64,000 bases of DNA, taken from Martelella radicis. GTDB lineage: Bacteria; Pseudomonadota; Alphaproteobacteria; Rhizobiales; Rhizobiaceae. The translations under genes were made by a program, and so were the position numbers. The DNA is taken from assembly GCF_014196625.1 (NCBI RefSeq), contig NZ_JACIDZ010000002.1:62001-126000 (forward strand). The letters run 5' to 3'. Below, one piece after another: positions 1 to 64,000 of this stretch. The notes beneath the pieces were generated by a model. The model was not told where the DNA came from and made no database searches. It saw only the letters and a program-made list of their open reading frames with translations. Numbering within the stretch: the first letter of the stretch is position 1; each line of letters starts with the position of its first letter.

Positions 1-1
1 T

Positions 2-205
2 TCCATCGAGAAGATGAAGGAATACGGCATCGTCGTCTCCGGCGACGCGGATGAAGGCGGCATCGGCTGCATCACCGACGCCCACTACAAGACCTTCTTC
101 GACGACATGGTCGACATCGGCCTGTTCACGTCTGACGTCGATTACACCAAGGCCTTCACGACCGAGTTCGTCTGCAAGGGCGTTGGCATGGACCTGATGA
201 AGTAA
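2..205 (+). CDS. 3' end of an ABC transporter substrate-binding protein (NitT/TauT type)
   Basis: Only the last 67 codons are present; the gene starts left of the window and ends with TAA. The fragment has no diagnostic motif, but its tail resembles the C-terminal lobe of NMT1/THI5-like periplasmic binding proteins. It lies directly before a NitT/TauT-type ATPase and permease that have no other binding protein nearby. By that context it is the solute receptor of the importer. It could capture a small nitrogen heterocycle, given the CodA-like enzyme downstream, but that is inference. Family assignment from the fragment alone is weak. Confidence 0.6.
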   Translation, partial: SIEKMKEYGIVVSGDADEGGIGCITDAHYKTFFDDMVDIGLFTSDVDYTKAFTTEFVCKGVGMDLMK

Positions 206-225
206 GGCGAAGCCACACCGACACT

Positions 226-253
226 CCGTTTCGCGTCACCCGGCGCGAAACGG
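226..253 (+). other. Intercistronic hairpin after the binding-protein gene
   Basis: A perfect 10-bp stem (226-235 with 244-253) encloses an 8-nt loop between the binding-protein stop and the ATPase start. No T-run follows, so it is not a classical terminator. It probably protects the 3' end of the upstream mRNA or partly attenuates read-through, giving more binding protein than ATPase. Similar stems follow four other binding-protein genes in this window. Confidence 0.6.
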
Positions 254-281
254 CACCTTGAATTGAATGCAGGATAGCCGC

Positions 282-1100
282 ATGCCGAACGCTCATGCCG
301 AAACCCCGGCATCGCTACAAAAGCCGCTGGTGAAGATGGAGCATGTCACCAAGATCTTCTCCAACGGGACCATCGCGCTCAACGACATGTCCCTGACGGT
401 GCGTCAGGGCGAGTTCGTCAGCCTGCTCGGCCCCTCCGGCTGCGGCAAATCCACCGCGCTCAGGATCATCGCCGCGCTCGGCGATGTCAGCCGCGGCACG
501 ATCGACTGGCCAAGCTCGCGCATTTCCGCCAAGGGCCGTCCGGAAGGCGATATCAGCTTCGTCTTCCAGGAACCGACGCTGATGCCCTGGGCAACGGTCT
601 TCGGCAATGTCTACCTTCCGCTGAAACTGCGCGGCCAATCAAAAGCAGGCACGCGCGACCAGATCATGGACGTCTTGAAGACCGTCGGCCTGCAGGATTT
701 CGCCAATGCCTATCCGCGCGAACTCTCCGGCGGCATGAAGATGCGCGTCTCGATCGCCCGCGCTCTGGTGACCAAGCCGAAGCTTCTCTTGATGGACGAG
801 CCCTTCGCAGCCCTTGACGAGATCACCCGCCAGCGGCTGAACGACGATGTCCTGCGGCTCTGGCACGAGACGGGGATCACCGTCATCTTCGTCACCCATT
901 CCGTTTTCGAATCCGCCTATCTCTCCAACCGCATCGTGGTCATGCGCGCGCGCCCCGGCCAGGTCTTCGACGATTTTCCGCTGGATACCAGCCAGGTCCG
1001 CGACGAGGACTACCGCTCCTCCGACGAATATCACCAGGCCTGCGCGAAAGTGTCCCACGCGCTGCAGGGCGCGATCCACGCCGCAGGAGGAGAACACTGA
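282..1100 (+). CDS. ABC transporter ATP-binding protein, NitT/TauT (SsuB/TauB-like)
   Basis: This is the nucleotide-binding subunit of an importer, 272 aa from ATG 282. An AGGA lies 7 nt ahead of that ATG, while the upstream ATG at 267 has no visible ribosome-binding site. Seen: Walker A GPSGCGKST, the Q-loop in FVFQEPTLMPW, signature LSGGMKMRVSIARAL, Walker B LLLMDEPFAALDE and the switch His in VTHSVFES. The Q-loop sequence and short C-terminus are typical of the nitrate/sulfonate/taurine/HMP subfamily. It overlaps the permease start by one base (TGATG), so the two are translationally coupled. Substrate is not readable from the ATPase. Confidence 0.92.
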   Translation: MPNAHAETPASLQKPLVKMEHVTKIFSNGTIALNDMSLTVRQGEFVSLLGPSGCGKSTALRIIAALGDVSRGTIDWPSSRISAKGRPEGDISFVFQEPTLMPWATVFGNVYLPLKLRGQSKAGTRDQIMDVLKTVGLQDFANAYPRELSGGMKMRVSIARALVTKPKLLLMDEPFAALDEITRQRLNDDVLRLWHETGITVIFVTHSVFESAYLSNRIVVMRARPGQVFDDFPLDTSQVRDEDYRSSDEYHQACAKVSHALQGAIHAAGGEH

Positions 1101-1954
1101 TGAGCGACAAGGTGAGCGCCATGCAGCACGACGATGCGGCTTACGCCAAGCCCGGTTTCTGGTCCCGCCATGGCGAGACCATCCTGAAGATCGCGATCCC
1201 GATTGCCGTGCTGGCCTTTCTGGTGTTTGTCTGGCAGGCGATCGTCGTCATCTACCAGACCCCGCATTACATCCTTCCCGGCCCCGCGCTGGTGGTCGAG
1301 GCCTTTTTCGAGGACTGGGGCACGCTTGCCCCGGCGCTGTGGGTGACGACCAAGATCACCTTCATCTCGCTCGGCCTGGCCCTTGTCGGCGGGGTCGGCC
1401 TTGCCGTCATCATGGTCCAGTCGCGCTGGATCGAGACCGCGCTTTACCCGATCACGGTCATCCTTCAGGTGACGCCGATCGTCGCCATCGCGCCGCTGAT
1501 CCTGATCTATACGCCGACAACGCAGGTCGCGCTCCTGATCTGCGCCTTCCTCGTCGCCTTCTTCCCGATCCTCTCCAACATGGCGCAGGGCCTGAAGAGC
1601 GTCGACCATAACCTGTTGAACCTGTTCGAGCTTTACGGCGCCTCGCGCTGGCAGACGCTTGTCCACCTGAAGCTTCCCGCTTCGCTCCCCTATTTCATGA
1701 CCGGGCTTCGGATCGGCGGCGGCCTGGCGCTGATCGCGGCCGTTGTCGCCGAATTCGCCGCGGGCTCGGCCGGCGCCGGCTCCGGCCTTGCCTTCCGCCT
1801 GCTGGAGTCGCAGTACCGGCTCAACATTCCGCGTCTGTTTGCCGCGCTGTTCATGCTCGCCTGTCTCGGCGTGGCGATCTTCGCGCTCACCTCCTTCATT
1901 GCCTGGCTGTTCCTGCACCGCTGGCACGAAAGCAGCCTCAAGAGGGAAAACTGA
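1100..1954 (+). CDS. ABC transporter permease, NitT/TauT (SsuC/TauC-like)
   Basis: A 284-aa inner-membrane permease of the BPD_transp_1 fold. Hydrophobic segments begin near residues 30 and 95 and continue to the C-terminus. The cytoplasmic coupling loop contains ELYGASRWQTLVHLKLPASLPYF, the EAA-type motif that contacts the ATPase (residues about 174-196). It starts on the last base of the ATPase stop codon and ends in another TGATG overlap with the deaminase gene. Importer and catabolic enzymes are therefore one transcription unit. The family is clear; the transported compound is not. Confidence 0.92.
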   Translation: MSDKVSAMQHDDAAYAKPGFWSRHGETILKIAIPIAVLAFLVFVWQAIVVIYQTPHYILPGPALVVEAFFEDWGTLAPALWVTTKITFISLGLALVGGVGLAVIMVQSRWIETALYPITVILQVTPIVAIAPLILIYTPTTQVALLICAFLVAFFPILSNMAQGLKSVDHNLLNLFELYGASRWQTLVHLKLPASLPYFMTGLRIGGGLALIAAVVAEFAAGSAGAGSGLAFRLLESQYRLNIPRLFAALFMLACLGVAIFALTSFIAWLFLHRWHESSLKREN

Positions 1955-3264
1955 TGCCGGGATTCATGACACTGCCGGAAGCGCCGACCTTCGCGCTTCT
2001 GAGGGCAACTGTTCCGGCCGTCTGCCTTGCCAATGCGAGCGGCTTCGAGGCCAAGGAAGGTCTCGTCTCGGCCGATATCGTGATCGCCGACGGCAAGATC
2101 GACGCCATTCTGCCCGCCGGCACGGCGCCCGCCGCCCTTCCCGCAGCCGACATGCGCGACGGCATGGTCTGGCCGACCTTTACCGATATGCACACCCATA
2201 TCGACAAGGGCCATATCTGGGAGCGCCGCCGCAACCCCGACGGCACCTTCATGGGCGCGCTTGAAAACGTGATGGCCGACCGGCAGGCCAATTGGACGGC
2301 CGATGACGTCGCCGCCCGCATGGAATTCTCGCTGAAATCGGCCTATGCCCACGGCACCGGCCTTCTGCGCACCCATCTCGACAGCCTGCCGCCACAGCAC
2401 GAAATCTCCTTCGAGGTGTTTTCTCACATGCGCGAGGCATGGGCGGACCGGATCGAGCTTCAGGCCGTCGCGCTCTTTTCCATCGACATGATCTTCGAAC
2501 CCTTCTTCGACGATCTGACGAAGCTTCTGAAACGCCACAACGGGTTGATCGGCGGCGTGACGCAAATGCTGCCGGATCTTGATGCCCGCCTTGACCGCAT
2601 GTTCCGCGCGGCTGCCGACAACGGTCTGGACATCGACCTTCATGTGGACGAGACCGAGGATCGCGAGGTCCTGACCCTTGGCCGGATCGCGCAAGCCAAG
2701 CTTCGCAACGGCTTCGAGGGATCCGTCACCGTCGGCCATTGCTGTTCGCTGGCCCGTCAGGACGAAGACACGGCAAGGCGCACGATCGATGTCGTTGCTC
2801 AGGCCGGCCTTTCCGTCGTCTCGCTGCCAATGTGCAACATGTATCTGCAGGACCGCCATGAGGGTCGCACGCCGCGCTGGCGCGGCGTGACGCTGTTCAA
2901 GGAGCTTGCGGCCGCAGGGGTGAAGACGGCGGTCTCCTCCGACAACACCCGCGATCCGTTTTATGCATATGGCGATCTCGATCCCGTCGAGGTTATCCGC
3001 GAGGCCGTGCGCATTCTCCAGCTCGACCATCCGCTGGACGAGACCGCCCGCATCATCACCCGTACGCCAGCCGACATTCTCGGCCGGGGCGAGCGCGGGG
3101 TGATTGCCGAAGGCGGCTCCGCCGATCTCGTCCTCTTCAGCGCCCGGCGCTGGAGCGAATTTCTTTCCCGTCCGCAGGCTGACCGCATCGTGATGCGGAA
3201 TGGCATGGGCATCGACCGCAGCCTGCCGGATTACCGCGAACTTGACCCGCTGATGGATAAGTGA
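1954..3264 (+). CDS. CodA-like amidohydrolase (cytosine deaminase family)
   Basis: A 436-aa cytoplasmic metal-dependent hydrolase of the cytosine deaminase branch. Visible metal and catalytic residues: H80 and H82 in DMHTHID, H230 and E233 in DLHVDETED, H262 in VGHCCSL and D330 in SSDNTRDPF. These align with His61/63, His214, Glu217, His246 and Asp313 of E. coli CodA, so it should be active. The residue after the metal-binding Asp is Asn where CodA has Asp, so the substrate may not be cytosine. It is coupled to the importer upstream, and the oxidase follows almost at once. It likely deaminates or hydrolyses an imported N-heterocycle; the exact substrate is unknown. Confidence 0.85.
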   Translation: MPGFMTLPEAPTFALLRATVPAVCLANASGFEAKEGLVSADIVIADGKIDAILPAGTAPAALPAADMRDGMVWPTFTDMHTHIDKGHIWERRRNPDGTFMGALENVMADRQANWTADDVAARMEFSLKSAYAHGTGLLRTHLDSLPPQHEISFEVFSHMREAWADRIELQAVALFSIDMIFEPFFDDLTKLLKRHNGLIGGVTQMLPDLDARLDRMFRAAADNGLDIDLHVDETEDREVLTLGRIAQAKLRNGFEGSVTVGHCCSLARQDEDTARRTIDVVAQAGLSVVSLPMCNMYLQDRHEGRTPRWRGVTLFKELAAAGVKTAVSSDNTRDPFYAYGDLDPVEVIREAVRILQLDHPLDETARIITRTPADILGRGERGVIAEGGSADLVLFSARRWSEFLSRPQADRIVMRNGMGIDRSLPDYRELDPLMDK

Positions 3265-3266
3265 AC

Positions 3267-4676
3267 ATGCCGGACTATCAACAGATCAAGGCCGAACTCG
3301 AGGGCATCACCATCGAGGACAATCCCAACATGGTTCTGCGCAAGAGCCGGGACTTCTACTGGTATTCGCCCATTCTGAAGGAACAGCTTGAGAACGTGAC
3401 CGGCGATCTGGTCGTCTCGCCGAAGAACGAGGACGAACTGATCCGGATCCTGAAGGTCGCGTTCAGGAATGATGTTCCCGTCACCGCGCGTGGCGGCGGC
3501 ACCGGCAATTACGGCCAGTGCATGCCGCTTTCCGGCGGCATCGTGCTCGACATGACCAAGATGAACGCGATCAAGGAGATCCATCCCGGCCGCGTCGTCG
3601 TCGAGGCCGGCATCATCTGCGCCCAGCTCGACAGGGAGCTGAAGGAGAAATCCGGTCAGGAACTGCGCTTCCACCCGTCGACCACCGGCCAAGCCACGCT
3701 TGGCGGCTTCATCGCCGGCGGCTCCGGCGGCGTCGGCTCGGTCCACTGGGGCGGGCTTCGCGATCTCGGCAATGTTCTGCGACTGAGGATCGTGACGCTC
3801 GAGGAAGAGCCGCGGGTGATGGAACTGACGGCGCGCGATCTCCTCAAGGTCAGCCACGCCTACGGCACCAATGGCATCATCACCGAGGTCGAAATGCCGC
3901 TGGCCCCCGCCTATGACTGGGTGGACGTGATAGTCGGCCACGAGACCTTCATGGACGCGGTGCGCTTCTCCGACCGGCTGGCGAAATCCTCCGGCATTCT
4001 GGTCAAGGAAATCGCCCCGATCGCCGCGCCCGTGCCCTATTCCTATTTCAACCGCCACAAGCCTTACCTCAAGGAAGGCGAGAGCGTCTCCGTGGTCATG
4101 GTCGCGCCGCACTCGATGGAACCCTTCGAGGCGCTGGTCAACCTCTACAAGGGCGAGATCCGCTTCCGCTCCGACAAGGCGGAAAGCCTGCGCGGCCTGC
4201 CGCGCGCCTATGAGCTTGGCTGGAACCACACGACGCTGCGCGCGCTGAAGACAGAACCGGATGCCTTCACCTACCTGCAGGTGCAATATCCCGGCCCCGA
4301 CCATGTGGCCAAGGTCCAGGAGATGTCCGAACTCTTCGGCGACGAGGTGATCGGCCATCTGGAATTCCTGCGCTTTGACGGTGCGATCCAGTGTTCCGGC
4401 CTGCCGCTGGTGCGCTATACCACGGCCGAGCGGCTGGAAGAGATCATCCGTATCCACGAGGAGCACGGCTGCCCTATCTTCAACCCGCACCGCTATACGC
4501 TGGAAGAAGGCGGCATGAAGCAGACCGACGAACTGCAGCTTGCCTTCAAGAAGGAAACCGACCCCAAGGGCCTTTTGAACCCCGGCAAGATGATCGCCTG
4601 GGAAAACCCGGATTTCGATTTCAAGGCCGGTAAGAACTTCCTGTTCAAGGGCCTTTCCGAGACGGGAGCCGAATAG
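3267..4676 (+). CDS. FAD-binding oxidoreductase (GlcD/VAO type)
   Basis: A 469-aa flavoprotein. The N-terminal FAD_binding_4 domain carries TARGGGTGNYGQ and a glycine-rich FIAGGSGGVGSVHWGG segment that wraps the pyrophosphate. The C-terminal cap ends with FNPHRYTLEEGG and GLLNPGKM, the usual closing motif of GlcD-like oxidases. No iron-sulfur motif is present, so electrons probably go to O2 or to quinone. ATG 3267 is preferred; an in-frame GTG at 3261 overlaps the previous stop and is possible. It lies between a CodA-like deaminase and a quinone reductase, suggesting oxidation of the deaminated product. Specific substrate unknown. Confidence 0.85.
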   Translation: MPDYQQIKAELEGITIEDNPNMVLRKSRDFYWYSPILKEQLENVTGDLVVSPKNEDELIRILKVAFRNDVPVTARGGGTGNYGQCMPLSGGIVLDMTKMNAIKEIHPGRVVVEAGIICAQLDRELKEKSGQELRFHPSTTGQATLGGFIAGGSGGVGSVHWGGLRDLGNVLRLRIVTLEEEPRVMELTARDLLKVSHAYGTNGIITEVEMPLAPAYDWVDVIVGHETFMDAVRFSDRLAKSSGILVKEIAPIAAPVPYSYFNRHKPYLKEGESVSVVMVAPHSMEPFEALVNLYKGEIRFRSDKAESLRGLPRAYELGWNHTTLRALKTEPDAFTYLQVQYPGPDHVAKVQEMSELFGDEVIGHLEFLRFDGAIQCSGLPLVRYTTAERLEEIIRIHEEHGCPIFNPHRYTLEEGGMKQTDELQLAFKKETDPKGLLNPGKMIAWENPDFDFKAGKNFLFKGLSETGAE

Positions 4677-4677
4677 A

Positions 4678-5259
4678 ATGCGCGTTCTCGTTCTCTTCAG
4701 CCATCCGGTGGAAACGAGCTTCGGCGCGGCGCTGCATGCCCAGGTCGTCGAAAGCCTGAAGAAGGCCGGACATGAAGTCGATGATTGCGATCTTTACGCC
4801 GAGGGCTTCCAGCCGGTGCTGACCCGCGAGGAGCGGATCGGCTATCACGACTATCCCGAAAACACCGCGCCGGTCGCCGGCTATGTCGAGCGGCTGCGCA
4901 AGGCCGAAGCCCTCGTCATCGTCACGCCGGTGTGGAATTTCGGTTTTCCGGCCATGCTCAAGGGCTATTTCGACCGGGTCTGGCTGCCCGGCGTTTCCTT
5001 CGCGCTCGAGGACGGGAAACTGACGCCGACGCTGCGCCATATCAAGAAGCTCGCCGCCGTCTTCACCTATGGCGCGACGCCGATGCGGGCGTTCCTGGCT
5101 GGCAACCCGCCGAAAAAGATCGTCAAGCGCGTGCTGCGCGCCCAGATCAAGCTCGGCGCTCCGGTGTCCTTCATGGCGCATTACGACATGAACAACTGCA
5201 CCGACAAGACAAGGGCCGATTTCCTGGCAAAGGTGAAGGCCGAGATGGAAGCTTTCTGA
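4678..5259 (+). CDS. NAD(P)H dehydrogenase (quinone), flavodoxin-like fold
   Basis: A 193-aa protein of the KefF/MdaB/NQO flavodoxin-2 family. The N-terminal beta strand is VLVLFSHPVETSF. The segment VTPVWNFGFPAMLKGYFDRVWLPG is the family signature that binds FMN/FAD and the quinone. It starts one base after the oxidase stop. Such enzymes do two-electron reduction of quinones or other electrophiles. Here it may recycle an acceptor used by the FAD oxidase or reduce a reactive catabolic intermediate. It is the last gene of the operon; a terminator follows about 60 bp downstream. Confidence 0.87.
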   Translation: MRVLVLFSHPVETSFGAALHAQVVESLKKAGHEVDDCDLYAEGFQPVLTREERIGYHDYPENTAPVAGYVERLRKAEALVIVTPVWNFGFPAMLKGYFDRVWLPGVSFALEDGKLTPTLRHIKKLAAVFTYGATPMRAFLAGNPPKKIVKRVLRAQIKLGAPVSFMAHYDMNNCTDKTRADFLAKVKAEMEAF

Positions 5260-5316
5260 CGCTTCCGGCGCCCACCCCCTTTACATCACCGCTCAGACCA
5301 CTAGGTCTAGGACTAT

Positions 5317-5355
5317 CCCGCAAGCGCTCCCCTTAGGCGCTTGCGGGCTCTTTTG
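5317..5355 (+). terminator. Rho-independent terminator
   Basis: A perfect 11-bp stem (5317-5327 with 5337-5347), 9-nt loop, then a short run including TTTT. It closes the importer/deaminase/oxidase operon and isolates it from the GH32 gene. Confidence 0.85.
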
Positions 5356-5475
5356 AGCGAGGCCGCAAGCCCCGTCGCACTCTGTTTGCGCGGGATTGGC
5401 TGTGGCTTTCAGGAAATACCGCATGGGTCAGGGGGCATTGCCCCGCCATGCGCCAGCAGCGGGGAATAGGGCCGA

Positions 5476-7191
5476 ATGTCCATGCCAGAGCAGAAAACCG
5501 CCGATGAGACCCGCCTGCGCAAATTGCGCGGCACCGTACCGGTCAATGCCGTGCTTCATGTCTGGATGAAGGCCATCCACCCACACGCGCCCGCCGAGAT
5601 TCAGCTCTCGCTCAACGGCAGCTTGTTCGGCAATATCTTTGCCCAGAACGCCGAGGAATATGAATTCCGCATGTTCTTCGTGCCCCATGGCGGCGAGCTG
5701 GAATGTTCCTACGATCCCGAGACGACGACGATTTCGGTCGCCTACTGGTTCACCGATGCCAAGGTGCTGGAGGAAGGCATTACCGTGCTGCGCACCCATG
5801 CGGCCAATGCGCCGGCCCCTGCCCCCGGCAGCTATCACTTCCGGCCGCCCTTCGGCTGGATGAACGATCCGAACGGCTTCGGCCGCTTCAACGGCTCGGC
5901 CCATCTCTTCTACCAGCATTATTCGCACGGGCTGACGTGGAACACGATGCACTGGGGCCATGCGATCTCGGAGGATTACCTGCACTGGCGGCATCTGCCG
6001 ATCTTCCTGTTCCCCTCCGAGGACCTGACCCACCGCCCGGACAAACGCGGCGGCGCCTTTTCCGGCTCGGCGATCCCGATGGAAAATTCCGCCGGCATCC
6101 GCGTGTTCTTTACCGAGCATGTGATCGAGCGCGCACCGGAACGCGAAATCCAGATGGTCGCCACCTCGCAGTCGCTGATCTTCGCCGGCGCCGCGAAACC
6201 GCTGATCGACGAACGACCCGAGCTTGAAGGCCTGACGCTTGATTTCCGCGACCCTTACGTCTTCCGAGGGCCAGACGGTTACTGGAAAATGCTGCTCGGC
6301 AGCCGTCAGGGCGAGGAAGGCGTGGTCCTCCTCTACCAGACGGCCGACCTGACGGCGGCAGGCGGATGGGAATTCGTAGAAATCCTGCATCGTGAGGGCC
6401 GGTTCAACACGCAGGTGGTCGAATGTCCCTGCCTGTTGCCGCTCGACGGCCCGGCCGGTGACCCGCAGACGCATTGGGCGCTGGTCTGCGGCCTGATGCA
6501 CAGCCACCACGAGGAGACCGGCCGCAAGAACCTGACCATGGCGACCGTCGGCCATTTCGACGGTAAGCATTTCACGCCGGAATTCGAGCAGGAACTCGAT
6601 TTCGCCACGGACAACTACGCCTTCCAGGCCTTTCTCGACCAGGGCCGCCCGGTCGGCATCGGCTGGCTCGCCAACTGGGCCGATGCCGCGCCGGAAATCG
6701 ACTTTCCGACGGCCATGACCCTGCCGCGCAATCTCGTCTATGACGCCGCCGACAACACGCTGCTGACGCCGCCGATCGAGGGCGTGGAGGTGCTGCGCGA
6801 CGAACTGATCGATGACACCGCCCTAGCGGCCGGCGAGCCGGTGATGCTGGAAAAGGGCCAGGCCGAGATCGTCATCGAGCTTGACCGCAATGACGGGCCG
6901 TTCGAAATCGATCTCTATCACAACAATATCGAGATCACGGTGAAGATCGATGCGGAGGGGATGAGGCTTCTCTACATGGACGACAGCAAGACGCCGACGC
7001 CCGATTATTTCGCCCCTGGCGCCAACCCGAGCCATTTGCGGCTGTTCCTCGATATCGGTTCAGTCGAAGTCTTCGCCGATAACGGCCGCTGGGCCGGCAC
7101 CAAGCGCATCGCCGGCTTCGACCCGATCCATTCGCTGAGAATCCGCGAAGGCGCGATCAAGTCGGCCAAGGTCTGGTCGCTGGCGCTTTGA
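5476..7191 (+). CDS. Glycoside hydrolase family 32 (beta-fructosidase)
   Basis: A 571-aa enzyme that hydrolyses beta-fructosides such as sucrose, inulin or levan oligomers. GH32 catalytic features are intact: nucleophile D131 in WMNDPNG, transition-state stabiliser D259 in FRDP and acid/base E316 in ECP. A five-bladed propeller (about 120-430) is followed by a C-terminal beta sandwich containing SVEVFADNG. No signal peptide is visible, so it acts in the cytoplasm. Residues 1-115, before the propeller, form an extra strand-rich module not found in minimal sucrose-6-phosphate hydrolases. The gene stands alone with no sugar transporter beside it. Sucrose versus fructan specificity cannot be decided. 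Confidence 0.93.
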   Translation: MSMPEQKTADETRLRKLRGTVPVNAVLHVWMKAIHPHAPAEIQLSLNGSLFGNIFAQNAEEYEFRMFFVPHGGELECSYDPETTTISVAYWFTDAKVLEEGITVLRTHAANAPAPAPGSYHFRPPFGWMNDPNGFGRFNGSAHLFYQHYSHGLTWNTMHWGHAISEDYLHWRHLPIFLFPSEDLTHRPDKRGGAFSGSAIPMENSAGIRVFFTEHVIERAPEREIQMVATSQSLIFAGAAKPLIDERPELEGLTLDFRDPYVFRGPDGYWKMLLGSRQGEEGVVLLYQTADLTAAGGWEFVEILHREGRFNTQVVECPCLLPLDGPAGDPQTHWALVCGLMHSHHEETGRKNLTMATVGHFDGKHFTPEFEQELDFATDNYAFQAFLDQGRPVGIGWLANWADAAPEIDFPTAMTLPRNLVYDAADNTLLTPPIEGVEVLRDELIDDTALAAGEPVMLEKGQAEIVIELDRNDGPFEIDLYHNNIEITVKIDAEGMRLLYMDDSKTPTPDYFAPGANPSHLRLFLDIGSVEVFADNGRWAGTKRIAGFDPIHSLRIREGAIKSAKVWSLAL

Positions 7192-7302
7192 GACAGATGG
7201 GGCCTGGAGCTTTTGTTTTGACGCATACCCGAGGTCAACAGATGTTTCCATCTGACTGCAAAATGCTCCGGGGCAGCGTGCTGGCAAACGCCCTCACCAC
7301 CG

Positions 7303-7420
7303 TCATGCCGGCCTTGAGACGGCATCCAGGACCGAACACCGAGGACCATCGTTCTTAAGTTCTTGGCAAAAAAAGGATTTTTTAGCCCTGGACCCCGGAT
7401 CAAGTCAGGGGTGACGGACA
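7303..7420. repeat. REP-like intergenic repeat (imperfect hairpins)
   Basis: The 277-bp gap between the convergent GH32 and RidA-like genes holds no gene. It contains a GTCATGCCGG...CCGGCATCC-like half element near 7303-7330. A second element around 7387-7415 has arms ACCCCGGA (7392-7399) and TCAGGGGT (7405-7412), one mismatch. The phrase with GACCCCGGATCAAG and GGGGTGACGG is typical of dispersed intergenic palindromes in rhizobial genomes. Only this locus was seen here, so repeat status rests on resemblance. Confidence 0.5.
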
Positions 7421-7468
7421 GTGGGTAGGCAGGCTTCGTTTGTCTGCAACAGGGGATTTCCAGCAGGC

Positions 7469-7858
7469 TTACGGCAGCTTGGCCGCCGTAACCTCGACCT
7501 CGACCAGAAACTCCGCGCGGGTGAAGCCCGAGACGATCAGCAGGGTCGAGACCGGCATGGGGTCGGCGATAAAACGGTCGCGGACATCCATATAGGCCGG
7601 AAAATCCTCGCGCGTCGTGACGTAGCCGGTGATGCGGATCACATCCTCGAACCCCATGTCCGCTTCAGCGAGGATCTTGCCGATGGCCGAAAAACAGAGT
7701 TCGGCCTGGGCGCTGACGGAACGCGGAATGACCTCGTCCGGACCGATGCCGAGCTGACCGGAGGTGACCAGAAGGCCGGCGCCCGGCGGCACGTACAGAC
7801 CATGGCTGTAATTGCCGAAGGGCTTGCGAACGCCGGCTGGGTTGATGCTCTTCTTCAT
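7469..7858 (-). CDS. RidA/YjgF family protein, probably not a canonical enamine deaminase
   Basis: A 129-aa protein with the trimeric chorismate-mutase-like RidA fold: GLLVTSGQLGIG near residue 30, a central helix, and the closing strand LVEVEVTAAKLP. Canonical RidA hydrolyses 2-aminoacrylate-type enamines using Arg in a PARS motif. Here the equivalent is PVST, so the carboxylate-binding Arg appears absent; another Arg (TRAEF) lies a few residues on. The Glu of the closing strand is present. It belongs with Rid-like subgroups of uncertain function. It is monocistronic and convergent with GH32 across the repeat region. Confidence 0.85.
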   Translation of the reverse strand: MKKSINPAGVRKPFGNYSHGLYVPPGAGLLVTSGQLGIGPDEVIPRSVSAQAELCFSAIGKILAEADMGFEDVIRITGYVTTREDFPAYMDVRDRFIADPMPVSTLLIVSGFTRAEFLVEVEVTAAKLP

Positions 7859-8013
7859 GTGAAACCGCCTCGTGAAAAACTGTCAAACCGCATGGCCGCA
7901 TCGGAGCCCGGCTGTCAAGCGGCCATCCACCCGGACCGAACGATAATGTAGAGGCCGCGACGGAAATTATAAGGCGTCGCGGCGCATAATCCCCGACATT
8001 CCGCCCCCGCCCC

Positions 8014-8715
8014 TTATTCTTCGGCCGGATCTTCCGGCAATTGCCAGTCCACCGGCTCCATGCCCTGTTCCAGAAGAAACTGATTGGCCCTGGAAAAATG
8101 CCGACAGCCGAAGAAACCGTTATGGGCGGACAGCGGCGAGGGATGCGGGGCTTTCAGCACCAGATGCCGTGATTTATCCACGAAGGATGCCTTTTTCTGC
8201 GCATAGGCGCCCCACAGCATGAACACGACGTGCGGGCATTCGTCATTGACCACGCGAATGACGGCATCGGTGAAGTTTTCCCAGCCCTTGCCGCGATGGG
8301 AGGCGGCGGCCGCCTGGCGCACGGTGAGCACCGAGTTCAGCAACAACACGCCCTGGCGGGCCCAATGCTCCAGAAAACCGTGATTGACCTTCTGGAACCC
8401 GACATCGGTGGCCAGTTCCTTGTAGATATTGACGAGCGACGGTGGCACGCGCACGCCGGGCTGCACGGAAAAGCAGAGCCCGTGGGCCTGTCCTGGCCCG
8501 TGATAGGGGTCCTGGCCAAGGATGACGACGCGCACGCTCTCAAGCGGCGTCAGATCGAGCGCGCGGAAATATTCGCTGCCCTTGGGAAAGACCGTCTGGC
8601 CGGCGCGTTTCTCCTCCACCAGGAACGAGCGGAGCTCCGCCATATAGGTGCTCCCGAATTCCGGCTTGAGCTTTTCCCGCCAGCCGTCCTCAAGCCTGAT
8701 TTCGCTGTCTGCCAT
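8014..8715 (-). CDS. ung: Uracil-DNA glycosylase, family 1
   Basis: A 233-aa base-excision repair enzyme that removes uracil from DNA. Family 1 motifs are intact: the water-activating loop [14 protein letters not shown] (catalytic D69), a uracil-binding NS in LLLNSVLTV, and the minor-groove loop [18 protein letters not shown] with the catalytic His. Length matches E. coli Ung (229 aa). The gene is alone on the minus strand, divergent from the DsrE-like gene. Nothing unusual is visible. Confidence 0.97.
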
Positions 8716-8848
8716 TGCACCCTATCCCTTCTCAGCTGCTCTCCTTGTTATCCCCGCCGTCGCGGCGATGCAATTCTCTGCGAAAATGTCACACTTGCGC
8801 GCACAGTGCCGCGTACTAGATGTGGAACGACAAAGGAGGACCTCAAAA

Positions 8849-9220
8849 ATGCAGCCAACAGCTTTCGTTTCAACGCTCTTCGACGGCAAATCCAATCCGA
8901 ACAAGGTCACGGTCGCCTTCACCATGGCGGTCAATGCGCTTGCCAAGGGGCACAGCGCCACCATGATCCTGATGGCCGAAGCCGTGGAACTCGGCCGCCC
9001 CGGCGCTAGCGATGGCATGGCGATCGGCGCGCCCTTCGACCCCGTTCCCGACCTTCTGGCGCGCTTCCGCGAGGCCGGCGGCAGGATCGCCATCTGCGGC
9101 GCCTGCATGAAGCATAACGGCTTCACGGCGGAAGACATGGACCCCGAATTCGAGATCATCACCGCCCCCGACGTGATCGACCTGCTGATGAATGCGGAAG
9201 GCTCGCTCCAGATCACCTGA
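8849..9220 (+). CDS. DsrE/DsrF-like small protein
   Basis: A 123-aa protein of the DsrE-like fold (YchN/TusD relatives). It begins QPTAFVSTLFDG and has an alternating hydrophobic sheet. A Cys pair lies in CGACMKHNG, the usual site of the sulfur-carrier cysteine in this family. The start is fixed by a strong AAAGGAGG ending 8 nt before ATG 8849; the frame is open further upstream but without a better start. It is monocistronic, divergent from ung. Many members have no known function, and no sulfur-relay partner is adjacent. Confidence 0.8.
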   Translation: MQPTAFVSTLFDGKSNPNKVTVAFTMAVNALAKGHSATMILMAEAVELGRPGASDGMAIGAPFDPVPDLLARFREAGGRIAICGACMKHNGFTAEDMDPEFEIITAPDVIDLLMNAEGSLQIT

Positions 9221-9416
9221 TGCCTCACCCCGGATGGCGTGATCCCCCTTCACCGCAGCCTCTCCGGCGAGTGGACCAATCGTCATGGCTGCGTCAAATA
9301 AAGTCGCCGACGGCATGGTTCCGGCGTTGACCGGCGCTTTGCGCCGGGCCAAACTGCCGCGCGTGATCACGCCGCGCAAAAGGCGCGAAAGAACAATCCT
9401 GACAGGGGGTTTCGAA

Positions 9417-10397
9417 ATGCTCAATTTCAACAAGGCGGTGCTTGCCACCGCCGCGGTGGCCGCGATTGCGGGGTTTTCCGCGCCGGTTCTGGCGCAGGAT
9501 GCGACCGAGAAGACGGTCGCCATCACCTATATCGTCGAACATCCCGCCCTCGACGCCGTGCGCGAGGGCATCATCGAAAGCCTCGCCGAAAAGGGTTATA
9601 CCGAAGGCGACAACCTCACCGTGGTTGCCCGCTCCGCCCAGGGCAACATGACGACGCAGACCCAGATCGCGTCAGAATTTGCTGGCCTGAAGCCCGACGT
9701 CGCCGTCGGCATTTCCACGCCGTCGGCACAGGCGCTGAAGAATTCGATGGGCGATGCCCCGGTCGTCTTCGCCGCCGTCACCGATCCGGTTGCAGCCGGC
9801 CTCGTTGAAAATCCGGAACATCCGGAAGCCAACATCACCGGCACCTCCGACAAGCAGCCGCCGAAGCCGGCGCTCGAACTGATCCAGTCTCTGGTGCCCG
9901 GCGTCAAGACCATCGGCGTCATCTACAATCCGGGTGAAGCCAACTCGGTCGTCCAGGTCGACGAGATCAAGGCAGCCGCCGGCGAACTCGGCCTCGAAGT
10001 CGTTGACAGCCCGGCCGCCCAGTCGACCATGGTGCCGGATGCGGCCCGCAATCTCGTCGGCAAGGCCGATGCGATCCTGCTGCCGACCGACAATTCGGTG
10101 ATCTCGGTGCTCGAGGCCATCATCACCGTCGGCGAACGCGCCAAACTGCCGGTCTTCACCACCGATACGGATTCCGTCGAGCGTGGCGCGGTTGCGGCCC
10201 TTGGCTTCAACTATGCCGAAATGGGCAAGGTCACCGGCGACATGGTTGCCGAAATCCTCGCCGGCAAGGCACCGTCGGAAATCGCCGTCCTCGTACCCGG
10301 CAACCAGGATCTGTTCCTCAACATGAAGGCTGCCGAAGCCATGGGCATCACGGTTTCCGACAGCGTCAAGAACAGCGCCAAGAAGGTCATCGAATAA
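9417..10397 (+). CDS. ABC transporter substrate-binding protein (TrpX / ABC-X4 type)
   Basis: A 326-aa periplasmic protein. The N-terminus has a signal peptide (LATAAVAAIAGFSAPVLAQ, cleavage near residue 26). The mature part is a two-lobe type I fold with AITYIVEHPALDAVREGI, ISTPSAQALKN, VFAAVTDPVAAGLV and IGVIYNPGEANS, hallmarks of the putative tryptophan/tyrosine-binding TrpX family. ATG 9417 follows a GGGGG purine run and is the only start that places the signal peptide at the N-terminus. The permease follows after one base. The ligand is uncertain. The 196-bp gap upstream holds only a GC-rich hairpin at 9331-9347. Confidence 0.9.
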   Translation: MLNFNKAVLATAAVAAIAGFSAPVLAQDATEKTVAITYIVEHPALDAVREGIIESLAEKGYTEGDNLTVVARSAQGNMTTQTQIASEFAGLKPDVAVGISTPSAQALKNSMGDAPVVFAAVTDPVAAGLVENPEHPEANITGTSDKQPPKPALELIQSLVPGVKTIGVIYNPGEANSVVQVDEIKAAAGELGLEVVDSPAAQSTMVPDAARNLVGKADAILLPTDNSVISVLEAIITVGERAKLPVFTTDTDSVERGAVAALGFNYAEMGKVTGDMVAEILAGKAPSEIAVLVPGNQDLFLNMKAAEAMGITVSDSVKNSAKKVIE

Positions 10398-10398
10398 T

Positions 10399-11337
10399 AT
10401 GACGCTTTTTGCTCTCGCCGGGGCCTTTGAGACCGGCTTGCTCTTCGCCCTCGTGGCGTTGAGCATCTTTATGTCCTTTCGGGTTCTCGACTTTCCCGAT
10501 CTGACGGTGGACGGGAGTTTTCCCCTCGGCGCGGCGGTTTCGGCCGCCGCCATCGTCGGCGGTTTCGATCCTTTCATCGCAACATTCTTCGGCATGCTCG
10601 CAGGCGCCGCCGCCGGTTTCGTCACCGGCCTCCTGAATGTGCGCTTCGGTATCATGAACCTGCTCGCCGGCATCCTGTCGATGGTGGCTCTATTCTCCGT
10701 CAATCTGCGCATCATGGGGCGGCCGAACCTGCCGGTCTACGGCCAGGATACCGTGTTTTCGCGCTTCGAAAGCGTGGTCGACGCGGGACTCTGGAGCAAC
10801 ACGATCCTGCTTCTGATCATCGCCATCGGCGCCAAGCTGATCGTCGACTGGTTCCTCAAGACCGAGATGGGCCTCGGGCTCAGGGCATCGGGCGAAAACC
10901 CCGCAATGGCCGAAGCCCAGGGCATCCGCAACGGCGCAATGACGCTGCTCGGCATGTCGATCGCCAATGCGCTCTGCGCGCTCGGCGGTTCCCTCTTTGC
11001 CCAGATGCAGGGCGTGGCGGACGTGACCATGGGCGTAGGCACCATCGTCACCGGGCTTGCCGCGCTGATCATCGGCGAGGCGATACTCGGCCGACGCACG
11101 GTGTTCCTGGCAACGCTCGGCTGCGTCATCGGCGCGGTCGTCTATCGCCTGTTCATTGCGCTTGCGCTTTCCGCCGGCTTCATCGGCATCCGCCCGCAGG
11201 ACCTCAACCTGATCACCGCCGTGGTGGTCGCCGTTGCCGTGGTTCTCTCCCAGAGGCGGGGCAAGCGCGGTCGTAAGCAGCTCTTCAACTTCAAACTGGT
11301 GCGCGGCGCCCAACAAAACGACGAGGGACAGAACTGA
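10399..11337 (+). CDS. ABC transporter permease (TrpY / branched-chain-type)
   Basis: A 312-aa integral membrane permease of the BPD_transp_2 family with about eight to nine hydrophobic helices. Near residues 26-40 it has FRVLDFPDLTVDGSFPLGAA, conserved in the TrpY/ABC-X4 permeases, and a C-terminal segment GIRPQDLNLITA. It is the sole permease gene of the operon and therefore probably forms a homodimer. The stop overlaps the ATPase start by one base. Confidence 0.9.
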   Translation: MTLFALAGAFETGLLFALVALSIFMSFRVLDFPDLTVDGSFPLGAAVSAAAIVGGFDPFIATFFGMLAGAAAGFVTGLLNVRFGIMNLLAGILSMVALFSVNLRIMGRPNLPVYGQDTVFSRFESVVDAGLWSNTILLLIIAIGAKLIVDWFLKTEMGLGLRASGENPAMAEAQGIRNGAMTLLGMSIANALCALGGSLFAQMQGVADVTMGVGTIVTGLAALIIGEAILGRRTVFLATLGCVIGAVVYRLFIALALSAGFIGIRPQDLNLITAVVVAVAVVLSQRRGKRGRKQLFNFKLVRGAQQNDEGQN

Positions 11338-12134
11338 TGCTTTCCCTTTCCGATATCCGCCTTACCTTCAATCCGGGCACGGCGACCGAGGTCAAGGCGC
11401 TGCGCGACGTCTCGATGCAGATCGACGAGGGCGAATTCGTCACCGTGATCGGCTCCAACGGCGCGGGCAAGTCGACGCTTCTGTCCACCGTCGTCGGCAC
11501 GGTCAAGCCGGATGAGGGCTCCGTCAAGCTCGACGGGCTTGATGTGACCGACTGGCCGGCAGCCAAGCGCGCGCGCTATGTCGGCCGCGTCTTCCAGGAG
11601 CCGCGCCTCGGCACCTGCTCCTCACTGTCGATCGAGGAAAACCTGGCACTGGCCGCGGCCCGCGGCAAGAAGCGCGGCCTGGGGCTCGCGCTCGGCAGGA
11701 AGGGTCAGAAGGCGATGTTTGCCGAACATCTGGAAAAGCTCGGCCTTGGGCTCGAACACCGGATGGGGACGCCGATCGGCGCGCTATCCGGTGGCCAGCG
11801 GCAGGCTGTGAGCCTGTTGATGGCGACGCTTCTGCCGATGAAGATCCTCGTGCTCGACGAGCATACGGCAGCGCTCGATCCGTCCGCCGCCCACAAGGTG
11901 CTGACGCTTTCGGCCGAAATTGCCCAGGAGCGCAAGCTGACGACGCTGATGGTGACCCATTCAATGCGCGACGCGCTCGCCTATGGCAGCCGCACGCTGA
12001 TGATGAATGCGGGCCAGATCGTTCTCGACATCAAGGGCGAGGAACGCTCGCGGCTCAAGGTCTCCGACCTGCTGGAACGCTTCGGCCGCGCCGCGGGCAC
12101 CGAGATCGACGACGACCAGCTGGTGCTGGCGTGA
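11337..12134 (+). CDS. ABC transporter ATP-binding protein (TrpZ type)
   Basis: A 265-aa nucleotide-binding subunit with Walker A GSNGAGKST, Q-loop in RVFQEPRLGT, signature ALSGGQRQAVSLLMA and Walker B ILVLDEHTAALDP. In this subfamily His replaces the usual Pro after the catalytic Glu (DEHTAALD), as is normal for ABC-X4 ATPases. The switch His lies in VTHSMRDAL. It completes a binding protein-permease-ATPase importer for an amino acid-like or related solute. Transcription ends at the hairpin shared with the convergent GH28-GH105 gene. Confidence 0.91.
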   Translation: MLSLSDIRLTFNPGTATEVKALRDVSMQIDEGEFVTVIGSNGAGKSTLLSTVVGTVKPDEGSVKLDGLDVTDWPAAKRARYVGRVFQEPRLGTCSSLSIEENLALAAARGKKRGLGLALGRKGQKAMFAEHLEKLGLGLEHRMGTPIGALSGGQRQAVSLLMATLLPMKILVLDEHTAALDPSAAHKVLTLSAEIAQERKLTTLMVTHSMRDALAYGSRTLMMNAGQIVLDIKGEERSRLKVSDLLERFGRAAGTEIDDDQLVLA

Positions 12135-12140
12135 GATCAT

Positions 12141-12172
12141 AAAAAAGGCGGCTGACCTTTCGGCCAGCCGCC
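12141..12172 (-). terminator. Terminator for the pectin ABC/GH operon (minus strand)
   Basis: An 11-bp stem with one mismatch (12147-12157 with 12162-12172), 4-nt loop, and a six-T run in minus-strand orientation (AAAAAA at 12141-12146 on plus). It lies 25 bp past the stop of the GH28-GH105 gene and may also slow transcription from the opposite TrpXYZ-like operon. Confidence 0.85.
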
Positions 12173-12197
12173 AGCCCTGGGAGGAAGGTTTTTCGCG

Positions 12198-14792
12198 TTA
12201 CTGCCGGGCCAGAAGCTCGGCAAACCCCATCATGAACGGCCCGACGCCCTTGATATCGTCGGGATTGATCGTCTCGGTCAGGTAGTAACCCGGCGTGCCG
12301 TCGCGGTACTGGCCGTTGAAGCCGCCAAGACCGGCCACGCAGACGATGGTGCCCAGCACGCGCCGCCCTTCGGCGTCGACCTCAAAGGCATGTCTGTAGA
12401 GCGCTTCGAATGCCGTGCGACCGATAGCGGCGCTGTCGCTCACATCGAGACGGCTGGCCTTCAGATAGGCATAGGCGAACATCGCCGTTGCCGAGCTTTC
12501 GGCATAATTGCCGCCGAGATCCGGGCGATCCGGCACCTGCAGCCAGCGTCCGTCGGCTGTTCTCAGCGCGGAAAGCCGTTCGGCAAGCGCGGCCCAGCGG
12601 GCTATGATCGCATCGCGGGCGTCACCTTCCGGCAGATATTCGATGAGATCGACCATCGCCATCGCCGCCCAGCCGATGGCGCGCGACCAGTGGGCGGGCG
12701 ACTGTCCGGTGTCCTTGTCCGCCCAGGGCTGCGCCTTGGCGGAATCATAGGCGTGGCGGTAGAGCCGGCTGTCGGCATCATAGGTGAGTTCGAGCCCGGC
12801 CAGCAGTTCATCCGCGGCTTCGGAAACCAGGTCCGGCCTGTCGAAGGCCAGACCGTATTCCGCCTTGAACGGCAGGCCCATATAGAGGCCGTCGAGCCAG
12901 ACCTGCTCGGGATAGCGATGCTTGTGCCAGTGCGGGCCTTCCTTGACGCGCGGATGATCAGCAAGCTGCGCGACAAGCTGATCGGCGGCCTTGCGATAGC
13001 GCGGATCGTTGGAATGCCGTGCCAGCCACACCAGCGCCCGGCCGGAGAGGATGTTGTCGATGTTGAAATCCTCGGCGACATAGCCGTTCATCACGCCATC
13101 TTCGTTGACCTGCGCATTGACGTGGCGGACGAGGTGATCGAACCAGCGCGCTTCGCCGGTCGCCTCGTAAAGCGCGATCAGACCGCGATAGAGGCAGCCA
13201 TCCTCATAGCAGAGCGCCCCGCCCTTGTAGGCACGGTAGTCGGCGGCATATTCGTCGCAGTAGCGCAACAGTGCCTGGCGGTACCAGGGCTCTTCGGCGC
13301 CCTCTCGGACGAAAACGACATTGCTGGCCGTAACGGCCGCGTTTTCGGCAATGATGCCGCCGTGGCGAACGGGGTCGATATTACAGGCCATCACAGGCGG
13401 CTGGGCCTCGGCGTCCGGCGCATAGGAAACGGTATAGTCCTCGATCGTCACATTCTCGATCGGCATTTCCGGCAGACCGTAAAAGGCTGCGGCGGCGGTG
13501 TGGACATTGCGCGCGACGATGCGGCGGAAGGTGATATCCGACATGCGCGGCGTCACCTCGCTGACGGGGTGCGGATCGCGCGACTGGACATAGTCCGACT
13601 TGCCGTCGGCGTCGCAGAAATAGAAGGCGTTCATGACGAAGGGGCTGACGACATTGTCCATGTCGCAATCCTCGACGAGGATGCGGGAGACGAAGCCGCC
13701 GCGTCCGCGCCGGGTCTTCACGCGCAGGCCGCGATCCGTATCGCGCATCTCGCAGCGCGCCACCGTGACGCCGGACACCGTGCCGCTCATTTCCGAGCCG
13801 ATGACGACGCCGCCATGACCGCGTTCCATGAAGCAGTTCTCGATGCGGATGTTGCGCGTCGGACCATCAAGCCCGCCCTTGGGATCGCGCTTGCCCGCCT
13901 TGATGGCGATGCAGTCGTCTCCGACAGAAAAGTGAATGCCGCGCATGCGGACATTCTCGCAGCATTCCGGATCGAAACCGTCGGTGTTGGGTGATTCCGG
14001 ATCGCTCTCGATTTTCACGTCGGCCACCAGCATGTCGCGGGTAAAGACGGGATGAACCATCCAGGCCGGAGAGTTGCGCACGGTGACGCCGGTGACGGTG
14101 ACGTTCTCACAGCGGTTGAAGAACAGGCTGCGCGGACGGCGCGCGCCATTGCGAGTTTCCTTGTGCCAGCTCCACCAGTCGCCGCGATCTCCGCCGGCAT
14201 CGATGACGCCGCCGCCGACAATGGCGATGTTGGAGGCGTTGATGGCTGTCAGCAGGCTGGCATAGCAGGCTTCCGCCACGCCCTCCCAGGTGCCGAGCAC
14301 CCGGCCTTTCTCGTCGCGGGCCGCCAGGATCGGGTACTGGTCGCGATCGGCAATGCCGTAAAGCACGGCTTCGGGATCAAGCATCAGCGTCAGGCCGGAC
14401 TTCAGGAAAAGCGGTCCGCTTTTCCAGACGCCGGGACCGAAATAGAGCGTTGCGCCCTCGGGCAGGTCATCGATCGTCTTCTGGATCGCCGCGGCGTTGT
14501 TTTCTGACTGGAGGCTTGCGCCATGAGCGGAAACATCGGCGAAGGCGCTCTCGGTTCTTGTGACGAAATCGAAAACCTCGCCGCCAATGGCAAGCCGGTA
14601 TGCGGTGTGCGGCTCGAGGCCATTGATCGAGAAGACGGTGCGCTCGCTCACGCCTTCGGCCACCGTTTCATCGGTGCTCTCCGTCGCAAGTCGCCAGGAA
14701 ACGGGCGCCTTCAGGAAATATTTGTTCTCGCCGGAAAAGACAGCAAAGGTCACCGTCCTCGCCGAAACGGCGAGCAGCTCAATGGCAGTCAT
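12198..14792 (-). CDS. FnIII-polygalacturonase (GH28)-unsaturated glycuronyl hydrolase (GH105) fusion
   Basis: An 864-aa three-part protein for intracellular pectin-oligomer breakdown. Residues 1-85 look like a fibronectin III domain. Residues 90-495 are a GH28 beta helix with NTDGFD (D271), GDDCIA (D292, D293), RGHGG (H326) and RGLRVKT (R357, K359), the full GH28 active site. Residues 500-860 are a GH105 alpha/alpha barrel with VWLDGLYMGLPF (about 631-642), a WSRAIGW segment and SSATAMFAYAYL. GH28 removes galacturonate; GH105 removes the 4,5-unsaturated residue left by lyases. No signal peptide is present. ATG 14792 is preferred over an adjacent GTG at 14795. It is last in the ABC operon. 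Confidence 0.92.
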   Translation of the reverse strand: MTAIELLAVSARTVTFAVFSGENKYFLKAPVSWRLATESTDETVAEGVSERTVFSINGLEPHTAYRLAIGGEVFDFVTRTESAFADVSAHGASLQSENNAAAIQKTIDDLPEGATLYFGPGVWKSGPLFLKSGLTLMLDPEAVLYGIADRDQYPILAARDEKGRVLGTWEGVAEACYASLLTAINASNIAIVGGGVIDAGGDRGDWWSWHKETRNGARRPRSLFFNRCENVTVTGVTVRNSPAWMVHPVFTRDMLVADVKIESDPESPNTDGFDPECCENVRMRGIHFSVGDDCIAIKAGKRDPKGGLDGPTRNIRIENCFMERGHGGVVIGSEMSGTVSGVTVARCEMRDTDRGLRVKTRRGRGGFVSRILVEDCDMDNVVSPFVMNAFYFCDADGKSDYVQSRDPHPVSEVTPRMSDITFRRIVARNVHTAAAAFYGLPEMPIENVTIEDYTVSYAPDAEAQPPVMACNIDPVRHGGIIAENAAVTASNVVFVREGAEEPWYRQALLRYCDEYAADYRAYKGGALCYEDGCLYRGLIALYEATGEARWFDHLVRHVNAQVNEDGVMNGYVAEDFNIDNILSGRALVWLARHSNDPRYRKAADQLVAQLADHPRVKEGPHWHKHRYPEQVWLDGLYMGLPFKAEYGLAFDRPDLVSEAADELLAGLELTYDADSRLYRHAYDSAKAQPWADKDTGQSPAHWSRAIGWAAMAMVDLIEYLPEGDARDAIIARWAALAERLSALRTADGRWLQVPDRPDLGGNYAESSATAMFAYAYLKASRLDVSDSAAIGRTAFEALYRHAFEVDAEGRRVLGTIVCVAGLGGFNGQYRDGTPGYYLTETINPDDIKGVGPFMMGFAELLARQ

Positions 14793-14821
14793 CACAATCG
14801 TCCAAAAAGGATTTGGGAAGT

Positions 14822-14849
14822 GGGGGCGGCGGCAAGAAGCGCCGCCCCC
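14822..14849 (-). other. Intercistronic hairpin after the sugar-binding-protein gene
   Basis: A 10-bp all-GC stem (14822-14831 with 14840-14849) with an 8-nt loop lies between the binding-protein stop and the GH28-GH105 start. It has no adjacent T-run. It probably stabilises the upstream message and reduces expression of the downstream enzyme. Confidence 0.6.
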
Positions 14850-14861
14850 GGCAAGGCTTGG

Positions 14862-16136
14862 TTAGTTGCGGACGCGGTCCAGCACGTCGTTGACATTGTA
14901 GATGATGTCATCGGCGGCCGTTTCGGCGTCGATCTGGCCATAGGCGAACTCTTCGAGCGTGTCGCCGATGGCCGAAGCGATCTGCGGATGCTCGAAATAG
15001 GGCGAGATCGTCGGGCCGGTGGCATCCAGGATGATCTGGTGGGCGTCGATCTGTTCCTGCTCGATGGCGCCTTCAGCCGTCAGCTGGTCGAACGCCTTCT
15101 TCGAGGCCGGAATGCCGCGGGTCGTGCCGAGGATGTCGATTGCGCCTTCGTCGTTCAGTAGGCAATTGACCACTTCGGCGGCCGCATCCCCATTGTCGGA
15201 ATTGCGCGAGATCGAGAACAGCATGGACGGCTTGCGGTAGACACCATCATTGGTGGCGCCTTCGGCAAGCAGGATCTTCGAGGGAACCAGAACCTGGCCT
15301 TCCTGCAGCGGGTCGGAGATCTTGAAATAGACCGTATCCCACTGATAGGTGCCGGCGATGTGGCCATCGGCCCAGGCCGGGTTTTCATGCAGAACCAGAT
15401 TGCCGCCTGCGGCGACCTTCGGCCAGGGGATGATCACGCCTTCGTCGGTGTAGCGCTTGTACATTTCCAGCGCATCGACCATCTCGTCCATCGTGTAGTT
15501 GAACTCCAGCGTCTCCGGATCGATCATCGTCTTTCCGGTCTTCTGGGTGAGATAGGCCGTCATCAGAAGGCGGGCATCGAGGCCGTCGGAACCGGTTGCC
15601 TCATAAGGATAGTAGTCGTCGCCGAGCTTTTCCTTGAACACCTTGCCGGCTTCTTCCAGTTCGTCCCAGGTGGTCGGGATCGAAAGGCCTGCCTTTTCGA
15701 AGGTCGTCTGGTTGAACCAGGGCAGACGGCCGGTGATCGACAGCGGCAGGCCCTGCAGGTGACCGTTCACGGTCGAAGTGGCAAGTTCCGCATCGGTCCA
15801 CTGCGAAAGGTCGATGATGTCGGAATACTCGTTGAGATCGGCAAAGCCTTCGCCGTTCGGCGTAAAAAGCGGCAGCCAGGGCCAGTTGATCTGCATGATG
15901 TCGGCTTCGGTTCCGCCGGCAAGCTGCGTGGTGATCTTCTCCTGGTGACCGGACCAGCCGGTGAATTCCGGAGAAATGGTGTGGCCGAGTTTCTCGCCGC
16001 AATATTTCAGCGCTTCCTGGGTTGCAAGGTGACGGCTGTCGCCGCCCCACCAGGACATGCGAAGATCGGCGGCATTGGCGACCGAAAGCGATGTTGCGGC
16101 CATCAGGCCGGCGAGGATTGTCAATTTCATGGTCAT
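14862..16136 (-). CDS. Sugar ABC transporter substrate-binding protein (family 1)
   Basis: A 424-aa periplasmic binding protein. Signal peptide residues 1-22 end in SVANA before ADLRMSWWGGDSR. GGGAGG sits 5 nt before the first of two in-frame ATGs, which fixes the start at 16136. The fold is SBP_bac_1: EITTQLAGGTEADI-like region near residue 70 and many exposed Trp and Tyr for ring stacking. Its place in an operon with an intracellular GH28-GH105 enzyme points to oligogalacturonides or rhamnogalacturonan fragments as ligand (inference). It follows the ATPase gene rather than leading the operon, which is less usual. Confidence 0.9.
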   Translation of the reverse strand: MTMKLTILAGLMAATSLSVANAADLRMSWWGGDSRHLATQEALKYCGEKLGHTISPEFTGWSGHQEKITTQLAGGTEADIMQINWPWLPLFTPNGEGFADLNEYSDIIDLSQWTDAELATSTVNGHLQGLPLSITGRLPWFNQTTFEKAGLSIPTTWDELEEAGKVFKEKLGDDYYPYEATGSDGLDARLLMTAYLTQKTGKTMIDPETLEFNYTMDEMVDALEMYKRYTDEGVIIPWPKVAAGGNLVLHENPAWADGHIAGTYQWDTVYFKISDPLQEGQVLVPSKILLAEGATNDGVYRKPSMLFSISRNSDNGDAAAEVVNCLLNDEGAIDILGTTRGIPASKKAFDQLTAEGAIEQEQIDAHQIILDATGPTISPYFEHPQIASAIGDTLEEFAYGQIDAETAADDIIYNVNDVLDRVRN

Positions 16137-16171
16137 ATTTTCCTCCCTTTGAAAAAGACGGTTTCGAAGAC

Positions 16172-17284
16172 TTATGCCGACAGCGAGATGTTCTCGCCGG
16201 TGCGACGGTGGAAGATGTGCAGGGCGTCTTCATGCGGCATGATGCGGATCGCCTCATCGCGCAGATACTGACGCTCCAGCCCCGTTGCCGGGACGACGAC
16301 GATGAAGGACTGATCCTCGACAGTGATGTAGAGGTAGACCTCGTGGCCCATGAACTCGACATGGGAGATGCGTCCCAGAAGGCCCTCATCGGCATCCTGA
16401 TCGACAATGTGGAAATGCTGCGGACGCACGCCGAAGGTGACTTCCGTCGGCGCGTCCTTGTCGATGCGGGCTAGCGCCTTGTCGTCAATGGTAAAGGTCT
16501 GCGTGCCGATCCGAAGCTTGTTGCCGCCGACCAGGGTCGCATCGCCGATATTCATCTCCGGCGACCCGATGAAGCCCGCAACAAAGGCATTGGCCGGCTT
16601 GCGGTAAAGCGTGAAGGGATCGGCGACCTGCATGATCCGGCCTTCCTTCATCACGCAGATGCGGTTGCCCATGGTCATGGCTTCCGTCTGGTCATGGGTG
16701 ACGTAGACAACGGTCGAGTGCATGCCTTCGGCAAGCAGCTGCTTGTGCAGGTCGGTGATGCGGACGCGCATCGAGGCGCGCAGCTTGGCGTCGAGGTTCG
16801 AGAGCGGTTCGTCGAACAGGAAGACCTGCGGCTTCTTGATCAGCGCGCGGCCGACGGCGACGCGCTGGGCCTGGCCGCCCGAAAGCTGCTTGGGCAGGCG
16901 CTCCAGATAGTCCTCGATCTCGAGGATGTGCGAGACTTCCTCGGTCGAGGCGGCGATCTCCGCCTTCGGCGCATGCTTGAGGCGCAGACCGAAGGAGAGG
17001 TTGTTCTTCACCTTCATATGCGGGTAGAGCGCATAGTTCTGGAACACCATCGCGATGCCGCGCTGGCCCGGGGGCTTGTCGTTGACGAGATCGTCGCCGA
17101 TGCGGATCTCGCCGCCGGAGATGCGCTCCAGACCGGCAATCATGCGGAGCGTCGTCGACTTGGCGCAGCCGGACGGGCCGACCAGCACCATGAACTCACC
17201 ATCCTCGATTTCCAGGTCGATGCCGTGGACGGCCTTGAACTTGCCGTAGACCTTTTCGAGACTCTTAAGCTGAACTCTGGCCAT
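16172..17284 (-). CDS. Sugar ABC transporter ATP-binding protein (UgpC/MsmK-like)
   Basis: A 370-aa CUT1-type ATPase: Walker A GPSGCAKST, signature LSGGQAQRVAVGRALI, Walker B VFLFDEPLSNLDAKLR, switch His in VTHDQTEAM, and a C-terminal TOBE/OB domain from about residue 235. The Ala in Walker A (GCAKST) is a common rhizobial variant. ATG 17284 opens the standard MARVQLKSLEKVYG start; the frame continues upstream into the permease gene but is not coding. It energises the two permeases directly upstream in the operon. Confidence 0.94.
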   Translation of the reverse strand: MARVQLKSLEKVYGKFKAVHGIDLEIEDGEFMVLVGPSGCAKSTTLRMIAGLERISGGEIRIGDDLVNDKPPGQRGIAMVFQNYALYPHMKVKNNLSFGLRLKHAPKAEIAASTEEVSHILEIEDYLERLPKQLSGGQAQRVAVGRALIKKPQVFLFDEPLSNLDAKLRASMRVRITDLHKQLLAEGMHSTVVYVTHDQTEAMTMGNRICVMKEGRIMQVADPFTLYRKPANAFVAGFIGSPEMNIGDATLVGGNKLRIGTQTFTIDDKALARIDKDAPTEVTFGVRPQHFHIVDQDADEGLLGRISHVEFMGHEVYLYITVEDQSFIVVVPATGLERQYLRDEAIRIMPHEDALHIFHRRTGENISLSA

Positions 17285-17289
17285 GGTTT

Positions 17290-18201
17290 TTATCCTTTGA
17301 CTCCGCCAGCGGAGATACCTTCGATGAAATATTTCTGTGCCATGAAGAACACGACGAGGGCGGGTGTGATCGCGAGCACCGACATGGAGAGGATCTTGTT
17401 CCAGGCAAATGCTTCGGTGGTATCGATCGACAGTTTGAGGGCCAGGGAGACCGGGTATTTGTCGACCGAGGACAGGTAGATCAACGGCCCGAGGAAGTCG
17501 TTCATCGTCCACATGAACTGGAACAGGCAGACCGAAATCAGGGCCGGCGTGAGCAGCGGGACGACGATGAAGAGAAGGGCCTGCCAGCTCGATGCGCCGT
17601 CGACGCGCGCGGCCTCTTCCATGTCGCGTGGGATGGCGCGCAGGAACTGGACCAGCATGAAGACGAAGAACGCATCACCGGCGAGCGCCGAGGGCACCCA
17701 CAGCGGCAGGAAACTATCGAGCCAGCCGAATTCCCGGAACAGCAGGTACTGCGGGATACGGGTGACGACGTTGGGCAGAAGCAGGATCGCGATCAGCGAT
17801 GAGAACAGCACCTTCTTGCCGGGGAACTCGAACCGGGCGAAGCCATAGGCGACGGCCGTTGCCGAGATCGCGGTCCCGATCATCTTCGGGATCAGGATCA
17901 GGAAGGTGTTGAGGAAGAACCGTCCGAACGTGTAGGGCGTCGAGGTCTTCCAGCCTTCGATATAGCCGCTGACGGTCGGGTGGGTCGGCCAGAAGCCGGC
18001 GCTTGTGAACATCTCGGCATTGGTCTTGAACGATGCGCCGATCAGCCAGATCAGCGGATAGAGCATGATCAGACCGACCACGAACAGGATCACATAGCGG
18101 AAGATCGACGAAATGAAGATCTTGCGCTGTTCGCGCTTGCGGGCGCGGATGGCTTCGAGATCGCGGGCGGACAGCATGCTCGACAAGGTTTGCTCTGTCA
18201 T
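17290..18201 (-). CDS. Sugar ABC transporter permease 2 (MalG-like)
   Basis: A 303-aa CUT1 permease with about six membrane helices, the first near residues 33-53. The coupling loop EEAARVDGASSWQALLFIVVPLL (about 195-217) is the MalG-type EAA motif. It sits 2 bp after permease 1 and 5 bp before the ATPase, so the operon is tightly packed. Substrate by context: pectin-derived oligouronides. Confidence 0.93.
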   Translation of the reverse strand: MTEQTLSSMLSARDLEAIRARKREQRKIFISSIFRYVILFVVGLIMLYPLIWLIGASFKTNAEMFTSAGFWPTHPTVSGYIEGWKTSTPYTFGRFFLNTFLILIPKMIGTAISATAVAYGFARFEFPGKKVLFSSLIAILLLPNVVTRIPQYLLFREFGWLDSFLPLWVPSALAGDAFFVFMLVQFLRAIPRDMEEAARVDGASSWQALLFIVVPLLTPALISVCLFQFMWTMNDFLGPLIYLSSVDKYPVSLALKLSIDTTEAFAWNKILSMSVLAITPALVVFFMAQKYFIEGISAGGVKG

Positions 18202-18203
18202 GA

Positions 18204-19088
18204 TCAGCTCCTCTTGTCGCCGGCGTAGTAGACCCAGTGGCGCGATGACCAGAAGGCGATCAGCGTCAGGACCATGATGATGGCGAACATGACCCAGGCA
18301 ATGGCCGAGGCATATCCCATGCGGAAGTTCTTGAAGGCCTCGTCATAGATGTAGAGCGGCAGCAGGTAGGTCGATTTCAGCGGGCCGCCATCGGTGATGA
18401 TGTAGGGACCGTTGAATTCCTGGAAGGCCTGGACCGTTTGCATGATGAGGTTGAAGAAGATCACCGGCGTGATCAGCGGCAGGGTGATGAAGAAGAAGGT
18501 CTTCCACTTGCCGGCGCCGTCAATGGCGGCAGCCTCGTAGAGCGAGTTGTCGACGCTCTGAAGGGCGGCGAGGAAGATCACCATCGCCGAACCGAACTGC
18601 CACAGACGCAGCAGCGTGATCGTGAACAGCGCGTTGTTGGGATCGCCGAACCAGTTGACGCCCTGAAGGCCGATGCTTTCCAGCATCATGTTGATCAGGC
18701 CGACATCGGCAAAGAGATAGCGCCACAGCACCGCGATCGCGACCGAACCGCCAAGGATCGACGGCACGTAGAAGGCCGTGCGGAAGAAGTTGATGAACTT
18801 CAGCTTGTAGTTCAGGATCACCGCGATGAACAGCGCGAAGGCGAGCTTCAGCGGCACCGTCGAGAACACGTAGATCAGCGTCACCGACAGCGACTTGTTG
18901 AAGGTGCGGTCATGGGTGAACAGACGGATATAGTTCTTCAGGCCGACGAAATGCGGCGAGCTCATCAGCGAGTAGTCGGTGAAGGACAACACGAATGACG
19001 CAAGAAATGGCACTGCAGTGAAAAGCAGCAGGCCGATGATATATGGGGACAGATAAGCGAGCCCCATGAAACGATTTTCACCGCTCAT
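18204..19088 (-). CDS. Sugar ABC transporter permease 1 (MalF-like)
   Basis: A 294-aa CUT1 permease with six predicted helices. The short cytoplasmic N-terminus is followed by LAYLSPYIIGLLLF. The EAA loop is YEAAAIDGAGKWKTFFFITLPLI (about 184-206). It is the first gene of the minus-strand operon permease 1-permease 2-ATPase-binding protein-GH28/GH105, and is divergent from the AraC regulator, which probably controls it. Confidence 0.93.
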   Translation of the reverse strand: MSGENRFMGLAYLSPYIIGLLLFTAVPFLASFVLSFTDYSLMSSPHFVGLKNYIRLFTHDRTFNKSLSVTLIYVFSTVPLKLAFALFIAVILNYKLKFINFFRTAFYVPSILGGSVAIAVLWRYLFADVGLINMMLESIGLQGVNWFGDPNNALFTITLLRLWQFGSAMVIFLAALQSVDNSLYEAAAIDGAGKWKTFFFITLPLITPVIFFNLIMQTVQAFQEFNGPYIITDGGPLKSTYLLPLYIYDEAFKNFRMGYASAIAWVMFAIIMVLTLIAFWSSRHWVYYAGDKRS

Positions 19089-19412
19089 GACCGCATTCCC
19101 GTTTGTTGGTTCCGGCAGGCGCGACTGACCCGTGGGAGCGCATCGCTACGGCTTGTCCGCCTTCAAGGCGGTGAGCTGAGGGCATGCGTAAAGGCAGCCG
19201 ACCCCGAAGGGCAGCACGGATGTTGTTGTGTTCTGATTTGTGCATGGCGCTAAGGCGCAGGCGAGGGATAAACCCTAGAGGGTCTTGATTTTTCCCATAC
19301 GAGCGACATCCTCCCAGATGTTTCTTGATGCGATACGCCTTTATTTCGGCGTTCCCACTGTTCATAATCATGTTTGGCCACAAATTTGGAATAGAGGGTT
19401 TCGGACAAAAGG
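19089..19412. promoter_or_regulatory. Divergent control region, pectin ABC operon / AraC regulator
   Basis: A 324-bp gap without a credible gene. It separates the ABC operon (minus) from the AraC gene (plus) and must carry both promoters. Visible: a 15-bp palindrome with 7-bp arms around one base (19157-19171) and an AT-rich stretch from about 19320 to 19400. No clean promoter pair or direct repeats typical of AraC sites could be fixed by eye. Confidence 0.5.
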
Positions 19413-20330
19413 ATGGATAAAATCGAAGGTGGGGTTCTTGACGGTCTTGCGGTTAACGCCCTCAATCTGACGCTGACCCGTTCGACCATCAGAATGCTGC
19501 ACACCTCGACCTGGACGGCCGACAAGGTCAACAAGGTGCATGACCTCGTCATCTGCCTGACGGGCAGGGCCGAATACGAGGTCGCCGGCGAGACCTTCGA
19601 GATGAAACCGGGCCGGGCCATGCTGATTCCGGCCGGAGAACGCTTCATCGGGCGCTCGACATCCGACGAGCTCTATACCGGCGTGGCCCAGCATTTCCGG
19701 GCCGAGGTCTTCGGCCGCATGGACCTGTTCGAACAGATGGACTGCCGGCTCTGGGTCGACTTCCCGCGATGGGAGATGATCGCACCGCTTGCCCGCCACT
19801 ATCGCGAGACCGCGCCGCTGTCGTCCACCACCTTTGCCCAGCACCACATCTTCATGGTGCTGCTGATCGAGTTCGTCGAAGCCGCCTTCATTCGCTGGCG
19901 GCCGCAGCAGGATGTCGCCGTCAACAACCCGGACAGCCTGTCGCTTTCGGTCATGGTCGCCGCATCGCAGATCGCCGCCGACCCCTTGAGCCCGGACACG
20001 GTGGACCGCGTGCTTGGCTCGATCCCCTATAACCAGGATTATTTCCGCCGCGAGTTCAAGAAACAGGTCGGGCTCACGCCGCCGAAATATCAGGAGTTCA
20101 AGAGGATGGAGCGAGCGATGGCGCTGCTGGCCAGCGGCCAGACCGTGAAACAGGCCTCCGCCTTTGTCGGCTATGACGACAGCTATTATTTTTCGCGGAT
20201 GTTCAAGCGCTATATCGGCGTCAGTCCGGCCGGCTACAAGATGCTGAACAAGCGCCACCAGGAAGGCGCCTTTCCCCGGCGCGAGGAAGACGGCATGGCC
20301 GTCTTCCCCCTGTTGCGCCAGGCGGAGTGA
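19413..20330 (+). CDS. AraC-family transcriptional regulator
   Basis: A 305-aa activator-type regulator. The N-terminal half is a cupin ligand-binding domain (LVICLTGRAEYEVAGETF with PGRAMLIPAGERF, residues about 45-80). The C-terminal region from about 175 has two helix-turn-helix units, including DYFRREFKKQVGLTPPKYQE and DDSYYFSRMFKRYIGVSPAGY, the AraC signature. Divergent orientation suggests it senses a pectin-derived sugar and activates the ABC/GH28-GH105 operon. Convergent with kdgK after a 3-bp gap. Effector unknown. Confidence 0.93.
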   Translation: MDKIEGGVLDGLAVNALNLTLTRSTIRMLHTSTWTADKVNKVHDLVICLTGRAEYEVAGETFEMKPGRAMLIPAGERFIGRSTSDELYTGVAQHFRAEVFGRMDLFEQMDCRLWVDFPRWEMIAPLARHYRETAPLSSTTFAQHHIFMVLLIEFVEAAFIRWRPQQDVAVNNPDSLSLSVMVAASQIAADPLSPDTVDRVLGSIPYNQDYFRREFKKQVGLTPPKYQEFKRMERAMALLASGQTVKQASAFVGYDDSYYFSRMFKRYIGVSPAGYKMLNKRHQEGAFPRREEDGMAVFPLLRQAE

Positions 20331-20333
20331 GCG

Positions 20334-21242
20334 TCAGACGGCCACCAGCGCGCCGCGCGCGCCGATCACCCGGGCCGAAAGCGCCGACCCCTGTTCCAGC
20401 GCCTCGACCAGCGGAGCGCCGGTCATCAGCGCGGCGATCAGTCCGGCATTGAAACTGTCGCCGGCCGCCGTCGTGTCCACGACGTTTTCCGAGGGCGTCG
20501 GCTTGAAGGTCACCGGACCGTCCGTCTCGTCCTCGGCATGGATCGTGTCGGGTCCGTTCTTGACGATCACGGTCTTCACGCCCGCGGCCCGGTACCTGGC
20601 GATCGTCGCCTCAGGGTTTTCATCGCCGAACACCGCGCCGTCCTCGTCGAAGGAGGGCAGGACGATGTCGCTGACGGCGGCCGCCTTCATGATCGTCTCC
20701 GCCATGACCTCGCGCGAGGGCCAGAGCCGGGCGCGCATGTTCGGATCGAAGGCGATGACCGTTCCCGCCGCGCGCGCTTCCGCCAGGAGGTCGAACAGGG
20801 TCTGGCGATGTTCTTCATTGACCACGGCCATGGTGATGCCGGAGAACAGCACGAGCCCCCTGCCCTTCAGCGCGGCGGATAGGACGTCCGGATCCTCGGC
20901 CAGAAGCTTTGCCGCCGACTGGCCGCGCCAGTAGGAAAAGCTGCGCTCGCCATTCTTCAGCGCGATCATGTAAAGCCCGACGGTGCGCTCGTCGATGCGA
21001 CGGACAGATGAGGTGCCGACGCCGGCCTTCTCCATGAAGGTCAGCATCTCGTCTGAGACCGTGTCGGTTCCCGCGCCGGTGAAATAATCGACGGTGAAGT
21101 CATCGGGCAAGGTGCGGGCGAGGTACCAGGCGGAATTGAAGGTGTCGCCGGCAAAGCCGCGCGTATAGGCGCCGTCTTCGCGCGGGGCCATTTCGACCAT
21201 GCATTCGCCGACACACAAAATGTTCTTGGGCAGGTTTTTCAT
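20334..21242 (-). CDS. kdgK: 2-dehydro-3-deoxygluconate kinase
   Basis: A 302-aa PfkB-family kinase that phosphorylates KDG to KDPG, the merging step of both uronate branches in this island. Seen: N-terminal GECMVEMAPRED, the substrate loop, and the PfkB signature DTTAAGDSFNAGL near residue 255 with catalytic Asp and anion hole. PfkB kinases are hard to separate by eye, but the coupling with a uronate GntR regulator (4-bp ATGA overlap) and the neighbouring uxaC, kduI, kduD and uxaA support KdgK. The KDPG aldolase is not in the window. Confidence 0.88.
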   Translation of the reverse strand: MKNLPKNILCVGECMVEMAPREDGAYTRGFAGDTFNSAWYLARTLPDDFTVDYFTGAGTDTVSDEMLTFMEKAGVGTSSVRRIDERTVGLYMIALKNGERSFSYWRGQSAAKLLAEDPDVLSAALKGRGLVLFSGITMAVVNEEHRQTLFDLLAEARAAGTVIAFDPNMRARLWPSREVMAETIMKAAAVSDIVLPSFDEDGAVFGDENPEATIARYRAAGVKTVIVKNGPDTIHAEDETDGPVTFKPTPSENVVDTTAAGDSFNAGLIAALMTGAPLVEALEQGSALSARVIGARGALVAV

Positions 21243-21940
21243 TCGTCTTCCGTTTCGAAAAAGGCGGGATGCGAGACATTGATACGCTCGACGATCTTGG
21301 CAATTTGCGACAGGTGGCTCTTCATGGCGGCAACAGCCGCCCCAACGTCATGCACCTCTATCGCGTCAAGTATCCCGGCATGTTCGTGAAGCGCGCTTTC
21401 GGCGCCGAAGGACAGGCTGAGATACCGCACGCGATCCATATGCGCCTTGTGGTCGCGGATCAATGTCCAGGCATCGCCATGACCGGAAAGTTCGCAGATC
21501 TGCTTGTGGAACTCATCGTCAAGGGCGTGAAAGCCGGTCTTGTTCCCGGCCCGGACAGCGGCTTCCTGCGCGGCAATGTTATTCCGCAGGATATCGGCAT
21601 CCTCCTTCGTGCAGCACCGCGCGGCGGCTTCCGCCGTCGCCAGTTCAAGTGCGCTGCGAATGAAATGGGCCTGCATCACCGCCTGCCTGGAAATGTGGGT
21701 CACAAGCGTCGCACGCTGCGGGCGGATGAGCAGGAAGCCCTGCTGCGACAGCCGGTAAAAGGCATCGCGCACGGGCTGGCGCGAGACGCCGAGAACGCGC
21801 GCGACTTCCACTTCCGAGAGCTTGGAGCCCGGCGGCAGTTCATTCTCGATGACCTGACGATAAAGGTGATCATAGACCAGATCGGTCACGGTCGGCTGGC
21901 GGGCCTGTTCAAGCGCCCCGATTTTTAATTTCCCGACCAT
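21239..21940 (-). CDS. GntR-family regulator, FCD/FadR subgroup
   Basis: A 233-aa repressor-type regulator. The winged helix is at residues 20-85 (SKLSEVEVARVLGVSRQPVR with DAFYRLSQQGFLLIRPQ). The all-helical FCD effector domain at about 95-220 includes Asp and His ligands (DDEFHKQI, RDHKAHM, EHAGILDAI) typical of metal-assisted sugar-acid binding. GGGAGG lies 5 nt before ATG. It is divergent from uxaC and co-transcribed with kdgK; likely effectors are uronates or KDG-type intermediates. A palindrome on the uxaC promoter is its probable site. Confidence 0.9.
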   Translation of the reverse strand: MVGKLKIGALEQARQPTVTDLVYDHLYRQVIENELPPGSKLSEVEVARVLGVSRQPVRDAFYRLSQQGFLLIRPQRATLVTHISRQAVMQAHFIRSALELATAEAAARCCTKEDADILRNNIAAQEAAVRAGNKTGFHALDDEFHKQICELSGHGDAWTLIRDHKAHMDRVRYLSLSFGAESALHEHAGILDAIEVHDVGAAVAAMKSHLSQIAKIVERINVSHPAFFETEDE

Positions 21941-21952
21941 TCATTCCTCCCA

Positions 21953-21982
21953 TTGACAGGTTTCGCATACTAACATATTAGT
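21953..21982 (+). promoter_or_regulatory. uxaC promoter with overlapping GntR-type operator
   Basis: TTGACA (21953-21958), 17-bp spacer, TATTAG (21976-21981) form a sigma70-like promoter 65 bp before uxaC. An inverted repeat ACTAA-CATA-TTAGT (21969-21982) covers the -10. This is consistent with repression by the divergent GntR protein. Promoter and site are by inspection only. Confidence 0.55.
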
Positions 21983-22046
21983 TTTCGTAAGAAATGCAAT
22001 CGCGCATTTCGACCATACAAAAAAACCCGATGCGGGAGGCTATGAC

Positions 22047-23450
22047 ATGCTCAACAAGGACCGGCTTTTTCCGACCGAACCGAAGACGCGGGACCTGGCG
22101 CGCGCGCTTTACAACGAAATCAGCACGCTCCCGATTGTCAGCCCGCACGGCCACACCGACCCCCGCTGGTACGCCGAGAACGAGCCCTTCCCGGATCCGG
22201 CAAAACTGTTCGTGGTTCCCGACCACTATGTCTTCCGCATGCTCTGCTCGCAAGGCGTGAAGCTGACCGATCTCGGCGTGCCGCGCGTCGACGGCGGCGA
22301 GACGGAAACCGACAGCCGCAAGATCTGGCGCCTCTTCGCCGAAAACTTCTACCTGCTGCGCGGCACGCCAAGCCGGGGCTGGCTGGAGCACTCCTTCGAG
22401 CATGTCTTCGGTCTTACAAAGCGCTTCGGTCCCGAGACGGCGGATGAGTTCTACGACCATATCGACGAATGCCTGCAGAAGCCGGAATTCCGCCCGCGCG
22501 CCCTGTTCGAACGCTTCAACATCGAAGTGATCGCGACCACGGAAAGCCCGCTTGATGATCTCAAATGGCACGCGATGATCAAGGATTCCGGCTGGACCGG
22601 CGGCAAGGTCGTCACCGCCTATCGTCCGGACCCGGTTGTCGACCCCGACTTCGAAGGCTTTGCCGAGAATATCGAGAAGTTCGGCGAACTGACCGGCCTC
22701 GACACCACCAATTACGACAACTATCTCGAAGCCCATCGCGTCCGCCGCGCCTTCTTCAAGAAGTTCGGCGCCACTTCGACCGACCACGGCCACCCCACGG
22801 CCCGCACCGAGGACCTGCCGAAGGCTGAAGCCGCCGCCCTATTCGCCAAGGCGCTGAAGGGCGAATGCACGGCCGAGGAAGCCGATGCCTTCCGCGGCCA
22901 CATGCTGACCGAAATGGCCCGCATGAGTGTTGATGACGGCCTGGTGCTTCAGATCCACCCGGGCTCGACCCGCAACCATTCGGCTGAAGTCATGGCCCGC
23001 CACGGTCGCGACAAGGGCTTCGATATCCCCTCGCAGACCAATTACGTCGAGGCGCTGCGTCCGCTTCTGAATGCTGTAGGCATGGAGCCGGACCTGACCA
23101 TCGTCCTGTTCACGCTCGACGAGACCGCCTATTCGCGCGAACTGGCTCCGCTTGCCGGCGTCTATCCCGCGCTCCGTCTCGGCCCGGCATGGTGGTTCCA
23201 CGACAGCCCCGAGGGCATGCGCCGCTACCGTGAAATGGTCACGGAAACGGCAGGCTTCTACAATACAGTCGGCTTCAACGACGACACGCGTGCATTCTGC
23301 TCGATCCCCGCACGCCATGATGTCGCCCGCCGCGTCGACTGCGCCTTCCTGGCGACCCTCGTCGCCACCGGACGTCTCGATGAAGATGAGGCCCCGGAAG
23401 TCGCGCGCGACTTGACCTACAATCTGGTCAAGCGCGCATACCGGCTGTAG
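22047..23450 (+). CDS. uxaC: Glucuronate/galacturonate isomerase
   Basis: A 467-aa enzyme that converts D-glucuronate to D-fructuronate and D-galacturonate to D-tagaturonate. Length matches E. coli UxaC (470 aa). The N-terminal [11 protein letters not shown] gives the metal-binding HGH. Later come [11 protein letters not shown]-like strand residues, [11 protein letters not shown] with a catalytic His, and [17 protein letters not shown] near the C-terminus, all UxaC-specific. GGGAGG precedes the ATG. It opens the uronate catabolic operon that continues through TRAP transporter, kduI, kduD and the reductase. Confidence 0.96.
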
Positions 23451-23482
23451 CCACAGCCATTTTCAAGCAGGGAGAGGACCTT

Positions 23483-24472
23483 ATGAAAAGCTTGAAAGAA
23501 CTGGGAATGGGAATTGCAACTGTCGCGATCGTCGCGGCAGGCGCCGTGTCGGCCAATGCGGCTGAAATGACACTGCGCTCGTCGGACACGCATCCGGCGG
23601 GCTATCCGACGGTGGTTGCCGTCGAATATATGGGAGAGCAGCTCGAAGCGTGCACAAACGGCAAGATCGGCATCGACGTGTACGATTCAGCCCAGCTCGG
23701 CGAGGAAAAAGACACGATCGAACAGGCCCGTTTCGGCGTCATCGACCTTCTGCGCGTGAGCCTCGGACCGTTCAACGGCCTGATCGAGGAAACCCAGATT
23801 CCGTCGCTGCCTTACATCTTCCGCTCCACCGACCATATGCACAATGTCATGGACGGCGAGATCGGCGATGAAATCCTGGCCGCCTTCGAACCCTATGGCC
23901 TTGTCGGCCTCGCCTTCTACGATGGCGGTTCGCGCTCCTTCTACAACCGCGAAAAGCCGATCACCTCGATGGAAGACCTGCAGGGCATGAAGTTCCGCGT
24001 CATGCAGTCCGATATCTTCGTCGACATGGTCAACGCGCTTGGCGCCAACGCCACGCCGATGCCCTATGGCGAGGTCTATTCCTCGATCCAGACCGGCGTT
24101 ATCGACGGCGCTGAAAACAACTGGCCATCCTATGAAAGCTCCAGCCACTACGATGTTGCCCCCTACTACACGCTCGACCAGCACCTCATCGTGCCGGAAG
24201 TGCTGGTGATGTCGAAGGCGACCTGGGACAAGCTTTCGGCGGAAGACCAGAAGTGCGTGCGCGACACCGCCAAGGCTTCGGTCGCCTATCAGCGCGAGAA
24301 ATGGGCTGAACGCGAGGCTGAATCCGAAGCGCTGGTGCGCGAATCGGGCGTCGAGGTCATCACCGACATCGACAAGACGCCGTTCATTGAAGCCATGGTC
24401 CCCGTCTACGAAAAGCATGTCACCAGCGAAAAGCTGAAGGACATGGTCAAGCGGGTTCAGGCCGTCCAGTAA
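23483..24472 (+). CDS. TRAP transporter substrate-binding protein (DctP)
   Basis: A 329-aa periplasmic receptor with a signal peptide ending VSANA-AE near residue 27. The DctP fold is shown by [20 protein letters not shown], an Arg-containing helix [19 protein letters not shown] (the carboxylate-clamping Arg near residue 172) and [15 protein letters not shown]. DctP receptors bind organic acids. Position after uxaC makes free galacturonate or glucuronate the probable ligand. A strong hairpin separates it from dctQ. Confidence 0.93.
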
Positions 24473-24482
24473 GCACAATCAA

Positions 24483-24510
24483 GAACGCGGCGGCATGCCC
24501 CGCCGCGTTC
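24483..24510 (+). other. Intercistronic hairpin between dctP and dctQ
   Basis: A perfect 10-bp stem (24483-24492 with 24501-24510) around an 8-nt loop, followed only by TCTCCTT. It likely limits read-through into the permease genes or protects the dctP mRNA end, raising the receptor-to-permease ratio. Confidence 0.65.
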
Positions 24511-24532
24511 TCTCCTTGGGGGAGTTGAAAAA

Positions 24533-25060
24533 GTGCAAGAGACAATGAAATCTGTAGCGCAGGTGCTTGGCGTCGTCGCCAGGATCGCGCTTTGGGGGGC
24601 GGCGATCGGACTGACCTTGATGACAGTCTTCATCGCCTGGCAGGTCTTCGGCCGTTACGTATTGAATTCCACACCGATCTGGACCGAACAGACATCCGTG
24701 CTGCTCATGGGCTGGTTCATCTTCCTCGGCGCCGCAGTCGGCATCCGCGAAGGCTACCACCTGAGCTTCGACATTCTCATCCACGTCATTCCGAAGAAGC
24801 TGAAGCTCACCTTCTTCACCATCTCGGATGCCTTCGTCATCGCCTTTTCCGTCGGCATGGTGGTCTACGGCTCGCAGCTCGTCATCGGCACCTGGAGTGC
24901 CACGACGCCTTCACTCGGCATCCCCGGCGGTATCGACTACCTGTCGCTCGTCTGCGGCGGTGTGTTGATGGCCATCTTCTCGCTCGAACGCATCGCGCGG
25001 CGCGCGGCCGGCCTTCCGACGGCCCGGTTCGGCGAAACCGACCTTTTCGACGAGGAGTAG
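24533..25060 (+). CDS. TRAP transporter small permease (DctQ)
   Basis: A 175-aa four-helix membrane protein that bridges receptor and large permease. Characteristic features are FIAWQVFGRYVLNSTPIWTEQ near residue 30-50, the charged loop REGYHLSFDIL and the third helix. The start is GTG 24533: GGGGGAG lies 8 nt upstream, whereas the next ATG (24545) is too far from it. It is followed 4 bp later by dctM. Confidence 0.9.
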   Translation: MQETMKSVAQVLGVVARIALWGAAIGLTLMTVFIAWQVFGRYVLNSTPIWTEQTSVLLMGWFIFLGAAVGIREGYHLSFDILIHVIPKKLKLTFFTISDAFVIAFSVGMVVYGSQLVIGTWSATTPSLGIPGGIDYLSLVCGGVLMAIFSLERIARRAAGLPTARFGETDLFDEE

Positions 25061-25064
25061 GATC

Positions 25065-26345
25065 ATGGAACTTATCGTCCTTTTCGGAACCTTCGTCGTC
25101 CTGCTTTTCATCGGAACGCCGGTCGCCTTCTGCCTCGGCATTTCGTCCTTCGCGACCATCCTTTACCTCGGCCTGCCGCCGCTCGTCGTCTTCCAGCGCC
25201 TGAATTCCGGCGTCTCGGTCTTCGCGTTGATGGCGATCCCGTTCTTCATCTATGCGGGCGAGATCATGGTGCGCGGCGGCATTGCCCGTCGGCTCGTGGC
25301 GCTTGCCGGTGCTGCCGTCGGCCATTTCCGCGGCGGCCTCGGCCAGGTCAACATCGCGGCCTCCGTTCTCTTCGGCGGTATTTCCGGCTCGGCCGCGGCC
25401 GACGCGTCTGCCATTGGCGGCCTGATGGTGCCGCAGATGAAGGAACGCGGCTATGACGCCGACTATGCGGTGAACATCACCGTCACCGCCGCCATGATCG
25501 CGCTGATGCTGCCGCCGTCCCACAACCTGATCATCTATTCGATCGCCGGCGGCGGACGCATCTCGATCGCCGACCTGTTCACGGCCGGCATCATTCCGGG
25601 CATCGTTCTGGCGCTGTCGCTGATGGTCGCCGCCTATCTGGTCGCCAAGAAACGCGGCTATCCGACCGAGGAATTCCCCGGTGCGAAGATGGCGTTCGCG
25701 CTGTTTCTTGACGCCATTCCCGGCCTGATCCTGATCGCGATCATCTTCGGCGGCGTCCGCTCGGGCATCTTCACTGCCTCGGAAAGCTCCAACATCGCCG
25801 TTGTCTATGCGCTGCTCTGCACGCTGTTCCTCTACAAGACGATGGACTTCAAGACCTTTGTCGACGTCACCGTCGGCGCGGTCAAGACGACGGCCATGGT
25901 GCTTCTGGTGATCGGTTCGGCCGCCTGCTTCGGCTGGCTGTTGGCTTATCTTCGGGTCCCCGCCAACATCGTTGCCTTCATGCAGACGATTTCGGAAAAC
26001 CCGATCGTGATCATGCTGCTGATCAATGTGGCGCTCCTGATCCTCGGAACCTTCATGGACATGTCGCCGTTGATCGTCATCACCACGCCGATCTTCCTGC
26101 CGGTCGCCACCGCCTTTGGCGTCGATCCGGTGCAGTTCGGCGTGATCATGATCCTGAACCTCGGCATCGGGCTCTGCACGCCGCCCGTGGGTTCGGTTCT
26201 CTTCGTCGGCTGCGCCGTCGGCAAGATCCCGGTCACGCAGGCCATCAGAACCATCTGGCCGTTCTATTTCGCGGCCGTCTTCACCCTTCTCCTGGTAACC
26301 TACATCCCGGCACTCACGCTCTTCCTGCCGTCGCTGTTCCACTAG
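25065..26345 (+). CDS. TRAP transporter large permease (DctM)
   Basis: A 426-aa, roughly 12-helix sodium-coupled permease. DctM landmarks are present: VLFGGISGSAAADASAIGGLMVPQM in parts (scoop motif near residue 105), MLPPSHNLIIYS and the C-terminal GLCTPPVGSVLFVGCAVGK. It completes a DctPQM system for acidic sugars, parallel to the ABC importer that handles oligomers. The next gene, kduI, begins 176 bp later. Confidence 0.94.
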   Translation: MELIVLFGTFVVLLFIGTPVAFCLGISSFATILYLGLPPLVVFQRLNSGVSVFALMAIPFFIYAGEIMVRGGIARRLVALAGAAVGHFRGGLGQVNIAASVLFGGISGSAAADASAIGGLMVPQMKERGYDADYAVNITVTAAMIALMLPPSHNLIIYSIAGGGRISIADLFTAGIIPGIVLALSLMVAAYLVAKKRGYPTEEFPGAKMAFALFLDAIPGLILIAIIFGGVRSGIFTASESSNIAVVYALLCTLFLYKTMDFKTFVDVTVGAVKTTAMVLLVIGSAACFGWLLAYLRVPANIVAFMQTISENPIVIMLLINVALLILGTFMDMSPLIVITTPIFLPVATAFGVDPVQFGVIMILNLGIGLCTPPVGSVLFVGCAVGKIPVTQAIRTIWPFYFAAVFTLLLVTYIPALTLFLPSLFH

Positions 26346-26374
26346 GAGTGAAGTTTGACCGGCAAGCCGGTCCG

Positions 26375-26500
26375 GAAAATGCCTCTCGCCGAAACCGGCG
26401 GGGGGCTCCAAACCTGGTCAAGGCCTTGAACCCAAAGCTGTTGGAGGCACTCGCGGTTCATGGCGACCAAGGCTTCACGTCCCAAGCGTGAGGCATTTTC
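26375..26500. repeat. Long-range inverted repeat between dctM and kduI
   Basis: GAAAATGCCTC (26375-26385) is exactly reverse-complementary to GAGGCATTTTC (26490-26500), extending to 14 of 15 positions. Between them lie a 12-bp palindrome TCAAGGCCTTGA (26418-26429) and other partial complementarities. Just outside is GACCGGC/GCCGGTC (26357-26372). The 176-bp gap has no gene; it may form a folded leader or be a small non-autonomous repeat. Confidence 0.5.
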
Positions 26501-26521
26501 AATCAAGTGAAGGAGACAACT

Positions 26522-27343
26522 ATGCTGAATATCGAAATTCGCCACGCGATCGATCCGGTCACGGCGAGCACATTCGACACGAGCGAACTGCGCGAGCATT
26601 TCCAGACAAGCAATCTGTTCGTCCCCGGAGAAATCAACCTCATCTACACCCATTACGATCGCATGATCGTCGGCGGCGCGTGCCCGGCTGATGGCCCGCT
26701 GGAGCTCGATCACGTTGCGCCCTGCGGCACGGATTCGATCCTCGACCGTCGCGAAATGACGATCGTGAAGCTCGGCGGCCCGGGCAAGGTCACCTGCGAT
26801 GCCGAATATGACATGGTCCATGGCGACATGCTCTATCTCGGCATGGGCGCCGGCAAGATCACCTTTTCGGGCGAAGGCCGTTTCTACATTCTCTCGGCCC
26901 CCGCGCACCAGACCTACCCCTCGCGCCTGATCAAGATTGCCGAAGCTGCGAATGTGACGCTGGGCGCTGCAGAGAACTGCAACGAGCGCACGATCTACCA
27001 GTTCGTCCATCCGGACGTGATGAAGTCCTGCCAGCTCGTCGTCGGCATGACCAAGCTGCAGAAGGGCTCGATCTGGAACACCATGCCGGCCCACGTTCAC
27101 GACCGCCGTATGGAAGCCTATCTCTATATCGACCTCGATGAAGAAGCCCGCGTGTTCCACATGATGGGCGAGCCGGATGAAACCCGCCACCTGGTCCTGA
27201 AGAACGAGGAAGGCGCGATCTCGCCGCCCTGGTCGATCCATTGCGGCGCAGGCACGTCCAACTACACCTTCATCTGGGCAATGGCCGGCGACAACGTCAA
27301 CTACAAGGACGTCGAAATGGTATCCATGGAGACGCTCAAGTAA
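26522..27343 (+). CDS. kduI: 5-dehydro-4-deoxy-D-glucuronate isomerase
   Basis: A 273-aa cupin isomerase that turns 5-keto-4-deoxyuronate, the spontaneous product of unsaturated galacturonate, into 3-deoxy-D-glycero-2,5-hexodiulosonate. The zinc ligands H191, H193 and E198 (PAHVHDRRMEAY) and H240 (WSIHCGAG) are intact. Length matches E. coli KduI (278). AAGGAG precedes ATG 26522. It overlaps kduD by one base and supplies the branch needed by the GH105 domain encoded at 12.2-14.8 kb. Confidence 0.96.
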   Translation: MLNIEIRHAIDPVTASTFDTSELREHFQTSNLFVPGEINLIYTHYDRMIVGGACPADGPLELDHVAPCGTDSILDRREMTIVKLGGPGKVTCDAEYDMVHGDMLYLGMGAGKITFSGEGRFYILSAPAHQTYPSRLIKIAEAANVTLGAAENCNERTIYQFVHPDVMKSCQLVVGMTKLQKGSIWNTMPAHVHDRRMEAYLYIDLDEEARVFHMMGEPDETRHLVLKNEEGAISPPWSIHCGAGTSNYTFIWAMAGDNVNYKDVEMVSMETLK

Positions 27344-28092
27344 TGGCTATTTCTTTCTCTCTTGAAGGCAAGCGCGCGCTGGTGACAGGCGCCAACACCG
27401 GTATCGGCCAGGGCATCGCGATTGCCCTCGGCGCCGCTGGTGCGGAGGTTTTATGCACCAGCCATCAGGACAGCGATGAGACGGTCAAGATCATCAAGGA
27501 CGCTGGCGGCAAGGCCGTCAGCGAGATCCTTGATCTTTCCGATCCGATGAATGGCAAGACGTTCATCGAGGCCTATGACAAGCCGATCGATATCCTGGTC
27601 AACAATGCGGGCCTGATCCGCCGCGATGACGCCGTCGACTTCACCGAGAAGGATTGGGACGACGTCATGGACATGAACGTCAAGGCGGTGTTCTTCACCT
27701 GCCAGGGCTTCGCCAGGAAGGTTCTTGAGCGCGGCGGCACCGGCAAGATCATCAACATCGCCTCGATGCTGTCCTTCCAGGGCGGCATTCGCATCCCCTC
27801 CTACACCGCATCGAAAAGCGGCGTGGCCGGCATCACCAAGCTGATGTGCAACGAGTGGGCGGCCAAGGGCATCAATGCGAACGCGATTGCGCCCGGCTAT
27901 ATCGCCACAAACAACACTGCCGCATTGCGCGCCGATGAAAAGCGCTCTGCGGAAATTCTTGGCCGGATTCCGGCCAATCGCTGGGGTGACCCGGCTGACC
28001 TGGGCGGCACTGCCGTCTTTCTTGCTTCGCCCGCGTCCGATTACATCAACGGGGCGATCCTTAATGTCGATGGAGGGTGGCTTGCCCGCTAA
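27343..28092 (+). CDS. kduD: 2-dehydro-3-deoxy-D-gluconate 5-dehydrogenase
   Basis: A 249-aa classical short-chain dehydrogenase that reduces the KduI product to KDG with NAD(P)H. Rossmann motif TGANTGIGQG (residues 15-24), NNAG, catalytic Ser in IASMLSFQGG, YTASK catalytic pair and the C-terminal VDGGWLAR are all typical of KduD. It starts on the last base of the kduI stop (TAATG), and its 3' end overlaps the start of the hexuronate reductase gene by about 20 bp. Confidence 0.95.
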   Translation: MAISFSLEGKRALVTGANTGIGQGIAIALGAAGAEVLCTSHQDSDETVKIIKDAGGKAVSEILDLSDPMNGKTFIEAYDKPIDILVNNAGLIRRDDAVDFTEKDWDDVMDMNVKAVFFTCQGFARKVLERGGTGKIINIASMLSFQGGIRIPSYTASKSGVAGITKLMCNEWAAKGINANAIAPGYIATNNTAALRADEKRSAEILGRIPANRWGDPADLGGTAVFLASPASDYINGAILNVDGGWLAR

Positions 28093-29539
28093 TGCCGAAA
28101 GCCTTCCCCGGTTGAAACGTCCGGACGCGCCGCGTCCGGGCTCGGGGATTGTGCATCTGGGCCTGGGAGCGTTTTATCGCTCCCACGGCGCAATTTACTT
28201 TTATGAAGCAATGCAGAAGTCCGGTGGTGACTGGGGCATTGTCGGCGTCAATCTGATGACGCCGCCGAAACAGCGCGAGATCTTCGAGCCGCAGGGCTTT
28301 GCCTATACGGCCGTCTCGCTCGCGCCGGAAGGCATCGAGCCGCAGGTTATCCCTGTGCTGAACGATGTGCTTGATGCGCCGGACGATCCGGAAGCCGTCC
28401 TCTCCCTGATGGCCGATCCGAAGATCAAGATCGTCACCTCCACGGTGACCGAAAAGGGCTATTGCCACTTCCCCTCGACCGGCAAGCTCAACCGCGAACA
28501 TCCCTTCATCATTGAAGACCTGAAGGACCCGAACAAGCCGAAATCGGCACTCGGTTACATCGTCCGCGCGCTGGACCGCCGCCGCAAGGCCGGCATTCGC
28601 CCGTTCACCATGATGAGCTCCGACAACCTGCCGAACAACGGCCATGTCGTCCACGCCGTCGTCGTCGAACTGGCCGGCATGATCGATCCCGAGTTGCAGG
28701 CCTGGATCGAGAAGGAAGTCACCTTCCCCTGCACCATGATCGACCGCATCGTGCCGGCGACCAAGCCGGAAGACATCGAGCGCGTCGCGCAGCTCACCGG
28801 CGTCTACGATCCGGTTCCGGTGATGCACGAGCCCTTCCGCCAGTGGGTTGTCGAAGACAAGTTCGTCGATAGCGAGCGTCCGGATATCGGCGCGGTCGGC
28901 GCCCAGGTCGTCGAGGACGTGACCCCGTTCGAGCACATGAAGCTTCGCTGCCTCAACGGCACGCATTCCTCGATTTCCTATCTCGGCTATCTGGCCGGCA
29001 AGGAAACGATCTATGACACGGTTTCCGACACGGTATTTGCGGCCTACTGCAAGTTCCTGTGGGAGAAGGAAATCATTCCCGCCGTTGATGCGCCTCCCGG
29101 CGTCAGCCTCGAGGAATACACCGCTGCCCTGTTCGAGCGCTATTCCAACCCGTCGATCCGCCACCTGACATGGCAGATCGCCATGGACGGTTCGCAGAAA
29201 CTGCCGCAGCGCATTCTCGAGACGGTTCAGGAAGACCTCGACGCCGGTCGCCCGGTCAAGGGCCTTTCGCTCGCGATCGCGGCCTGGATGCGTTACGTCG
29301 GCGGCGTCGACGAACGCGGCAATCCGATCGACGTGCGCGATCCGCTCGCCGAGAAGTTCAAGGCGCTTTCCGATGCCGGCGCAACGCCGCGCGACAAGGT
29401 CGAGGCGCTGGTCGGCGTTTCTGACGTGTTCCCCAAGGCGCTGCAGGACAACAAGGACTTCGTGGAAGGCCTCGTTGCCGCCTATGAGGGCCTCGTCGAA
29501 AAAGGCGCCCGCGCCATGGCCGAGGCCGTGGTAAAGTAA
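28070..29539 (+). CDS. Hexuronate reductase, mannitol dehydrogenase/UxuB family
   Basis: A 489-aa polyol-specific long-chain dehydrogenase. The N-terminal HLGLGAFYRSH binds NAD, and the catalytic Lys-Asn-His triad is seen in KLRCLNGTHS. E. coli UxuB (fructuronate reductase, 486 aa) is the closest known type; the tagaturonate reductase UxaB has a different N-terminal motif. Yet the dehydratase next door is of the altronate (UxaA) type, so this enzyme may reduce tagaturonate, fructuronate or both. The start is uncertain: ATG 28064, ATG 28070 or TTG 28082, the last having GGAGGG 4 nt upstream. All overlap kduD. Confidence 0.88.
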   Translation: MEGGLPANAESLPRLKRPDAPRPGSGIVHLGLGAFYRSHGAIYFYEAMQKSGGDWGIVGVNLMTPPKQREIFEPQGFAYTAVSLAPEGIEPQVIPVLNDVLDAPDDPEAVLSLMADPKIKIVTSTVTEKGYCHFPSTGKLNREHPFIIEDLKDPNKPKSALGYIVRALDRRRKAGIRPFTMMSSDNLPNNGHVVHAVVVELAGMIDPELQAWIEKEVTFPCTMIDRIVPATKPEDIERVAQLTGVYDPVPVMHEPFRQWVVEDKFVDSERPDIGAVGAQVVEDVTPFEHMKLRCLNGTHSSISYLGYLAGKETIYDTVSDTVFAAYCKFLWEKEIIPAVDAPPGVSLEEYTAALFERYSNPSIRHLTWQIAMDGSQKLPQRILETVQEDLDAGRPVKGLSLAIAAWMRYVGGVDERGNPIDVRDPLAEKFKALSDAGATPRDKVEALVGVSDVFPKALQDNKDFVEGLVAAYEGLVEKGARAMAEAVVK

Positions 29540-29548
29540 TCCGGGATC

Positions 29549-29575
29549 AAGGCGCCGGTCCGCCGGCGCCTTTTC
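29549..29575 (+). terminator. Terminator or attenuator between the reductase gene and uxaA
   Basis: A perfect 10-bp stem (29549-29558 with 29563-29572), 4-nt loop, then TT and CC. It may end the long uronate operon or reduce read-through into uxaA. Confidence 0.75.
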
Positions 29576-29606
29576 CACGCATATGCATTTTTCCAAAGGA
29601 GCTACC

Positions 29607-31133
29607 GTGGCTGAACTCTGTCTCAAACTTCACCCCAAGGACACGGTGTCCATCCTCGCCGGGCGCGCCGACAAGGGTGATACGCCGCTCGGCTTCGGCG
29701 TGCCGCTCGAAGCGCCCGTGACCCGTGGCCACAAGATTGCCAATACCGACATTCCCGAAGGCGGCGGCATCTTCAAGTTCGGCCAGTTGATCGGCTATGC
29801 CGCACGCGACATCAAGGCCGGCGAGCACGTGCATGTGCACAACTGCACCTTCGGCGACCATGGCCGCGATTACGAGATCGGCGCCGATCTGGAAGCCGCC
29901 AGGGCCGCCATCCCCGAAGTCGCGCCCCGCACCTTCATGGGCTATCGCCGCGCCGACGGCTCCGCCGGCACGCGCAACTACATTGCCATCTGCGGAACGG
30001 TGAACTGTTCGGCGACGGTGATCCGTCGCGCCGCCGACATCATCAACCATTCCGGCATTCTCGACAAATACCCGCATGTCGACGGCGTTGCCGCCTTTGC
30101 CCATGGCACCGGCTGCGGCATGGCCAATTCCGGCCCCGGCTTCGACAATCTGCAGCGCGTTCTCTGGGGCTATGCGACGCATCCGAATGTGGGCGCGGCG
30201 CTTTTCGTCGGCCTTGGCTGCGAGCAGATGCAGCTTGCCCGCATGCGCGAGATCCATGGCGAGATGGACGAAAGCCGTTTCTTCATGATGACCATCCAGG
30301 AGAACGGCGGCACGCAGAAATCGATCGACAAGATCGTCGACCACATCAAGGCACTCCTGCCGAAGGTCGATGAGGCGCGCCGGGTGGAGATACCGGTTTC
30401 CGAGCTGAAACTTGCCCTGCAATGCGGCGGTTCCGACGGCTTTTCCGGCATCACCGCCAATCCCGCGCTCGGCATCGCTTCCGACCTTCTCGTCGGCATG
30501 GGCGGCACGGTCGTGCTATCGGAAACGCCGGAAATCTACGGCGCCGAGCAGCTTCTACTGCGCCGCGCGGCCAGCAAAGAGGTGGCCGAGAAGCTTCTCG
30601 CCCGCATCAAGTGGTGGGAGGAGTATACCGAAGTCAATCACGGCTCGATGGACAACAACCCCTCGCCCGGCAACAAGCAGGGCGGACTGACCACCATTCT
30701 GGAAAAATCCCTCGGCGCGGTCGCCAAGGCCGGCAGCACGCCGCTGATGGATGTTCTCGAATATGGCGAGCAGATCCGCGAAAAGGGCCTCCTGTTCATG
30801 GATACGCCCGGATATGACCCGGTTTCCGCCACCGGCCAGATCGCCGGCGGGGCGCAGATCCTCTGCTTCACCACGGGACGCGGCTCGGCCTTCGGTTCCA
30901 AGCCGACGCCGACGGTCAAGGTCGCGACCAACTCCGCGCTCTATGCCTCCATGCCCGACGACATGGACCTCAACTGCGGCGACATCCTCTCCGACGGCGC
31001 GGACCTTCACAAGAAAGGCGAGGAACTGCTCGACTATCTGATCGCCACCGCCTCGGGCCAGAAGACCAAGTCGGAAGCGCTCGGCCTCGGCGACAACGAG
31101 TTCGTGCCGTGGCAGGTCGGCGCGACGATGTAG
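29607..31133 (+). CDS. uxaA: Altronate dehydratase
   Basis: A 508-aa dehydratase converting altronate to KDG. The N-terminal SAF domain (about 1-95, with HKIANTDIPEGG) is joined to the large C-terminal UxaA domain containing YRRADGSAGTRNYIAI, FAHGTGCGM and GCGGSDGFSGITANPALG-type Cys residues. Full-length fusion as in E. coli UxaA (495 aa). GTG 29607 is chosen because AAAGGAG sits 5 nt before it; an ATG at 29583 has no site. It supplies KDG to KdgK. UxuA (mannonate dehydratase) is absent from the window. Confidence 0.95.
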   Translation: MAELCLKLHPKDTVSILAGRADKGDTPLGFGVPLEAPVTRGHKIANTDIPEGGGIFKFGQLIGYAARDIKAGEHVHVHNCTFGDHGRDYEIGADLEAARAAIPEVAPRTFMGYRRADGSAGTRNYIAICGTVNCSATVIRRAADIINHSGILDKYPHVDGVAAFAHGTGCGMANSGPGFDNLQRVLWGYATHPNVGAALFVGLGCEQMQLARMREIHGEMDESRFFMMTIQENGGTQKSIDKIVDHIKALLPKVDEARRVEIPVSELKLALQCGGSDGFSGITANPALGIASDLLVGMGGTVVLSETPEIYGAEQLLLRRAASKEVAEKLLARIKWWEEYTEVNHGSMDNNPSPGNKQGGLTTILEKSLGAVAKAGSTPLMDVLEYGEQIREKGLLFMDTPGYDPVSATGQIAGGAQILCFTTGRGSAFGSKPTPTVKVATNSALYASMPDDMDLNCGDILSDGADLHKKGEELLDYLIATASGQKTKSEALGLGDNEFVPWQVGATM

Positions 31134-31163
31134 TCCGACGCCACACCCAAACGTTTTTCAGAG

Positions 31164-31196
31164 AGGCCGGATGCCGCGAGGCATCCGGCCTTTTTT
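31164..31196 (+). terminator. Strong Rho-independent terminator after uxaA
   Basis: A perfect 12-bp stem (31164-31175 with 31180-31191), 4-nt loop, then a run of T. Clear end of the uronate island. Confidence 0.93.
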
Positions 31197-31435
31197 CGTC
31201 CTTGTTTGAGGAAGATAGCGGATCTCAACGCCCGCTGAAGCTCGTATTCTGCCCGCGCCGAAGAACTGTATGCGTTATATTCAGCTAACATTCAGAAATG
31301 AACATCTATCAAGAATCATCCGTTTTCGAGCGTGAATACAGTAACTTAAGAAATCTTGCCTATTTTAGTAAAGTATCTTGCGCGCAATCATTCCGCGTGT
31401 CATAGAGAGAATAGACGGACAGGAAAGGGCATCAC
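31197..31435 (+). promoter_or_regulatory. AT-rich promoter region of the ferritin-Feo operon
   Basis: A 239-bp gap without a gene, markedly AT-richer than its flanks from about 31265 on. A weak promoter pair TTAAGA (31346-31351) and TAAAGT (31369-31374), 17 bp apart, is possible. I looked for Irr (ICE) and RirA boxes, expected for iron genes in this group, and could not match either with confidence. Confidence 0.4.
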
Positions 31436-31939
31436 ATGACCGTAACCAATGCTGGCGCCATGGCGCCGCAGCTCAATGAACTCCTGAATGGCGAGATGGA
31501 AGCCGCCCGCTTCTATTTCCAGGCCGCTGCATGGTGCAACCAGCGCAACATGGCCGGTTGCCAGAGTTTCCTTCTCGGCCATGCCAATGAGGAACTCGAC
31601 CATATGCGCCGCTTCCTCGCCTACCTGTTCGACCTCGATTTCGCGGTGAAGATCGCCGAGATGGAGGCCCCCGAGATCAAGGCCGAAACGCCGCGCGAAA
31701 TGTTCGCCGCCATTCTGGAAACCGAAAAGCAGGTGACCCGCAACATCTATGCGGCAACCACCCGCGCGGAAGAGGAAGGCGATCACGCCACCTTCGAATT
31801 CCTGCAGTGGTTCGTGCGCGAGCAGCGCGAAGAAGAAACGCTTTTCAGCGATATCCTCGACAAGATCGACCTGATCGGCGATGGGCCGCACGCCAAGTAC
31901 TTCATTGATCGCGAGATCGCGGCCATGGGGCAGAAATGA
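31436..31939 (+). CDS. ftnA: Bacterial non-haem ferritin
   Basis: A 167-aa four-helix-bundle iron-storage protein aligning along its length with E. coli FtnA (165 aa). Ferroxidase ligands are in place: E20, E53 and H56 in HANEELDHM, E97 in ILETEKQ, and E129, Q130 and E133 in FLQWFVREQREEE. The C-terminal YFIDREI matches FtnA YFIDKEL. It forms 24-mer cages that oxidise Fe(II) and store Fe(III). The stop overlaps feoA (ATGA), coupling storage with ferrous iron import, an unusual arrangement. Confidence 0.94.
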   Translation: MTVTNAGAMAPQLNELLNGEMEAARFYFQAAAWCNQRNMAGCQSFLLGHANEELDHMRRFLAYLFDLDFAVKIAEMEAPEIKAETPREMFAAILETEKQVTRNIYAATTRAEEEGDHATFEFLQWFVREQREEETLFSDILDKIDLIGDGPHAKYFIDREIAAMGQK

Positions 31940-32223
31940 GCAACGATCCAACCATGGAGACGCTCCGCGAGGGCCGGATCGTCTCGCTTGAAAGCCTCCA
32001 GCCCGGCGAAAGCGGCATTGTCGAAATCGTCGAGGCCGGAAGTTTCGAGAACGGGCTTTCGGTGCGCCTCAGGGCCCTCGGCCTTTCAAGCCCGCACCAG
32101 GTCTCCATGGTCAGACGCGCCTGGTTCGGCGGGCCGCTTGTCGTGCGCGCCGGCAAGGCGACGGAAATCGCGATCCGCCGCACGGAGGCCGAACTGGTCA
32201 AGGTGCGCAAGATCGAAGACTGA
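31936..32223 (+). CDS. feoA: Ferrous iron transport protein A
   Basis: A 95-aa SH3-like protein that assists FeoB. Hydrophobic beta strands, a central RLRALGLSSPHQVSMVRRA with GGPLVVRAG, and the closing TEIAIRRTEAELVKV match FeoA. A slightly longer N-terminus than usual (about 15 aa). Four-base overlap with ftnA. The feoB start follows within 1-141 bp, depending on which start is used. Confidence 0.9.
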   Translation: MSNDPTMETLREGRIVSLESLQPGESGIVEIVEAGSFENGLSVRLRALGLSSPHQVSMVRRAWFGGPLVVRAGKATEIAIRRTEAELVKVRKIED

Positions 32224-32364
32224 TTGAAGACAGAAGCGGCGCGACGAACGCGCCGGCTATCCAGAATACAAAGAATGCCGGAAACGGCGCGCGGGTCAAA
32301 ACCGAGCACACTGCAAACACCGGCGGGCGGAGCCTTTCCGCCGGCCCAAGCTCCGGAAGACGCC

Positions 32365-34203
32365 ATGTCTCATTGTTCGCCGGCAGAAGCCAATCTCGAC
32401 CTGAACGACGTTCCCCGCATCGCCATGATCGGCCAGCCGAATACCGGCAAGTCGATGCTCTATAACCGCATCACCGGCGCCAGCGCCTATGTCGGCAACT
32501 GGCCGGGCATCACGGTCTCGCTCTCCAATGCGCGCGTCAAACTCGGCGGCAAGACGCTGGAATTCGTCGATCTTCCCGGCATTTACGACCTCGAGGGCTT
32601 TTCCGAGGACGAGACCGTCGTCGCCGATTTCCTCAAGACCTATCCCGTCGATCTCGTCATCATCGTCATCAATGCCAGCCAGATCGACCGCCAGATCCTG
32701 ATGCCGCTGCAGGTCAAGCAGCTCGGACTTCCCGCCGTCGTCATGCTGAACATGGCCGACGAGGCGCGCAAGAACGGCATCGAGATCGATACGGAAGCGC
32801 TGTCCGCCCGCCTCGGCCTGCCGGTGCACCTGATCAGCGCCAAATATGGCGAGGGCTATCCCAAGGCGATCGACAGCGTCAGCACAATGCTCGACGGACG
32901 AAAGGAAGAGCCGCCGGTTCTGGCCGATTACGAAGCGCTGCGCACCACGCTGATGACCGACGAGACGCTTGCCGAAACGCTTTCCGGCGCCGTCGTCTAT
33001 CCCGAAGCGCCGCCGCAGACGACCACCCAGAAGCTCGACCGTGTCCTGCTTCACCCGGTTTTCGGCCTGCCGCTGTTCTTCGCGGTCATGCTGTTCGTCT
33101 TCTATATCGTCTGGTCCATCGGCCTGCCCTCGCAGGACTGGGTCGGCTTCATCACCGACTGGATCCAGAACCGCATCCTCGAACCGGTGCTGAGCCTCGG
33201 ACCGGGCTGGCTGCGAAACTTCGTCATCAACGGCATCTGGCTGGGCGTTGCCACCGTCGCCTCCTTCGTGCCGCTGATCATGCTGTTCTTCTTCTGCATG
33301 GCGGCGGTGGAAGACAGTGGCTACCTCTCGCGCGCGGCCTATCTGATGGACACATGGATGCGCCGCATCGGCCTCGACGGGCGGTCCTTCGTCATGCAGA
33401 TGATGGGTTTCGGCTGCAACGTGCCGGCGCTGATGGGCACGCGGGTGATGCGCTCGCAGCCGCTCCGGCTGCTCTCCATGCTGATCATCCCGTTCTCGCT
33501 CTGCTCGGCGCGCCTGGCGGTGTTCGTCTTCATCATCGCCGCCGTCTTCCCGCCCGCCCAAGGCCCATTCGTCCTGTTTTCCTTCTACGTCATCTCGTTT
33601 GCCGCGGCCTTCCTCGCCGCCGCGATCTTTTCGCGCTCGAAGCAGTTCAGGAATACCGAGCCCTTCGTGCTGGAACTGCCGCCCTACCGGGTGCCGACGC
33701 TTCGCCAGGTCTGGCTGCGCGGCTATGGCGAGCTCAGGGAATTCCTGCACCGGGCGACGAATTTCATCATTATCGGCACGATTGCCGTCTGGTTCCTGAC
33801 CAATTTTCCGACCGATGCCACCGGGCTCGAGACCTGGGGCGGCAAGCTCGGCGAGCTTCTCCAGCCGGTCATGGCCCCGATCGGGATCAACCCCTATCTG
33901 ACGCTGGCGCTGATCTTCGGCTTCATCGCCAAGGAAGTGGTGATCGGGTCGCTGTCGACGATCTACGCCATGTCTTCCGGCCTCGTCGCCCACCAGATCG
34001 CCGTCTCGGTCTCGCCTGCGGCCGCCTATTCCTTCTGCCTGTTCTGCCTGCTCTACACGCCCTGCCTGACGACGGTGGCAACGGTAAAGGCGGAAAGCCG
34101 GTCCTGGGGCTTCATGATCTTCTCGCTGATCTTTTCGCTCCTCTATGCCTGGGTGATCGCCTTCCTGTTCTACCAGGGCGCCCTGCTGCTGGGCTTCAAA
34201 TAG
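32365..34203 (+). CDS. feoB: Ferrous iron transporter B
   Basis: A 612-aa Fe(II) transporter from ATG 32365. The N-terminal G domain has G1 GQPNTGKS (23-30), switch G3 DLPGIYDL and G4 NMAD. The membrane domain has the two Gate motifs, including GFGCNVPALMGTR and SLCSARLAVF with their conserved Cys. Shorter than E. coli FeoB (773 aa) mainly in the spacer and C-terminus. The frame is open back to TTG 32224, abutting feoA, with another ATG at 32275; 32365 is preferred because GGAAG lies ahead and G1 then falls near the N-terminus. The next gene starts 10 bp later. Confidence 0.94.
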   Translation: MSHCSPAEANLDLNDVPRIAMIGQPNTGKSMLYNRITGASAYVGNWPGITVSLSNARVKLGGKTLEFVDLPGIYDLEGFSEDETVVADFLKTYPVDLVIIVINASQIDRQILMPLQVKQLGLPAVVMLNMADEARKNGIEIDTEALSARLGLPVHLISAKYGEGYPKAIDSVSTMLDGRKEEPPVLADYEALRTTLMTDETLAETLSGAVVYPEAPPQTTTQKLDRVLLHPVFGLPLFFAVMLFVFYIVWSIGLPSQDWVGFITDWIQNRILEPVLSLGPGWLRNFVINGIWLGVATVASFVPLIMLFFFCMAAVEDSGYLSRAAYLMDTWMRRIGLDGRSFVMQMMGFGCNVPALMGTRVMRSQPLRLLSMLIIPFSLCSARLAVFVFIIAAVFPPAQGPFVLFSFYVISFAAAFLAAAIFSRSKQFRNTEPFVLELPPYRVPTLRQVWLRGYGELREFLHRATNFIIIGTIAVWFLTNFPTDATGLETWGGKLGELLQPVMAPIGINPYLTLALIFGFIAKEVVIGSLSTIYAMSSGLVAHQIAVSVSPAAAYSFCLFCLLYTPCLTTVATVKAESRSWGFMIFSLIFSLLYAWVIAFLFYQGALLLGFK

Positions 34204-34213
34204 GAGAGAACGG

Positions 34214-34840
34214 ATGCGCCATTTCAGGGAAAACAAGACACTCATCGCGGCCGGCGGCATTTTCTTGATCATCGTCATCTCGGCGCTGACCTTCCTCAAG
34301 CCAAAGGGCATGCACGACCCGGCCGCGCGTTACGACCAGTTGCGCGCCTATCTGCAAAGCGGCGATTTTCGCGCCGCCAATACGGAAGCCTCCGAAATCA
34401 CGCTGGTGCTTGCCGGGCGCACCAATGAGGGCTGGCTCGGTGTCGAGGATGTCGAACGCCTGCCCTGCGCCGACATCGCCTATATGGACATGCTGTTCTC
34501 CGAGGCCTCCGGCGGCCGGTTCGGCCTGACGGCCCAGCGCCAAGTGCTGGACGACCTTCCGGAAACGACACCCGACGGCGTGCTGCTCTCCTCCGCGCCG
34601 GAAGCGCTGGTAGCCTTCGGCGATGCCGTCGGCTGGCGCGAGAACGGTGCCTGGATCAGCTATGATGACATGCGCTTTTCGCCGGCGGACGCACCGAAGG
34701 GCCACCTGCCGGTGTTCAAGCCGAGGGACGGCATCCGCATTCCCTTCAAGTCCCGCGATGGCCGGCCGCAAAGGGGCGGCGCGCTTTACGACCTTCTGAC
34801 TTCGCGGCTTGAAACCTGCCGGCCCGAGATCGCTGGATAA
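34214..34840 (+). CDS. Membrane-anchored GUN4-domain protein in the Feo operon
   Basis: A 208-aa protein with one N-terminal membrane helix (residues 9-27) and a soluble GUN4 domain (about 40-165). Matching motifs: YDQLRAYLQSGDFRAANTEA, EGWLGVEDVERLPCADI, GGRFGLTAQRQV, and the C-terminal block FGDAVGWRENGAWISYDD with PKGHLP. GUN4 proteins bind protoporphyrin IX and Mg-porphyrins and stimulate Mg-chelatase in oxygenic phototrophs. No chlorophyll gene is nearby; the gene sits 10 bp after feoB in an operon with ferritin. I infer a porphyrin- or haem-responsive partner of FeoB at the inner membrane. This function is not established. Confidence 0.88.
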   Translation: MRHFRENKTLIAAGGIFLIIVISALTFLKPKGMHDPAARYDQLRAYLQSGDFRAANTEASEITLVLAGRTNEGWLGVEDVERLPCADIAYMDMLFSEASGGRFGLTAQRQVLDDLPETTPDGVLLSSAPEALVAFGDAVGWRENGAWISYDDMRFSPADAPKGHLPVFKPRDGIRIPFKSRDGRPQRGGALYDLLTSRLETCRPEIAG

Positions 34841-35024
34841 GGGCGAAGCCGGCCTGACTTATCGTTGGCCGCTCCCAGTCCTTCAGCCCCTGCCACAAAA
34901 CATTCTCTTTCGTTTTCGTCAAAAAATGTGTATGAGCGCGGCAAGTGTAACAGGCGCCTCCCAATTGGCAGCGGTCCTCCCACCGTTGCGACATGCCCGC
35001 GCCCAGCCCCAGAGATCGATAAAA

Positions 35025-36848
35025 ATGGCACTTCGCAATATCGCGATCATCGCGCACGTTGACCATGGCAAGACGACGCTCGTTGACGAGCTCCTGAAGC
35101 AGTCCGGCGCCTTCCGCGAAAACCAGCGCGTCGATGAGCGCGTGATGGACAGCAACGACCTCGAGAAGGAACGCGGCATCACCATTCTCGCCAAGGCGAC
35201 CTCGGTCGTCTGGAAGGATACCCGCATCAACATCGTCGACACCCCCGGCCACGCCGATTTCGGCGGCGAGGTTGAGCGCATCCTCTCCATGGTGGATGGC
35301 GCGATCGTTCTGGTGGACGCAGCCGAGGGCCCGATGCCGCAGACCAAGTTCGTGGTCGGCAAGGCGCTGAAGGTCGGCCTCAAGCCGATCGTCGCCATCA
35401 ACAAGATCGACCGCCCTGATGCCCGCGCCGATGAAGTCGTCAACGAGGTCTTCGACCTGTTTGCCGCGCTCGACGCCACCGACGAACAGCTCGATTTCCA
35501 CATTCTTTACGGCTCCGGCCGCGCCGGCTGGATGAACACCGCGCCGGAAGGTCCGCAGGACCAGGGCCTCGGCCCGTTGCTCGACCTCGTCGTCGAGCAT
35601 GTTCCCGCGCCGAAGGTTGCCGAAGGCCCGTTCAAGATGATCGGCACGCTGCTGGAGGCCAACCCCTATCTCGGCCGCATCATTACCGGCCGCGTCTTCT
35701 CAGGGTCGATCAAGCCGAACCAGCCGGTCAAGGTCCTCTCGCAAGACGGCAAGACGGTTGAAACCGGCCGTGTCTCGAAGATCCTCGCCTTCCGCGGCAT
35801 CGAGCGCCAGCCGATCGACGAAGCGCAGGCGGGCGACATCATCGCCATTGCCGGCCTTTCCAAGGGCACGGTTGCAGACACGTTCTGCGATCCCTCCGTG
35901 ACCGAGCCGCTTCAGGCCCAGCCGATCGATCCGCCGACAGTGACCATGTCCTTCATCGTCAATGACAGTCCGCTTGCCGGCACCGAAGGCGACAAGGTGA
36001 CGAGCCGCGTCATCCGCGACCGGCTGATGAAGGAAGCGGAAGGCAATGTCGCGCTGAAGATCGAGGAAGCCGAGGGCAAGGATAGTTTTTATGTGTCCGG
36101 TCGCGGCGAACTCCAGCTTGCCGTGCTGATCGAAACCATGCGCCGCGAAGGCTTCGAGATTGCCGTTTCGCGTCCGCGCGTGGTCATGCACAAGGACGAG
36201 GAAACCGGCCAGTTGATGGAACCGGTCGAGGAAGTCGTCATCGACGTCGATGAGGAACATTCCGGCGTCGTCGTGCAGAAGATGGCCGAGCGCAAGGGCG
36301 AGATGGTCGAGCTGCGTCCCTCGGGCGGCGACCGTGTTCGTCTGGTGTTCTTTGCCCCGACGCGCGGCCTGATCGGCTACCAGTCGGAGCTTTTGACCGA
36401 CACGCGCGGCACGGCGATCATGAACCGCCTGTTCCACAACTACCAGCCCTTCAAGGGCGAGATCGGCGGCCGCAACCAGGGCGTTCTCCTGTCCAACCAG
36501 GCCGGCGAGGCCGTGGCCTACGCGATGTTCAACCTTGAGGATCGCGGTCCCATGATCATCGAGCCCGGCGACAAGGTCTATGCCGGCATGATCGTCGGCA
36601 TCCATACCCGCGACAACGACCTCGAGGTCAACGTGCTGAAGGGCAAGCAGCTGACCAATATCCGCTCGGCCGGCAAGGACGAAGCGGTGAAATTGACCCC
36701 GCCGATCCGCATGACGCTCGACCGCGCCCTGTCGTGGATCCAAGACGACGAACTGATGGAAGTGACGCCGAAGTCGATCCGCCTCAGGAAGCTCTATCTC
36801 GACTCCAACGAGCGCAAGCGGTTTGAGAAGACCCGCGCTGCGGGCTGA
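35025..36848 (+). CDS. typA: Ribosome-associated translational GTPase TypA/BipA
   Basis: A 607-aa elongation-factor-like GTPase that acts in ribosome assembly and stress adaptation. Seen: [16 protein letters not shown] (G1), [14 protein letters not shown] (G2 with switch I), [14 protein letters not shown] (G3), [10 protein letters not shown] (G4), domains II-III and the BipA-specific C-terminal domain with [16 protein letters not shown] 35025 gives the standard [15 protein letters not shown] start. The 184-bp gap upstream has no gene and should hold its promoter. Confidence 0.97.
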
Positions 36849-36872
36849 GCAATCATCAATTCCCGAACGAAC

Positions 36873-36905
36873 GAACCCGGCCATCGCAGCCGGGTTCTTT
36901 TTTTC
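36873..36905 (+). terminator. Rho-independent terminator after typA
   Basis: A perfect 9-bp stem (36873-36881 with 36889-36897), 7-nt loop, then a run of eight T. It lies 25 bp after the typA stop. Confidence 0.93.
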
Positions 36906-36914
36906 TGCAATGAG

Positions 36915-37664
36915 TCAGACCTGCGCCAAACCGCCGTCGACGAAGACTTCGCTTCCGGTCATGAAACTGCTGTCGTCGGATGCCAGCAACATCGCCGCTG
37001 CGGCAATCTCGGACGCATCGGCGACCCTGCCAAGCGGCGTCTGTTCGGCAAAGGCGGCGAACATGGCCTCTTTTTCGACCCCGGCCGAAGACGCCACACC
37101 CTCGAGCCCCGGTGTTTGTGTCGATCCGGGAGAGAGAACGTTGACGCGGATGCCCGTTCCCTTGAGATCAAGTGCCCATGAACGCGCGAAATTGCGGATC
37201 GCCGCTTTTGTTGCGCTGTAGACGCTGAAGGCCGGCGTGCCCATTATCCCGGTGGTCGAGCCGGTCAGGATAATGGTTCCGCCGGCATTCATCAGCGGCA
37301 ATCCCTTTTGTACCGTGAAGACCATGCCTCGGACATTGATCCCAAAAGCGTGGTCGAACTGTTCCGGCGTGATGCTGCCGAGCGGCGCCACATCGCCAAC
37401 ACCGGCATTGGCGAAGAGAATGTCGATGCGCCCGACTTCGTCATCGATGGTGGCATAGATCCGGTCCAACTCGTCGAGCTTTGCGACATCCCCCTGGATG
37501 GCGCGCGCTCCGTGCCCGATTTCAGCCACGGCTGCATCGAGTGCCGCCTGTCGACGTCCCGTGATATAGACGGTGGCCCCTTCTGCGGCAAAACGCTTTG
37601 CGCTGGCAAGTCCAATACCGGTCGAGCCGCCGGTGATCACAGCGATCTTGTTTTTCAATCTCAT
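36915..37664 (-). CDS. SDR-family oxidoreductase
   Basis: A 249-aa classical short-chain dehydrogenase: TGGSTGIGLASAKRF cofactor loop, NAGVG, catalytic Ser in ILTGSTTG, YSATKAA and the C-terminal FVDGGLAQV. Arg after the second strand (TGRR) suggests NADP(H). It is divergent from an HxlR regulator that probably controls it. Such SDR/HxlR pairs commonly respond to electrophiles or quinones. Substrate cannot be assigned. Confidence 0.9.
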   Translation of the reverse strand: MRLKNKIAVITGGSTGIGLASAKRFAAEGATVYITGRRQAALDAAVAEIGHGARAIQGDVAKLDELDRIYATIDDEVGRIDILFANAGVGDVAPLGSITPEQFDHAFGINVRGMVFTVQKGLPLMNAGGTIILTGSTTGIMGTPAFSVYSATKAAIRNFARSWALDLKGTGIRVNVLSPGSTQTPGLEGVASSAGVEKEAMFAAFAEQTPLGRVADASEIAAAAMLLASDDSSFMTGSEVFVDGGLAQV

Positions 37665-37727
37665 CTCAGTGTCTCCAGTTTTAGATGGGAGACATCTGGT
37701 CTTCCACTTGCCTTTTCTCTAGTATGA

Positions 37728-37737
37728 ACCATTTGGT
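37728..37737. promoter_or_regulatory. Possible HxlR operator
   Basis: ACCA-TT-TGGT, a short inverted repeat in the 103-bp gap between the divergent SDR and HxlR genes. The position suits control of both. The motif is short, so it could be chance. Confidence 0.35.
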
Positions 37738-37767
37738 AAGTAGCAAGATTTTGTCTGGAGAGAGATA

Positions 37768-38148
37768 TTGCGCGACACCACTCAAACCTTCACCTGCGGC
37801 CTGCATGCGGCGCTGGCTCTGATCGGTTCCAAATGGAAACCGCTCATTCTCAACTTTCTCGGTCAGAAGACATGCCGCTATGGCGAGCTCAGGCGCAGCG
37901 TACGCGACGCGAGTGACAAGGTCCTGATACAGCATCTAAAAGAGCTGGAGGCCGATGGGCTGATCCTGCGCACTGATTTCGGCGAGGTGCCGCCGCGGGT
38001 CGAATACTCGCTGACGCCGTTCGGCGCGAGCCTCGTTCAGACGCTCGAGCCCTTATGCGCTTGGGGTGAAGAAAACCGGGCTTCGATAGAGGCCTCCATG
38101 TCAAACCGCAAAACCACCCGCATTCCTCTCAACCACACAACGCCTTGA
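37768..38148 (+). CDS. HxlR-family transcriptional regulator
   Basis: A 126-aa winged-helix regulator. HxlR core: CGLHAALALIGSKWKPLIL, YGELRRSV, KVLIQHLKELEADGLILR and VEYSLTPFG. Cys10, just ahead of the first helix, is where YodB/HypR-type redox sensors keep their reactive cysteine. The start is TTG 37768 with GGAGAGAG upstream; no ATG occurs before the core. Divergent from the SDR gene, which it probably regulates. Convergent with tctA after 3 bp. Confidence 0.9.
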   Translation: MRDTTQTFTCGLHAALALIGSKWKPLILNFLGQKTCRYGELRRSVRDASDKVLIQHLKELEADGLILRTDFGEVPPRVEYSLTPFGASLVQTLEPLCAWGEENRASIEASMSNRKTTRIPLNHTTP

Positions 38149-38151
38149 CAG

Positions 38152-39648
38152 TCAGTGCCGGCGCGGTTTCCTCAGTTGTGCAATTCCCATGCGCACCAAG
38201 GGCCAGCACAGCGTCATCGCGGTAATCGCAAACAGGATGGCGGCGATCGGGCGCTCGAAGAAGCCCCAGAAATTGCCGTGGGTGAGGATCAGTCCCTGTC
38301 GCAGTGACATTTCGATGGTTGGCTCCAGCACCATGCCGATGACGATGGGAGCGACGGGAAAGCGGAAATAGCGCAGCACAACGCCCGCAACGCCTGCAGC
38401 AAGCGCCACCCAGACATCGAAGACATTGCCGTTGACGCCATAGGCGCCGACAGTCGCGATGATCAGGATCAGACCGATCAGGATCGGCTCGGGAATGCGC
38501 AGCACCCGGGTGAAGAGCGAGGCTCCAAGCGCGCCGGTCAGGAACATCACGATGTTGACGACGATGAGGCAGAGAAAGATCGCGTAGATCAGGTCGAGAT
38601 GGTTGGCGAAGAGCTGCGGCCCCGGCGCGATCCCCTGGATCACCAACGCGCCGAGCATGACGGCGGTGACCGGATCTCCGGGAATACCGAGCGCGAGCGT
38701 CGGCACCAGCGCCGAGCCCGTCACGGCATTGTTGGCGCTTTCGCAGGCGACCAGACCGTCGGGCTCGCCATAGCCGAAATTATCTTTCCGTTTGGAGGCG
38801 CGCCTGGCTTCCGAATAGGCGATGAAGGCCGAAGTTGCCGCCCCCGTTCCCGGGAGCGCGCCGACGAAGGAGCCGATCAGCGAACCGCGCAAAAGCATGC
38901 CGAGCCGTGCCCGCCAGGCGCTCCAGGGCGGCATGCGAAAACCAACGCGCATCTCGCTCGCCTCCGGGCCTGGGCGGTCCAGCTGCAGCACGCGCAGGAA
39001 CATCTCGGAAAAGGCGAACAGGCCGACAATGACTGGAATGAGGCCGATGCCGGCGGAAAGCTGGAAGCTGTCGAAGGTGAAGCGCAGATCGCCCGTCACC
39101 GGATCATTGCCGACCGTAGCCAGGAGCAGGCCAAGCGCGCCCGCGACAAGCCCCTTGACCAGATTGCCCGACGAAACGCCAGCGATACAGGTCATGGCAA
39201 ACAGACCGAGCGCGAAATACTCGATCGGCGTGAACTGCAGCGAAAAGGCGGCAAGCGAGGGACCGGCGATGACGAAGACCAGAACCGAGAACAGGCCGCC
39301 GAAGGTCGATGCCGTCGTCACCCAGCCGATCGCGAGATCCGCCTCCCCGCGCCGGGCCATCGGAAAGCCCTCGAGAGCCGTTGCCGCTGATTGCGGCGTG
39401 CCCGGCGTGTTGAGAACGATTGCGGTGATCGAGCCGCCATAGACCGAGCCGCAGTAGACGCCGAGCATCAGCGCGATCGCAGGGATTTGCGACATTGAAA
39501 AGGTGAACGGCAGAACCATGGTCAGCCCGATCACCGAGCCGAGACCCGGCAAAACGCCGACGATAACGCCGACAATGGTTCCGGCGACGATCGCCAGGAG
39601 CGTGAGGGGCGTTGAGATCTGGGCCGCGGCCGAGATGATGAGGTCCAT
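38152..39648 (-). CDS. Tripartite tricarboxylate transporter large permease TctA
   Basis: A 498-aa membrane protein of about 12 helices. TctA hallmarks: GVLPGLGSVIGLTMVLPFTF near residue 30, GVYCGSVYGGSITAIVLNTPG, and the second repeat with ALPGTGAATSAFIAY and LALGIPGDPVTAVMLGAL. ATG 39648 follows GGGGA at 7 nt; an upstream in-frame ATG (39666) is less likely. With TctB and TctC it forms a proton- or sodium-coupled, receptor-dependent carrier of an organic acid. Confidence 0.94.
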   Translation of the reverse strand: MDLIISAAAQISTPLTLLAIVAGTIVGVIVGVLPGLGSVIGLTMVLPFTFSMSQIPAIALMLGVYCGSVYGGSITAIVLNTPGTPQSAATALEGFPMARRGEADLAIGWVTTASTFGGLFSVLVFVIAGPSLAAFSLQFTPIEYFALGLFAMTCIAGVSSGNLVKGLVAGALGLLLATVGNDPVTGDLRFTFDSFQLSAGIGLIPVIVGLFAFSEMFLRVLQLDRPGPEASEMRVGFRMPPWSAWRARLGMLLRGSLIGSFVGALPGTGAATSAFIAYSEARRASKRKDNFGYGEPDGLVACESANNAVTGSALVPTLALGIPGDPVTAVMLGALVIQGIAPGPQLFANHLDLIYAIFLCLIVVNIVMFLTGALGASLFTRVLRIPEPILIGLILIIATVGAYGVNGNVFDVWVALAAGVAGVVLRYFRFPVAPIVIGMVLEPTIEMSLRQGLILTHGNFWGFFERPIAAILFAITAMTLCWPLVRMGIAQLRKPRRH

Positions 39649-39740
39649 GAATAATCCCCAGGGCATGATCCGCTCGAAGCGAGGGATGGCGGAACATGCG
39701 GCTAATGCAAGATGTTGGAGCCGGCGCAGGCCGAGCCGGT

Positions 39741-40229
39741 TCAGAGCGGCCAGGCAAACCCCGGCAACAGGATCAGGAAAACCCGCTCGAACAGCAACCA
39801 GACGGCCAGCGAATAGCTGATGGCGACGGCAACCAGCAGGCCGATGTCACGCCGGCCAAGCACGAGCGGAACGGCAACGGCGAAGAGCACGCTTGCCGCC
39901 AGAAATCCGATCACGGGCATCAGCGCGCAATAGACGGCGGTCGCAGCCATCAACGCCACCATCTTCAGCGCGGGCGCCAGCGGCGGCAACTCGCGGCTGC
40001 CATGCTTGAGCCCGGGCAAGAGCAGCAAGAGAAGAAACGCCATCACCGCCAGCACGAAGCGGGGAAAGAAGAACGGGCCCTTTCCCTGGCTTGCGCGGGC
40101 AAAGGCGCTGATTTCCTCGAATGTCTGGATCGTAAAGACGATGACGAGCAGAAAGAGAGCGGCGATGACCGCGGTTTCCGCTGCCCTCGATGCGCGGGAT
40201 ACCGCGCCGCGCCTGTTTGTTTCGGCCAT
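39741..40229 (-). CDS. Tripartite tricarboxylate transporter small permease TctB
   Basis: A 162-aa four-helix membrane protein. First helix AETAVIAALFLLVIVFTIQTF, then GKGPFFFPRFVLAVMAFLLL and two C-terminal helices. The start is ATG 40229, directly preceded by GGAGGAAGC; the frame is open further upstream but encodes nothing membrane-like. Sequence conservation in TctB is low, so assignment leans on position between tctC and tctA. Confidence 0.87.
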   Translation of the reverse strand: MAETNRRGAVSRASRAAETAVIAALFLLVIVFTIQTFEEISAFARASQGKGPFFFPRFVLAVMAFLLLLLLPGLKHGSRELPPLAPALKMVALMAATAVYCALMPVIGFLAASVLFAVAVPLVLGRRDIGLLVAVAISYSLAVWLLFERVFLILLPGFAWPL

Positions 40230-40308
40230 GCTTCCTCCAAGCTCGCCGCAGCATGTTACGTCGAAGAAGACGCCTCCAGCGCCCGCTCCGCCGCGCAAAT
40301 CGCAAGGC

Positions 40309-40330
40309 GGGAGCGGTCCGAGCCGCTCCC
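40309..40330 (-). other. Intercistronic hairpin between tctC and tctB
   Basis: An 8-bp stem GGGAGCGG (40309-40316) with CCGCTCCC (40323-40330), 6-nt loop and no T-run. It lies just past the tctC stop and may favour receptor over permease expression. Confidence 0.55.
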
Positions 40331-40339
40331 GTCCGGCCA

Positions 40340-41305
40340 TTAGTTCGCCAGAAGGCCGGCCTTTTCAAGCAGTTTGCGGTTAGTTTCGTACTTCTCGTGT
40401 ACGAAGGCGGCAAAATCGGCCGCGCCCATATAGGCGGAAGGCTGTTTCAGCGCCTCCATCCGCTCCTGGAAGGGGGCGGAATCGATCGCGGTCTTGCAGG
40501 CGGTCTCGAACCTGGAGATATCCGCATCGTCAAGACCGGCAGGCGCGACCAGGCCGCCCCAGATCGGAAAGTCGAGCGGAAAGCCCTGCTCCTCGGCTGT
40601 AACCAGATCAGGCTGCTCCTCAAGCCGGCCCTTTTTCAGGAGCGCCAGCGATTTAAGCTGCTCGGCATTGCTGGTGTAGAAGGACACATGCGGAATGAAG
40701 AGGTCCGCCGTGCCGTCCAGCAACGCCTTCAGCGCGGGCCCGTCGCCGTCAACCGGCAGGAAGGTCATCTTGATCCCGGCGGCGTCTTCAAGGGCGAGAC
40801 CGGCAATGTGCGGGATCGAGCCGATCGCCTGCACAGCGAAGGTCAGTTCGCCCGGATTTTCCTTGGCATAGGCGACAAGGTCATCAAGATTGGAAAACGG
40901 CGAGTCCTCGCGGACGGCAATCACCGTCGGAGCCGAATAGGCAAGGCAGATATAGTCGAAACTGTCGACGTCATAGGGCAGCTTGCGCAGATGCGGCTGA
41001 GTGGTGAGCGGCCCGACCGGGGCCATGCCGAGCGTCGTGCCATTGGGACGCGCGCGGGCAACTTCGCCAACGCCGATCGTGCCGCCGGCCCCGGCTGTAT
41101 TCTTGACGGCCACGCTGACGTCCAGCGTATCGGCCATGCTCTCCTGCATGGCGCGCGTGGTTATGTCCGTTCCGCCGCCGGCGGCGAAAGGCACGACCAC
41201 GGTGATCGGCCGGTTCGACTGCGCGGCAGCAGCGCCTGCAATGACGAACACCGAAGCCGACAATACCATACCGAGGCGGCTCACGGCCTCCTTGCGAAAT
41301 TTCAT
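40340..41305 (-). CDS. Tripartite tricarboxylate transporter receptor TctC (Bug family)
   Basis: A 321-aa periplasmic receptor: signal peptide ending AGAAAAQS near residue 29, then PITVVVPFAAGGGTDITTR, the Bug signature that clamps carboxylates through two water molecules, and AGGTIGVGEVARARPNG. GGAGGAG precedes the ATG. First gene of a minus-strand tctC-tctB-tctA operon and divergent from the SDR/epimerase/PxpBC genes. The ligand is unknown; Bug receptors take dicarboxylates, aromatics and cyclic amides. Confidence 0.92.
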   Translation of the reverse strand: MKFRKEAVSRLGMVLSASVFVIAGAAAAQSNRPITVVVPFAAGGGTDITTRAMQESMADTLDVSVAVKNTAGAGGTIGVGEVARARPNGTTLGMAPVGPLTTQPHLRKLPYDVDSFDYICLAYSAPTVIAVREDSPFSNLDDLVAYAKENPGELTFAVQAIGSIPHIAGLALEDAAGIKMTFLPVDGDGPALKALLDGTADLFIPHVSFYTSNAEQLKSLALLKKGRLEEQPDLVTAEEQGFPLDFPIWGGLVAPAGLDDADISRFETACKTAIDSAPFQERMEALKQPSAYMGAADFAAFVHEKYETNRKLLEKAGLLAN

Positions 41306-41386
41306 TGAGAATCTCCTCCATATTCATGGCTCGCTGTGGAGCCTGGCACAAAAACCACTGGCCTGCCGGCCACAAGTTTTGCATAG

Positions 41387-41418
41387 TGGTATTATGTACC
41401 ATTTTTATTAATGATCAA
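41387..41418 (-). promoter_or_regulatory. tctC promoter with overlapping inverted repeat
   Basis: On the minus strand, TTGATC (41418-41413) and CATAAT (41396-41391), 16 bp apart, form a promoter for tctC. The inverted repeat TGGTA-TTATG-TACCA (41387-41401) covers the -10. TGGT...ACCA half-sites suit HutC-type GntR proteins such as the one encoded at 44.8-45.6 kb. The site may also affect the divergent SDR gene. Confidence 0.5.
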
Positions 41419-41447
41419 TCCCTATTCAATCCACCGGGAGGAATGTC

Positions 41448-42215
41448 TTGAATAGAATGAAGGGAAGAACCGCGCTCGTCACTGGCGCGGCCGACGGGCT
41501 GGGAGCGGCGATTGCGGCAAGGCTGGCAAGCGAGGGAGCGCGGATCGGCATTATCGATCGTAGCGAAGAGGCTATCGGAAGGGCGCGGGAGAATGCGGCG
41601 CTGGCAGAGGCCTTCTTCGTCGCCGGCGACCTGACCGATGGCGCCGACATCGCCCGCATGATGGCGGAATTTGCCGCGAACGACATGGTTTTCGACATTC
41701 TCGTCAACAATGCCGGCGGTTCGCTTCACACCCCACGCGCCTTTCTGGAGGAGACCGACGAAGACTGGGACCGGGTAATGGCGCTGAACGTCACGGCGGC
41801 CGTAAGGGTCAGCCGGCATGTTCTGCCGGGCATGATCGAAGGTGGTTTCGGCCGGGTAATCAATCTCGGCTCCAAAGCAGGGCGCTATGGCAGCCTGTTT
41901 ACCGGCGCCAATTATGTCGCCGCCAAGGGTGCGATCCAGTCGATGACGCTGCAGATGGCGCAGGAATTCGGCCCCAGGGGTATCACCTGCAACGCGGTCT
42001 GCCCCGGCGCGATCTCCACGCCGCGCGTGGAACGGCTGCTTAACGAACGCATGTCGCCGGAAGAACGCCAGCGCGCGCTTGAAGGCGTGCCTGTGCGTCG
42101 CCACGGCCGTGTGGAGGATGTGGCCGCCGCCGTCGCCTTCTTCGCCTCAGAGGAAGCGGGTTTCATCACCGGGCAGTTGCTCGACGTCAACGGCGGACAG
42201 GGAATGGCATCATGA
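41448..42215 (+). CDS. SDR-family oxidoreductase
   Basis: A 255-aa classical SDR: TGAADGLGAAIAARL, NNAGGS, catalytic Ser in LGSKAGRYGS, YVAAK and C-terminal DVNGGQGMAS. Asp after the second strand (IIDRS) suggests NAD. TTG 41448 is favoured as start because GGGAGG lies 6 nt before it, against 15 nt for ATG 41457. It overlaps the epimerase gene by 4 bp (ATGA) and leads the plus-strand unit that continues to pxpBC. Probably oxidises a hydroxy-acid intermediate; substrate unknown. Confidence 0.89.
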   Translation: MNRMKGRTALVTGAADGLGAAIAARLASEGARIGIIDRSEEAIGRARENAALAEAFFVAGDLTDGADIARMMAEFAANDMVFDILVNNAGGSLHTPRAFLEETDEDWDRVMALNVTAAVRVSRHVLPGMIEGGFGRVINLGSKAGRYGSLFTGANYVAAKGAIQSMTLQMAQEFGPRGITCNAVCPGAISTPRVERLLNERMSPEERQRALEGVPVRRHGRVEDVAAAVAFFASEEAGFITGQLLDVNGGQGMAS

Positions 42216-43126
42216 ACACCATGGAAAGCAACTCACAGGCGCCGCTCAACGTGCTGGTCACCGGCGGCTCCGGCTTTCTCGGCCAGGCGTTGACGCAGGC
42301 CCTTGCCGCGCGCGGCGACCGGGTTACCGTTTTCGATCTCAAGCTGCCGCCCGAGGCGACGCGCATTGCCGGCGTCACTTACGTCGAAGGCGACATCACG
42401 CGCCAAAGCGCCATCGATCCGGTGATCGCCCGTTTCGGCATTGATGCCATTCTGCATCTGGCCGCCCTCGTCATTCCCGCCTGCCGGTCGAACCCGGTGC
42501 TCGGCGCCGAGGTGAATGTAGTCGGTCACATCAACATCATGGAAGCAGCCCTGAAGGCCGGCATTTCGCGCGTTGTCTATGCAAGTTCGCTGGCGGCGCG
42601 GCCGCGCGGGCCATATGCTTCGCCGGTCAATCTCTATGGCGCGTTCAAGCATTGCTGCGAGGAAATTTCCAAGGTCTATTTTCTCGACCATGGTCTGGGA
42701 TCGGTGGGACTGAGGCCACATGTTGTCTACGGGCCGGGCCGCACGAGCGGGGAGACGGCTGCAATCACGCTTGCCATGCGCGCTGCAGCCCAGGGGGAGC
42801 CCTACGAGATCCCTTTTTCCGGGCAGATGTGTTTTCAGCATATCGACGAGGTGGCCGAGATATTCATACGCTCGCTCGAGCACCCTGCCCCTGCGCCGAT
42901 CGTCAGCGACCTCACCACGGCAATCGGTTCAAGCGAGGATGTAGCGGACGCAATTCGCGCCGTGGTGCCGGAGGCACAGATCACCATTGCCGACCGTCCC
43001 CGGCCGATGCCGGACGCGCTCGACAATGCTCCGCTGCGCGATCTTCTCGGCAGTTGGAACGCCGTTTCCCTTGAGGAAGGCACCCGCAGGACGATTGAGG
43101 CCTTTCGCGCGACCGCCAATAGCTGA
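42212..43126 (+). CDS. NAD-dependent epimerase/dehydratase (extended SDR)
   Basis: A 304-aa extended SDR: VTGGSGFLGQALTQAL NAD loop, LHLAALV, catalytic Ser in VYASSLAAR, YGAFK (Y-x3-K) and RPHVVYGPGRTSG. These enzymes usually act on nucleotide sugars or sugar acids; a role here in catabolism fits members acting on C4-C6 hydroxy acids, such as denD-like enzymes. Four-base overlap upstream. A 68-bp gap leads to pxpB. Confidence 0.87.
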   Translation: MNTMESNSQAPLNVLVTGGSGFLGQALTQALAARGDRVTVFDLKLPPEATRIAGVTYVEGDITRQSAIDPVIARFGIDAILHLAALVIPACRSNPVLGAEVNVVGHINIMEAALKAGISRVVYASSLAARPRGPYASPVNLYGAFKHCCEEISKVYFLDHGLGSVGLRPHVVYGPGRTSGETAAITLAMRAAAQGEPYEIPFSGQMCFQHIDEVAEIFIRSLEHPAPAPIVSDLTTAIGSSEDVADAIRAVVPEAQITIADRPRPMPDALDNAPLRDLLGSWNAVSLEEGTRRTIEAFRATANS

Positions 43127-43194
43127 TAGAGATGAACCGCGCGGCGCGAAAAGGCGACGCCGCGCGGTGATATCGAGCCAGGGACAGGCTTTTG

Positions 43195-43911
43195 GTGAGG
43201 ATCAAACCGGCCGGCGATCAGGCCGTGACGATTGAATTTGGCGATACTATCGACGAAGCCGTCAGCGCGCGCGTGATCGCGCTTGAACGCTCCTTGAAGG
43301 ATGACCCGGTAGCCGGCATTGCCGAGACCGTGCCCACCTATCGTTCGCTTCTGGTCTTCTACGACCCCGCAATCCTCAATGGCCGCGACCTGAAGGCCAT
43401 CCTCGGCGAGCGCGCGGAAACCGCCCCTGCAACGGACGATGCACGCGCACGCCATTTCGCCGTGCCGGTCTGCTATCAGGGCGCGGACGCGCTTGACCTC
43501 GCAGATGTCGCAGCGGAAAGGAATATAGACCCAGAAGAGGTGATCGCCTTGCACACAAGCGCCACCTATCGGGTCTACATGATCGGGTTTGCCCCCGGCT
43601 TTGCCTATCTCGGCGGCCTGCCCTCCGCCCTCCACACGCCACGCCTTGCCGAGCCGCGCCAGAAAGTGCCGGCCGGCGCGGTCGGCATTGGCGGCGCGCA
43701 AGCAGCGATCAACTCTCTCGCGGGCCCGAGCGGCTGGCGCTATATCGGTCGCACGCCTCTCAGGCTGTTCGATCCGGCGCGCGCCGACCCGGCCTTCTTC
43801 CAAGCCGGCGACATCCTGCGTTTTTTTGCCGTTTCGCCGGACGAGATGACGGCCCTTGAACGGCGGGCGGCTGCGGGCGACGTCATCGTGGAGGCGCAAG
43901 CGCCATGGTGA
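43195..43911 (+). CDS. pxpB: 5-oxoprolinase subunit B (PxpB/KipI family)
   Basis: A 238-aa protein of the CT_C_D/AHS1 family: RIKPAGDQAVTIEFGD at the N-terminus and the family block YMIGFAPGFAYLGGL, followed by PRQKVPAGAVGIGG. With PxpA and PxpC it forms prokaryotic ATP-dependent 5-oxoprolinase that opens 5-oxo-L-proline to glutamate. GTG 43195 or the preceding TTG 43192 is the start. No pxpA (LamB/YcsF) is in the window, so the BC pair may serve a different lactam, or pxpA is elsewhere. Confidence 0.92.
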   Translation: MRIKPAGDQAVTIEFGDTIDEAVSARVIALERSLKDDPVAGIAETVPTYRSLLVFYDPAILNGRDLKAILGERAETAPATDDARARHFAVPVCYQGADALDLADVAAERNIDPEEVIALHTSATYRVYMIGFAPGFAYLGGLPSALHTPRLAEPRQKVPAGAVGIGGAQAAINSLAGPSGWRYIGRTPLRLFDPARADPAFFQAGDILRFFAVSPDEMTALERRAAAGDVIVEAQAPW

Positions 43912-44840
43912 TGCTGGAGGTCGCAAAGGCAGGACTGATGGTCACCGTGCAGGCAAAACCGCGCACGGGCTACCTGGCAGCCGGCGTCTCGCCGTCCGGA
44001 CCGATGGACGAGGATGCCTTCCGGATCGCCCAGGCGCTGGCCGGCAACGGGCCTGACGCGGCCGCCCTCGAATTTGCGCAGTTCGGCGGAAGCTACCGCG
44101 TCAGCGAACCGACCCTTGTCGCTGTCACCGGCGGAGCGGCGGAGGTGCAGATCGACGGTCGCCCCGTGCCGTGTTGGGAAAGCCACCGCCTCGAACCGGG
44201 CGCGCGGCTCGATGTCGGCGTGCTTCGCGGTGCGATCTGGGGCTATATCGCCTTTTCCGGCGGCATAGACGTTCCCCTCCTGCTCGGCTCGCGCACCACC
44301 CACGTGCGAAACGCCATGGGCGGCTTTGAAGGGCGTTCGCTGGTCGCGGGCGACAGGCTTGCGCTTGCGCCTTCCGCGATGCTGACGCCCCGCCGGATGC
44401 GTTCGATCTTCCGAAAGCCCTCGGGGCCCATCCGGGTGATTGCAGGCCCGCAGGACGACTATTTCGATGCCCGCGCCTGGTCGCTTTTTCTCGATGAGCC
44501 CTTCGCCGTTTCGACCCGCCGCGACAGGATGGCTAGCCTTCTCTTCGGCCCGGCTCTCCACGCCGCGCGTGGCCACGACATCATCTCCGACGGCACGCCG
44601 CCCGGCTCCATCCAGGTCCCGGGCTCGGGCACGGCCACCGTTCTGACGGCCGAGCGGCAGACGACGGGCGGCTACCCGAAGATCGCGACCGTGATTTCGG
44701 CCGACCTGCCGCGCCTGGCGCAAATGCCGGGCGGTCTGCCCTTCCGCTTTGCGGTTGTGGAACAGGAACAGGCCGAAGACAGCCTTCTTTCCGCGCGGAA
44801 GCAGGCCGACACGGTCATCGCCGAGATCGAAAACGGCTGA
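43905..44840 (+). CDS. pxpC: 5-oxoprolinase subunit C (PxpC/KipA, biotin-dependent carboxylase-like)
   Basis: A 311-aa protein of the CT_A_B/AHS2 family. The N-terminal block LMVTVQAKPRTGYLAAGVSPSGPMDEDAF-like region is characteristic, followed by NGPDAAALEFAQFG and the glycine-rich SDGTPPGSIQVPGSG near residue 225. It overlaps pxpB by 7 bp and forms its partner subunit. The stop is 6 bp from the convergent gntR stop, so the two units end face to face. Confidence 0.93.
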   Translation: MVMLEVAKAGLMVTVQAKPRTGYLAAGVSPSGPMDEDAFRIAQALAGNGPDAAALEFAQFGGSYRVSEPTLVAVTGGAAEVQIDGRPVPCWESHRLEPGARLDVGVLRGAIWGYIAFSGGIDVPLLLGSRTTHVRNAMGGFEGRSLVAGDRLALAPSAMLTPRRMRSIFRKPSGPIRVIAGPQDDYFDARAWSLFLDEPFAVSTRRDRMASLLFGPALHAARGHDIISDGTPPGSIQVPGSGTATVLTAERQTTGGYPKIATVISADLPRLAQMPGGLPFRFAVVEQEQAEDSLLSARKQADTVIAEIENG

Positions 44841-44846
44841 CGCGGT

Positions 44847-45569
44847 TTACTTCAGCAGCACGTCATTGCGCAACTGGAAGCGCGCCGGGTCATAGATGGC
44901 CTGGGAGATTTCGACGAGCTCGCCATTATGGCTGTAGAGCTCGGCCTCGATGGACAGTACCGGCGTGCCTTCCGAAAGGCCGATGGCATCGGCTGCCGGC
45001 TGCGGGCAGGCAATCGCATTGGCGCTCTGGCTGACGCGCACGATCGGCCGGTCGAACATTTCTTCGATCAAATTGTAGACCGAACCGACCCGGTGGCGCG
45101 ACAGCGACGGCTCGATGCCGGCATAGGGCCCGGCGACGAACATGCGCGACCAGTTGAACGGCCTCAATCTTCCGGGAATGCGCCTGACGCCGATCACTTC
45201 CAGCCAGAACCCGGTGGCGCTTTCGTGACCGCCAAGCGCCGGATCGGAATGGTTCTCCACATGACGTGAAGTCCAGACTTCCAGAACCGTCTCGCGTGTG
45301 ACGCGCATCAATTCGGGCATGCTGTTGGTCGCCATGCGAAAATGCTGCTGCGGCGTCTGCGAGGCGATCACCGTGCCAACGCGCTTGCGCCGCGCCACCA
45401 GGCCCTCGGCTTCCAGTTCGCTCAACGCGCGCCGCAGCGTCGTGCGGCTGACACCGCGTTCAACGGCAAACTCCACTTCCGGCGGAAGACGGTCTCCGAC
45501 CTTCCAGCGGCCCGACGTTATTTCCTCGCGTAAAGAACGGGTTAGCAATTTATGTCGTGGTGCGCTCAT
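44847..45569 (-). CDS. GntR-family regulator, HutC/UTRA subgroup
   Basis: A 240-aa regulator. Winged helix at residues 5-75 (SLREEITSGRWKVGDRLPPE, GVSRTTLRRALSELEAEGLV) and UTRA effector domain from about 95, with RPFNWSRMFVAG and the closing SIEAELYSHNGELVEISQAIY. ATG 45569 overlaps the dctM stop (ATGA), so the regulator is the last gene of the hyuAB-dctPQM operon and would control its own synthesis. Candidate sites lie at the hyuA and tctC promoters. Confidence 0.91.
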   Translation of the reverse strand: MSAPRHKLLTRSLREEITSGRWKVGDRLPPEVEFAVERGVSRTTLRRALSELEAEGLVARRKRVGTVIASQTPQQHFRMATNSMPELMRVTRETVLEVWTSRHVENHSDPALGGHESATGFWLEVIGVRRIPGRLRPFNWSRMFVAGPYAGIEPSLSRHRVGSVYNLIEEMFDRPIVRVSQSANAIACPQPAADAIGLSEGTPVLSIEAELYSHNGELVEISQAIYDPARFQLRNDVLLK

Positions 45570-46855
45570 TCCATCTTTCCGGGCAGCCAGAGGACGATCT
45601 CCGGGAAGATCGCCAGTAGCAGCGCAAAGGCGACCAGAATAAGGAAAAAAGGTGCGACTGCGCGGACCAGTTTTCCAATCGTTTCGCCAGTTTGCGCCTG
45701 TATGACAAACAGGTTGAAACCCACCGGGGGCGTTATCTGGGATATCTCTACAGCAACAACGACAAAAATACCAAACCAAATCGGGTCAAAACCTGCGGAC
45801 GTAACCAAAGGTAGTGTAATCGGCAAGGTCATGACGATGATCGACGTGCCGTCTAGGAACATGCCGATCAGCACGTAGAACAGCAGAAGAATGGTAATCA
45901 GGGCGAAGGGCGCGAGATCGAGGGCCGCGATCCAGCCGGCAATGGCGCGCGGCAGACCGAGAAAACCGAGAGCCGAATTGAGCAGCGCCGCGCCGATCAG
46001 GATCAGGCCCATCATCGCGCTCGTGCGCACCGCGCTGTTGCCTGCAGCAACGAGATTGGAAAAGGTCAGCTCGCGCCTGAGCGCGGAAAGAATGATGGCG
46101 CCGAGAACGCCCACCGAAGCCAGTTCCGTCGGGCTGGCCAGGCCGAAATAGAGCGCGCCCATGATGCCCGCGATCAGCGCGACCATCGGCGTGATCTCGA
46201 AAAGCCCGCGCCAGCGTTCGGCCCAGGAATAGCGCTCGGCCGTCGCCCGTCCGCCCGAAACCGTGTGAGCAGCGGCGATATAGAGGCTGTAGAGGCAGGC
46301 AAGCAGCAGGCCGGGCACGATGCCGGCGATGAACAGGCGCAGGATGCTCTGCTCGGAGACGACGCCGTAGATGATCATGATGATCGAGGGCGGGATCAGG
46401 AAGCCAAGCGTGCCCGCGCCCGCAAGCGAGCCGATCGACAGACGCCGATCATAGCCATGGGCCTGAAGCTCGGGCAGCGTCACGCGTCCGACGATCGCCG
46501 TTGTCGCGGCCGAGGAGCCGGAAACGGCGGCAAACAGCGTGGACCCCGCGACATTGACATGGACCAGGCCGCCGGGAAGCCGGCTCACCCAGGGCGCAAG
46601 ACCCGAAAACAGCGAACGGCCGAGACGGGCCGAAACGAGAATATCGCTCATTAGGATAAACAGCGGCAAGGCAAGCAGTTCCTGCGCCGTGCCCGCCTGC
46701 CACATCAGCTTGCCGGCGAAGGCCTCGAGCGGAATATTGGGCTTGTAGACGGAAAGCAGGATATAGCCGACGCCGAAAAGCGACAGGCCGACCCAGACGG
46801 ACCCCAGAAGCAGCACGGCAAATAAAAGGAGCGTGACGAGGCCGATCTCAACCAT
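45566..46855 (-). CDS. TRAP transporter large permease (DctM), second system
   Basis: A 429-aa, about 12-helix permease with ISGSSAATTAIVG (written here AVSGSSAATTAIVGRVTLPEL), FLIPPSIIMIIYG and the C-terminal QITPPVGFNLFVIQ, the DctM gate motifs. Start ATG 46855 overlaps the dctQ stop by 8 bp. It is distinct from the uronate DctM at 25 kb and belongs with HyuAB, so it should import the compound those enzymes open. Confidence 0.93.
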   Translation of the reverse strand: MVEIGLVTLLLFAVLLLGSVWVGLSLFGVGYILLSVYKPNIPLEAFAGKLMWQAGTAQELLALPLFILMSDILVSARLGRSLFSGLAPWVSRLPGGLVHVNVAGSTLFAAVSGSSAATTAIVGRVTLPELQAHGYDRRLSIGSLAGAGTLGFLIPPSIIMIIYGVVSEQSILRLFIAGIVPGLLLACLYSLYIAAAHTVSGGRATAERYSWAERWRGLFEITPMVALIAGIMGALYFGLASPTELASVGVLGAIILSALRRELTFSNLVAAGNSAVRTSAMMGLILIGAALLNSALGFLGLPRAIAGWIAALDLAPFALITILLLFYVLIGMFLDGTSIIVMTLPITLPLVTSAGFDPIWFGIFVVVAVEISQITPPVGFNLFVIQAQTGETIGKLVRAVAPFFLILVAFALLLAIFPEIVLWLPGKME

Positions 46856-47363
46856 CCTCCGTCTCCCGTTCAAGCTCCGGTGCCATGCCGAGCGAAAGCC
46901 TGAGCAGCCTTGCCGCCATGGCCAGCACGAATTCCACCGCCCCGGCAACCGCAACGGCCTGAGGGATGGCTAGCGGCGTATTCATGTAGCTCGACTGACG
47001 CAGCCCGCGCGTGAAAGAGGCTTGAAACACGCTCCAGAACGCCTCCAGCAGCAGGCAGGCGAGCACGAGGCCGATCAGGGTGGCGACGATATCAACGATC
47101 CGGGCAAAGCGGGGGCCACGGGAGAGAAGCAGGGAGACCCGCACCTGCGTCCCGTGCTGCAGCGCCGGACCGAGGCCCAGAAGAAACACGCCGCACATGG
47201 CAAAGGCGGAATACTCCCAGGAGAAGGCAAGGCTGCGGGCGAGGAAGCCGCGGCTGAAGACCTCAGCCAGCATCATCGCGCAGAAGCAATAAAGCAGGAC
47301 CATTGCGACGGCTTGCGCAATCCGGGCGGTGAAGTCTGTGAATGTCAGAAAGGCACGAACCAT
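46848..47363 (-). CDS. TRAP transporter small permease (DctQ), second system
   Basis: A 171-aa four-helix protein with LAEVFSRGF in helix 1, LSWEYSAFAMCG-type WE pair (FSWEYSAF) and HGTQVRVSLLL. ATG 47363 is preferred. An upstream in-frame ATG at 47417 lies only 7 nt after a strong intercistronic hairpin, leaving no room for a ribosome-binding site. No strong site precedes 47363 either, so translation may be modest. Confidence 0.85.
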   Translation of the reverse strand: MVRAFLTFTDFTARIAQAVAMVLLYCFCAMMLAEVFSRGFLARSLAFSWEYSAFAMCGVFLLGLGPALQHGTQVRVSLLLSRGPRFARIVDIVATLIGLVLACLLLEAFWSVFQASFTRGLRQSSYMNTPLAIPQAVAVAGAVEFVLAMAARLLRLSLGMAPELERETEDG

Positions 47364-47423
47364 CGCATATCCAGCGCAAGCCGTTTCCGGGACCGCGATC
47401 CCGAAAACCCCGTTCATGAAAGA

Positions 47424-47457
47424 GCAACGCTCGGATGCGGCAGAAGCCGGGCGTTGC
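47424..47457 (-). other. Intercistronic hairpin between the second dctP and dctQ
   Basis: An 11-bp stem including one G-U pair (47424-47434 with 47447-47457) and a 12-nt loop. No T-run. Same position as the hairpin in the uronate TRAP operon. Confidence 0.6.
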
Positions 47458-47489
47458 CGAAAGACCCGCCAAGAGGCGGACGGAGGCGA

Positions 47490-48470
47490 CTACTTGCCGG
47501 CCGCTTCGGTATAGGCTTCGATGACTGGCCCGGCGGCCGGAACCCGCTCGATGAAGCTTCCCCACATTTCGTGACCGGCTTCAGACATGACCGCCTTCAT
47601 CGAATCCTCGGCTTCGGTAACGGTGATTCCGTTTTCGACGAGAATTTCGGTCTTGCCCTCATCTTCCGCAGCGCTCTGCGCCCAGAATTCGGCCTCCAGC
47701 TTCTCGACCACGCCTTCGATCGCGGCCTGGTCGTCTTCGGAAAGAGCATTCCACGCGTCGAGATTGATGGTCACCGCATCGGTCGATGTCGACCACTGCA
47801 GCGGGTTGAAATAGGAAGTCGTGTCCCACAGCTTGCCGTCCACGCCGGACGAGGTCGAAGTCGCCACGCCATCGATCGTTCCTGCGGCAAGCGCCGGCAC
47901 CACATCGCCCCACGGCATTTCCAACGGCGCGGCGCCGAGCTTGGTCAGGAACTCAAAGCTCGCCGGATTGAAGGCGCGGATCCTCTGGCCTTCCAGATCT
48001 TCGGCGGTGGTGATCTCGGAGCGCGAGTAGAGCCCCGGCGACGGCCAGGGAACGTAGTAGAGGATCTTCTGGTTGTGGGCTTCGGCAATCTCGTCAAAAA
48101 CCGGCGAGGCCACTTCCAGGAATGTCGCCATTTCTTCCTGACCCTGGATCAGATAGGGCAGCGTATCCATCGCAAGGATCGGCTCCTCGCCGGCCTGCAG
48201 GAACAGCAGGAAATCGGCCATCTGCACGATACCCGTCTCTACCGCCGCCATACTTTCGGAGCCGGACACGCCGATTTCGCCGGCATTGAAGACATTGATC
48301 TGCACATTGCCGTCAGTTGCCGTGGCGACGGCTTCCGCGAACTGGCGCGCGGCCTTGGCCTGGAAATTGGTGTCCGGCCACGGCGTGGAAAAATCCAGTG
48401 TCGTCTGAGCCGATGCAGCACCGGCGCTCAGGCTGGCGGCCGCAACGACCATCATGGGTATCATACGCAT
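47490..48470 (-). CDS. TRAP transporter substrate-binding protein (DctP), second system
   Basis: A 326-aa periplasmic receptor: signal peptide ending SAGAASAQ near residue 22, mature start TTLDFSTPWPDTNFQAK, the binding helix GQRIRAFNPASFEFLTKLGA with its carboxylate-clamping Arg, and ALAAGTIDGVATS. GAGGAG lies 9 nt before ATG 48470. It sits 4 bp after hyuB, showing that receptor and hydrolase are made together. Ligand unknown; a lactam or carbamoylated acid is plausible. Confidence 0.92.
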   Translation of the reverse strand: MRMIPMMVVAAASLSAGAASAQTTLDFSTPWPDTNFQAKAARQFAEAVATATDGNVQINVFNAGEIGVSGSESMAAVETGIVQMADFLLFLQAGEEPILAMDTLPYLIQGQEEMATFLEVASPVFDEIAEAHNQKILYYVPWPSPGLYSRSEITTAEDLEGQRIRAFNPASFEFLTKLGAAPLEMPWGDVVPALAAGTIDGVATSTSSGVDGKLWDTTSYFNPLQWSTSTDAVTINLDAWNALSEDDQAAIEGVVEKLEAEFWAQSAAEDEGKTEILVENGITVTEAEDSMKAVMSEAGHEMWGSFIERVPAAGPVIEAYTEAAGK

Positions 48471-48474
48471 TGCA

Positions 48475-50166
48475 CTATTCTCCTCTGTTGGTTGGTTGCA
48501 CCCTACCATCGTGTTCACTCTTGTTGTAGCCGTATTCCCGCTCGGCCGAGGCCTGGCTGACGAGCCCGCGCTTGAGGTCGACCGCGAGTTTTTCCCGGTC
48601 CCGGCGCTCCGGCGGACCGAAACCGCCGCCACCCGGCGTGCTGAGGATCAGCGCCTCTCCCGGGGGAATGGTATAAAGCCCCTTGGAGGTGATCACGGTT
48701 CCGTCGGTGATCTCGGCATGACCCGGCGCGCCGGGCCTTCCGCCTTCCCGGCCGTCCGCGCCCTTCTTCAGGCGTTCGAAGGCTGCCGCCGAAAGCGTCA
48801 GGCTCTGGCCGCGCGACGAACGAATCCGGATTTCCTGGCCGAGACCGCCGCGAAATCGGCCCGCGCCGCCGCTGTCTGGAGCAAATTCCTTTTTCTCGTA
48901 GATCAGTGGCGCAACGGTCTCCGCAACCTCGACCGGCACCGTGCCGACGCCGGAAGGAAAGGCTGTCGTCGAAAGACCGTCGGAAGCCGGCCTTGCCCCC
49001 ATGCCGCCAAGCGCGACATTGAGAGAGGCGAAACCGTCCTCGCCTTCGGCCGTGATCGCCAGAACCCAGAGAGCGCCTGCGCTTTCCGCCAGGATTTCGC
49101 CACGTCTGGCCTCGGCCAGGCAGCCAAGCATCAGGTCGGGCAGAGCCTGTCCCACGACGTGGCGCGCCGTTACCGGCCAGGGCCGTTCGGCGCTGACGAT
49201 CAGGCCCGGCGGCGCATCAATCCGGATCGGCGACAGAGAGGCGTGATTGTTGGGAACCTCCGGCGCGATCGCGACCTTGATGCCGAAGGAGGCATAGGCC
49301 TGGCTGTAGTTCAGCGGACAATTGATGCCCTTGGCTACGGCCGGCGACGACCCCTTGAGGTCAACGGAGATCTCCCCGTCCCGGACCGTCATTTCCGCCT
49401 TCAGCCGGATCGGCGCGTCATAGCCGTCGAGTTCGATCTCGGAACGATAGACGCCTTCCGGCACCTTCTCGATTGCGGCCCGCGTCGCCTCGGCGGAACG
49501 CGCGAAGATGAAGCCGGCAAGGGGCGCAAGCGTGTCTGCGCCATATTCGTCCATCAGGGCGAGAAGTCGTCTCAAACCCTCGTCATTACAGCTCATCAGC
49601 GAGATCACGTCGCCGCGGGCCTCGCGCGGGACGCGCGAATTGATGGCAATCAGCGAAAGAAGTTCCTCGTTGATCTCGCCCCTGCGCCTCAACCGCGTCA
49701 CCGGAATGACCACGCCCTCCTCGAACACCGAGCGCGCCTCGGCCGACCAGCCGAGCCCGCCGATGTCGACCACATGGCAGGTCGAGGCGATATAGGCGAC
49801 AATCCTGCCTTTCTTGAAGACCGGGGTGACCAGCACGAAATCGAAGACATGTCCGGCTCCGAGCCAGGGGTCGTTCGTCACCAGCACGTCGCCCTCTGCC
49901 AGGGTATCGGCCGGCACATGTTCCAGCATGGCATTGACCGATTTCGCCATCGTGTTGACATGGCCGGGAGTGCCGGTCACGGCCTGAGCCATCATCCGGC
50001 CCTCGGCATCGAAAATGCCCGCCGAAAGATCGCCCGCCTCGCGCACGATGGCGCCGAAGGCGACCCTCAGCAACGCGTTCGCCTGCTCCTCGCAGACCGA
50101 GACCAGGCGGTTCCACATCACGTTCATGGCGATGATGTCCGCGTCTGAAAGATGTGTTGCGCTCAT
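48475..50166 (-). CDS. hyuB: Hydantoinase B/oxoprolinase family protein
   Basis: A 563-aa subunit of the hydantoinase_B family: N-terminal helix with MWNRLVSVCEEQANALLRVAFG, TNDPWLGAGHVFDF in the metal-binding region, ITRLRRRGEINEELL-type block, NCPLNYSQAYASFGIK and C-terminal GGGGFGPPERRD. With HyuA it makes an ATP-dependent amidohydrolase for cyclic amides (N-methylhydantoin, 5-oxoproline, or acetone-carboxylase-like substrates). It overlaps hyuA by 4 bp. Confidence 0.93.
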   Translation of the reverse strand: MSATHLSDADIIAMNVMWNRLVSVCEEQANALLRVAFGAIVREAGDLSAGIFDAEGRMMAQAVTGTPGHVNTMAKSVNAMLEHVPADTLAEGDVLVTNDPWLGAGHVFDFVLVTPVFKKGRIVAYIASTCHVVDIGGLGWSAEARSVFEEGVVIPVTRLRRRGEINEELLSLIAINSRVPREARGDVISLMSCNDEGLRRLLALMDEYGADTLAPLAGFIFARSAEATRAAIEKVPEGVYRSEIELDGYDAPIRLKAEMTVRDGEISVDLKGSSPAVAKGINCPLNYSQAYASFGIKVAIAPEVPNNHASLSPIRIDAPPGLIVSAERPWPVTARHVVGQALPDLMLGCLAEARRGEILAESAGALWVLAITAEGEDGFASLNVALGGMGARPASDGLSTTAFPSGVGTVPVEVAETVAPLIYEKKEFAPDSGGAGRFRGGLGQEIRIRSSRGQSLTLSAAAFERLKKGADGREGGRPGAPGHAEITDGTVITSKGLYTIPPGEALILSTPGGGGFGPPERRDREKLAVDLKRGLVSQASAEREYGYNKSEHDGRVQPTNRGE

Positions 50167-52247
50167 GATGCTGCTCCTTCCCGCTCCAGCACGACATGGC
50201 CGAGCGCATGGATGTAGCCGCGCCAGCCTGCGGGCGCATAGATCGTGGTCTGGTCCTCGACCATCAGCATGGGGCCCTCGAAAACCGCGCCCGGCGTCGC
50301 CTCATCGCGACGGTAGCGCTGGAAGGTGACCCTTTCGCCGGAGGCGGGCGAGAATACGTCAGCCGTGCCGACCGGGGCAGCGGGGCGAGGAACGAAGGAC
50401 CCGTCCGTCACGGTCGCGACCACGGGGTCCGGCCCCTTGGCGACCAGGCTGAGCGCCACCAGTTCGATCGCATTTCCGGTATGCTCGGCGCCATACACCG
50501 AACGATAGGTTTCAACAAAGGCTAAGCGCATCTGTTCCAGGGCATCGGCTGTTTCAACAGGCCCGGCAAGGCTGATCCTGAGCGCATGGCCCTGCCCCTC
50601 GTAGCGCAGTTCGGCGGCGATCGCGATATCCGGCTTGACGCCTGCGGGAAGCGCCGGCCTGACCACCGCATTGGCTTCATCGGCCATTTCGGCTTGCAGC
50701 AGGCCAAGGCGCGCGAGGTCGATCTTGCCGAGCGGCGCCAGCACGCTGCGCGCCACTTCATAGGCAATCGGCGCGCTCAGGAAGCCGACAGCCGAGCCGA
50801 CTCCGGCGAAGGCCGGGATGACGACGCGGGCAATGCCGAGCTTTTCGGCGAGGCGAACGGCATGAAGGGGGCCGGCGCCGCCGGAAGCCATCAGCGTGTA
50901 GGCGGAGACATTCTTGCCCTGCTCGACGGCGTGGACGCGCGCCGCGTTGGCCATCGCCTCCTCGCCGATCTCGGTGATCCCGGCCGCGGCCCATTCGCAC
51001 GAACTCATGCCGAGGGGCCCAACAACCTTGTCGTCAATCGCGGCAACGGCCAGGTCCGGCCTTAGCGCAAGCCTGCCGCCGGCAAAGCCTTCCGGGGAAA
51101 GCTTGCCGAGGACGACGTTGGCGTCGGTGATCGTCGGCTCGCTGCCGCCGAGGCCATAGGCAGCCGGTCCGGGCGCCGCACCGGCGCTCTTCGGGCCGAC
51201 GGCAAGGCGGCCAAGCGTGTCACGCCGTGCGATCGAGCCGCCGCCGGCGCCGATCTCGACCAGCTCTGTCGTCGGGATGCGCACGGGAAGGCCAGAACCC
51301 TTGATGTCGCGCCAGGCGCGCGCCACTTCGAAACGACGCGCCGTAGCAGGCTGCGCATTCTCCAGAAAGCAGATCTTCGCGGTGGTGCCGCCCATGTCGA
51401 AGGCGAGCATTCTGGCTATCCCGATCTCGCGCGAGACCCGCGCACCGAGAGCGACACCGCCGGCGGGACCCGATTCGACCAGCCGGATCGGCATGCGTGC
51501 GGCCTGCTCGACCGTGGTCAGGCCGCCGCCCGACAGCATCAGCAGAAACTCGCCGGCAAAGCCGCGCGCGCGCATCGCCGCGTCGAAACGGCTGAGATAG
51601 CGCGACATGAGCGGGCGCACATACGCATTGGCGGCGACGGTCGAAAACCGTTCATACTCCCGGATCTCGGGTGAGACCTCGCTCGAGAGACAGATGGTGA
51701 CATTATCGGGCAGGCGCGCGCGCAGCCAACTGGCCACCTGCCGCTCATGCGCATCATTGGCGGTCGCATGCAGGAAACCGATGGCGACGGCTTCGACCCC
51801 TTCAGCGCGAAGCCTGTCTGCGATCGCGCCGATTTCCGCCTCGTCCGGTATGCGCAAGGCTTGACCATAGGCATCCATGCGCTCGTCGATGGTCAAGCGC
51901 AATTCGCGCGGCACCAGCGGCGTCGGCAGTTCCAGGTTCACGTCATATTGCTCGAAACGGCGCTCATAGCCCATCTCGAGGATATCCCGGAAACCTCTGG
52001 TAGTGACCAGGGCCGTCTTGGCGCCGCGCCGCTCGATGAGCGCGTTGGTCGCAAGCGTCGTACCGTGAATGACGGCAGACACCTCGGAAAACTCCACCTT
52101 GTTTTCGGAAAGAAGCGCCAGACTACCTTCAAGCGCGGCCTTTTCGGGGGCCTCCGGGGTCGTCAGCACCTTCAGCGAGGAGAGCCCCTCGCCCTCCAGC
52201 ACCACATCCGAAAAAGTCCCGCCAATATCGATCGCTAGTCTAAACAT
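50163..52247 (-). CDS. hyuA: Hydantoinase A/oxoprolinase family protein
   Basis: A 694-aa ATP-binding subunit with the ASKHA fold. N-terminal FRLAIDIGGTFSDVVL phosphate loop, GTTLATNALIERRG, the central LAFDMGGTTAKICF and C-terminal ASGGAGPLHAVRLAEKLG. It phosphorylates or activates the cyclic amide for ring opening by HyuB. The ATG has no ribosome-binding site and lies 5 nt past a good -10 hexamer, so the mRNA may be leaderless. First gene of hyuA-hyuB-dctP-dctQ-dctM-gntR. Confidence 0.93.
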   Translation of the reverse strand: MFRLAIDIGGTFSDVVLEGEGLSSLKVLTTPEAPEKAALEGSLALLSENKVEFSEVSAVIHGTTLATNALIERRGAKTALVTTRGFRDILEMGYERRFEQYDVNLELPTPLVPRELRLTIDERMDAYGQALRIPDEAEIGAIADRLRAEGVEAVAIGFLHATANDAHERQVASWLRARLPDNVTICLSSEVSPEIREYERFSTVAANAYVRPLMSRYLSRFDAAMRARGFAGEFLLMLSGGGLTTVEQAARMPIRLVESGPAGGVALGARVSREIGIARMLAFDMGGTTAKICFLENAQPATARRFEVARAWRDIKGSGLPVRIPTTELVEIGAGGGSIARRDTLGRLAVGPKSAGAAPGPAAYGLGGSEPTITDANVVLGKLSPEGFAGGRLALRPDLAVAAIDDKVVGPLGMSSCEWAAAGITEIGEEAMANAARVHAVEQGKNVSAYTLMASGGAGPLHAVRLAEKLGIARVVIPAFAGVGSAVGFLSAPIAYEVARSVLAPLGKIDLARLGLLQAEMADEANAVVRPALPAGVKPDIAIAAELRYEGQGHALRISLAGPVETADALEQMRLAFVETYRSVYGAEHTGNAIELVALSLVAKGPDPVVATVTDGSFVPRPAAPVGTADVFSPASGERVTFQRYRRDEATPGAVFEGPMLMVEDQTTIYAPAGWRGYIHALGHVVLEREGAAS

Positions 52248-52282
52248 AAGATATTATGTTCGTACTTTTTAGCAGGCGTCAA
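52243..52282 (-). promoter_or_regulatory. hyuA promoter (leaderless) with start-overlapping palindrome
   Basis: Minus strand: TTGACG (52282-52277), 18-bp spacer, CATAAT (52258-52253), then 5 nt to the hyuA ATG (52247). Transcription would start at or next to the A of ATG. A perfect inverted repeat AACATAA-GATA-TTATGTT (52243-52260) covers both the -10 and the start codon and is a likely operator. Confidence 0.6.
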
Positions 52283-52383
52283 GTCGATTGTCGCCCTCGG
52301 GACGTGCGGATATCATTTCGACCTATATCAAAGAATACCCGGCTCCGCCACGGCCGCAAGCAGATCGAAAGGTCGAAAGGAAA

Positions 52384-52419
52384 CGAAAAAAGCGGCGACC
52401 CGGACAGGGCCGCCGCCTT
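52384..52419 (-). terminator. Terminator after the BCCT gene
   Basis: On the minus strand a GC stem (GCGGCG paired with CGCCGC, plus flanking AAA/TTT and one bulge) ends in a run of six T (AAAAAA at 52385-52390 on plus). It lies about 25 bp past the BCCT stop and separates it from the hyu operon. Confidence 0.75.
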
Positions 52420-52443
52420 TGAGGTTCAACAGTGCCGTCTCGC

Positions 52444-54057
52444 TTAGCGCGGCTCGCTTCTCAGCCCCTTGATGATGGCGAAGCAGGCGAGCAGCAGCAC
52501 GATGGTGAACGGAAAGCCGGTTGAAACCGCCATGGCCTGAAGTGCCGTCAGTCCGCCGCCAAGCAGAAGCGCGATTGCGACCAGCCCCTCGAAGCTCGCC
52601 CAGAAGACGCGCTGCGGAACGGGCGCGTCGACCTTGCCGCCGGCTGTGATCGTGTCGATCACGATCGAGCCGGAGTCCGACGAGGTCACGAAGAAGACGA
52701 TGACCAGGATGATGCCGATGATCGAGGTGATCGTGGCCAGCGGCAGCGCCTCCAGCATGACGAACAGCTTCAGGTCGAGCGGCGCGTTGCCGAGCGCCTC
52801 GTAATTGTTGACGATGATCTCGCGGATCGCGGTATCGCCAAACACCGTCATCCAGACGATCGAAACGACCGAGGGAATGATCAGCACGCAGGTGATGAAC
52901 TCGCGGACCGTGCGGCCGCGCGAAACGCGGGCGATGAACATGCCGACGAAGGGCGACCAGGAGATCCACCAGGCCCAGTAGAACGACGTCCAGCCGTCAA
53001 GGAAGTTCTTGTCGGTTCGCCCGAACGGGTTGGCAAGCTCCGGCAGGTAGCGTGCATAGTCGACGAAGTTCGAGAACAGCCCGCCGAGAATGGCAAGCGT
53101 CGGGCCGACGATAATGACGAAGAACAGCAGGATGCCCGCAAGCGCCATGTTGATCATCGACAGGCGCTGCACGCCGGCGTCCATGCCGGCAACGACCGAA
53201 CCCAGCGCAATGCCGGTGATCGCGATGATCAGAACCACCTTGGAAAGATCGTCCACGGGCAGGCCGAAGATGTGGTTCAGCCCGGCATTGGCCTGTTCCG
53301 CGCCGATGCCGAGCGAAGTGGCAAGGCCGAAGAGCGTCGCAAGAACCGCAAGCACGTCGATGATATGCCCCGTCCAGCCCCAGACGCGGTCGCCGAAGAT
53401 CGGGTAGAACACCGAGCGCATGGCGAGCGGCAGACCCTTGTTATAGGAGAACAGCGCCAGCGCCAGCGCAACGATCGCATAGATCGCCCAGGGATGAAGC
53501 GCCCAATGGAAGATGGTCGCGGCCATCGCCAGGCTTTTTGCTTCCGCGGGGTTTCCGGGCGCGCCGCCGAGCGGCGCCCAGCTTTCGGCCGTTCCGGCGT
53601 TTTCGGCGACGGAGGATGTGAAGTGCGATATCGGCTCGGACACGCCGTAGAACATCAGGCCGATGCCCATGCCCGCAGCAAACAGCATCGCGAACCAGCC
53701 GGTATAGGAATAATCCGGCGTCGCCTCCGCGCCGCCGAGACGGATCTTGCCGTAGGGTGAGAAGATCAGGAAAATGCCAAGCAGGACGAAGACGTTGCCG
53801 GCGATCAGGAAGAACCAGTCGAAGGTCGACGTCAGCCAGTCCCGCATCCCGTTAAAGATGGTCGCGGCCTCCTCCTGAAAGGCCAGCGTCGCCAGCACGA
53901 AGGCGACAACGGCGAGACCTGAGATCAGAAAGACCGGGTTATGGATGTCCAGCCCGAAGGGACCGATGTTCGTCGTGATATTATCCTGACCGATCTCGTA
54001 ATCGGTATCGATAATCTCCGTTTCGCCCTCGGGCTCGGGAATCCCCGTGTCGGTCAT
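52444..54057 (-). CDS. BCCT-family betaine/choline/carnitine transporter
   Basis: A 537-aa, 12-helix secondary transporter. BCCT markers: the FHWALHPWAIYAIVALALA segment with the Trp-rich substrate path (TM4), GVSEPISHF, and a WTSFYWAWWISWSPFVGMFIARVSRGRT block in TM8. The N-terminal tail is long and acidic (first 35 residues). AAGGAG precedes ATG 54057. It takes up quaternary ammonium osmolytes or nutrients such as choline or glycine betaine. A universal stress protein gene lies 61 bp upstream on the same strand, probably co-transcribed. Confidence 0.94.
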   Translation of the reverse strand: MTDTGIPEPEGETEIIDTDYEIGQDNITTNIGPFGLDIHNPVFLISGLAVVAFVLATLAFQEEAATIFNGMRDWLTSTFDWFFLIAGNVFVLLGIFLIFSPYGKIRLGGAEATPDYSYTGWFAMLFAAGMGIGLMFYGVSEPISHFTSSVAENAGTAESWAPLGGAPGNPAEAKSLAMAATIFHWALHPWAIYAIVALALALFSYNKGLPLAMRSVFYPIFGDRVWGWTGHIIDVLAVLATLFGLATSLGIGAEQANAGLNHIFGLPVDDLSKVVLIIAITGIALGSVVAGMDAGVQRLSMINMALAGILLFFVIIVGPTLAILGGLFSNFVDYARYLPELANPFGRTDKNFLDGWTSFYWAWWISWSPFVGMFIARVSRGRTVREFITCVLIIPSVVSIVWMTVFGDTAIREIIVNNYEALGNAPLDLKLFVMLEALPLATITSIIGIILVIVFFVTSSDSGSIVIDTITAGGKVDAPVPQRVFWASFEGLVAIALLLGGGLTALQAMAVSTGFPFTIVLLLACFAIIKGLRSEPR

Positions 54058-54118
54058 AAAAAATCTCCTTGTTTTGCAATCGTTTCGCGCCGGACCGGAT
54101 TGGCCGGCAACCGCCGCT

Positions 54119-54535
54119 TCAGCCGCGGACCAGGAATACCGATGCGTCGGTATGGGTAGCGAGCTGGCCGCCATGCGAATGCATGAAGTGGTCCGCAAGA
54201 TTGGGCACATGAGTGGCCATGATCACCAGATCGCAGCCAAGCTCGCCGACGGTGCGGGCGAGAGACTGATTGAGATCAACGGCGGGATCATGCGCGATAA
54301 CGGAATGGCTGTCTGCACTAATGCCGTTGCGGGCGGATTGTTCCTCGGCAAAGGTCTTGAGCTTTGCCTCGAATTCCTTGGGATTGTGGCCGAGCGAGCC
54401 GGGCGCCGAAGAGGTCACACCGACAAAGGTGACGGGCGCGTCGTAAAGCTTCGCGATTTCGGCTGCCGTCTGAAGAGACCGTGACAGCTTGTCGGCATGC
54501 GCAAGGTCGACGGGCACCATGATTTTCTTGAACAT
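54119..54535 (-). CDS. Universal stress protein (UspA family)
   Basis: A 138-aa Usp fold: FKKIMVPVDLAHADKLSRSLQTA at the N-terminus, a central VIAHDPAVDLNQSLARTVGELGCDLVIMATH and the closing strand ASVFLVRG. The ATP-binding G-2X-G-9X-G(S/T) motif is missing (HSHGGQLATHTDASVF instead), so it is of the non-nucleotide-binding UspA type. It is paired with a BCCT carrier; some transporter-linked Usp proteins regulate osmolyte carriers, which is the inferred role. Confidence 0.9.
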   Translation of the reverse strand: MFKKIMVPVDLAHADKLSRSLQTAAEIAKLYDAPVTFVGVTSSAPGSLGHNPKEFEAKLKTFAEEQSARNGISADSHSVIAHDPAVDLNQSLARTVGELGCDLVIMATHVPNLADHFMHSHGGQLATHTDASVFLVRG

Positions 54536-54835
54536 CTTGAATTACGGTCCTTCACCGTTTGCGGGCTTGCCGACCCGCATATTTCCTTCCTCTTCTGCCT
54601 CGCCTTCAAGGGCGAGCCGGTACGGCTCGACAAAGCCGGACACGAAAATGCCATATTTCAACTAACATCGCCAAAAGCATCACGCAAATCAATCCCTGTC
54701 GAGCCTGCTTGTGAGGTACTGCGGCGCGACACTCGCCGGCAGACCACCCACAGCGCCTGCAGTGCAAGGTTTGAGGGCGCGAGGAGCCGGCTCACACAGG
54801 CGTCGCGCACTGAGAATGCGGAACAGCTAACGTAA
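54536..54835. other. Gene-free stretch upstream of the stress protein gene
   Basis: No supported gene in about 300 bp. It must contain the minus-strand promoter for the usp-BCCT unit. Visible: a small stem GAGCCG/CGGCTC at 54614-54628 in the presumed leader and an AT-richer patch near 54650-54690. An open frame across it on the plus strand lacks a start signal and any family resemblance. Confidence 0.5.
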
Positions 54836-54868
54836 AAAGGCCTCAGCGCTTTGTGCGCCGAGGCCTTT
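54836..54868 (-). terminator. Terminator after the ABC exporter gene
   Basis: A 14-bp stem with one mismatch (54836-54849 with 54855-54868) and a 5-nt loop, with a T-run on the minus strand (AAAAA ahead of the stem on plus). It lies about 35 bp past the exporter stop. Confidence 0.88.
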
Positions 54869-54900
54869 CTGTTTCGACAGGACTGGACGAGGAGTGCGCC

Positions 54901-56727
54901 TTACGCCTCTTCGAGCTGGGGTAGGATCTGAAGTTCGTAAAGCCTGCGATAGGGTCCGTCGTGACCAAGCAGATCGCGCTGCGGACCCTGCTCGAGGATC
55001 TCGCCGTTTTCGAGAACGACGATATTGTCGGCCGAGGTGATGGTCGCCAGACGGTGCGCGATCACGATCGTCGTGCGATCCTTCGTCAGTCGCGCAAGGG
55101 CGTCCTGGACCAGCGATTCGGCATAGGAATCGAGCGCGCTGGTGGCTTCATCGAGGATCAGGATATCGGCATCGCGCAGCATGGCACGCGCGATCGCCAG
55201 TCGCTGTTTCTGGCCGCCGGAAAGGTTGCCGCCATTTTCTCCGACGAAGGAACTATAGCCATTGCTCATATTCATGATGAAGTCGTGCGCATGGGCCGCC
55301 TTGGCTGCCTCGATGATTTCTTCGTCCGAGGCGCCCTGCCGTCCGAGCGCCAGATTTTCCCGGACCGTGCCGTTGAACAGGAATGTATCCTGGCCGACAT
55401 AGGACATGTGCGCGCGCAGGGACTCGAAGGAAATCTGCCTGAGGTCCAGGCCATTGACCGTGATCACCCCTTCATCCGGATCGAACATGCGCATGATGAG
55501 GTTGATGATCGTCGACTTGCCGCCGCCGGAAGCACCCACCAGAGCCGTGGTCTTGCCTGCCGGAAAGACCAGATTGAGGTTCTTGAACAGCGGCTTGTTC
55601 TCGTCATAGGAGAAGCCGACATTGTCGAAATGGATCTCGCCGCCGCCGGGGGGGACCGGCTGTGCGTCTTCAGCTTCCGTCAGCAGGATCGGATGATCCT
55701 TGAGTTCATACATCATCCTGACGCCGACCATTGCTGACTCGAGGTTGACGCGCATGCGGGCCAGCCGCTTGGCCGGTTCATAGGCCAAAAGCAGAGCGGT
55801 GATGAAGGACATCAGCTCACCGGGAGTCTGGCTGCCGCCGACGACCCACAGACCGCTGAGCGCAATCACACCGGCGATCGCGAGGCCGGAAAGTGTCTCC
55901 ATGATCGGGCTTGTGGCAGCCGAAAGCCTGGCAATGCTGTTGGCGCGATGTTCGACCTGGGTGACCTGCTTGTCCATGCGCGTGCGCATGTGCTCTTCCA
56001 GGCCGAATGCCTTGATGATGCGCACGCCGGTGGACGCTTCCTGAACGCTTTCGATGATTTTCGCGAAAGCGGTCAGTTCCTGCTGCATGATATCGCGAAC
56101 CTTGTTGGTCAGATAGCGAACCCCGACAAAAGCCGCCGGCCCGAGGATGAAGGAGACCAGGGAAAGAATCGGCTGCTGAATGAACATCACGATCACCAAC
56201 CCGACCAGCGAGAACAAGTCTCGGATCGCTGAGGTCAGAATCAGATCCATCGCCGTCCGCGCCGCCTGCGCATTGTTCGTCAGACGCATGACAAGGTCGG
56301 AGGACGGGAACTTGATAAAGAAATTCAGGTCCTGTTGCAGTATCCGGCTGAAAATGCTGCTTTGCGTCTTGGCGATGATATTGTTGCCGGCCTTGCTCAG
56401 GATCACGATCTGGAAATAGGTCGCGATACCCTTGACGATGAAGATCAACGCGACGCCGCCGGCAAGCATGAACATCCGGTTCATGTTCTGCGAGACCACG
56501 GTCTCGTTGACGATGTCCTTCATGATCCAGGCACTGAGCGAAGTCATGCCCGCAACGATTAGCATTGCTACGGTTGCAAGGGCGTACCAAGGCGCCTGGT
56601 CTCGGAGGTTCTCCGAAAGAAGACGATAAAGCAGGCTGCGGTTCGCTCTCGGAAGGAACCGCGCCGCCAGCGCGTTGAGCAAACCGGCGAAAGGCTTGGA
56701 TAGCTGCATGGGAATCCGCATTTCCAT
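54901..56727 (-). CDS. MsbA-like ABC exporter (fused permease-ATPase)
   Basis: A 608-aa type IV ABC half-exporter. The membrane domain (about 40-330, six helices) includes VLALIFIVKGIATYF-type helices and coupling-helix SIFSRILQQDLNFF. The ATPase domain (about 365-600) has Walker A GASGGGKST, signature NLSGGQKQRLAIARAM, Walker B ILILDEATSALD and the His switch in IAHRLATI. The homodimer flips lipids, glycolipids or drugs. Three in-frame ATGs (56727, 56721, 56709) make the start uncertain. It resembles lipid A flippases, but substrate is unproven. A 175-bp gap separates it from the mannosidase gene upstream on the same strand. Confidence 0.91.
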   Translation of the reverse strand: MEMRIPMQLSKPFAGLLNALAARFLPRANRSLLYRLLSENLRDQAPWYALATVAMLIVAGMTSLSAWIMKDIVNETVVSQNMNRMFMLAGGVALIFIVKGIATYFQIVILSKAGNNIIAKTQSSIFSRILQQDLNFFIKFPSSDLVMRLTNNAQAARTAMDLILTSAIRDLFSLVGLVIVMFIQQPILSLVSFILGPAAFVGVRYLTNKVRDIMQQELTAFAKIIESVQEASTGVRIIKAFGLEEHMRTRMDKQVTQVEHRANSIARLSAATSPIMETLSGLAIAGVIALSGLWVVGGSQTPGELMSFITALLLAYEPAKRLARMRVNLESAMVGVRMMYELKDHPILLTEAEDAQPVPPGGGEIHFDNVGFSYDENKPLFKNLNLVFPAGKTTALVGASGGGKSTIINLIMRMFDPDEGVITVNGLDLRQISFESLRAHMSYVGQDTFLFNGTVRENLALGRQGASDEEIIEAAKAAHAHDFIMNMSNGYSSFVGENGGNLSGGQKQRLAIARAMLRDADILILDEATSALDSYAESLVQDALARLTKDRTTIVIAHRLATITSADNIVVLENGEILEQGPQRDLLGHDGPYRRLYELQILPQLEEA

Positions 56728-56902
56728 ATGGGTTCGTGGCCTCCATTCTTCGAAGGGACGGCGTTTTCGTCGCGTCCTGATCCCTCATCGGCCTCGGCGC
56801 GAGAGGAATAGGGCAAACGGCATGCAAGAGCAAGTCCTCGTTTGTCCCGCCTTTAGCGGCATTTCACCGATCTTCGCAGGCCAGGGAGCCCTACATTTCC
56901 TC

Positions 56903-59347
56903 TCAGCCCTTCAGACAACTCACGGTAGGCGCGCCTTGTCTGGATAGATGCGACCGGCGCTCGCGCAGAACAGTGATCGTCTTCGGCACGCCGGGCAGCA
57001 GCGTGAAGCAGTTGTCGGTATAGATATCATCGCCGCCATGGTCGTAGGTCACGTAAAGGGCGGGACGATCGCTCGTCAGCGTGATGCGGCGGTTGCCGTC
57101 GGTTCCGGTTTCGACTTCCGACCCGATCCGCGGCGCCCCGAAACGGTAGGCCTTCGGCCGTTGCGGCAGATACTCGTTTTCGCCAAGAGGGTTGCCGGCG
57201 GCATCCTGCCAGTCGAAGACGAGAAAGGCACCGTCGGCCAGGGTCTCTGGGCGGATTCGCGCGACTTCGACGACACCGGCCGCCCTGGCAGTCATCGGAT
57301 AGGAGCCGATTTCCGCCACCTTGCCGGACGCCGCCTCGACGCTCCGCAGCCGCACTGTGATCTGGGTGTCCTCGCGCCTGTCGGAAACAGCGAGCAGCGT
57401 GATCGCGCCGGTCTCGGGGTCCGGCTGCGCCGTGACCATCAGGTCGGAAAAGAAACGGCGGGCGAGATACTGCGTTGCCTTCCAGCCGCCGCCATATTCA
57501 AGACTCGACCAACTCGCCACCGGCCACGTGTCGTTGAGTTGCCAGAAGAGCGTGCCCATGGTGCGCGGCATGCTGGAACGCCAGAACTCGATCGCCGTCT
57601 TCATCGCCAGCCCCTGCCCGAGCTGGCTCAGATAGACCATGTCCTCGAAACCGTCGGGGAAGCGGAAGTAGCGGGCTATGGTTTCCACGATCCGGCTGTT
57701 GCCGCCTTCATTGCGCTGGTGAACATCCATGACGGCGGAGGAGACGTTGCGGTCCTCCTCGGTCGTGAAGCTCTCGATCACCCGCATGGACGGGAAGGAC
57801 TGGAAGCCAAATTCCGAACAAAAGCGCGGCCGGACGCTGCGGTAGTGCTCGAAATCCCTGGCCGAGTGCCAGACATCCCAGAAATGCATGTCTCCAGACG
57901 TGTCCACATGCCAGCCGTCGCCGAAATCGAGACGCCCGACCGAGGGCGAGGACGGGCGGAAGGGCAGGCCGAGATCCTCGTCCTCCACCGCCTCTTCCAG
58001 CGCATGGTTCAGCCGATCGTAGATCGCCAGATAGCGGTCGCGGTTGTCCAGGCTCTCCTTGTACCAGGTCAAGGCGCCGACAAGCTCGTTGTCGCCGCAC
58101 CACAGCGCGATCGACGCAAAGCGCGAAAGCCGGCGCAATTGCTGGCGCGCTTCCTTTCGCACGAGATCGAGAAAGCGGCGATCATGGGCGGGGTAGAGAT
58201 TACAGGCGAACATGAAGTCGTGCCAGATCATCAGGCCGAGCTCGTCGCACAGTTCATAGAACCAGTCGGCCTCATACTGGCCACCGCCCCAGATCCGGAT
58301 CATGTTCATGTTCGCATCGACTGCAGACTGCAACAGGTCGCGGACCTGTTCGGGCGAGGCACGCTCGGGAAGAGCGTCGCCCGGTATCCAGTTCGCGCCC
58401 TTCATGAAGATTTCGCGACCGTTGATCCTGAAGGCAAAGCGGTTGCCGATCTCGTCCGCGTCGGTCAGCAATTCGACATCGCGCAGGCCGATGCGGTAAT
58501 CGCGTGTCTGTCCGCCGAGCGAGACGGCGAGATCATAGAAAGCCTGCTCACCCTGCCCTGCCGGCCACCAAAGGCGCGGATTTTCGACCCTGACGGTGAC
58601 GCAGACGCGATTTTCGCCGGGAAAGGCCCGCAGCGTGGCCGTGGCCTCATGACCGTCGATGGCGACGACCGCCTCCTCGACCGTCGGAGAAAATGCGAAT
58701 GCATGCAAGGTCACATCCAGCTCGACCGCGCCATCCTCGTGGCGCTGGCGGATGGCGACGTCGTCCAGGCGCAGGGGGCCGGTGCGTACCAACGTGATAT
58801 CATCGTAAAATCCGAGCGGGCAGAGCGCGATACCCCAGTCCCAGCCACCGTGGCACTGTGTCTTGCGCAGAAAGTTCAGATGGCCGATCCGGCTGTTGGT
58901 CGTGTGAGGCATCGGAAATTCGGAGTTTTCCGCCCGCCTTTCAGCTTCGAGCGAATTGGAGTGAAACACGACCTCGATCACGTTCTCCCCTTCTCTGAGA
59001 AGCCCGGTCACATCGAAGTCATGTCTGAGAAACTGGCTTTCACAGAACCCGGCGCGCTCGCCGTTGACAAAGACATCGGCCAGGCAATCCACGCTTTCGA
59101 AACGCAGCGAGAAGTGACCTTGCTCAAGTCGATCGAGGTTGAAAGACCGTCTCGCGGTCCAGCCGGAGCGGTGAACCCAGTCGGTTTTGGTCTCGTTGTC
59201 GCGCCAGTAGGGGTTTTCGATCCTGCCGGCTGCAAGCAGGGCTGAGTGGACGTCGCCCGGCACAGACAGGCCGACTGAAACGTCCGCTACCTCGCATGTC
59301 GCCGTCCAGCCATCATTGAGATTCAGTATTTCTGCAGCGTCTGTCAT
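56903..59347 (-). CDS. Beta-mannosidase (GH2)
   Basis: An 814-aa exo-glycosidase releasing mannose from beta-mannosides. Domain order: jelly-roll sugar-binding domain (10-190, with CHGGWDWG), Ig-like domains, then a TIM barrel with FMKGANWIPGDALPER, acid/base Glu in WCGDNE and nucleophile Glu in FCSEFGFQS, the beta-mannosidase variant of the GH2 active site. No signal peptide, so cytoplasmic. ATG 59347 with GGGA at 6 nt is preferred; ATGs at 59362 and 59404 are possible. No mannoside importer is adjacent. Divergent from modA across 213 bp that hold no other gene. Confidence 0.93.
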   Translation of the reverse strand: MTDAAEILNLNDGWTATCEVADVSVGLSVPGDVHSALLAAGRIENPYWRDNETKTDWVHRSGWTARRSFNLDRLEQGHFSLRFESVDCLADVFVNGERAGFCESQFLRHDFDVTGLLREGENVIEVVFHSNSLEAERRAENSEFPMPHTTNSRIGHLNFLRKTQCHGGWDWGIALCPLGFYDDITLVRTGPLRLDDVAIRQRHEDGAVELDVTLHAFAFSPTVEEAVVAIDGHEATATLRAFPGENRVCVTVRVENPRLWWPAGQGEQAFYDLAVSLGGQTRDYRIGLRDVELLTDADEIGNRFAFRINGREIFMKGANWIPGDALPERASPEQVRDLLQSAVDANMNMIRIWGGGQYEADWFYELCDELGLMIWHDFMFACNLYPAHDRRFLDLVRKEARQQLRRLSRFASIALWCGDNELVGALTWYKESLDNRDRYLAIYDRLNHALEEAVEDEDLGLPFRPSSPSVGRLDFGDGWHVDTSGDMHFWDVWHSARDFEHYRSVRPRFCSEFGFQSFPSMRVIESFTTEEDRNVSSAVMDVHQRNEGGNSRIVETIARYFRFPDGFEDMVYLSQLGQGLAMKTAIEFWRSSMPRTMGTLFWQLNDTWPVASWSSLEYGGGWKATQYLARRFFSDLMVTAQPDPETGAITLLAVSDRREDTQITVRLRSVEAASGKVAEIGSYPMTARAAGVVEVARIRPETLADGAFLVFDWQDAAGNPLGENEYLPQRPKAYRFGAPRIGSEVETGTDGNRRITLTSDRPALYVTYDHGGDDIYTDNCFTLLPGVPKTITVLRERRSHLSRQGAPTVSCLKG

Positions 59348-59560
59348 GATGATCCCGTCCATTCCTTCGTCACAGATGATCCTGCGCGGCAATCCGTCGT
59401 TCATCGCCTTTTAATCCATTTAGGTCAGCGCGCGAACCGGCCTGCCACCCGAATCGTCGAAATTTCGACCGGCGCCGGCAAAGGGCGAAGAAAATAGCCG
59501 TTTGACGCTTGTGCCATGGGGATGCACTCTTGCGAGAATCATTTACATCCAAGCATCGCC

Positions 59561-60322
59561 ATGAAAAAAACATCTGCACTCTTCGCCATTCTCGTGATCG
59601 CCGCCGCCTTCGGCGCCACGCGGCCTTCTGCCGCGGAGACGGTCAATATCGCCGTCGCCGCCAACTTCACTGCGGCAGCCGAGGAGATTGCCACCCTCTT
59701 TGCCGAGGAAACCGGCCATGAGGCCGTGCTCAGCTTCGGGTCCACCGGCCGTCTTTACGCCCAGATCCTGCATGGCGCGCCGTTTTCCGTGTTCCTGGCG
59801 GCCGATCAGGAACGGCCGCGCCTCGCAGTCGAGGCGGGTCTGGCGCTGGCGGATAGCCGGTTCACCTATGCTCTTGGCGCGCTGGTTCTGTTCAGCGCCG
59901 AGGAGGGCTTGGTCGATGATGACGGCAGCATTCTTGAGCGACCGGACGACTTCAACCGGATCGCCATAGCCAATCCCGCTTCCGCTCCCTATGGCGCGGC
60001 CGCCGTCGAGACGCTGGAGGCGCTCAAGCTCTACGACAGCCTGAAGGAGAGGATCGTCCAGGGCGAAAACATCACCCAGGCCTTCCAGTTCGTGGCGACA
60101 GGCAACGCCGATATCGGCTTCGTCGCTCTCTCCCAGGTGGCCGGACGCGAAGGCGGATCGCGCTGGCGCGTGCCGCAGGATCTCTACCAGCCCATCGCCC
60201 AGGACGCCGTGCTTTTGAAATCCGGCGCAGACAATCCGGCCGCCATATCGTTCATGGCATTTCTGAAAAGCGACGTCGCCCACAAAATAGTCCAGAACCA
60301 CGGATACCAGATCGCCCCGTGA
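59561..60322 (+). CDS. modA: Molybdate ABC transporter substrate-binding protein
   Basis: A 253-aa periplasmic receptor for molybdate. Signal peptide ([19 protein letters not shown], cleavage near residue 25), then [17 protein letters not shown], the oxyanion-binding [26 protein letters not shown] and the later [10 protein letters not shown], all ModA-type. ATG 59561 begins the signal peptide; an upstream in-frame ATG at 59516 would add an unlikely polar tail. modB follows after 34 bp. Confidence 0.95.
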
Positions 60323-60356
60323 TTCCCGCAAATTCTGGCAAGGGCAAGGAGAAGAG

Positions 60357-61022
60357 ATGGGGGAAGCCGTATTTCTGACGCTGAAACTGGCGGCGGTCAC
60401 CACTTTCTTCCTGATGCTTCTCGGCGTGCCGCTTGCCTGGTGGCTGGCGCGCTCGGAGCGCTGGTGGAAGGAAGTCATCGGCACGCTTGTCGCCCTGCCG
60501 CTGGTGCTGCCGCCGACGGTCCTCGGCTTCTATCTCCTGATCGCGCTTGCCCCCCAGAGCCCGCTCGGCGAGGCGATCAAGGCGATCACCGGCTTCTCCC
60601 TGCCCTTCACCTTCGCCGGGCTGGTGGTCGGCTCGGTGATCTATTCCCTGCCCTTTGCCGTGCAGCCCGTGCGCAATGCGTTCGAGGCGATCGGCAATGA
60701 TCCGCTGGAGGCGGCGGCGACGCTGAGGGCCGGGCCGTTCGACCGCTTCTTCAATGTCGCGCTGCCCCTGGCGCGCCCCGGCCTTCTGACCGGCGCGATC
60801 CTCGGCTTTGCCCACACCGTCGGCGAATTCGGCGTTGTGCTGATGATCGGCGGCAATATTCCCGGCGAGACCAAGGTCCTCTCCGTTGCCATCTATGACT
60901 ATGTCGAGACGCTGCAGTGGCAGAAGGCCCATATCCTCGCCTTCGGCATGGTCACCTTCTCCTTTGCCGTGATCCTGTCCACCATGCTGATCGAGCGTCA
61001 TGTCCGGAGGCGGTTTCCATGA
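60357..61022 (+). CDS. modB: Molybdate ABC transporter permease
   Basis: A 221-aa inner-membrane permease of about five helices: [15 protein letters not shown] in helix 3, [25 protein letters not shown] as the coupling loop and [18 protein letters not shown], which is the ModB signature. AAGGAG stands ahead of the ATG. The stop overlaps modC by 4 bp (ATGA). Confidence 0.95.
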
Positions 61023-62095
61023 GTGAAGCCATGCTCAAGGCCCGGTTCGAAGGCGCTCTCGGCGCTTTCGCGCTCAATGCCGAATTCGAATTTCCGCAAA
61101 ACGGGGTGACCGGGATCTTCGGGCCCTCCGGCTGCGGCAAGACTACTCTGTTGCGCTGTTTCGCCGGCCTGGAGCACCTCAGAAACGGCGCATTTTCGAT
61201 CGATGGCCAAACCTGGCAGGACGCACGACGCTTCCGGCCCGCGCATCGGCGCGAGGTCGGCTATGTCTTCCAGCATGCCAATCTCTTCCAGCACCTGACG
61301 GTGAGGGACAATCTGCGTTTTGCTATCAAGCGCGCGCGCGCCGAAAACACCGGCCGCTTCGACGAACTGACATCCCTGCTCGGCCTTGGCGATCTTCTCG
61401 AGCGCATGCCGGGCCGGCTTTCCGGCGGCGAGCGCCAGCGCGTCGGAATTGCCAGAGCGCTGCTTTCAGCGCCGCGATTGCTGCTGATGGACGAGCCCAT
61501 GTCCGCTCTCGACCTCCAGGCCCGTCAGGACATTTTCCCCTACCTGGAAAACCTCCGCAACACGCTGTCCATTCCCGTGCTCTACGTTACCCATGCGCCG
61601 GAGGAGGTGGCCCGCTTCACCGATCATCTCGTGGTCATGCGCGAGGGCAAGGTCATCGGCGCCGGTCCGACGCCGGATACGCTGGCCAGGCTCGACCTGC
61701 CGCTCGCCCATGAACGCCGCGCCGGCATCGCCGTCGACGCCCGGATTGCCGACATCGACCTCAAATGGCATCTGGCGCTTGCCAAGTTCGACGGCGGCGC
61801 GCTCTGGATCAGCGACGCCGGAAAGGCCGTGGGCGAGCGCGTGCGGCTGATGATCCAGGCCCGCGATGTCTCGATCGCGCTTATCGAAAATCCCAAGGTT
61901 TCGATCGTCAACCGCATTCCGGCGACGATCCGTCAGATCAGCCGCAGCGAAGACCCGTCGGTTCAGGTCGTCACGCTCGAAATGGGCTCCACCGTGATCA
62001 TGGCACGGGTGACGGCACGCTCGTCCTATTTGCTCGACCTGAAACCGGGAATGACCGTCTTTGCCCAGATCAAGTCCGTGGCAATGGTCGATTAA
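61019..62095 (+). CDS. modC: Molybdate ABC transporter ATP-binding protein
   Basis: A 358-aa ATPase: Walker [10 protein letters not shown] (about 34-42), Q-loop YVFQHANLF, signature [16 protein letters not shown], Walker [13 protein letters not shown] and His switch THAPEEV. A C-terminal MOP/TOBE domain (about 290-355, [17 protein letters not shown]) binds molybdate and can give trans-inhibition. ATG 61019 is set by the overlap with modB. Completes modABC, which supplies Mo for molybdoenzymes. No ModE operator was recognised. Confidence 0.95.
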
Positions 62096-62104
62096 AGACT
62101 TAAC

Positions 62105-62126
62105 CATATAAATATATCTTTATATG
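62105..62126. promoter_or_regulatory. 22-bp palindromic operator upstream of metE
   Basis: CATATAAA-TATATC-TTTATATG: perfect 8-bp arms around a 6-bp centre in an AT-rich patch. TTGACA (62130-62135) begins 4 bp later and may be the metE -35; a -10 is poor (GACACT at 62153). The motif resembles operators described for the ArsR-type SAH-responsive regulator (SahR) of methionine-cycle genes in Proteobacteria; this match is from memory. Confidence 0.6.
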
Positions 62127-62158
62127 ATATTGACAATCATGTCCGACCCAACGACACT

Positions 62159-62361
62159 GTGCCTGCTTTGGTTCGCGGCGCGGGATCTTCTCCCGTGGCT
62201 GCGCTAAGAGGGAATCCGGTGCGCTGTCCGTCCTTATCGTCGGCGGCAATTCCGGAGCTGCCCCCGCAACTGTAAGCGGTGAGTGCCTTTCCAAACCGTC
62301 ACTGGAAACCCGGGAAGACGGAAGGGCGCATTGACCCGCGAGCCAGGAGACCTGCCAGGGC
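62159..62361 (+). ncRNA. Cobalamin (adenosylcobalamin) riboswitch
   Basis: Class features in order: GGTTC near 62171, AAGAGGGAATCCGGTG (about 62206-62221), GCTGCCCCCGCAACTGTAAGCGG (written in parts; the CCGCAACTGTAAGCGG core ends near 62279), a CACTGG...GGGAAGACGG segment, and the B12 box AGCCAGGAGACCTGCC (62341-62356). It would lower metE expression when B12 is sufficient, because the B12-dependent MetH can then make methionine. Ends are approximate. Confidence 0.96.
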
Positions 62362-62460
62362 GTCTTTCTGTCCACGGGCGGGGTGTCCCGGTGGTGCTGC
62401 GAATCCGGTGCGGACAGCCCTGTCCGCGCGTGTTTTCCCATGCTTTCCGCCAGCCCATGC

Positions 62461-62476
62461 CCCCAGCATTTTGGGG
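62461..62476 (+). promoter_or_regulatory. Hairpin covering the metE ribosome-binding site
   Basis: CCCCA (62461-62465) pairs with TGGGG (62472-62476), and the GGGG is the only Shine-Dalgarno-like run, 6 nt before the metE ATG. It could be the translational switch of the riboswitch. A GC stem at 62410-62427 followed by GCGTGTTTT is an alternative, terminator-like platform. Confidence 0.5.
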
Positions 62477-62482
62477 TATGAA

Positions 62483-64000
62483 ATGTCTGTTACCAAACCT
62501 GCCGTCGCAAGCCTCGGCTTTCCGCGCATCGGCGCCAGGCGCGAACTGAAATTCGCGCTCGAATCCTTCTGGGCCGGCAAGTCCGGCGCCGGCGAACTTC
62601 TTGATACGGCCGAGCATCTCCGGCGCAGGAACTGGATTCTTCAACGCGACAAGGGGATCGACGTGATCCCCTCGAATGATTTTTCGCTCTATGACCACGT
62701 GCTCGATACCGCCGTGATGGTCGGCGCGATCCCTTCGGAATACGGCTGGGCCGGCGACGATGTTGCACTCGATGTCTATTTCGCCATGGCGCGCGGCGCA
62801 CAGACCGACGGCGAGGAAGCCGGCTGCGATCATCCGGACCATGGCCGCGACGTCCGCGCGCTGGAAATGACCAAATGGTTCGACACCAACTACCATTACC
62901 TCGTTCCGGAACTCACGCAGCAGCAGACCTTCGCTCTCTCCTCGACCAAACCGGTCGATCACTTTCTCGAAGCAAAAGCGCTCGGAATCGAGACGCGGCC
63001 GGTCATCCTCGGCCCCGTCACCTTCCTGAAACTTGCCAAGGCCAGGGGCGGCGATTTCGAGCCCCTGACGCTGCTTTCAAGTCTGCTGCCGGTCTATGGC
63101 GAACTGCTTTCCCGGCTTCAGCAAGCCGGCGCGATCTGGGTGCAGGTCGACGAGCCGGCGCTGGCTCTCGACCTGACGGAAGGCGAGCGCGCCGCCTATG
63201 TTGAAGCCTACGATGCCATCGCCACGGCCGTGCCGGACGTCAAGCTGATGCTCGCCAGCTATTTCGGAAGCCTCGGCGACAATCTCGAAACGGCGCTCAG
63301 CCTCCCGGTCGCAGGGCTGCATCTCGATCTCGTGCGTGCGCCCGATGCCCTTGCCGACATCCTGGCGAAGGCCCCGGCGGACCTGGTGCTTTCGCTCGGC
63401 GTGATCGACGGCCGCAATATCTGGCGGGCAGACCTTGCCGCAATTCTTGAACGGCTGCGCCCAGTCATCGATGCGAGAGGCGCGGACAAGGTTCAGATTG
63501 CCCCGTCCTGCTCGCTGATCCATGTGCCGATCGATGTTGATCTTGAAACCGAGCTCGATGCCGAGTTGAAGGGCTGGCTTTCCTTTGCTGTCCAGAAGCT
63601 TGGTGAACTCTCGACGATTTCCGGCGGCCTTGCCGGGGCGAATGTCTCCGATGCGCTGTCATCGGCGAGCGAAGCCCTTGCCGCTCGCGCCGAGACCTCC
63701 CGCGTCCACGACAGGGCGGTGTCGGCCCGGCTTGCATCTCTCAAGGAGACCGACCGCAACCGCAGGAGCGGCTTTGCCGACCGCATCGCCCTGCAGCGGA
63801 AGAAGCTCGGCCTCCCGTTGTTTCCGACCACCACGATCGGCTCTTTCCCGCAGACGGGCGATGTGCGCAAGGCCCGCGCCGCCTTCAATCGCGGCGATCT
63901 CGACCGCGCGGCCTATGACGGTTTCCTTCAGGCCGAGACGGAGAAGACGATCCGGCTCCAGGAGGAAATCGGGCTTGATGTCCTTGTTCACGGCGAATTC
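62483..64000 (+). CDS. metE: Cobalamin-independent methionine synthase (5' part)
   Basis: The first 506 codons of MetE (usual length about 760-780 aa); the gene runs off the window. It transfers a methyl group from 5-methyl-tetrahydropteroyltri-glutamate to homocysteine. Seen: SLGFPRIGARRELKFALE at the N-terminus, KWFDTNYHYLVPEL, LGPVTFLKLAK, QVDEPALALDL, and the start of the catalytic C-terminal half with FPTTTIGSFPQTGDVR. The zinc-binding His-Cys-Cys residues lie beyond the end. Expression is set by the riboswitch and, probably, the upstream palindrome. Confidence 0.97.
   Translation, partial: MSVTKPAVASLGFPRIGARRELKFALESFWAGKSGAGELLDTAEHLRRRNWILQRDKGIDVIPSNDFSLYDHVLDTAVMVGAIPSEYGWAGDDVALDVYFAMARGAQTDGEEAGCDHPDHGRDVRALEMTKWFDTNYHYLVPELTQQQTFALSSTKPVDHFLEAKALGIETRPVILGPVTFLKLAKARGGDFEPLTLLSSLLPVYGELLSRLQQAGAIWVQVDEPALALDLTEGERAAYVEAYDAIATAVPDVKLMLASYFGSLGDNLETALSLPVAGLHLDLVRAPDALADILAKAPADLVLSLGVIDGRNIWRADLAAILERLRPVIDARGADKVQIAPSCSLIHVPIDVDLETELDAELKGWLSFAVQKLGELSTISGGLAGANVSDALSSASEALAARAETSRVHDRAVSARLASLKETDRNRRSGFADRIALQRKKLGLPLFPTTTIGSFPQTGDVRKARAAFNRGDLDRAAYDGFLQAETEKTIRLQEEIGLDVLVHGEF

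Follow-up and report, generated by a model that had tools for sequence, protein, structure and literature searches.

A GUN4-like protein, probably membrane-anchored, in a ferritin–feo operon of Martelella

What is a GUN4 domain doing in an operon for ferrous iron uptake and storage? The domain has been called cyanobacteria-specific (PMC8195603) and given a cyanobacterial origin (PMC7159879), and one passage says that phototrophic Alphaproteobacteria are without GUN4, yet calls BchJ a homologue (PMC11480375). In oxygenic phototrophs, porphyrins and bilins are ligands of GUN4 (PMC10156173, PMC8967248), and the chelatase H-subunit is its protein partner (PMC10156173). Here we analysed a window (the whole stretch of DNA, 64,000 nucleotides) from Martelella radicis that contains the operon ftnA-feoA-feoB-gun4L, for whose last product, Gun4L, a sequence-only reading had proposed the role of a tetrapyrrole sensor acting on FeoB. 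The features are as follows.

31372..31406, + strand: promoter-like element (AGTATCTTGCGC...GTGTCATAGA) 5′ of ftnA, by eye and from an alignment of upstream regions
31436..31939, + strand: ftnA, FtnA-type non-haem ferritin, 167 aa, the first gene of the operon (Pfam Ferritin, 117.7 bits)
31936..32223, + strand: feoA, 95 aa (Pfam FeoA, 47.3 bits)
32365..34203, + strand: feoB, Fe(II) transporter, 612 aa (NCBIfam TIGR00437, 551 bits; Pfam FeoB_N, Gate and FeoB_C)
34214..34840, + strand: gun4L, 208 aa, hydrophobic helix, GUN4-like domain and C-terminal helix (Pfam and PDB matches, orthologue alignment, model)

The gene coordinates and spacings (−4, +1 to +141 and +10 bp) agreed with those read from the sequence earlier. 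The ftnA stop and feoA start share 4 bp (ATGA), feoB starts either at TTG 32224 in the open frame or, more likely, at ATG 32365 (a gap of +1 to +141 bp after feoA), and gun4L begins +10 bp after the end of feoB with AGGAGA immediately 5′ of its ATG. FeoB_N in the feoB product scored 166.4 bits. The ftnA product reached 116.5 bits against the NCBIfam non-heme ferritin PRK10304, under the cut-off of 178, and is therefore called FtnA-type, since orthology to FtnA is not certified; its leading PDB matches were bacterial non-haem ferritins. The candidate promoter element has a close form in six and a looser form in five of 12 aligned upstream regions, with none in genome G003. Seven flanking proteins (27241–39666) were scanned; among them are sugar-acid and mannitol-type dehydrogenases, an altronate/galactarate dehydratase, TypA/BipA, an HxlR regulator and a TctA transporter, and none is a chelatase, haem transporter or haem oxygenase. 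The earlier remark that no chelatase gene lies nearby thus holds for these seven, and in the whole genome no H-subunit was found; PF02514 (ChlH/BchH H-subunit, CobN) matched in 0/13 Martelella genomes and in 5/14 control genomes. The order ftnA-feoA-feoB-gun4L is kept in all six genomes carrying gun4L, so the arrangement is not due to chance. Contamination or a chance domain match was likewise rejected, given the 461-kb contig, purifying selection in six genomes and the same neighbours.

Gun4L is quite probably a GUN4-like family member that stands alone and is anchored in the membrane. Residues 38–173 match GUN4 (PF05419) at 93.4 bits against a Pfam cut-off of 29.2, while NCBIfam returned no family at E 0.001. 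A phmmer search of the PDB (E 0.001) gave four distinct sequences, all titled GUN4 by their structure entries (best E 3.1e-9). Three of the four carry other molecule names, such as putative cytidylyltransferase or tetrapyrrole-binding protein. A single N-terminal hydrophobic helix (residues 10–28) is present in 6/6 orthologues. Confidence in the AlphaFold models is low (mean pLDDT 63.7 and 66.8, the latter used for fold comparison) and lowest in the loop expected to hold the ligand residues. With VIA-align, all 14 chains at Z of at least 5 were GUN4, their eight entries scoring Z 9.4–10.0 and the next row 4.3; we attribute the rows below, mostly helical-repeat proteins with Z no higher than 4.3, to helical arrangements that are widespread. 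GUN4 also filled the top 14 rows in Foldseek, but the best E was only 7.9e-3, with none at or below 0.001. Profile and fold matches thus uphold the earlier description of a 208-aa protein with one N-terminal helix and a genuine GUN4 domain, the likeness to known GUN4 structures (Z about 10) being that of a low-confidence model.

Canonical tetrapyrrole binding by Gun4L, judged from the alignment, is not supported. Synechocystis (Syn) N211, R214, W192 and F196 correspond to K169, D172, Y150 and position 154; the first three Gun4L residues are invariant across the six orthologues and the last varies among R, S and T. The Chlamydomonas GUN4 variant N219G reportedly loses bilin binding and keeps porphyrin binding, so Gun4L could be without this Asn and still bind porphyrin. 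The LxNxLR bilin motif (PMC10156173) is absent, the segment reading V-F-K-P-[REK]-D in 6/6 orthologues, and so, in this alignment, are the porphyrin-binding Phe and Arg at the places of Syn F196 and R214 (PMC8967248); the same source puts the fall in Mg-porphyrin affinity of Arabidopsis GUN4 R211E (= Syn R214) at about 12-fold. Within and near the groove segment, Tyr150, Phe155, His164, Phe168, Arg175 and Cys85/Cys202 are invariant in the six-protein alignment, which omits the last residues of five rows. A one-residue register shift in this poorly modelled loop would align F155 with Syn F196. Of the proposed tetrapyrrole sensor, the GUN4 domain and the membrane helix stand, but N211, R214 and F196 are replaced, the first two by invariant Lys and Asp, which does not support a canonical porphyrin site; a non-canonical ligand site may exist.

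The distribution of gun4L, surveyed in 13 species genomes of Martelella, follows FtnA and not FeoB. gun4L occurs in six of them; samples of the family, the order, the class and the phylum had it in 2/297, 1/297, 1/337 and 1/349 genomes, all of them Martelella and none outside the genus. ftnA lies at the feo locus in 6/6 genomes with gun4L, an intact copy is found in 0/7 without it, and the two genes agree in 13/13. By comparison, feoAB lies beside gun4L in 6/6 genomes, as the linkage to feoB proposed earlier would have it, but six of the seven genomes lacking gun4L keep feoAB, and six of the 12 with full-length feoB are without gun4L. Fixed feoB linkage was accordingly rejected as the main signal, and FeoB as the specific partner of Gun4L is not supported. 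The 13 genomes together have 35 ferritin places, where identity to the FtnA of the window was at least 87% at the six gun4L loci only and 25–27% at four others, with no significant match at the remainder; in the family sample, 4/297 genomes had FtnA relatives at E 1e-20, two of them the gun4L genomes and two with proteins 43–46% identical.

The close relatives G004 and G005, whose feoB is 96–97% identical to that of M. radicis, lost both ftnA and gun4L while keeping feoAB; their ftnA junctions differ, G004 retaining a 38-codon ftnA remnant and G005 having an unrelated junction. G010 is missing nearly the entire operon, with only the last 77 residues of FeoB, and was left out of the feoB tree (12/13 rows). 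On the rpoB tree, three changes of state suffice for the gun4L/ftnA pattern. Because the two presence vectors are identical, a pair test is trivial and cannot fall below p 0.25.

gun4L is under purifying selection, with dN/dS of 0.225–0.463 over 15 pairs (genes with trimmed ends), and evolves faster than ftnA, feoA and feoB (0.03–0.16). It probably entered a Martelella ancestor by horizontal transfer. Foreign base composition was discarded as a signal, since its GC of 0.643 against 0.620 for the window does not mark it as foreign. Joint gain of ftnA and gun4L from one cyanobacterial donor is not supported either, as the leading PDB and plasmid matches of the ferritin are bacterial non-haem ferritins; its plasmid matches, among the best 20 of 30 records, fell in non-cyanobacterial genera.

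Its two invariant cysteines and best matches point to kinship of Gun4L with cyanobacterial GUN4-domain paralogues (signalling and secreted proteins) rather than with the Mg-chelatase cofactor. A tblastn search of plasmids gave 30 records, each named for a cyanobacterial genus, of which 16 were read; the match of highest identity (39%) is a trypsin–GUN4 protein with a hydrophobic leader, and that to a Stanieria kinase begins at residue 22, within the Gun4L helix. At the position of Cys85, 14 of the 16 plasmid proteins read likewise have Cys, and three chelatase-type GUN4 sequences have I, A or V; a Cys in a similar C-terminal setting was seen by eye in 11/16, and of the five without it two (L083, L085) have another Cys near the end. 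L110 and L111 are close kin, so that the 16 are not fully independent in these counts. The paralogues are described as being without the Asn of LxNxLR (PMC10156173), a loss shared by Gun4L, which has Lys in 6/6 orthologues. In a tree with 15 of 23 inner branches drawn open, chelatase GUN4 forms a separate clade (99/94) that does not include Martelella; next to the latter stands a trypsin–GUN4 protein (94/71). Annotated feo or ferritin genes were found at 0/16 paralogue loci (2–2.5 kb flanks, gene table incomplete). On an Acaryochloris plasmid, a GUN4-domain gene sits between RND pump genes with an annotated tyrosine-coordinated haem protein upstream. A search of 50,697 phage records (E 1e-3) gave no relatives. 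One IMG/VR contig codes for a TM-plus-GUN4-like protein, but scanning with the alignment of the Martelella proteins yielded no confirmed relative.

On which side of the membrane would the domain lie? By net charge, counting the amino terminus, the N-flank of the helix (+3 to +4) is more positive than the C-flank (−2 to +2) in 6/6 orthologues; by K+R alone it is so in three and tied in the other three, M. radicis included. Net charge thus weakly favours a periplasmic GUN4-like domain, which speaks against the sensing of a cytoplasmic porphyrin pool. Two small cyanobacterial/phage TM-GUN4 proteins have, by eye, a basic C-flank, which suggests the opposite topology. Cys85 and Cys202 are invariant in Gun4L orthologues, but the pair also occurs in cyanobacterial TIR and RNase III-like GUN4 fusions expected to be cytoplasmic and so proves neither a periplasmic location nor a disulfide.

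Together, these results lead us to propose that Gun4L is most likely a membrane-anchored accessory of the ferritin–Feo module. It would be inherited with the FtnA-type ferritin as a pair flanking feoAB on opposite sides; with its N-terminus in the cytoplasm and one helix through the inner membrane, it would hold in the periplasm a GUN4-like domain stabilised by the Cys85–Cys202 pair. This domain may bind a small ligand or touch the periplasmic face of FeoB and so adjust Fe(II) entry, which would let FtnA-storing cells load iron fast without toxicity. We infer the transfer, the topology, the disulfide, the FeoB contact and the regulatory effect, and give the whole explanation, a transferred, FtnA-paired protein of paralogue type that adjusts Fe(II) entry from the periplasm, a probability of roughly 0.35. 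Its mechanistic part (topology, disulfide, FeoB contact, regulation) is doubtful. That Gun4L is a periplasm-facing regulatory subunit of an FtnA-FeoA-FeoB-Gun4L 'uptake-and-store' module, senses something other than a chlorophyll precursor and gates FeoB only in ferritin-keeping lineages, we consider unlikely.

The pairing itself might reflect a shared iron-rich, low-oxygen niche rather than a mechanism, with both genes lost together on leaving it. The gun4L-carrying strain IOP_24 (assembly prefix JAINWJ, L007) came from vent sulfides and grew anaerobically, using nitrate to oxidise Fe(II) (PMC9861301); the tree calls for no more than three state changes, and G010 is missing nearly the whole feo operon. 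This, too, seems unlikely to us, since G004 and G005 gave up both genes yet kept feoAB, with differing ftnA junctions. The invariant residues around the groove segment, from Tyr150 to Arg175 with Cys85/Cys202, and the Acaryochloris gene amid RND pump genes with a haem protein upstream would fit a periplasmic haem or porphyrin handler with a re-modelled site, co-expressed without contact to FeoB or FtnA; as this leaves the FtnA pairing unexplained and 0/7 flanking proteins are haem transporters or oxygenases, we rate it distinctly unlikely.

A porphyrin or haem sensor linking FeoB-mediated Fe(II) import, and storage, to tetrapyrrole levels is very unlikely: half of the genomes with full-length feoB manage without gun4L, R214 has become D, F196 R/S/T and N211 K (the Asp and Lys invariant), and net charge weakly favours the periplasmic side. 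In favour of such a sensor stand the GUN4 fold with its ligands in phototrophs, the company of iron genes and the porphyrin binding that N219G is said to keep. We give least credence to a cytoplasm-facing Gun4L that docks FtnA at FeoB for direct hand-over of Fe(II) to ferritin. The 13/13 pairing, a FeoB seated in the membrane, the K+R count that leaves topology unsettled and the protein partner of phototroph GUN4 itself, the chelatase H-subunit (PMC10156173), would suit it, but by net charge the domain is predicted to be periplasmic in 6/6 orthologues.

With Gun4L, a known domain appears in a lineage and a setting that are new for it; in the titles and abstract openings listed, a set short of most subscription papers, no GUN4-domain protein was described together with feo or ferritin genes. 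An operon-linked copy that is under selection and, in the samples, confined to one alphaproteobacterial genus without a detectable H-subunit indicates that the domain is usable outside phototrophs, probably in iron biology, and raises the question of what GUN4-like domains bind once the porphyrin residues are gone. Its co-occurrence with an iron-storage gene hints at a new helper protein in bacterial iron handling, and the presence, absence and partial-loss states in Martelella offer a ready natural comparison for the roles of Feo accessory proteins, which are still unclear (PMC8749426).

Compared with known systems, Gun4L shares with chelatase GUN4 from cyanobacteria, algae and plants (PDB 1y6i, 1z3x, 4xkb, 4ykb, 7e2t) the core fold (Z about 10) and the FG..Q, GW and AP.GHLP segments. 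It differs in the replacement of N211/R214/F196, its pair of invariant Cys, an inserted stretch around residues 113–130, a genome in which the partner ChlH/BchH/CobN was not found, and a hydrophobic helix where cyanobacterial GUN4 has its N-terminal domain (the match starts at chain residue 93–96 of 233–238). The cyanobacterial paralogues carry GUN4 as the C-terminal module of Ser/Thr kinase, trypsin, TIR and RNase III-like proteins and include small stand-alone forms; unlike Gun4L, they come from cyanobacteria, and most are joined to further domains. The ftnA product resembles bacterial FtnA in having bacterial non-haem ferritins as its best PDB matches, but is unlike other FtnA in lying within a feo operon and in its tie to gun4L. 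Like FeoA and FeoC, Gun4L is a small protein encoded beside feoB; those two are cytoplasmic (PMC8749426), whereas Gun4L has a membrane helix, and in the Martelella operon FeoA has its own gene and the extra protein is GUN4-like.

The gene gun4L of M. radicis stands last in a four-gene iron operon, and the positions that the sequence-only reading had given for all four genes were borne out (window coordinates):

31372–31406: promoter-like element AGTATCTTGCGC...CATAGA preceding the operon, from an alignment of the upstream regions of 12 loci
31436–31939: ftnA (Pfam Ferritin)
31936–32223: feoA (Pfam FeoA)
32365–34203: feoB, likely start ATG 32365, frame open from TTG 32224 (Pfam FeoB; NCBIfam FeoB)
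34214–34840: gun4L (Pfam GUN4 at 93.4 bits, cut-off 29.2)

The Pfam score backs the GUN4 domain that had been proposed, and an NCBIfam search gave the protein no family match. The window lies on contig 2 of a genome of 4.99 Mb and 41 contigs, in which gun4L is the only GUN4 match. The earlier remark that no chelatase gene lies nearby also held: the seven flanking proteins scanned are unremarkable ones of metabolism, translation, regulation and transport, and a search for the H-subunit/CobN family (PF02514) matched 0 of 13 genomes of the genus, with matches in 5 of 14 control genomes. The promoter-like element occurs in a close form at 6 of the 12 aligned loci and in a looser form at 5. In the window, ftnA and feoAB have this single upstream region (31372–31406) in common, although the regulation of iron uptake genes usually runs opposite to that of iron storage genes.

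Gun4L is a GUN4 protein in fold. A phmmer search of the PDB with its sequence found GUN4 structures only (four distinct sequences). The AlphaFold models were of modest quality (pLDDT 63.7 for the first, from two sequences; pLDDT 66.8 and pTM 0.72 for the second, of the soluble domain, from three), and Foldseek matched neither at E 0.001; its best rows were all GUN4 chains (the top 12 for the first model, best E 2.0e-2; the top 14 for the second, best E 7.9e-3). VIA-align returned 14 chains with Z of at least 5, the eight GUN4 entries shown scoring Z 9.4–10.0 across 111–129 residues and the following row Z 4.3.

A profile search placed PF05419 in 6 of the 13 genus genomes. In samples of the family (2/297), order (1/297), class (1/337) and phylum (1/349), which overlap and leave room for rare copies elsewhere, every match lay among the same genus genomes. 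Martelella mediterranea strain IOP_24 has a relative at 72% identity. Horizontal transfer is the simplest reading of the origin of gun4L; its base composition carries no sign of it.

Within the genus, gun4L follows ferritin. The conserved linkage to feoB expected by the sequence-only reading stood in one direction, since all six gun4L genomes carry the order ftnA-feoA-feoB-gun4L-typA, but six of the seven genomes without gun4L keep a full-length feoB, and in all seven the locus lacks an intact ftnA. In the seventh (G010, locus L049), only the last 77 residues of feoB persist and the rest of the feo operon is deleted. A tblastn comparison with the window's ftnA took in every one of the 35 ferritin places in these 13 genomes: the ferritins at the six gun4L loci are 87–100% identical to it, four others are 25–27% identical, and 25 had no significant match. 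In the family sample, FtnA relatives at E 1e-20 or better occur in 4 of 297 genomes, two of them gun4L genomes and two with only 43–46% identity. A second feoB, 35% identical, lies elsewhere in genomes G010, G005 and G006.

On an unlinked rpoB tree, the ftnA/gun4L state changes three times, for example if both genes were gained together once and lost together twice. So few changes cannot carry a statistical test (p no lower than 0.25, the two traits being one vector). The most telling case is that of G004 and G005, whose feoB is 96–97% identical to the window's and has lost both flanking genes. In G004, an in-frame internal deletion has shortened ftnA to 38 codons and left its overlap with feoA in place (L044:3446–3562), and the ftnA junction of G005 is unrelated, which suggests separate ftnA losses; by eye, the gun4L junction appears common to both.

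We favour a reading in which Gun4L would be a periplasm-facing accessory, its domain outside, and would tune the entry of Fe(II) driven by FeoB where a lineage has also retained the ferritin of the operon, with FeoB contact and a ligand as putative elements. Nearly as good is the reading that gun4L and ftnA share a niche and not a mechanism. The gun4L strain IOP_24, a vent-sulfide isolate, grows anaerobically and oxidises FeCl2 with nitrate, and such Fe(II)-oxidising growth fits an iron-rich niche but ties the trait to no gene (PMC9861301). For the accessory reading, the orientation of the protein is a weak inference. The net charge is higher on the N-terminal side of the helix in 6/6 orthologues (+3 to +4, amino terminus counted, against -2 to +2), so the predicted topology is N-in, domain-out; K+R counts alone put the N side ahead in three orthologues and equal in three. 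The gene is constrained, yet fast-evolving (dN/dS 0.225–0.463 over 15 pairs, against 0.03–0.13 for ftnA, 0.05–0.16 for feoA and 0.03–0.13 for feoB).

With moderate confidence, gun4L may be assigned to the paralogue branch of GUN4-domain proteins, on the basis of cyanobacterial matches, Cys positions, domain forms and a 26-row tree. In a tblastn search of 72,556 plasmid records, Gun4L matched 30 (39 places), every one of a cyanobacterial genus by name, and 16 of the 30 were compared in detail. A Cys occupies the Cys85 position in 14 of the 16 proteins, and 11 have one in a comparable C-terminal setting, counted by eye because the alignment fails to line up all of them; the proteins of L107 and L112 lack both. 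Such a pair could form a disulfide in Gun4L. The set includes a kinase with a helix ahead of GUN4 and a trypsin-GUN4 protein with a hydrophobic leader (both segments by eye), TIR-GUN4 and RNase III-GUN4 fusions (domain search), and small stand-alone proteins whose N-terminal part holds a hydrophobic segment. The tree, most of whose deeper forks are unresolved, sets chelatase GUN4 apart as a clade (99/94) with Martelella outside it, and joins the Martelella clade to the trypsin-GUN4 protein at 94/71.

Among these records, Acaryochloris marina plasmid pREC2 (L109:2330–2953) offers a second case of a membrane-transporter gene cluster with a small GUN4-domain protein: the stand-alone gene is flanked by RND adaptor and RND permease genes, and the annotation of a gene upstream reads hexameric tyrosine-coordinated haem protein. 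Closely similar small proteins with an N-terminal hydrophobic leader are encoded on plasmid records typed linear, of Leptolyngbya and Nostoc (L110:2327–2935, L111:2324–2935); on the Nostoc plasmid, a protelomerase gene adjoins the GUN4-domain gene. An IMG/VR contig (L113:2812–3459) encodes a TM-plus-GUN4-like protein right after a long frame resembling a tape-measure protein (by eye), and its very basic RKHKER stretch after the helix suggests a topology opposite to that predicted for Gun4L.

The GUN4 domain family and the component parts of the operon are already known. Among the literature titles and abstract beginnings listed, none described a stand-alone membrane-helix GUN4-like protein in a ferritin–Feo operon of a host without a detectable chelatase H-subunit. 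In published work, the GUN4 domain is termed cyanobacteria-specific (PMC8195603) and given a cyanobacterial origin (PMC7159879), and phototrophic Alphaproteobacteria are described as without GUN4, but with BchJ as a homologue (PMC11480375).

The features examined say no to a chelatase-cofactor role for Gun4L. The bilin motif LxNxLR of Synechocystis GUN4, which includes N211 and R214 (PMC10156173), aligns with V-F-K-P-[REK]-D, where K169 (N211) and D172 (R214) are invariant across the six orthologues; F196 is replaced by a variable R/S/T and W192 by an invariant Tyr. In Arabidopsis GUN4, R211E (equivalent to R214) weakens Mg-porphyrin binding ~12-fold (PMC8967248). These replacements count against the porphyrin sensor of the sequence-only reading as far as the canonical site is concerned, with an uncertain residue register, because the ligand loop is the model's least confident part and the invariant F155 and R175 lie beside or on conserved positions. 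Chelatase-type GUN4 also differs in having Ile, Ala or Val (three sequences) where Gun4L has Cys85.
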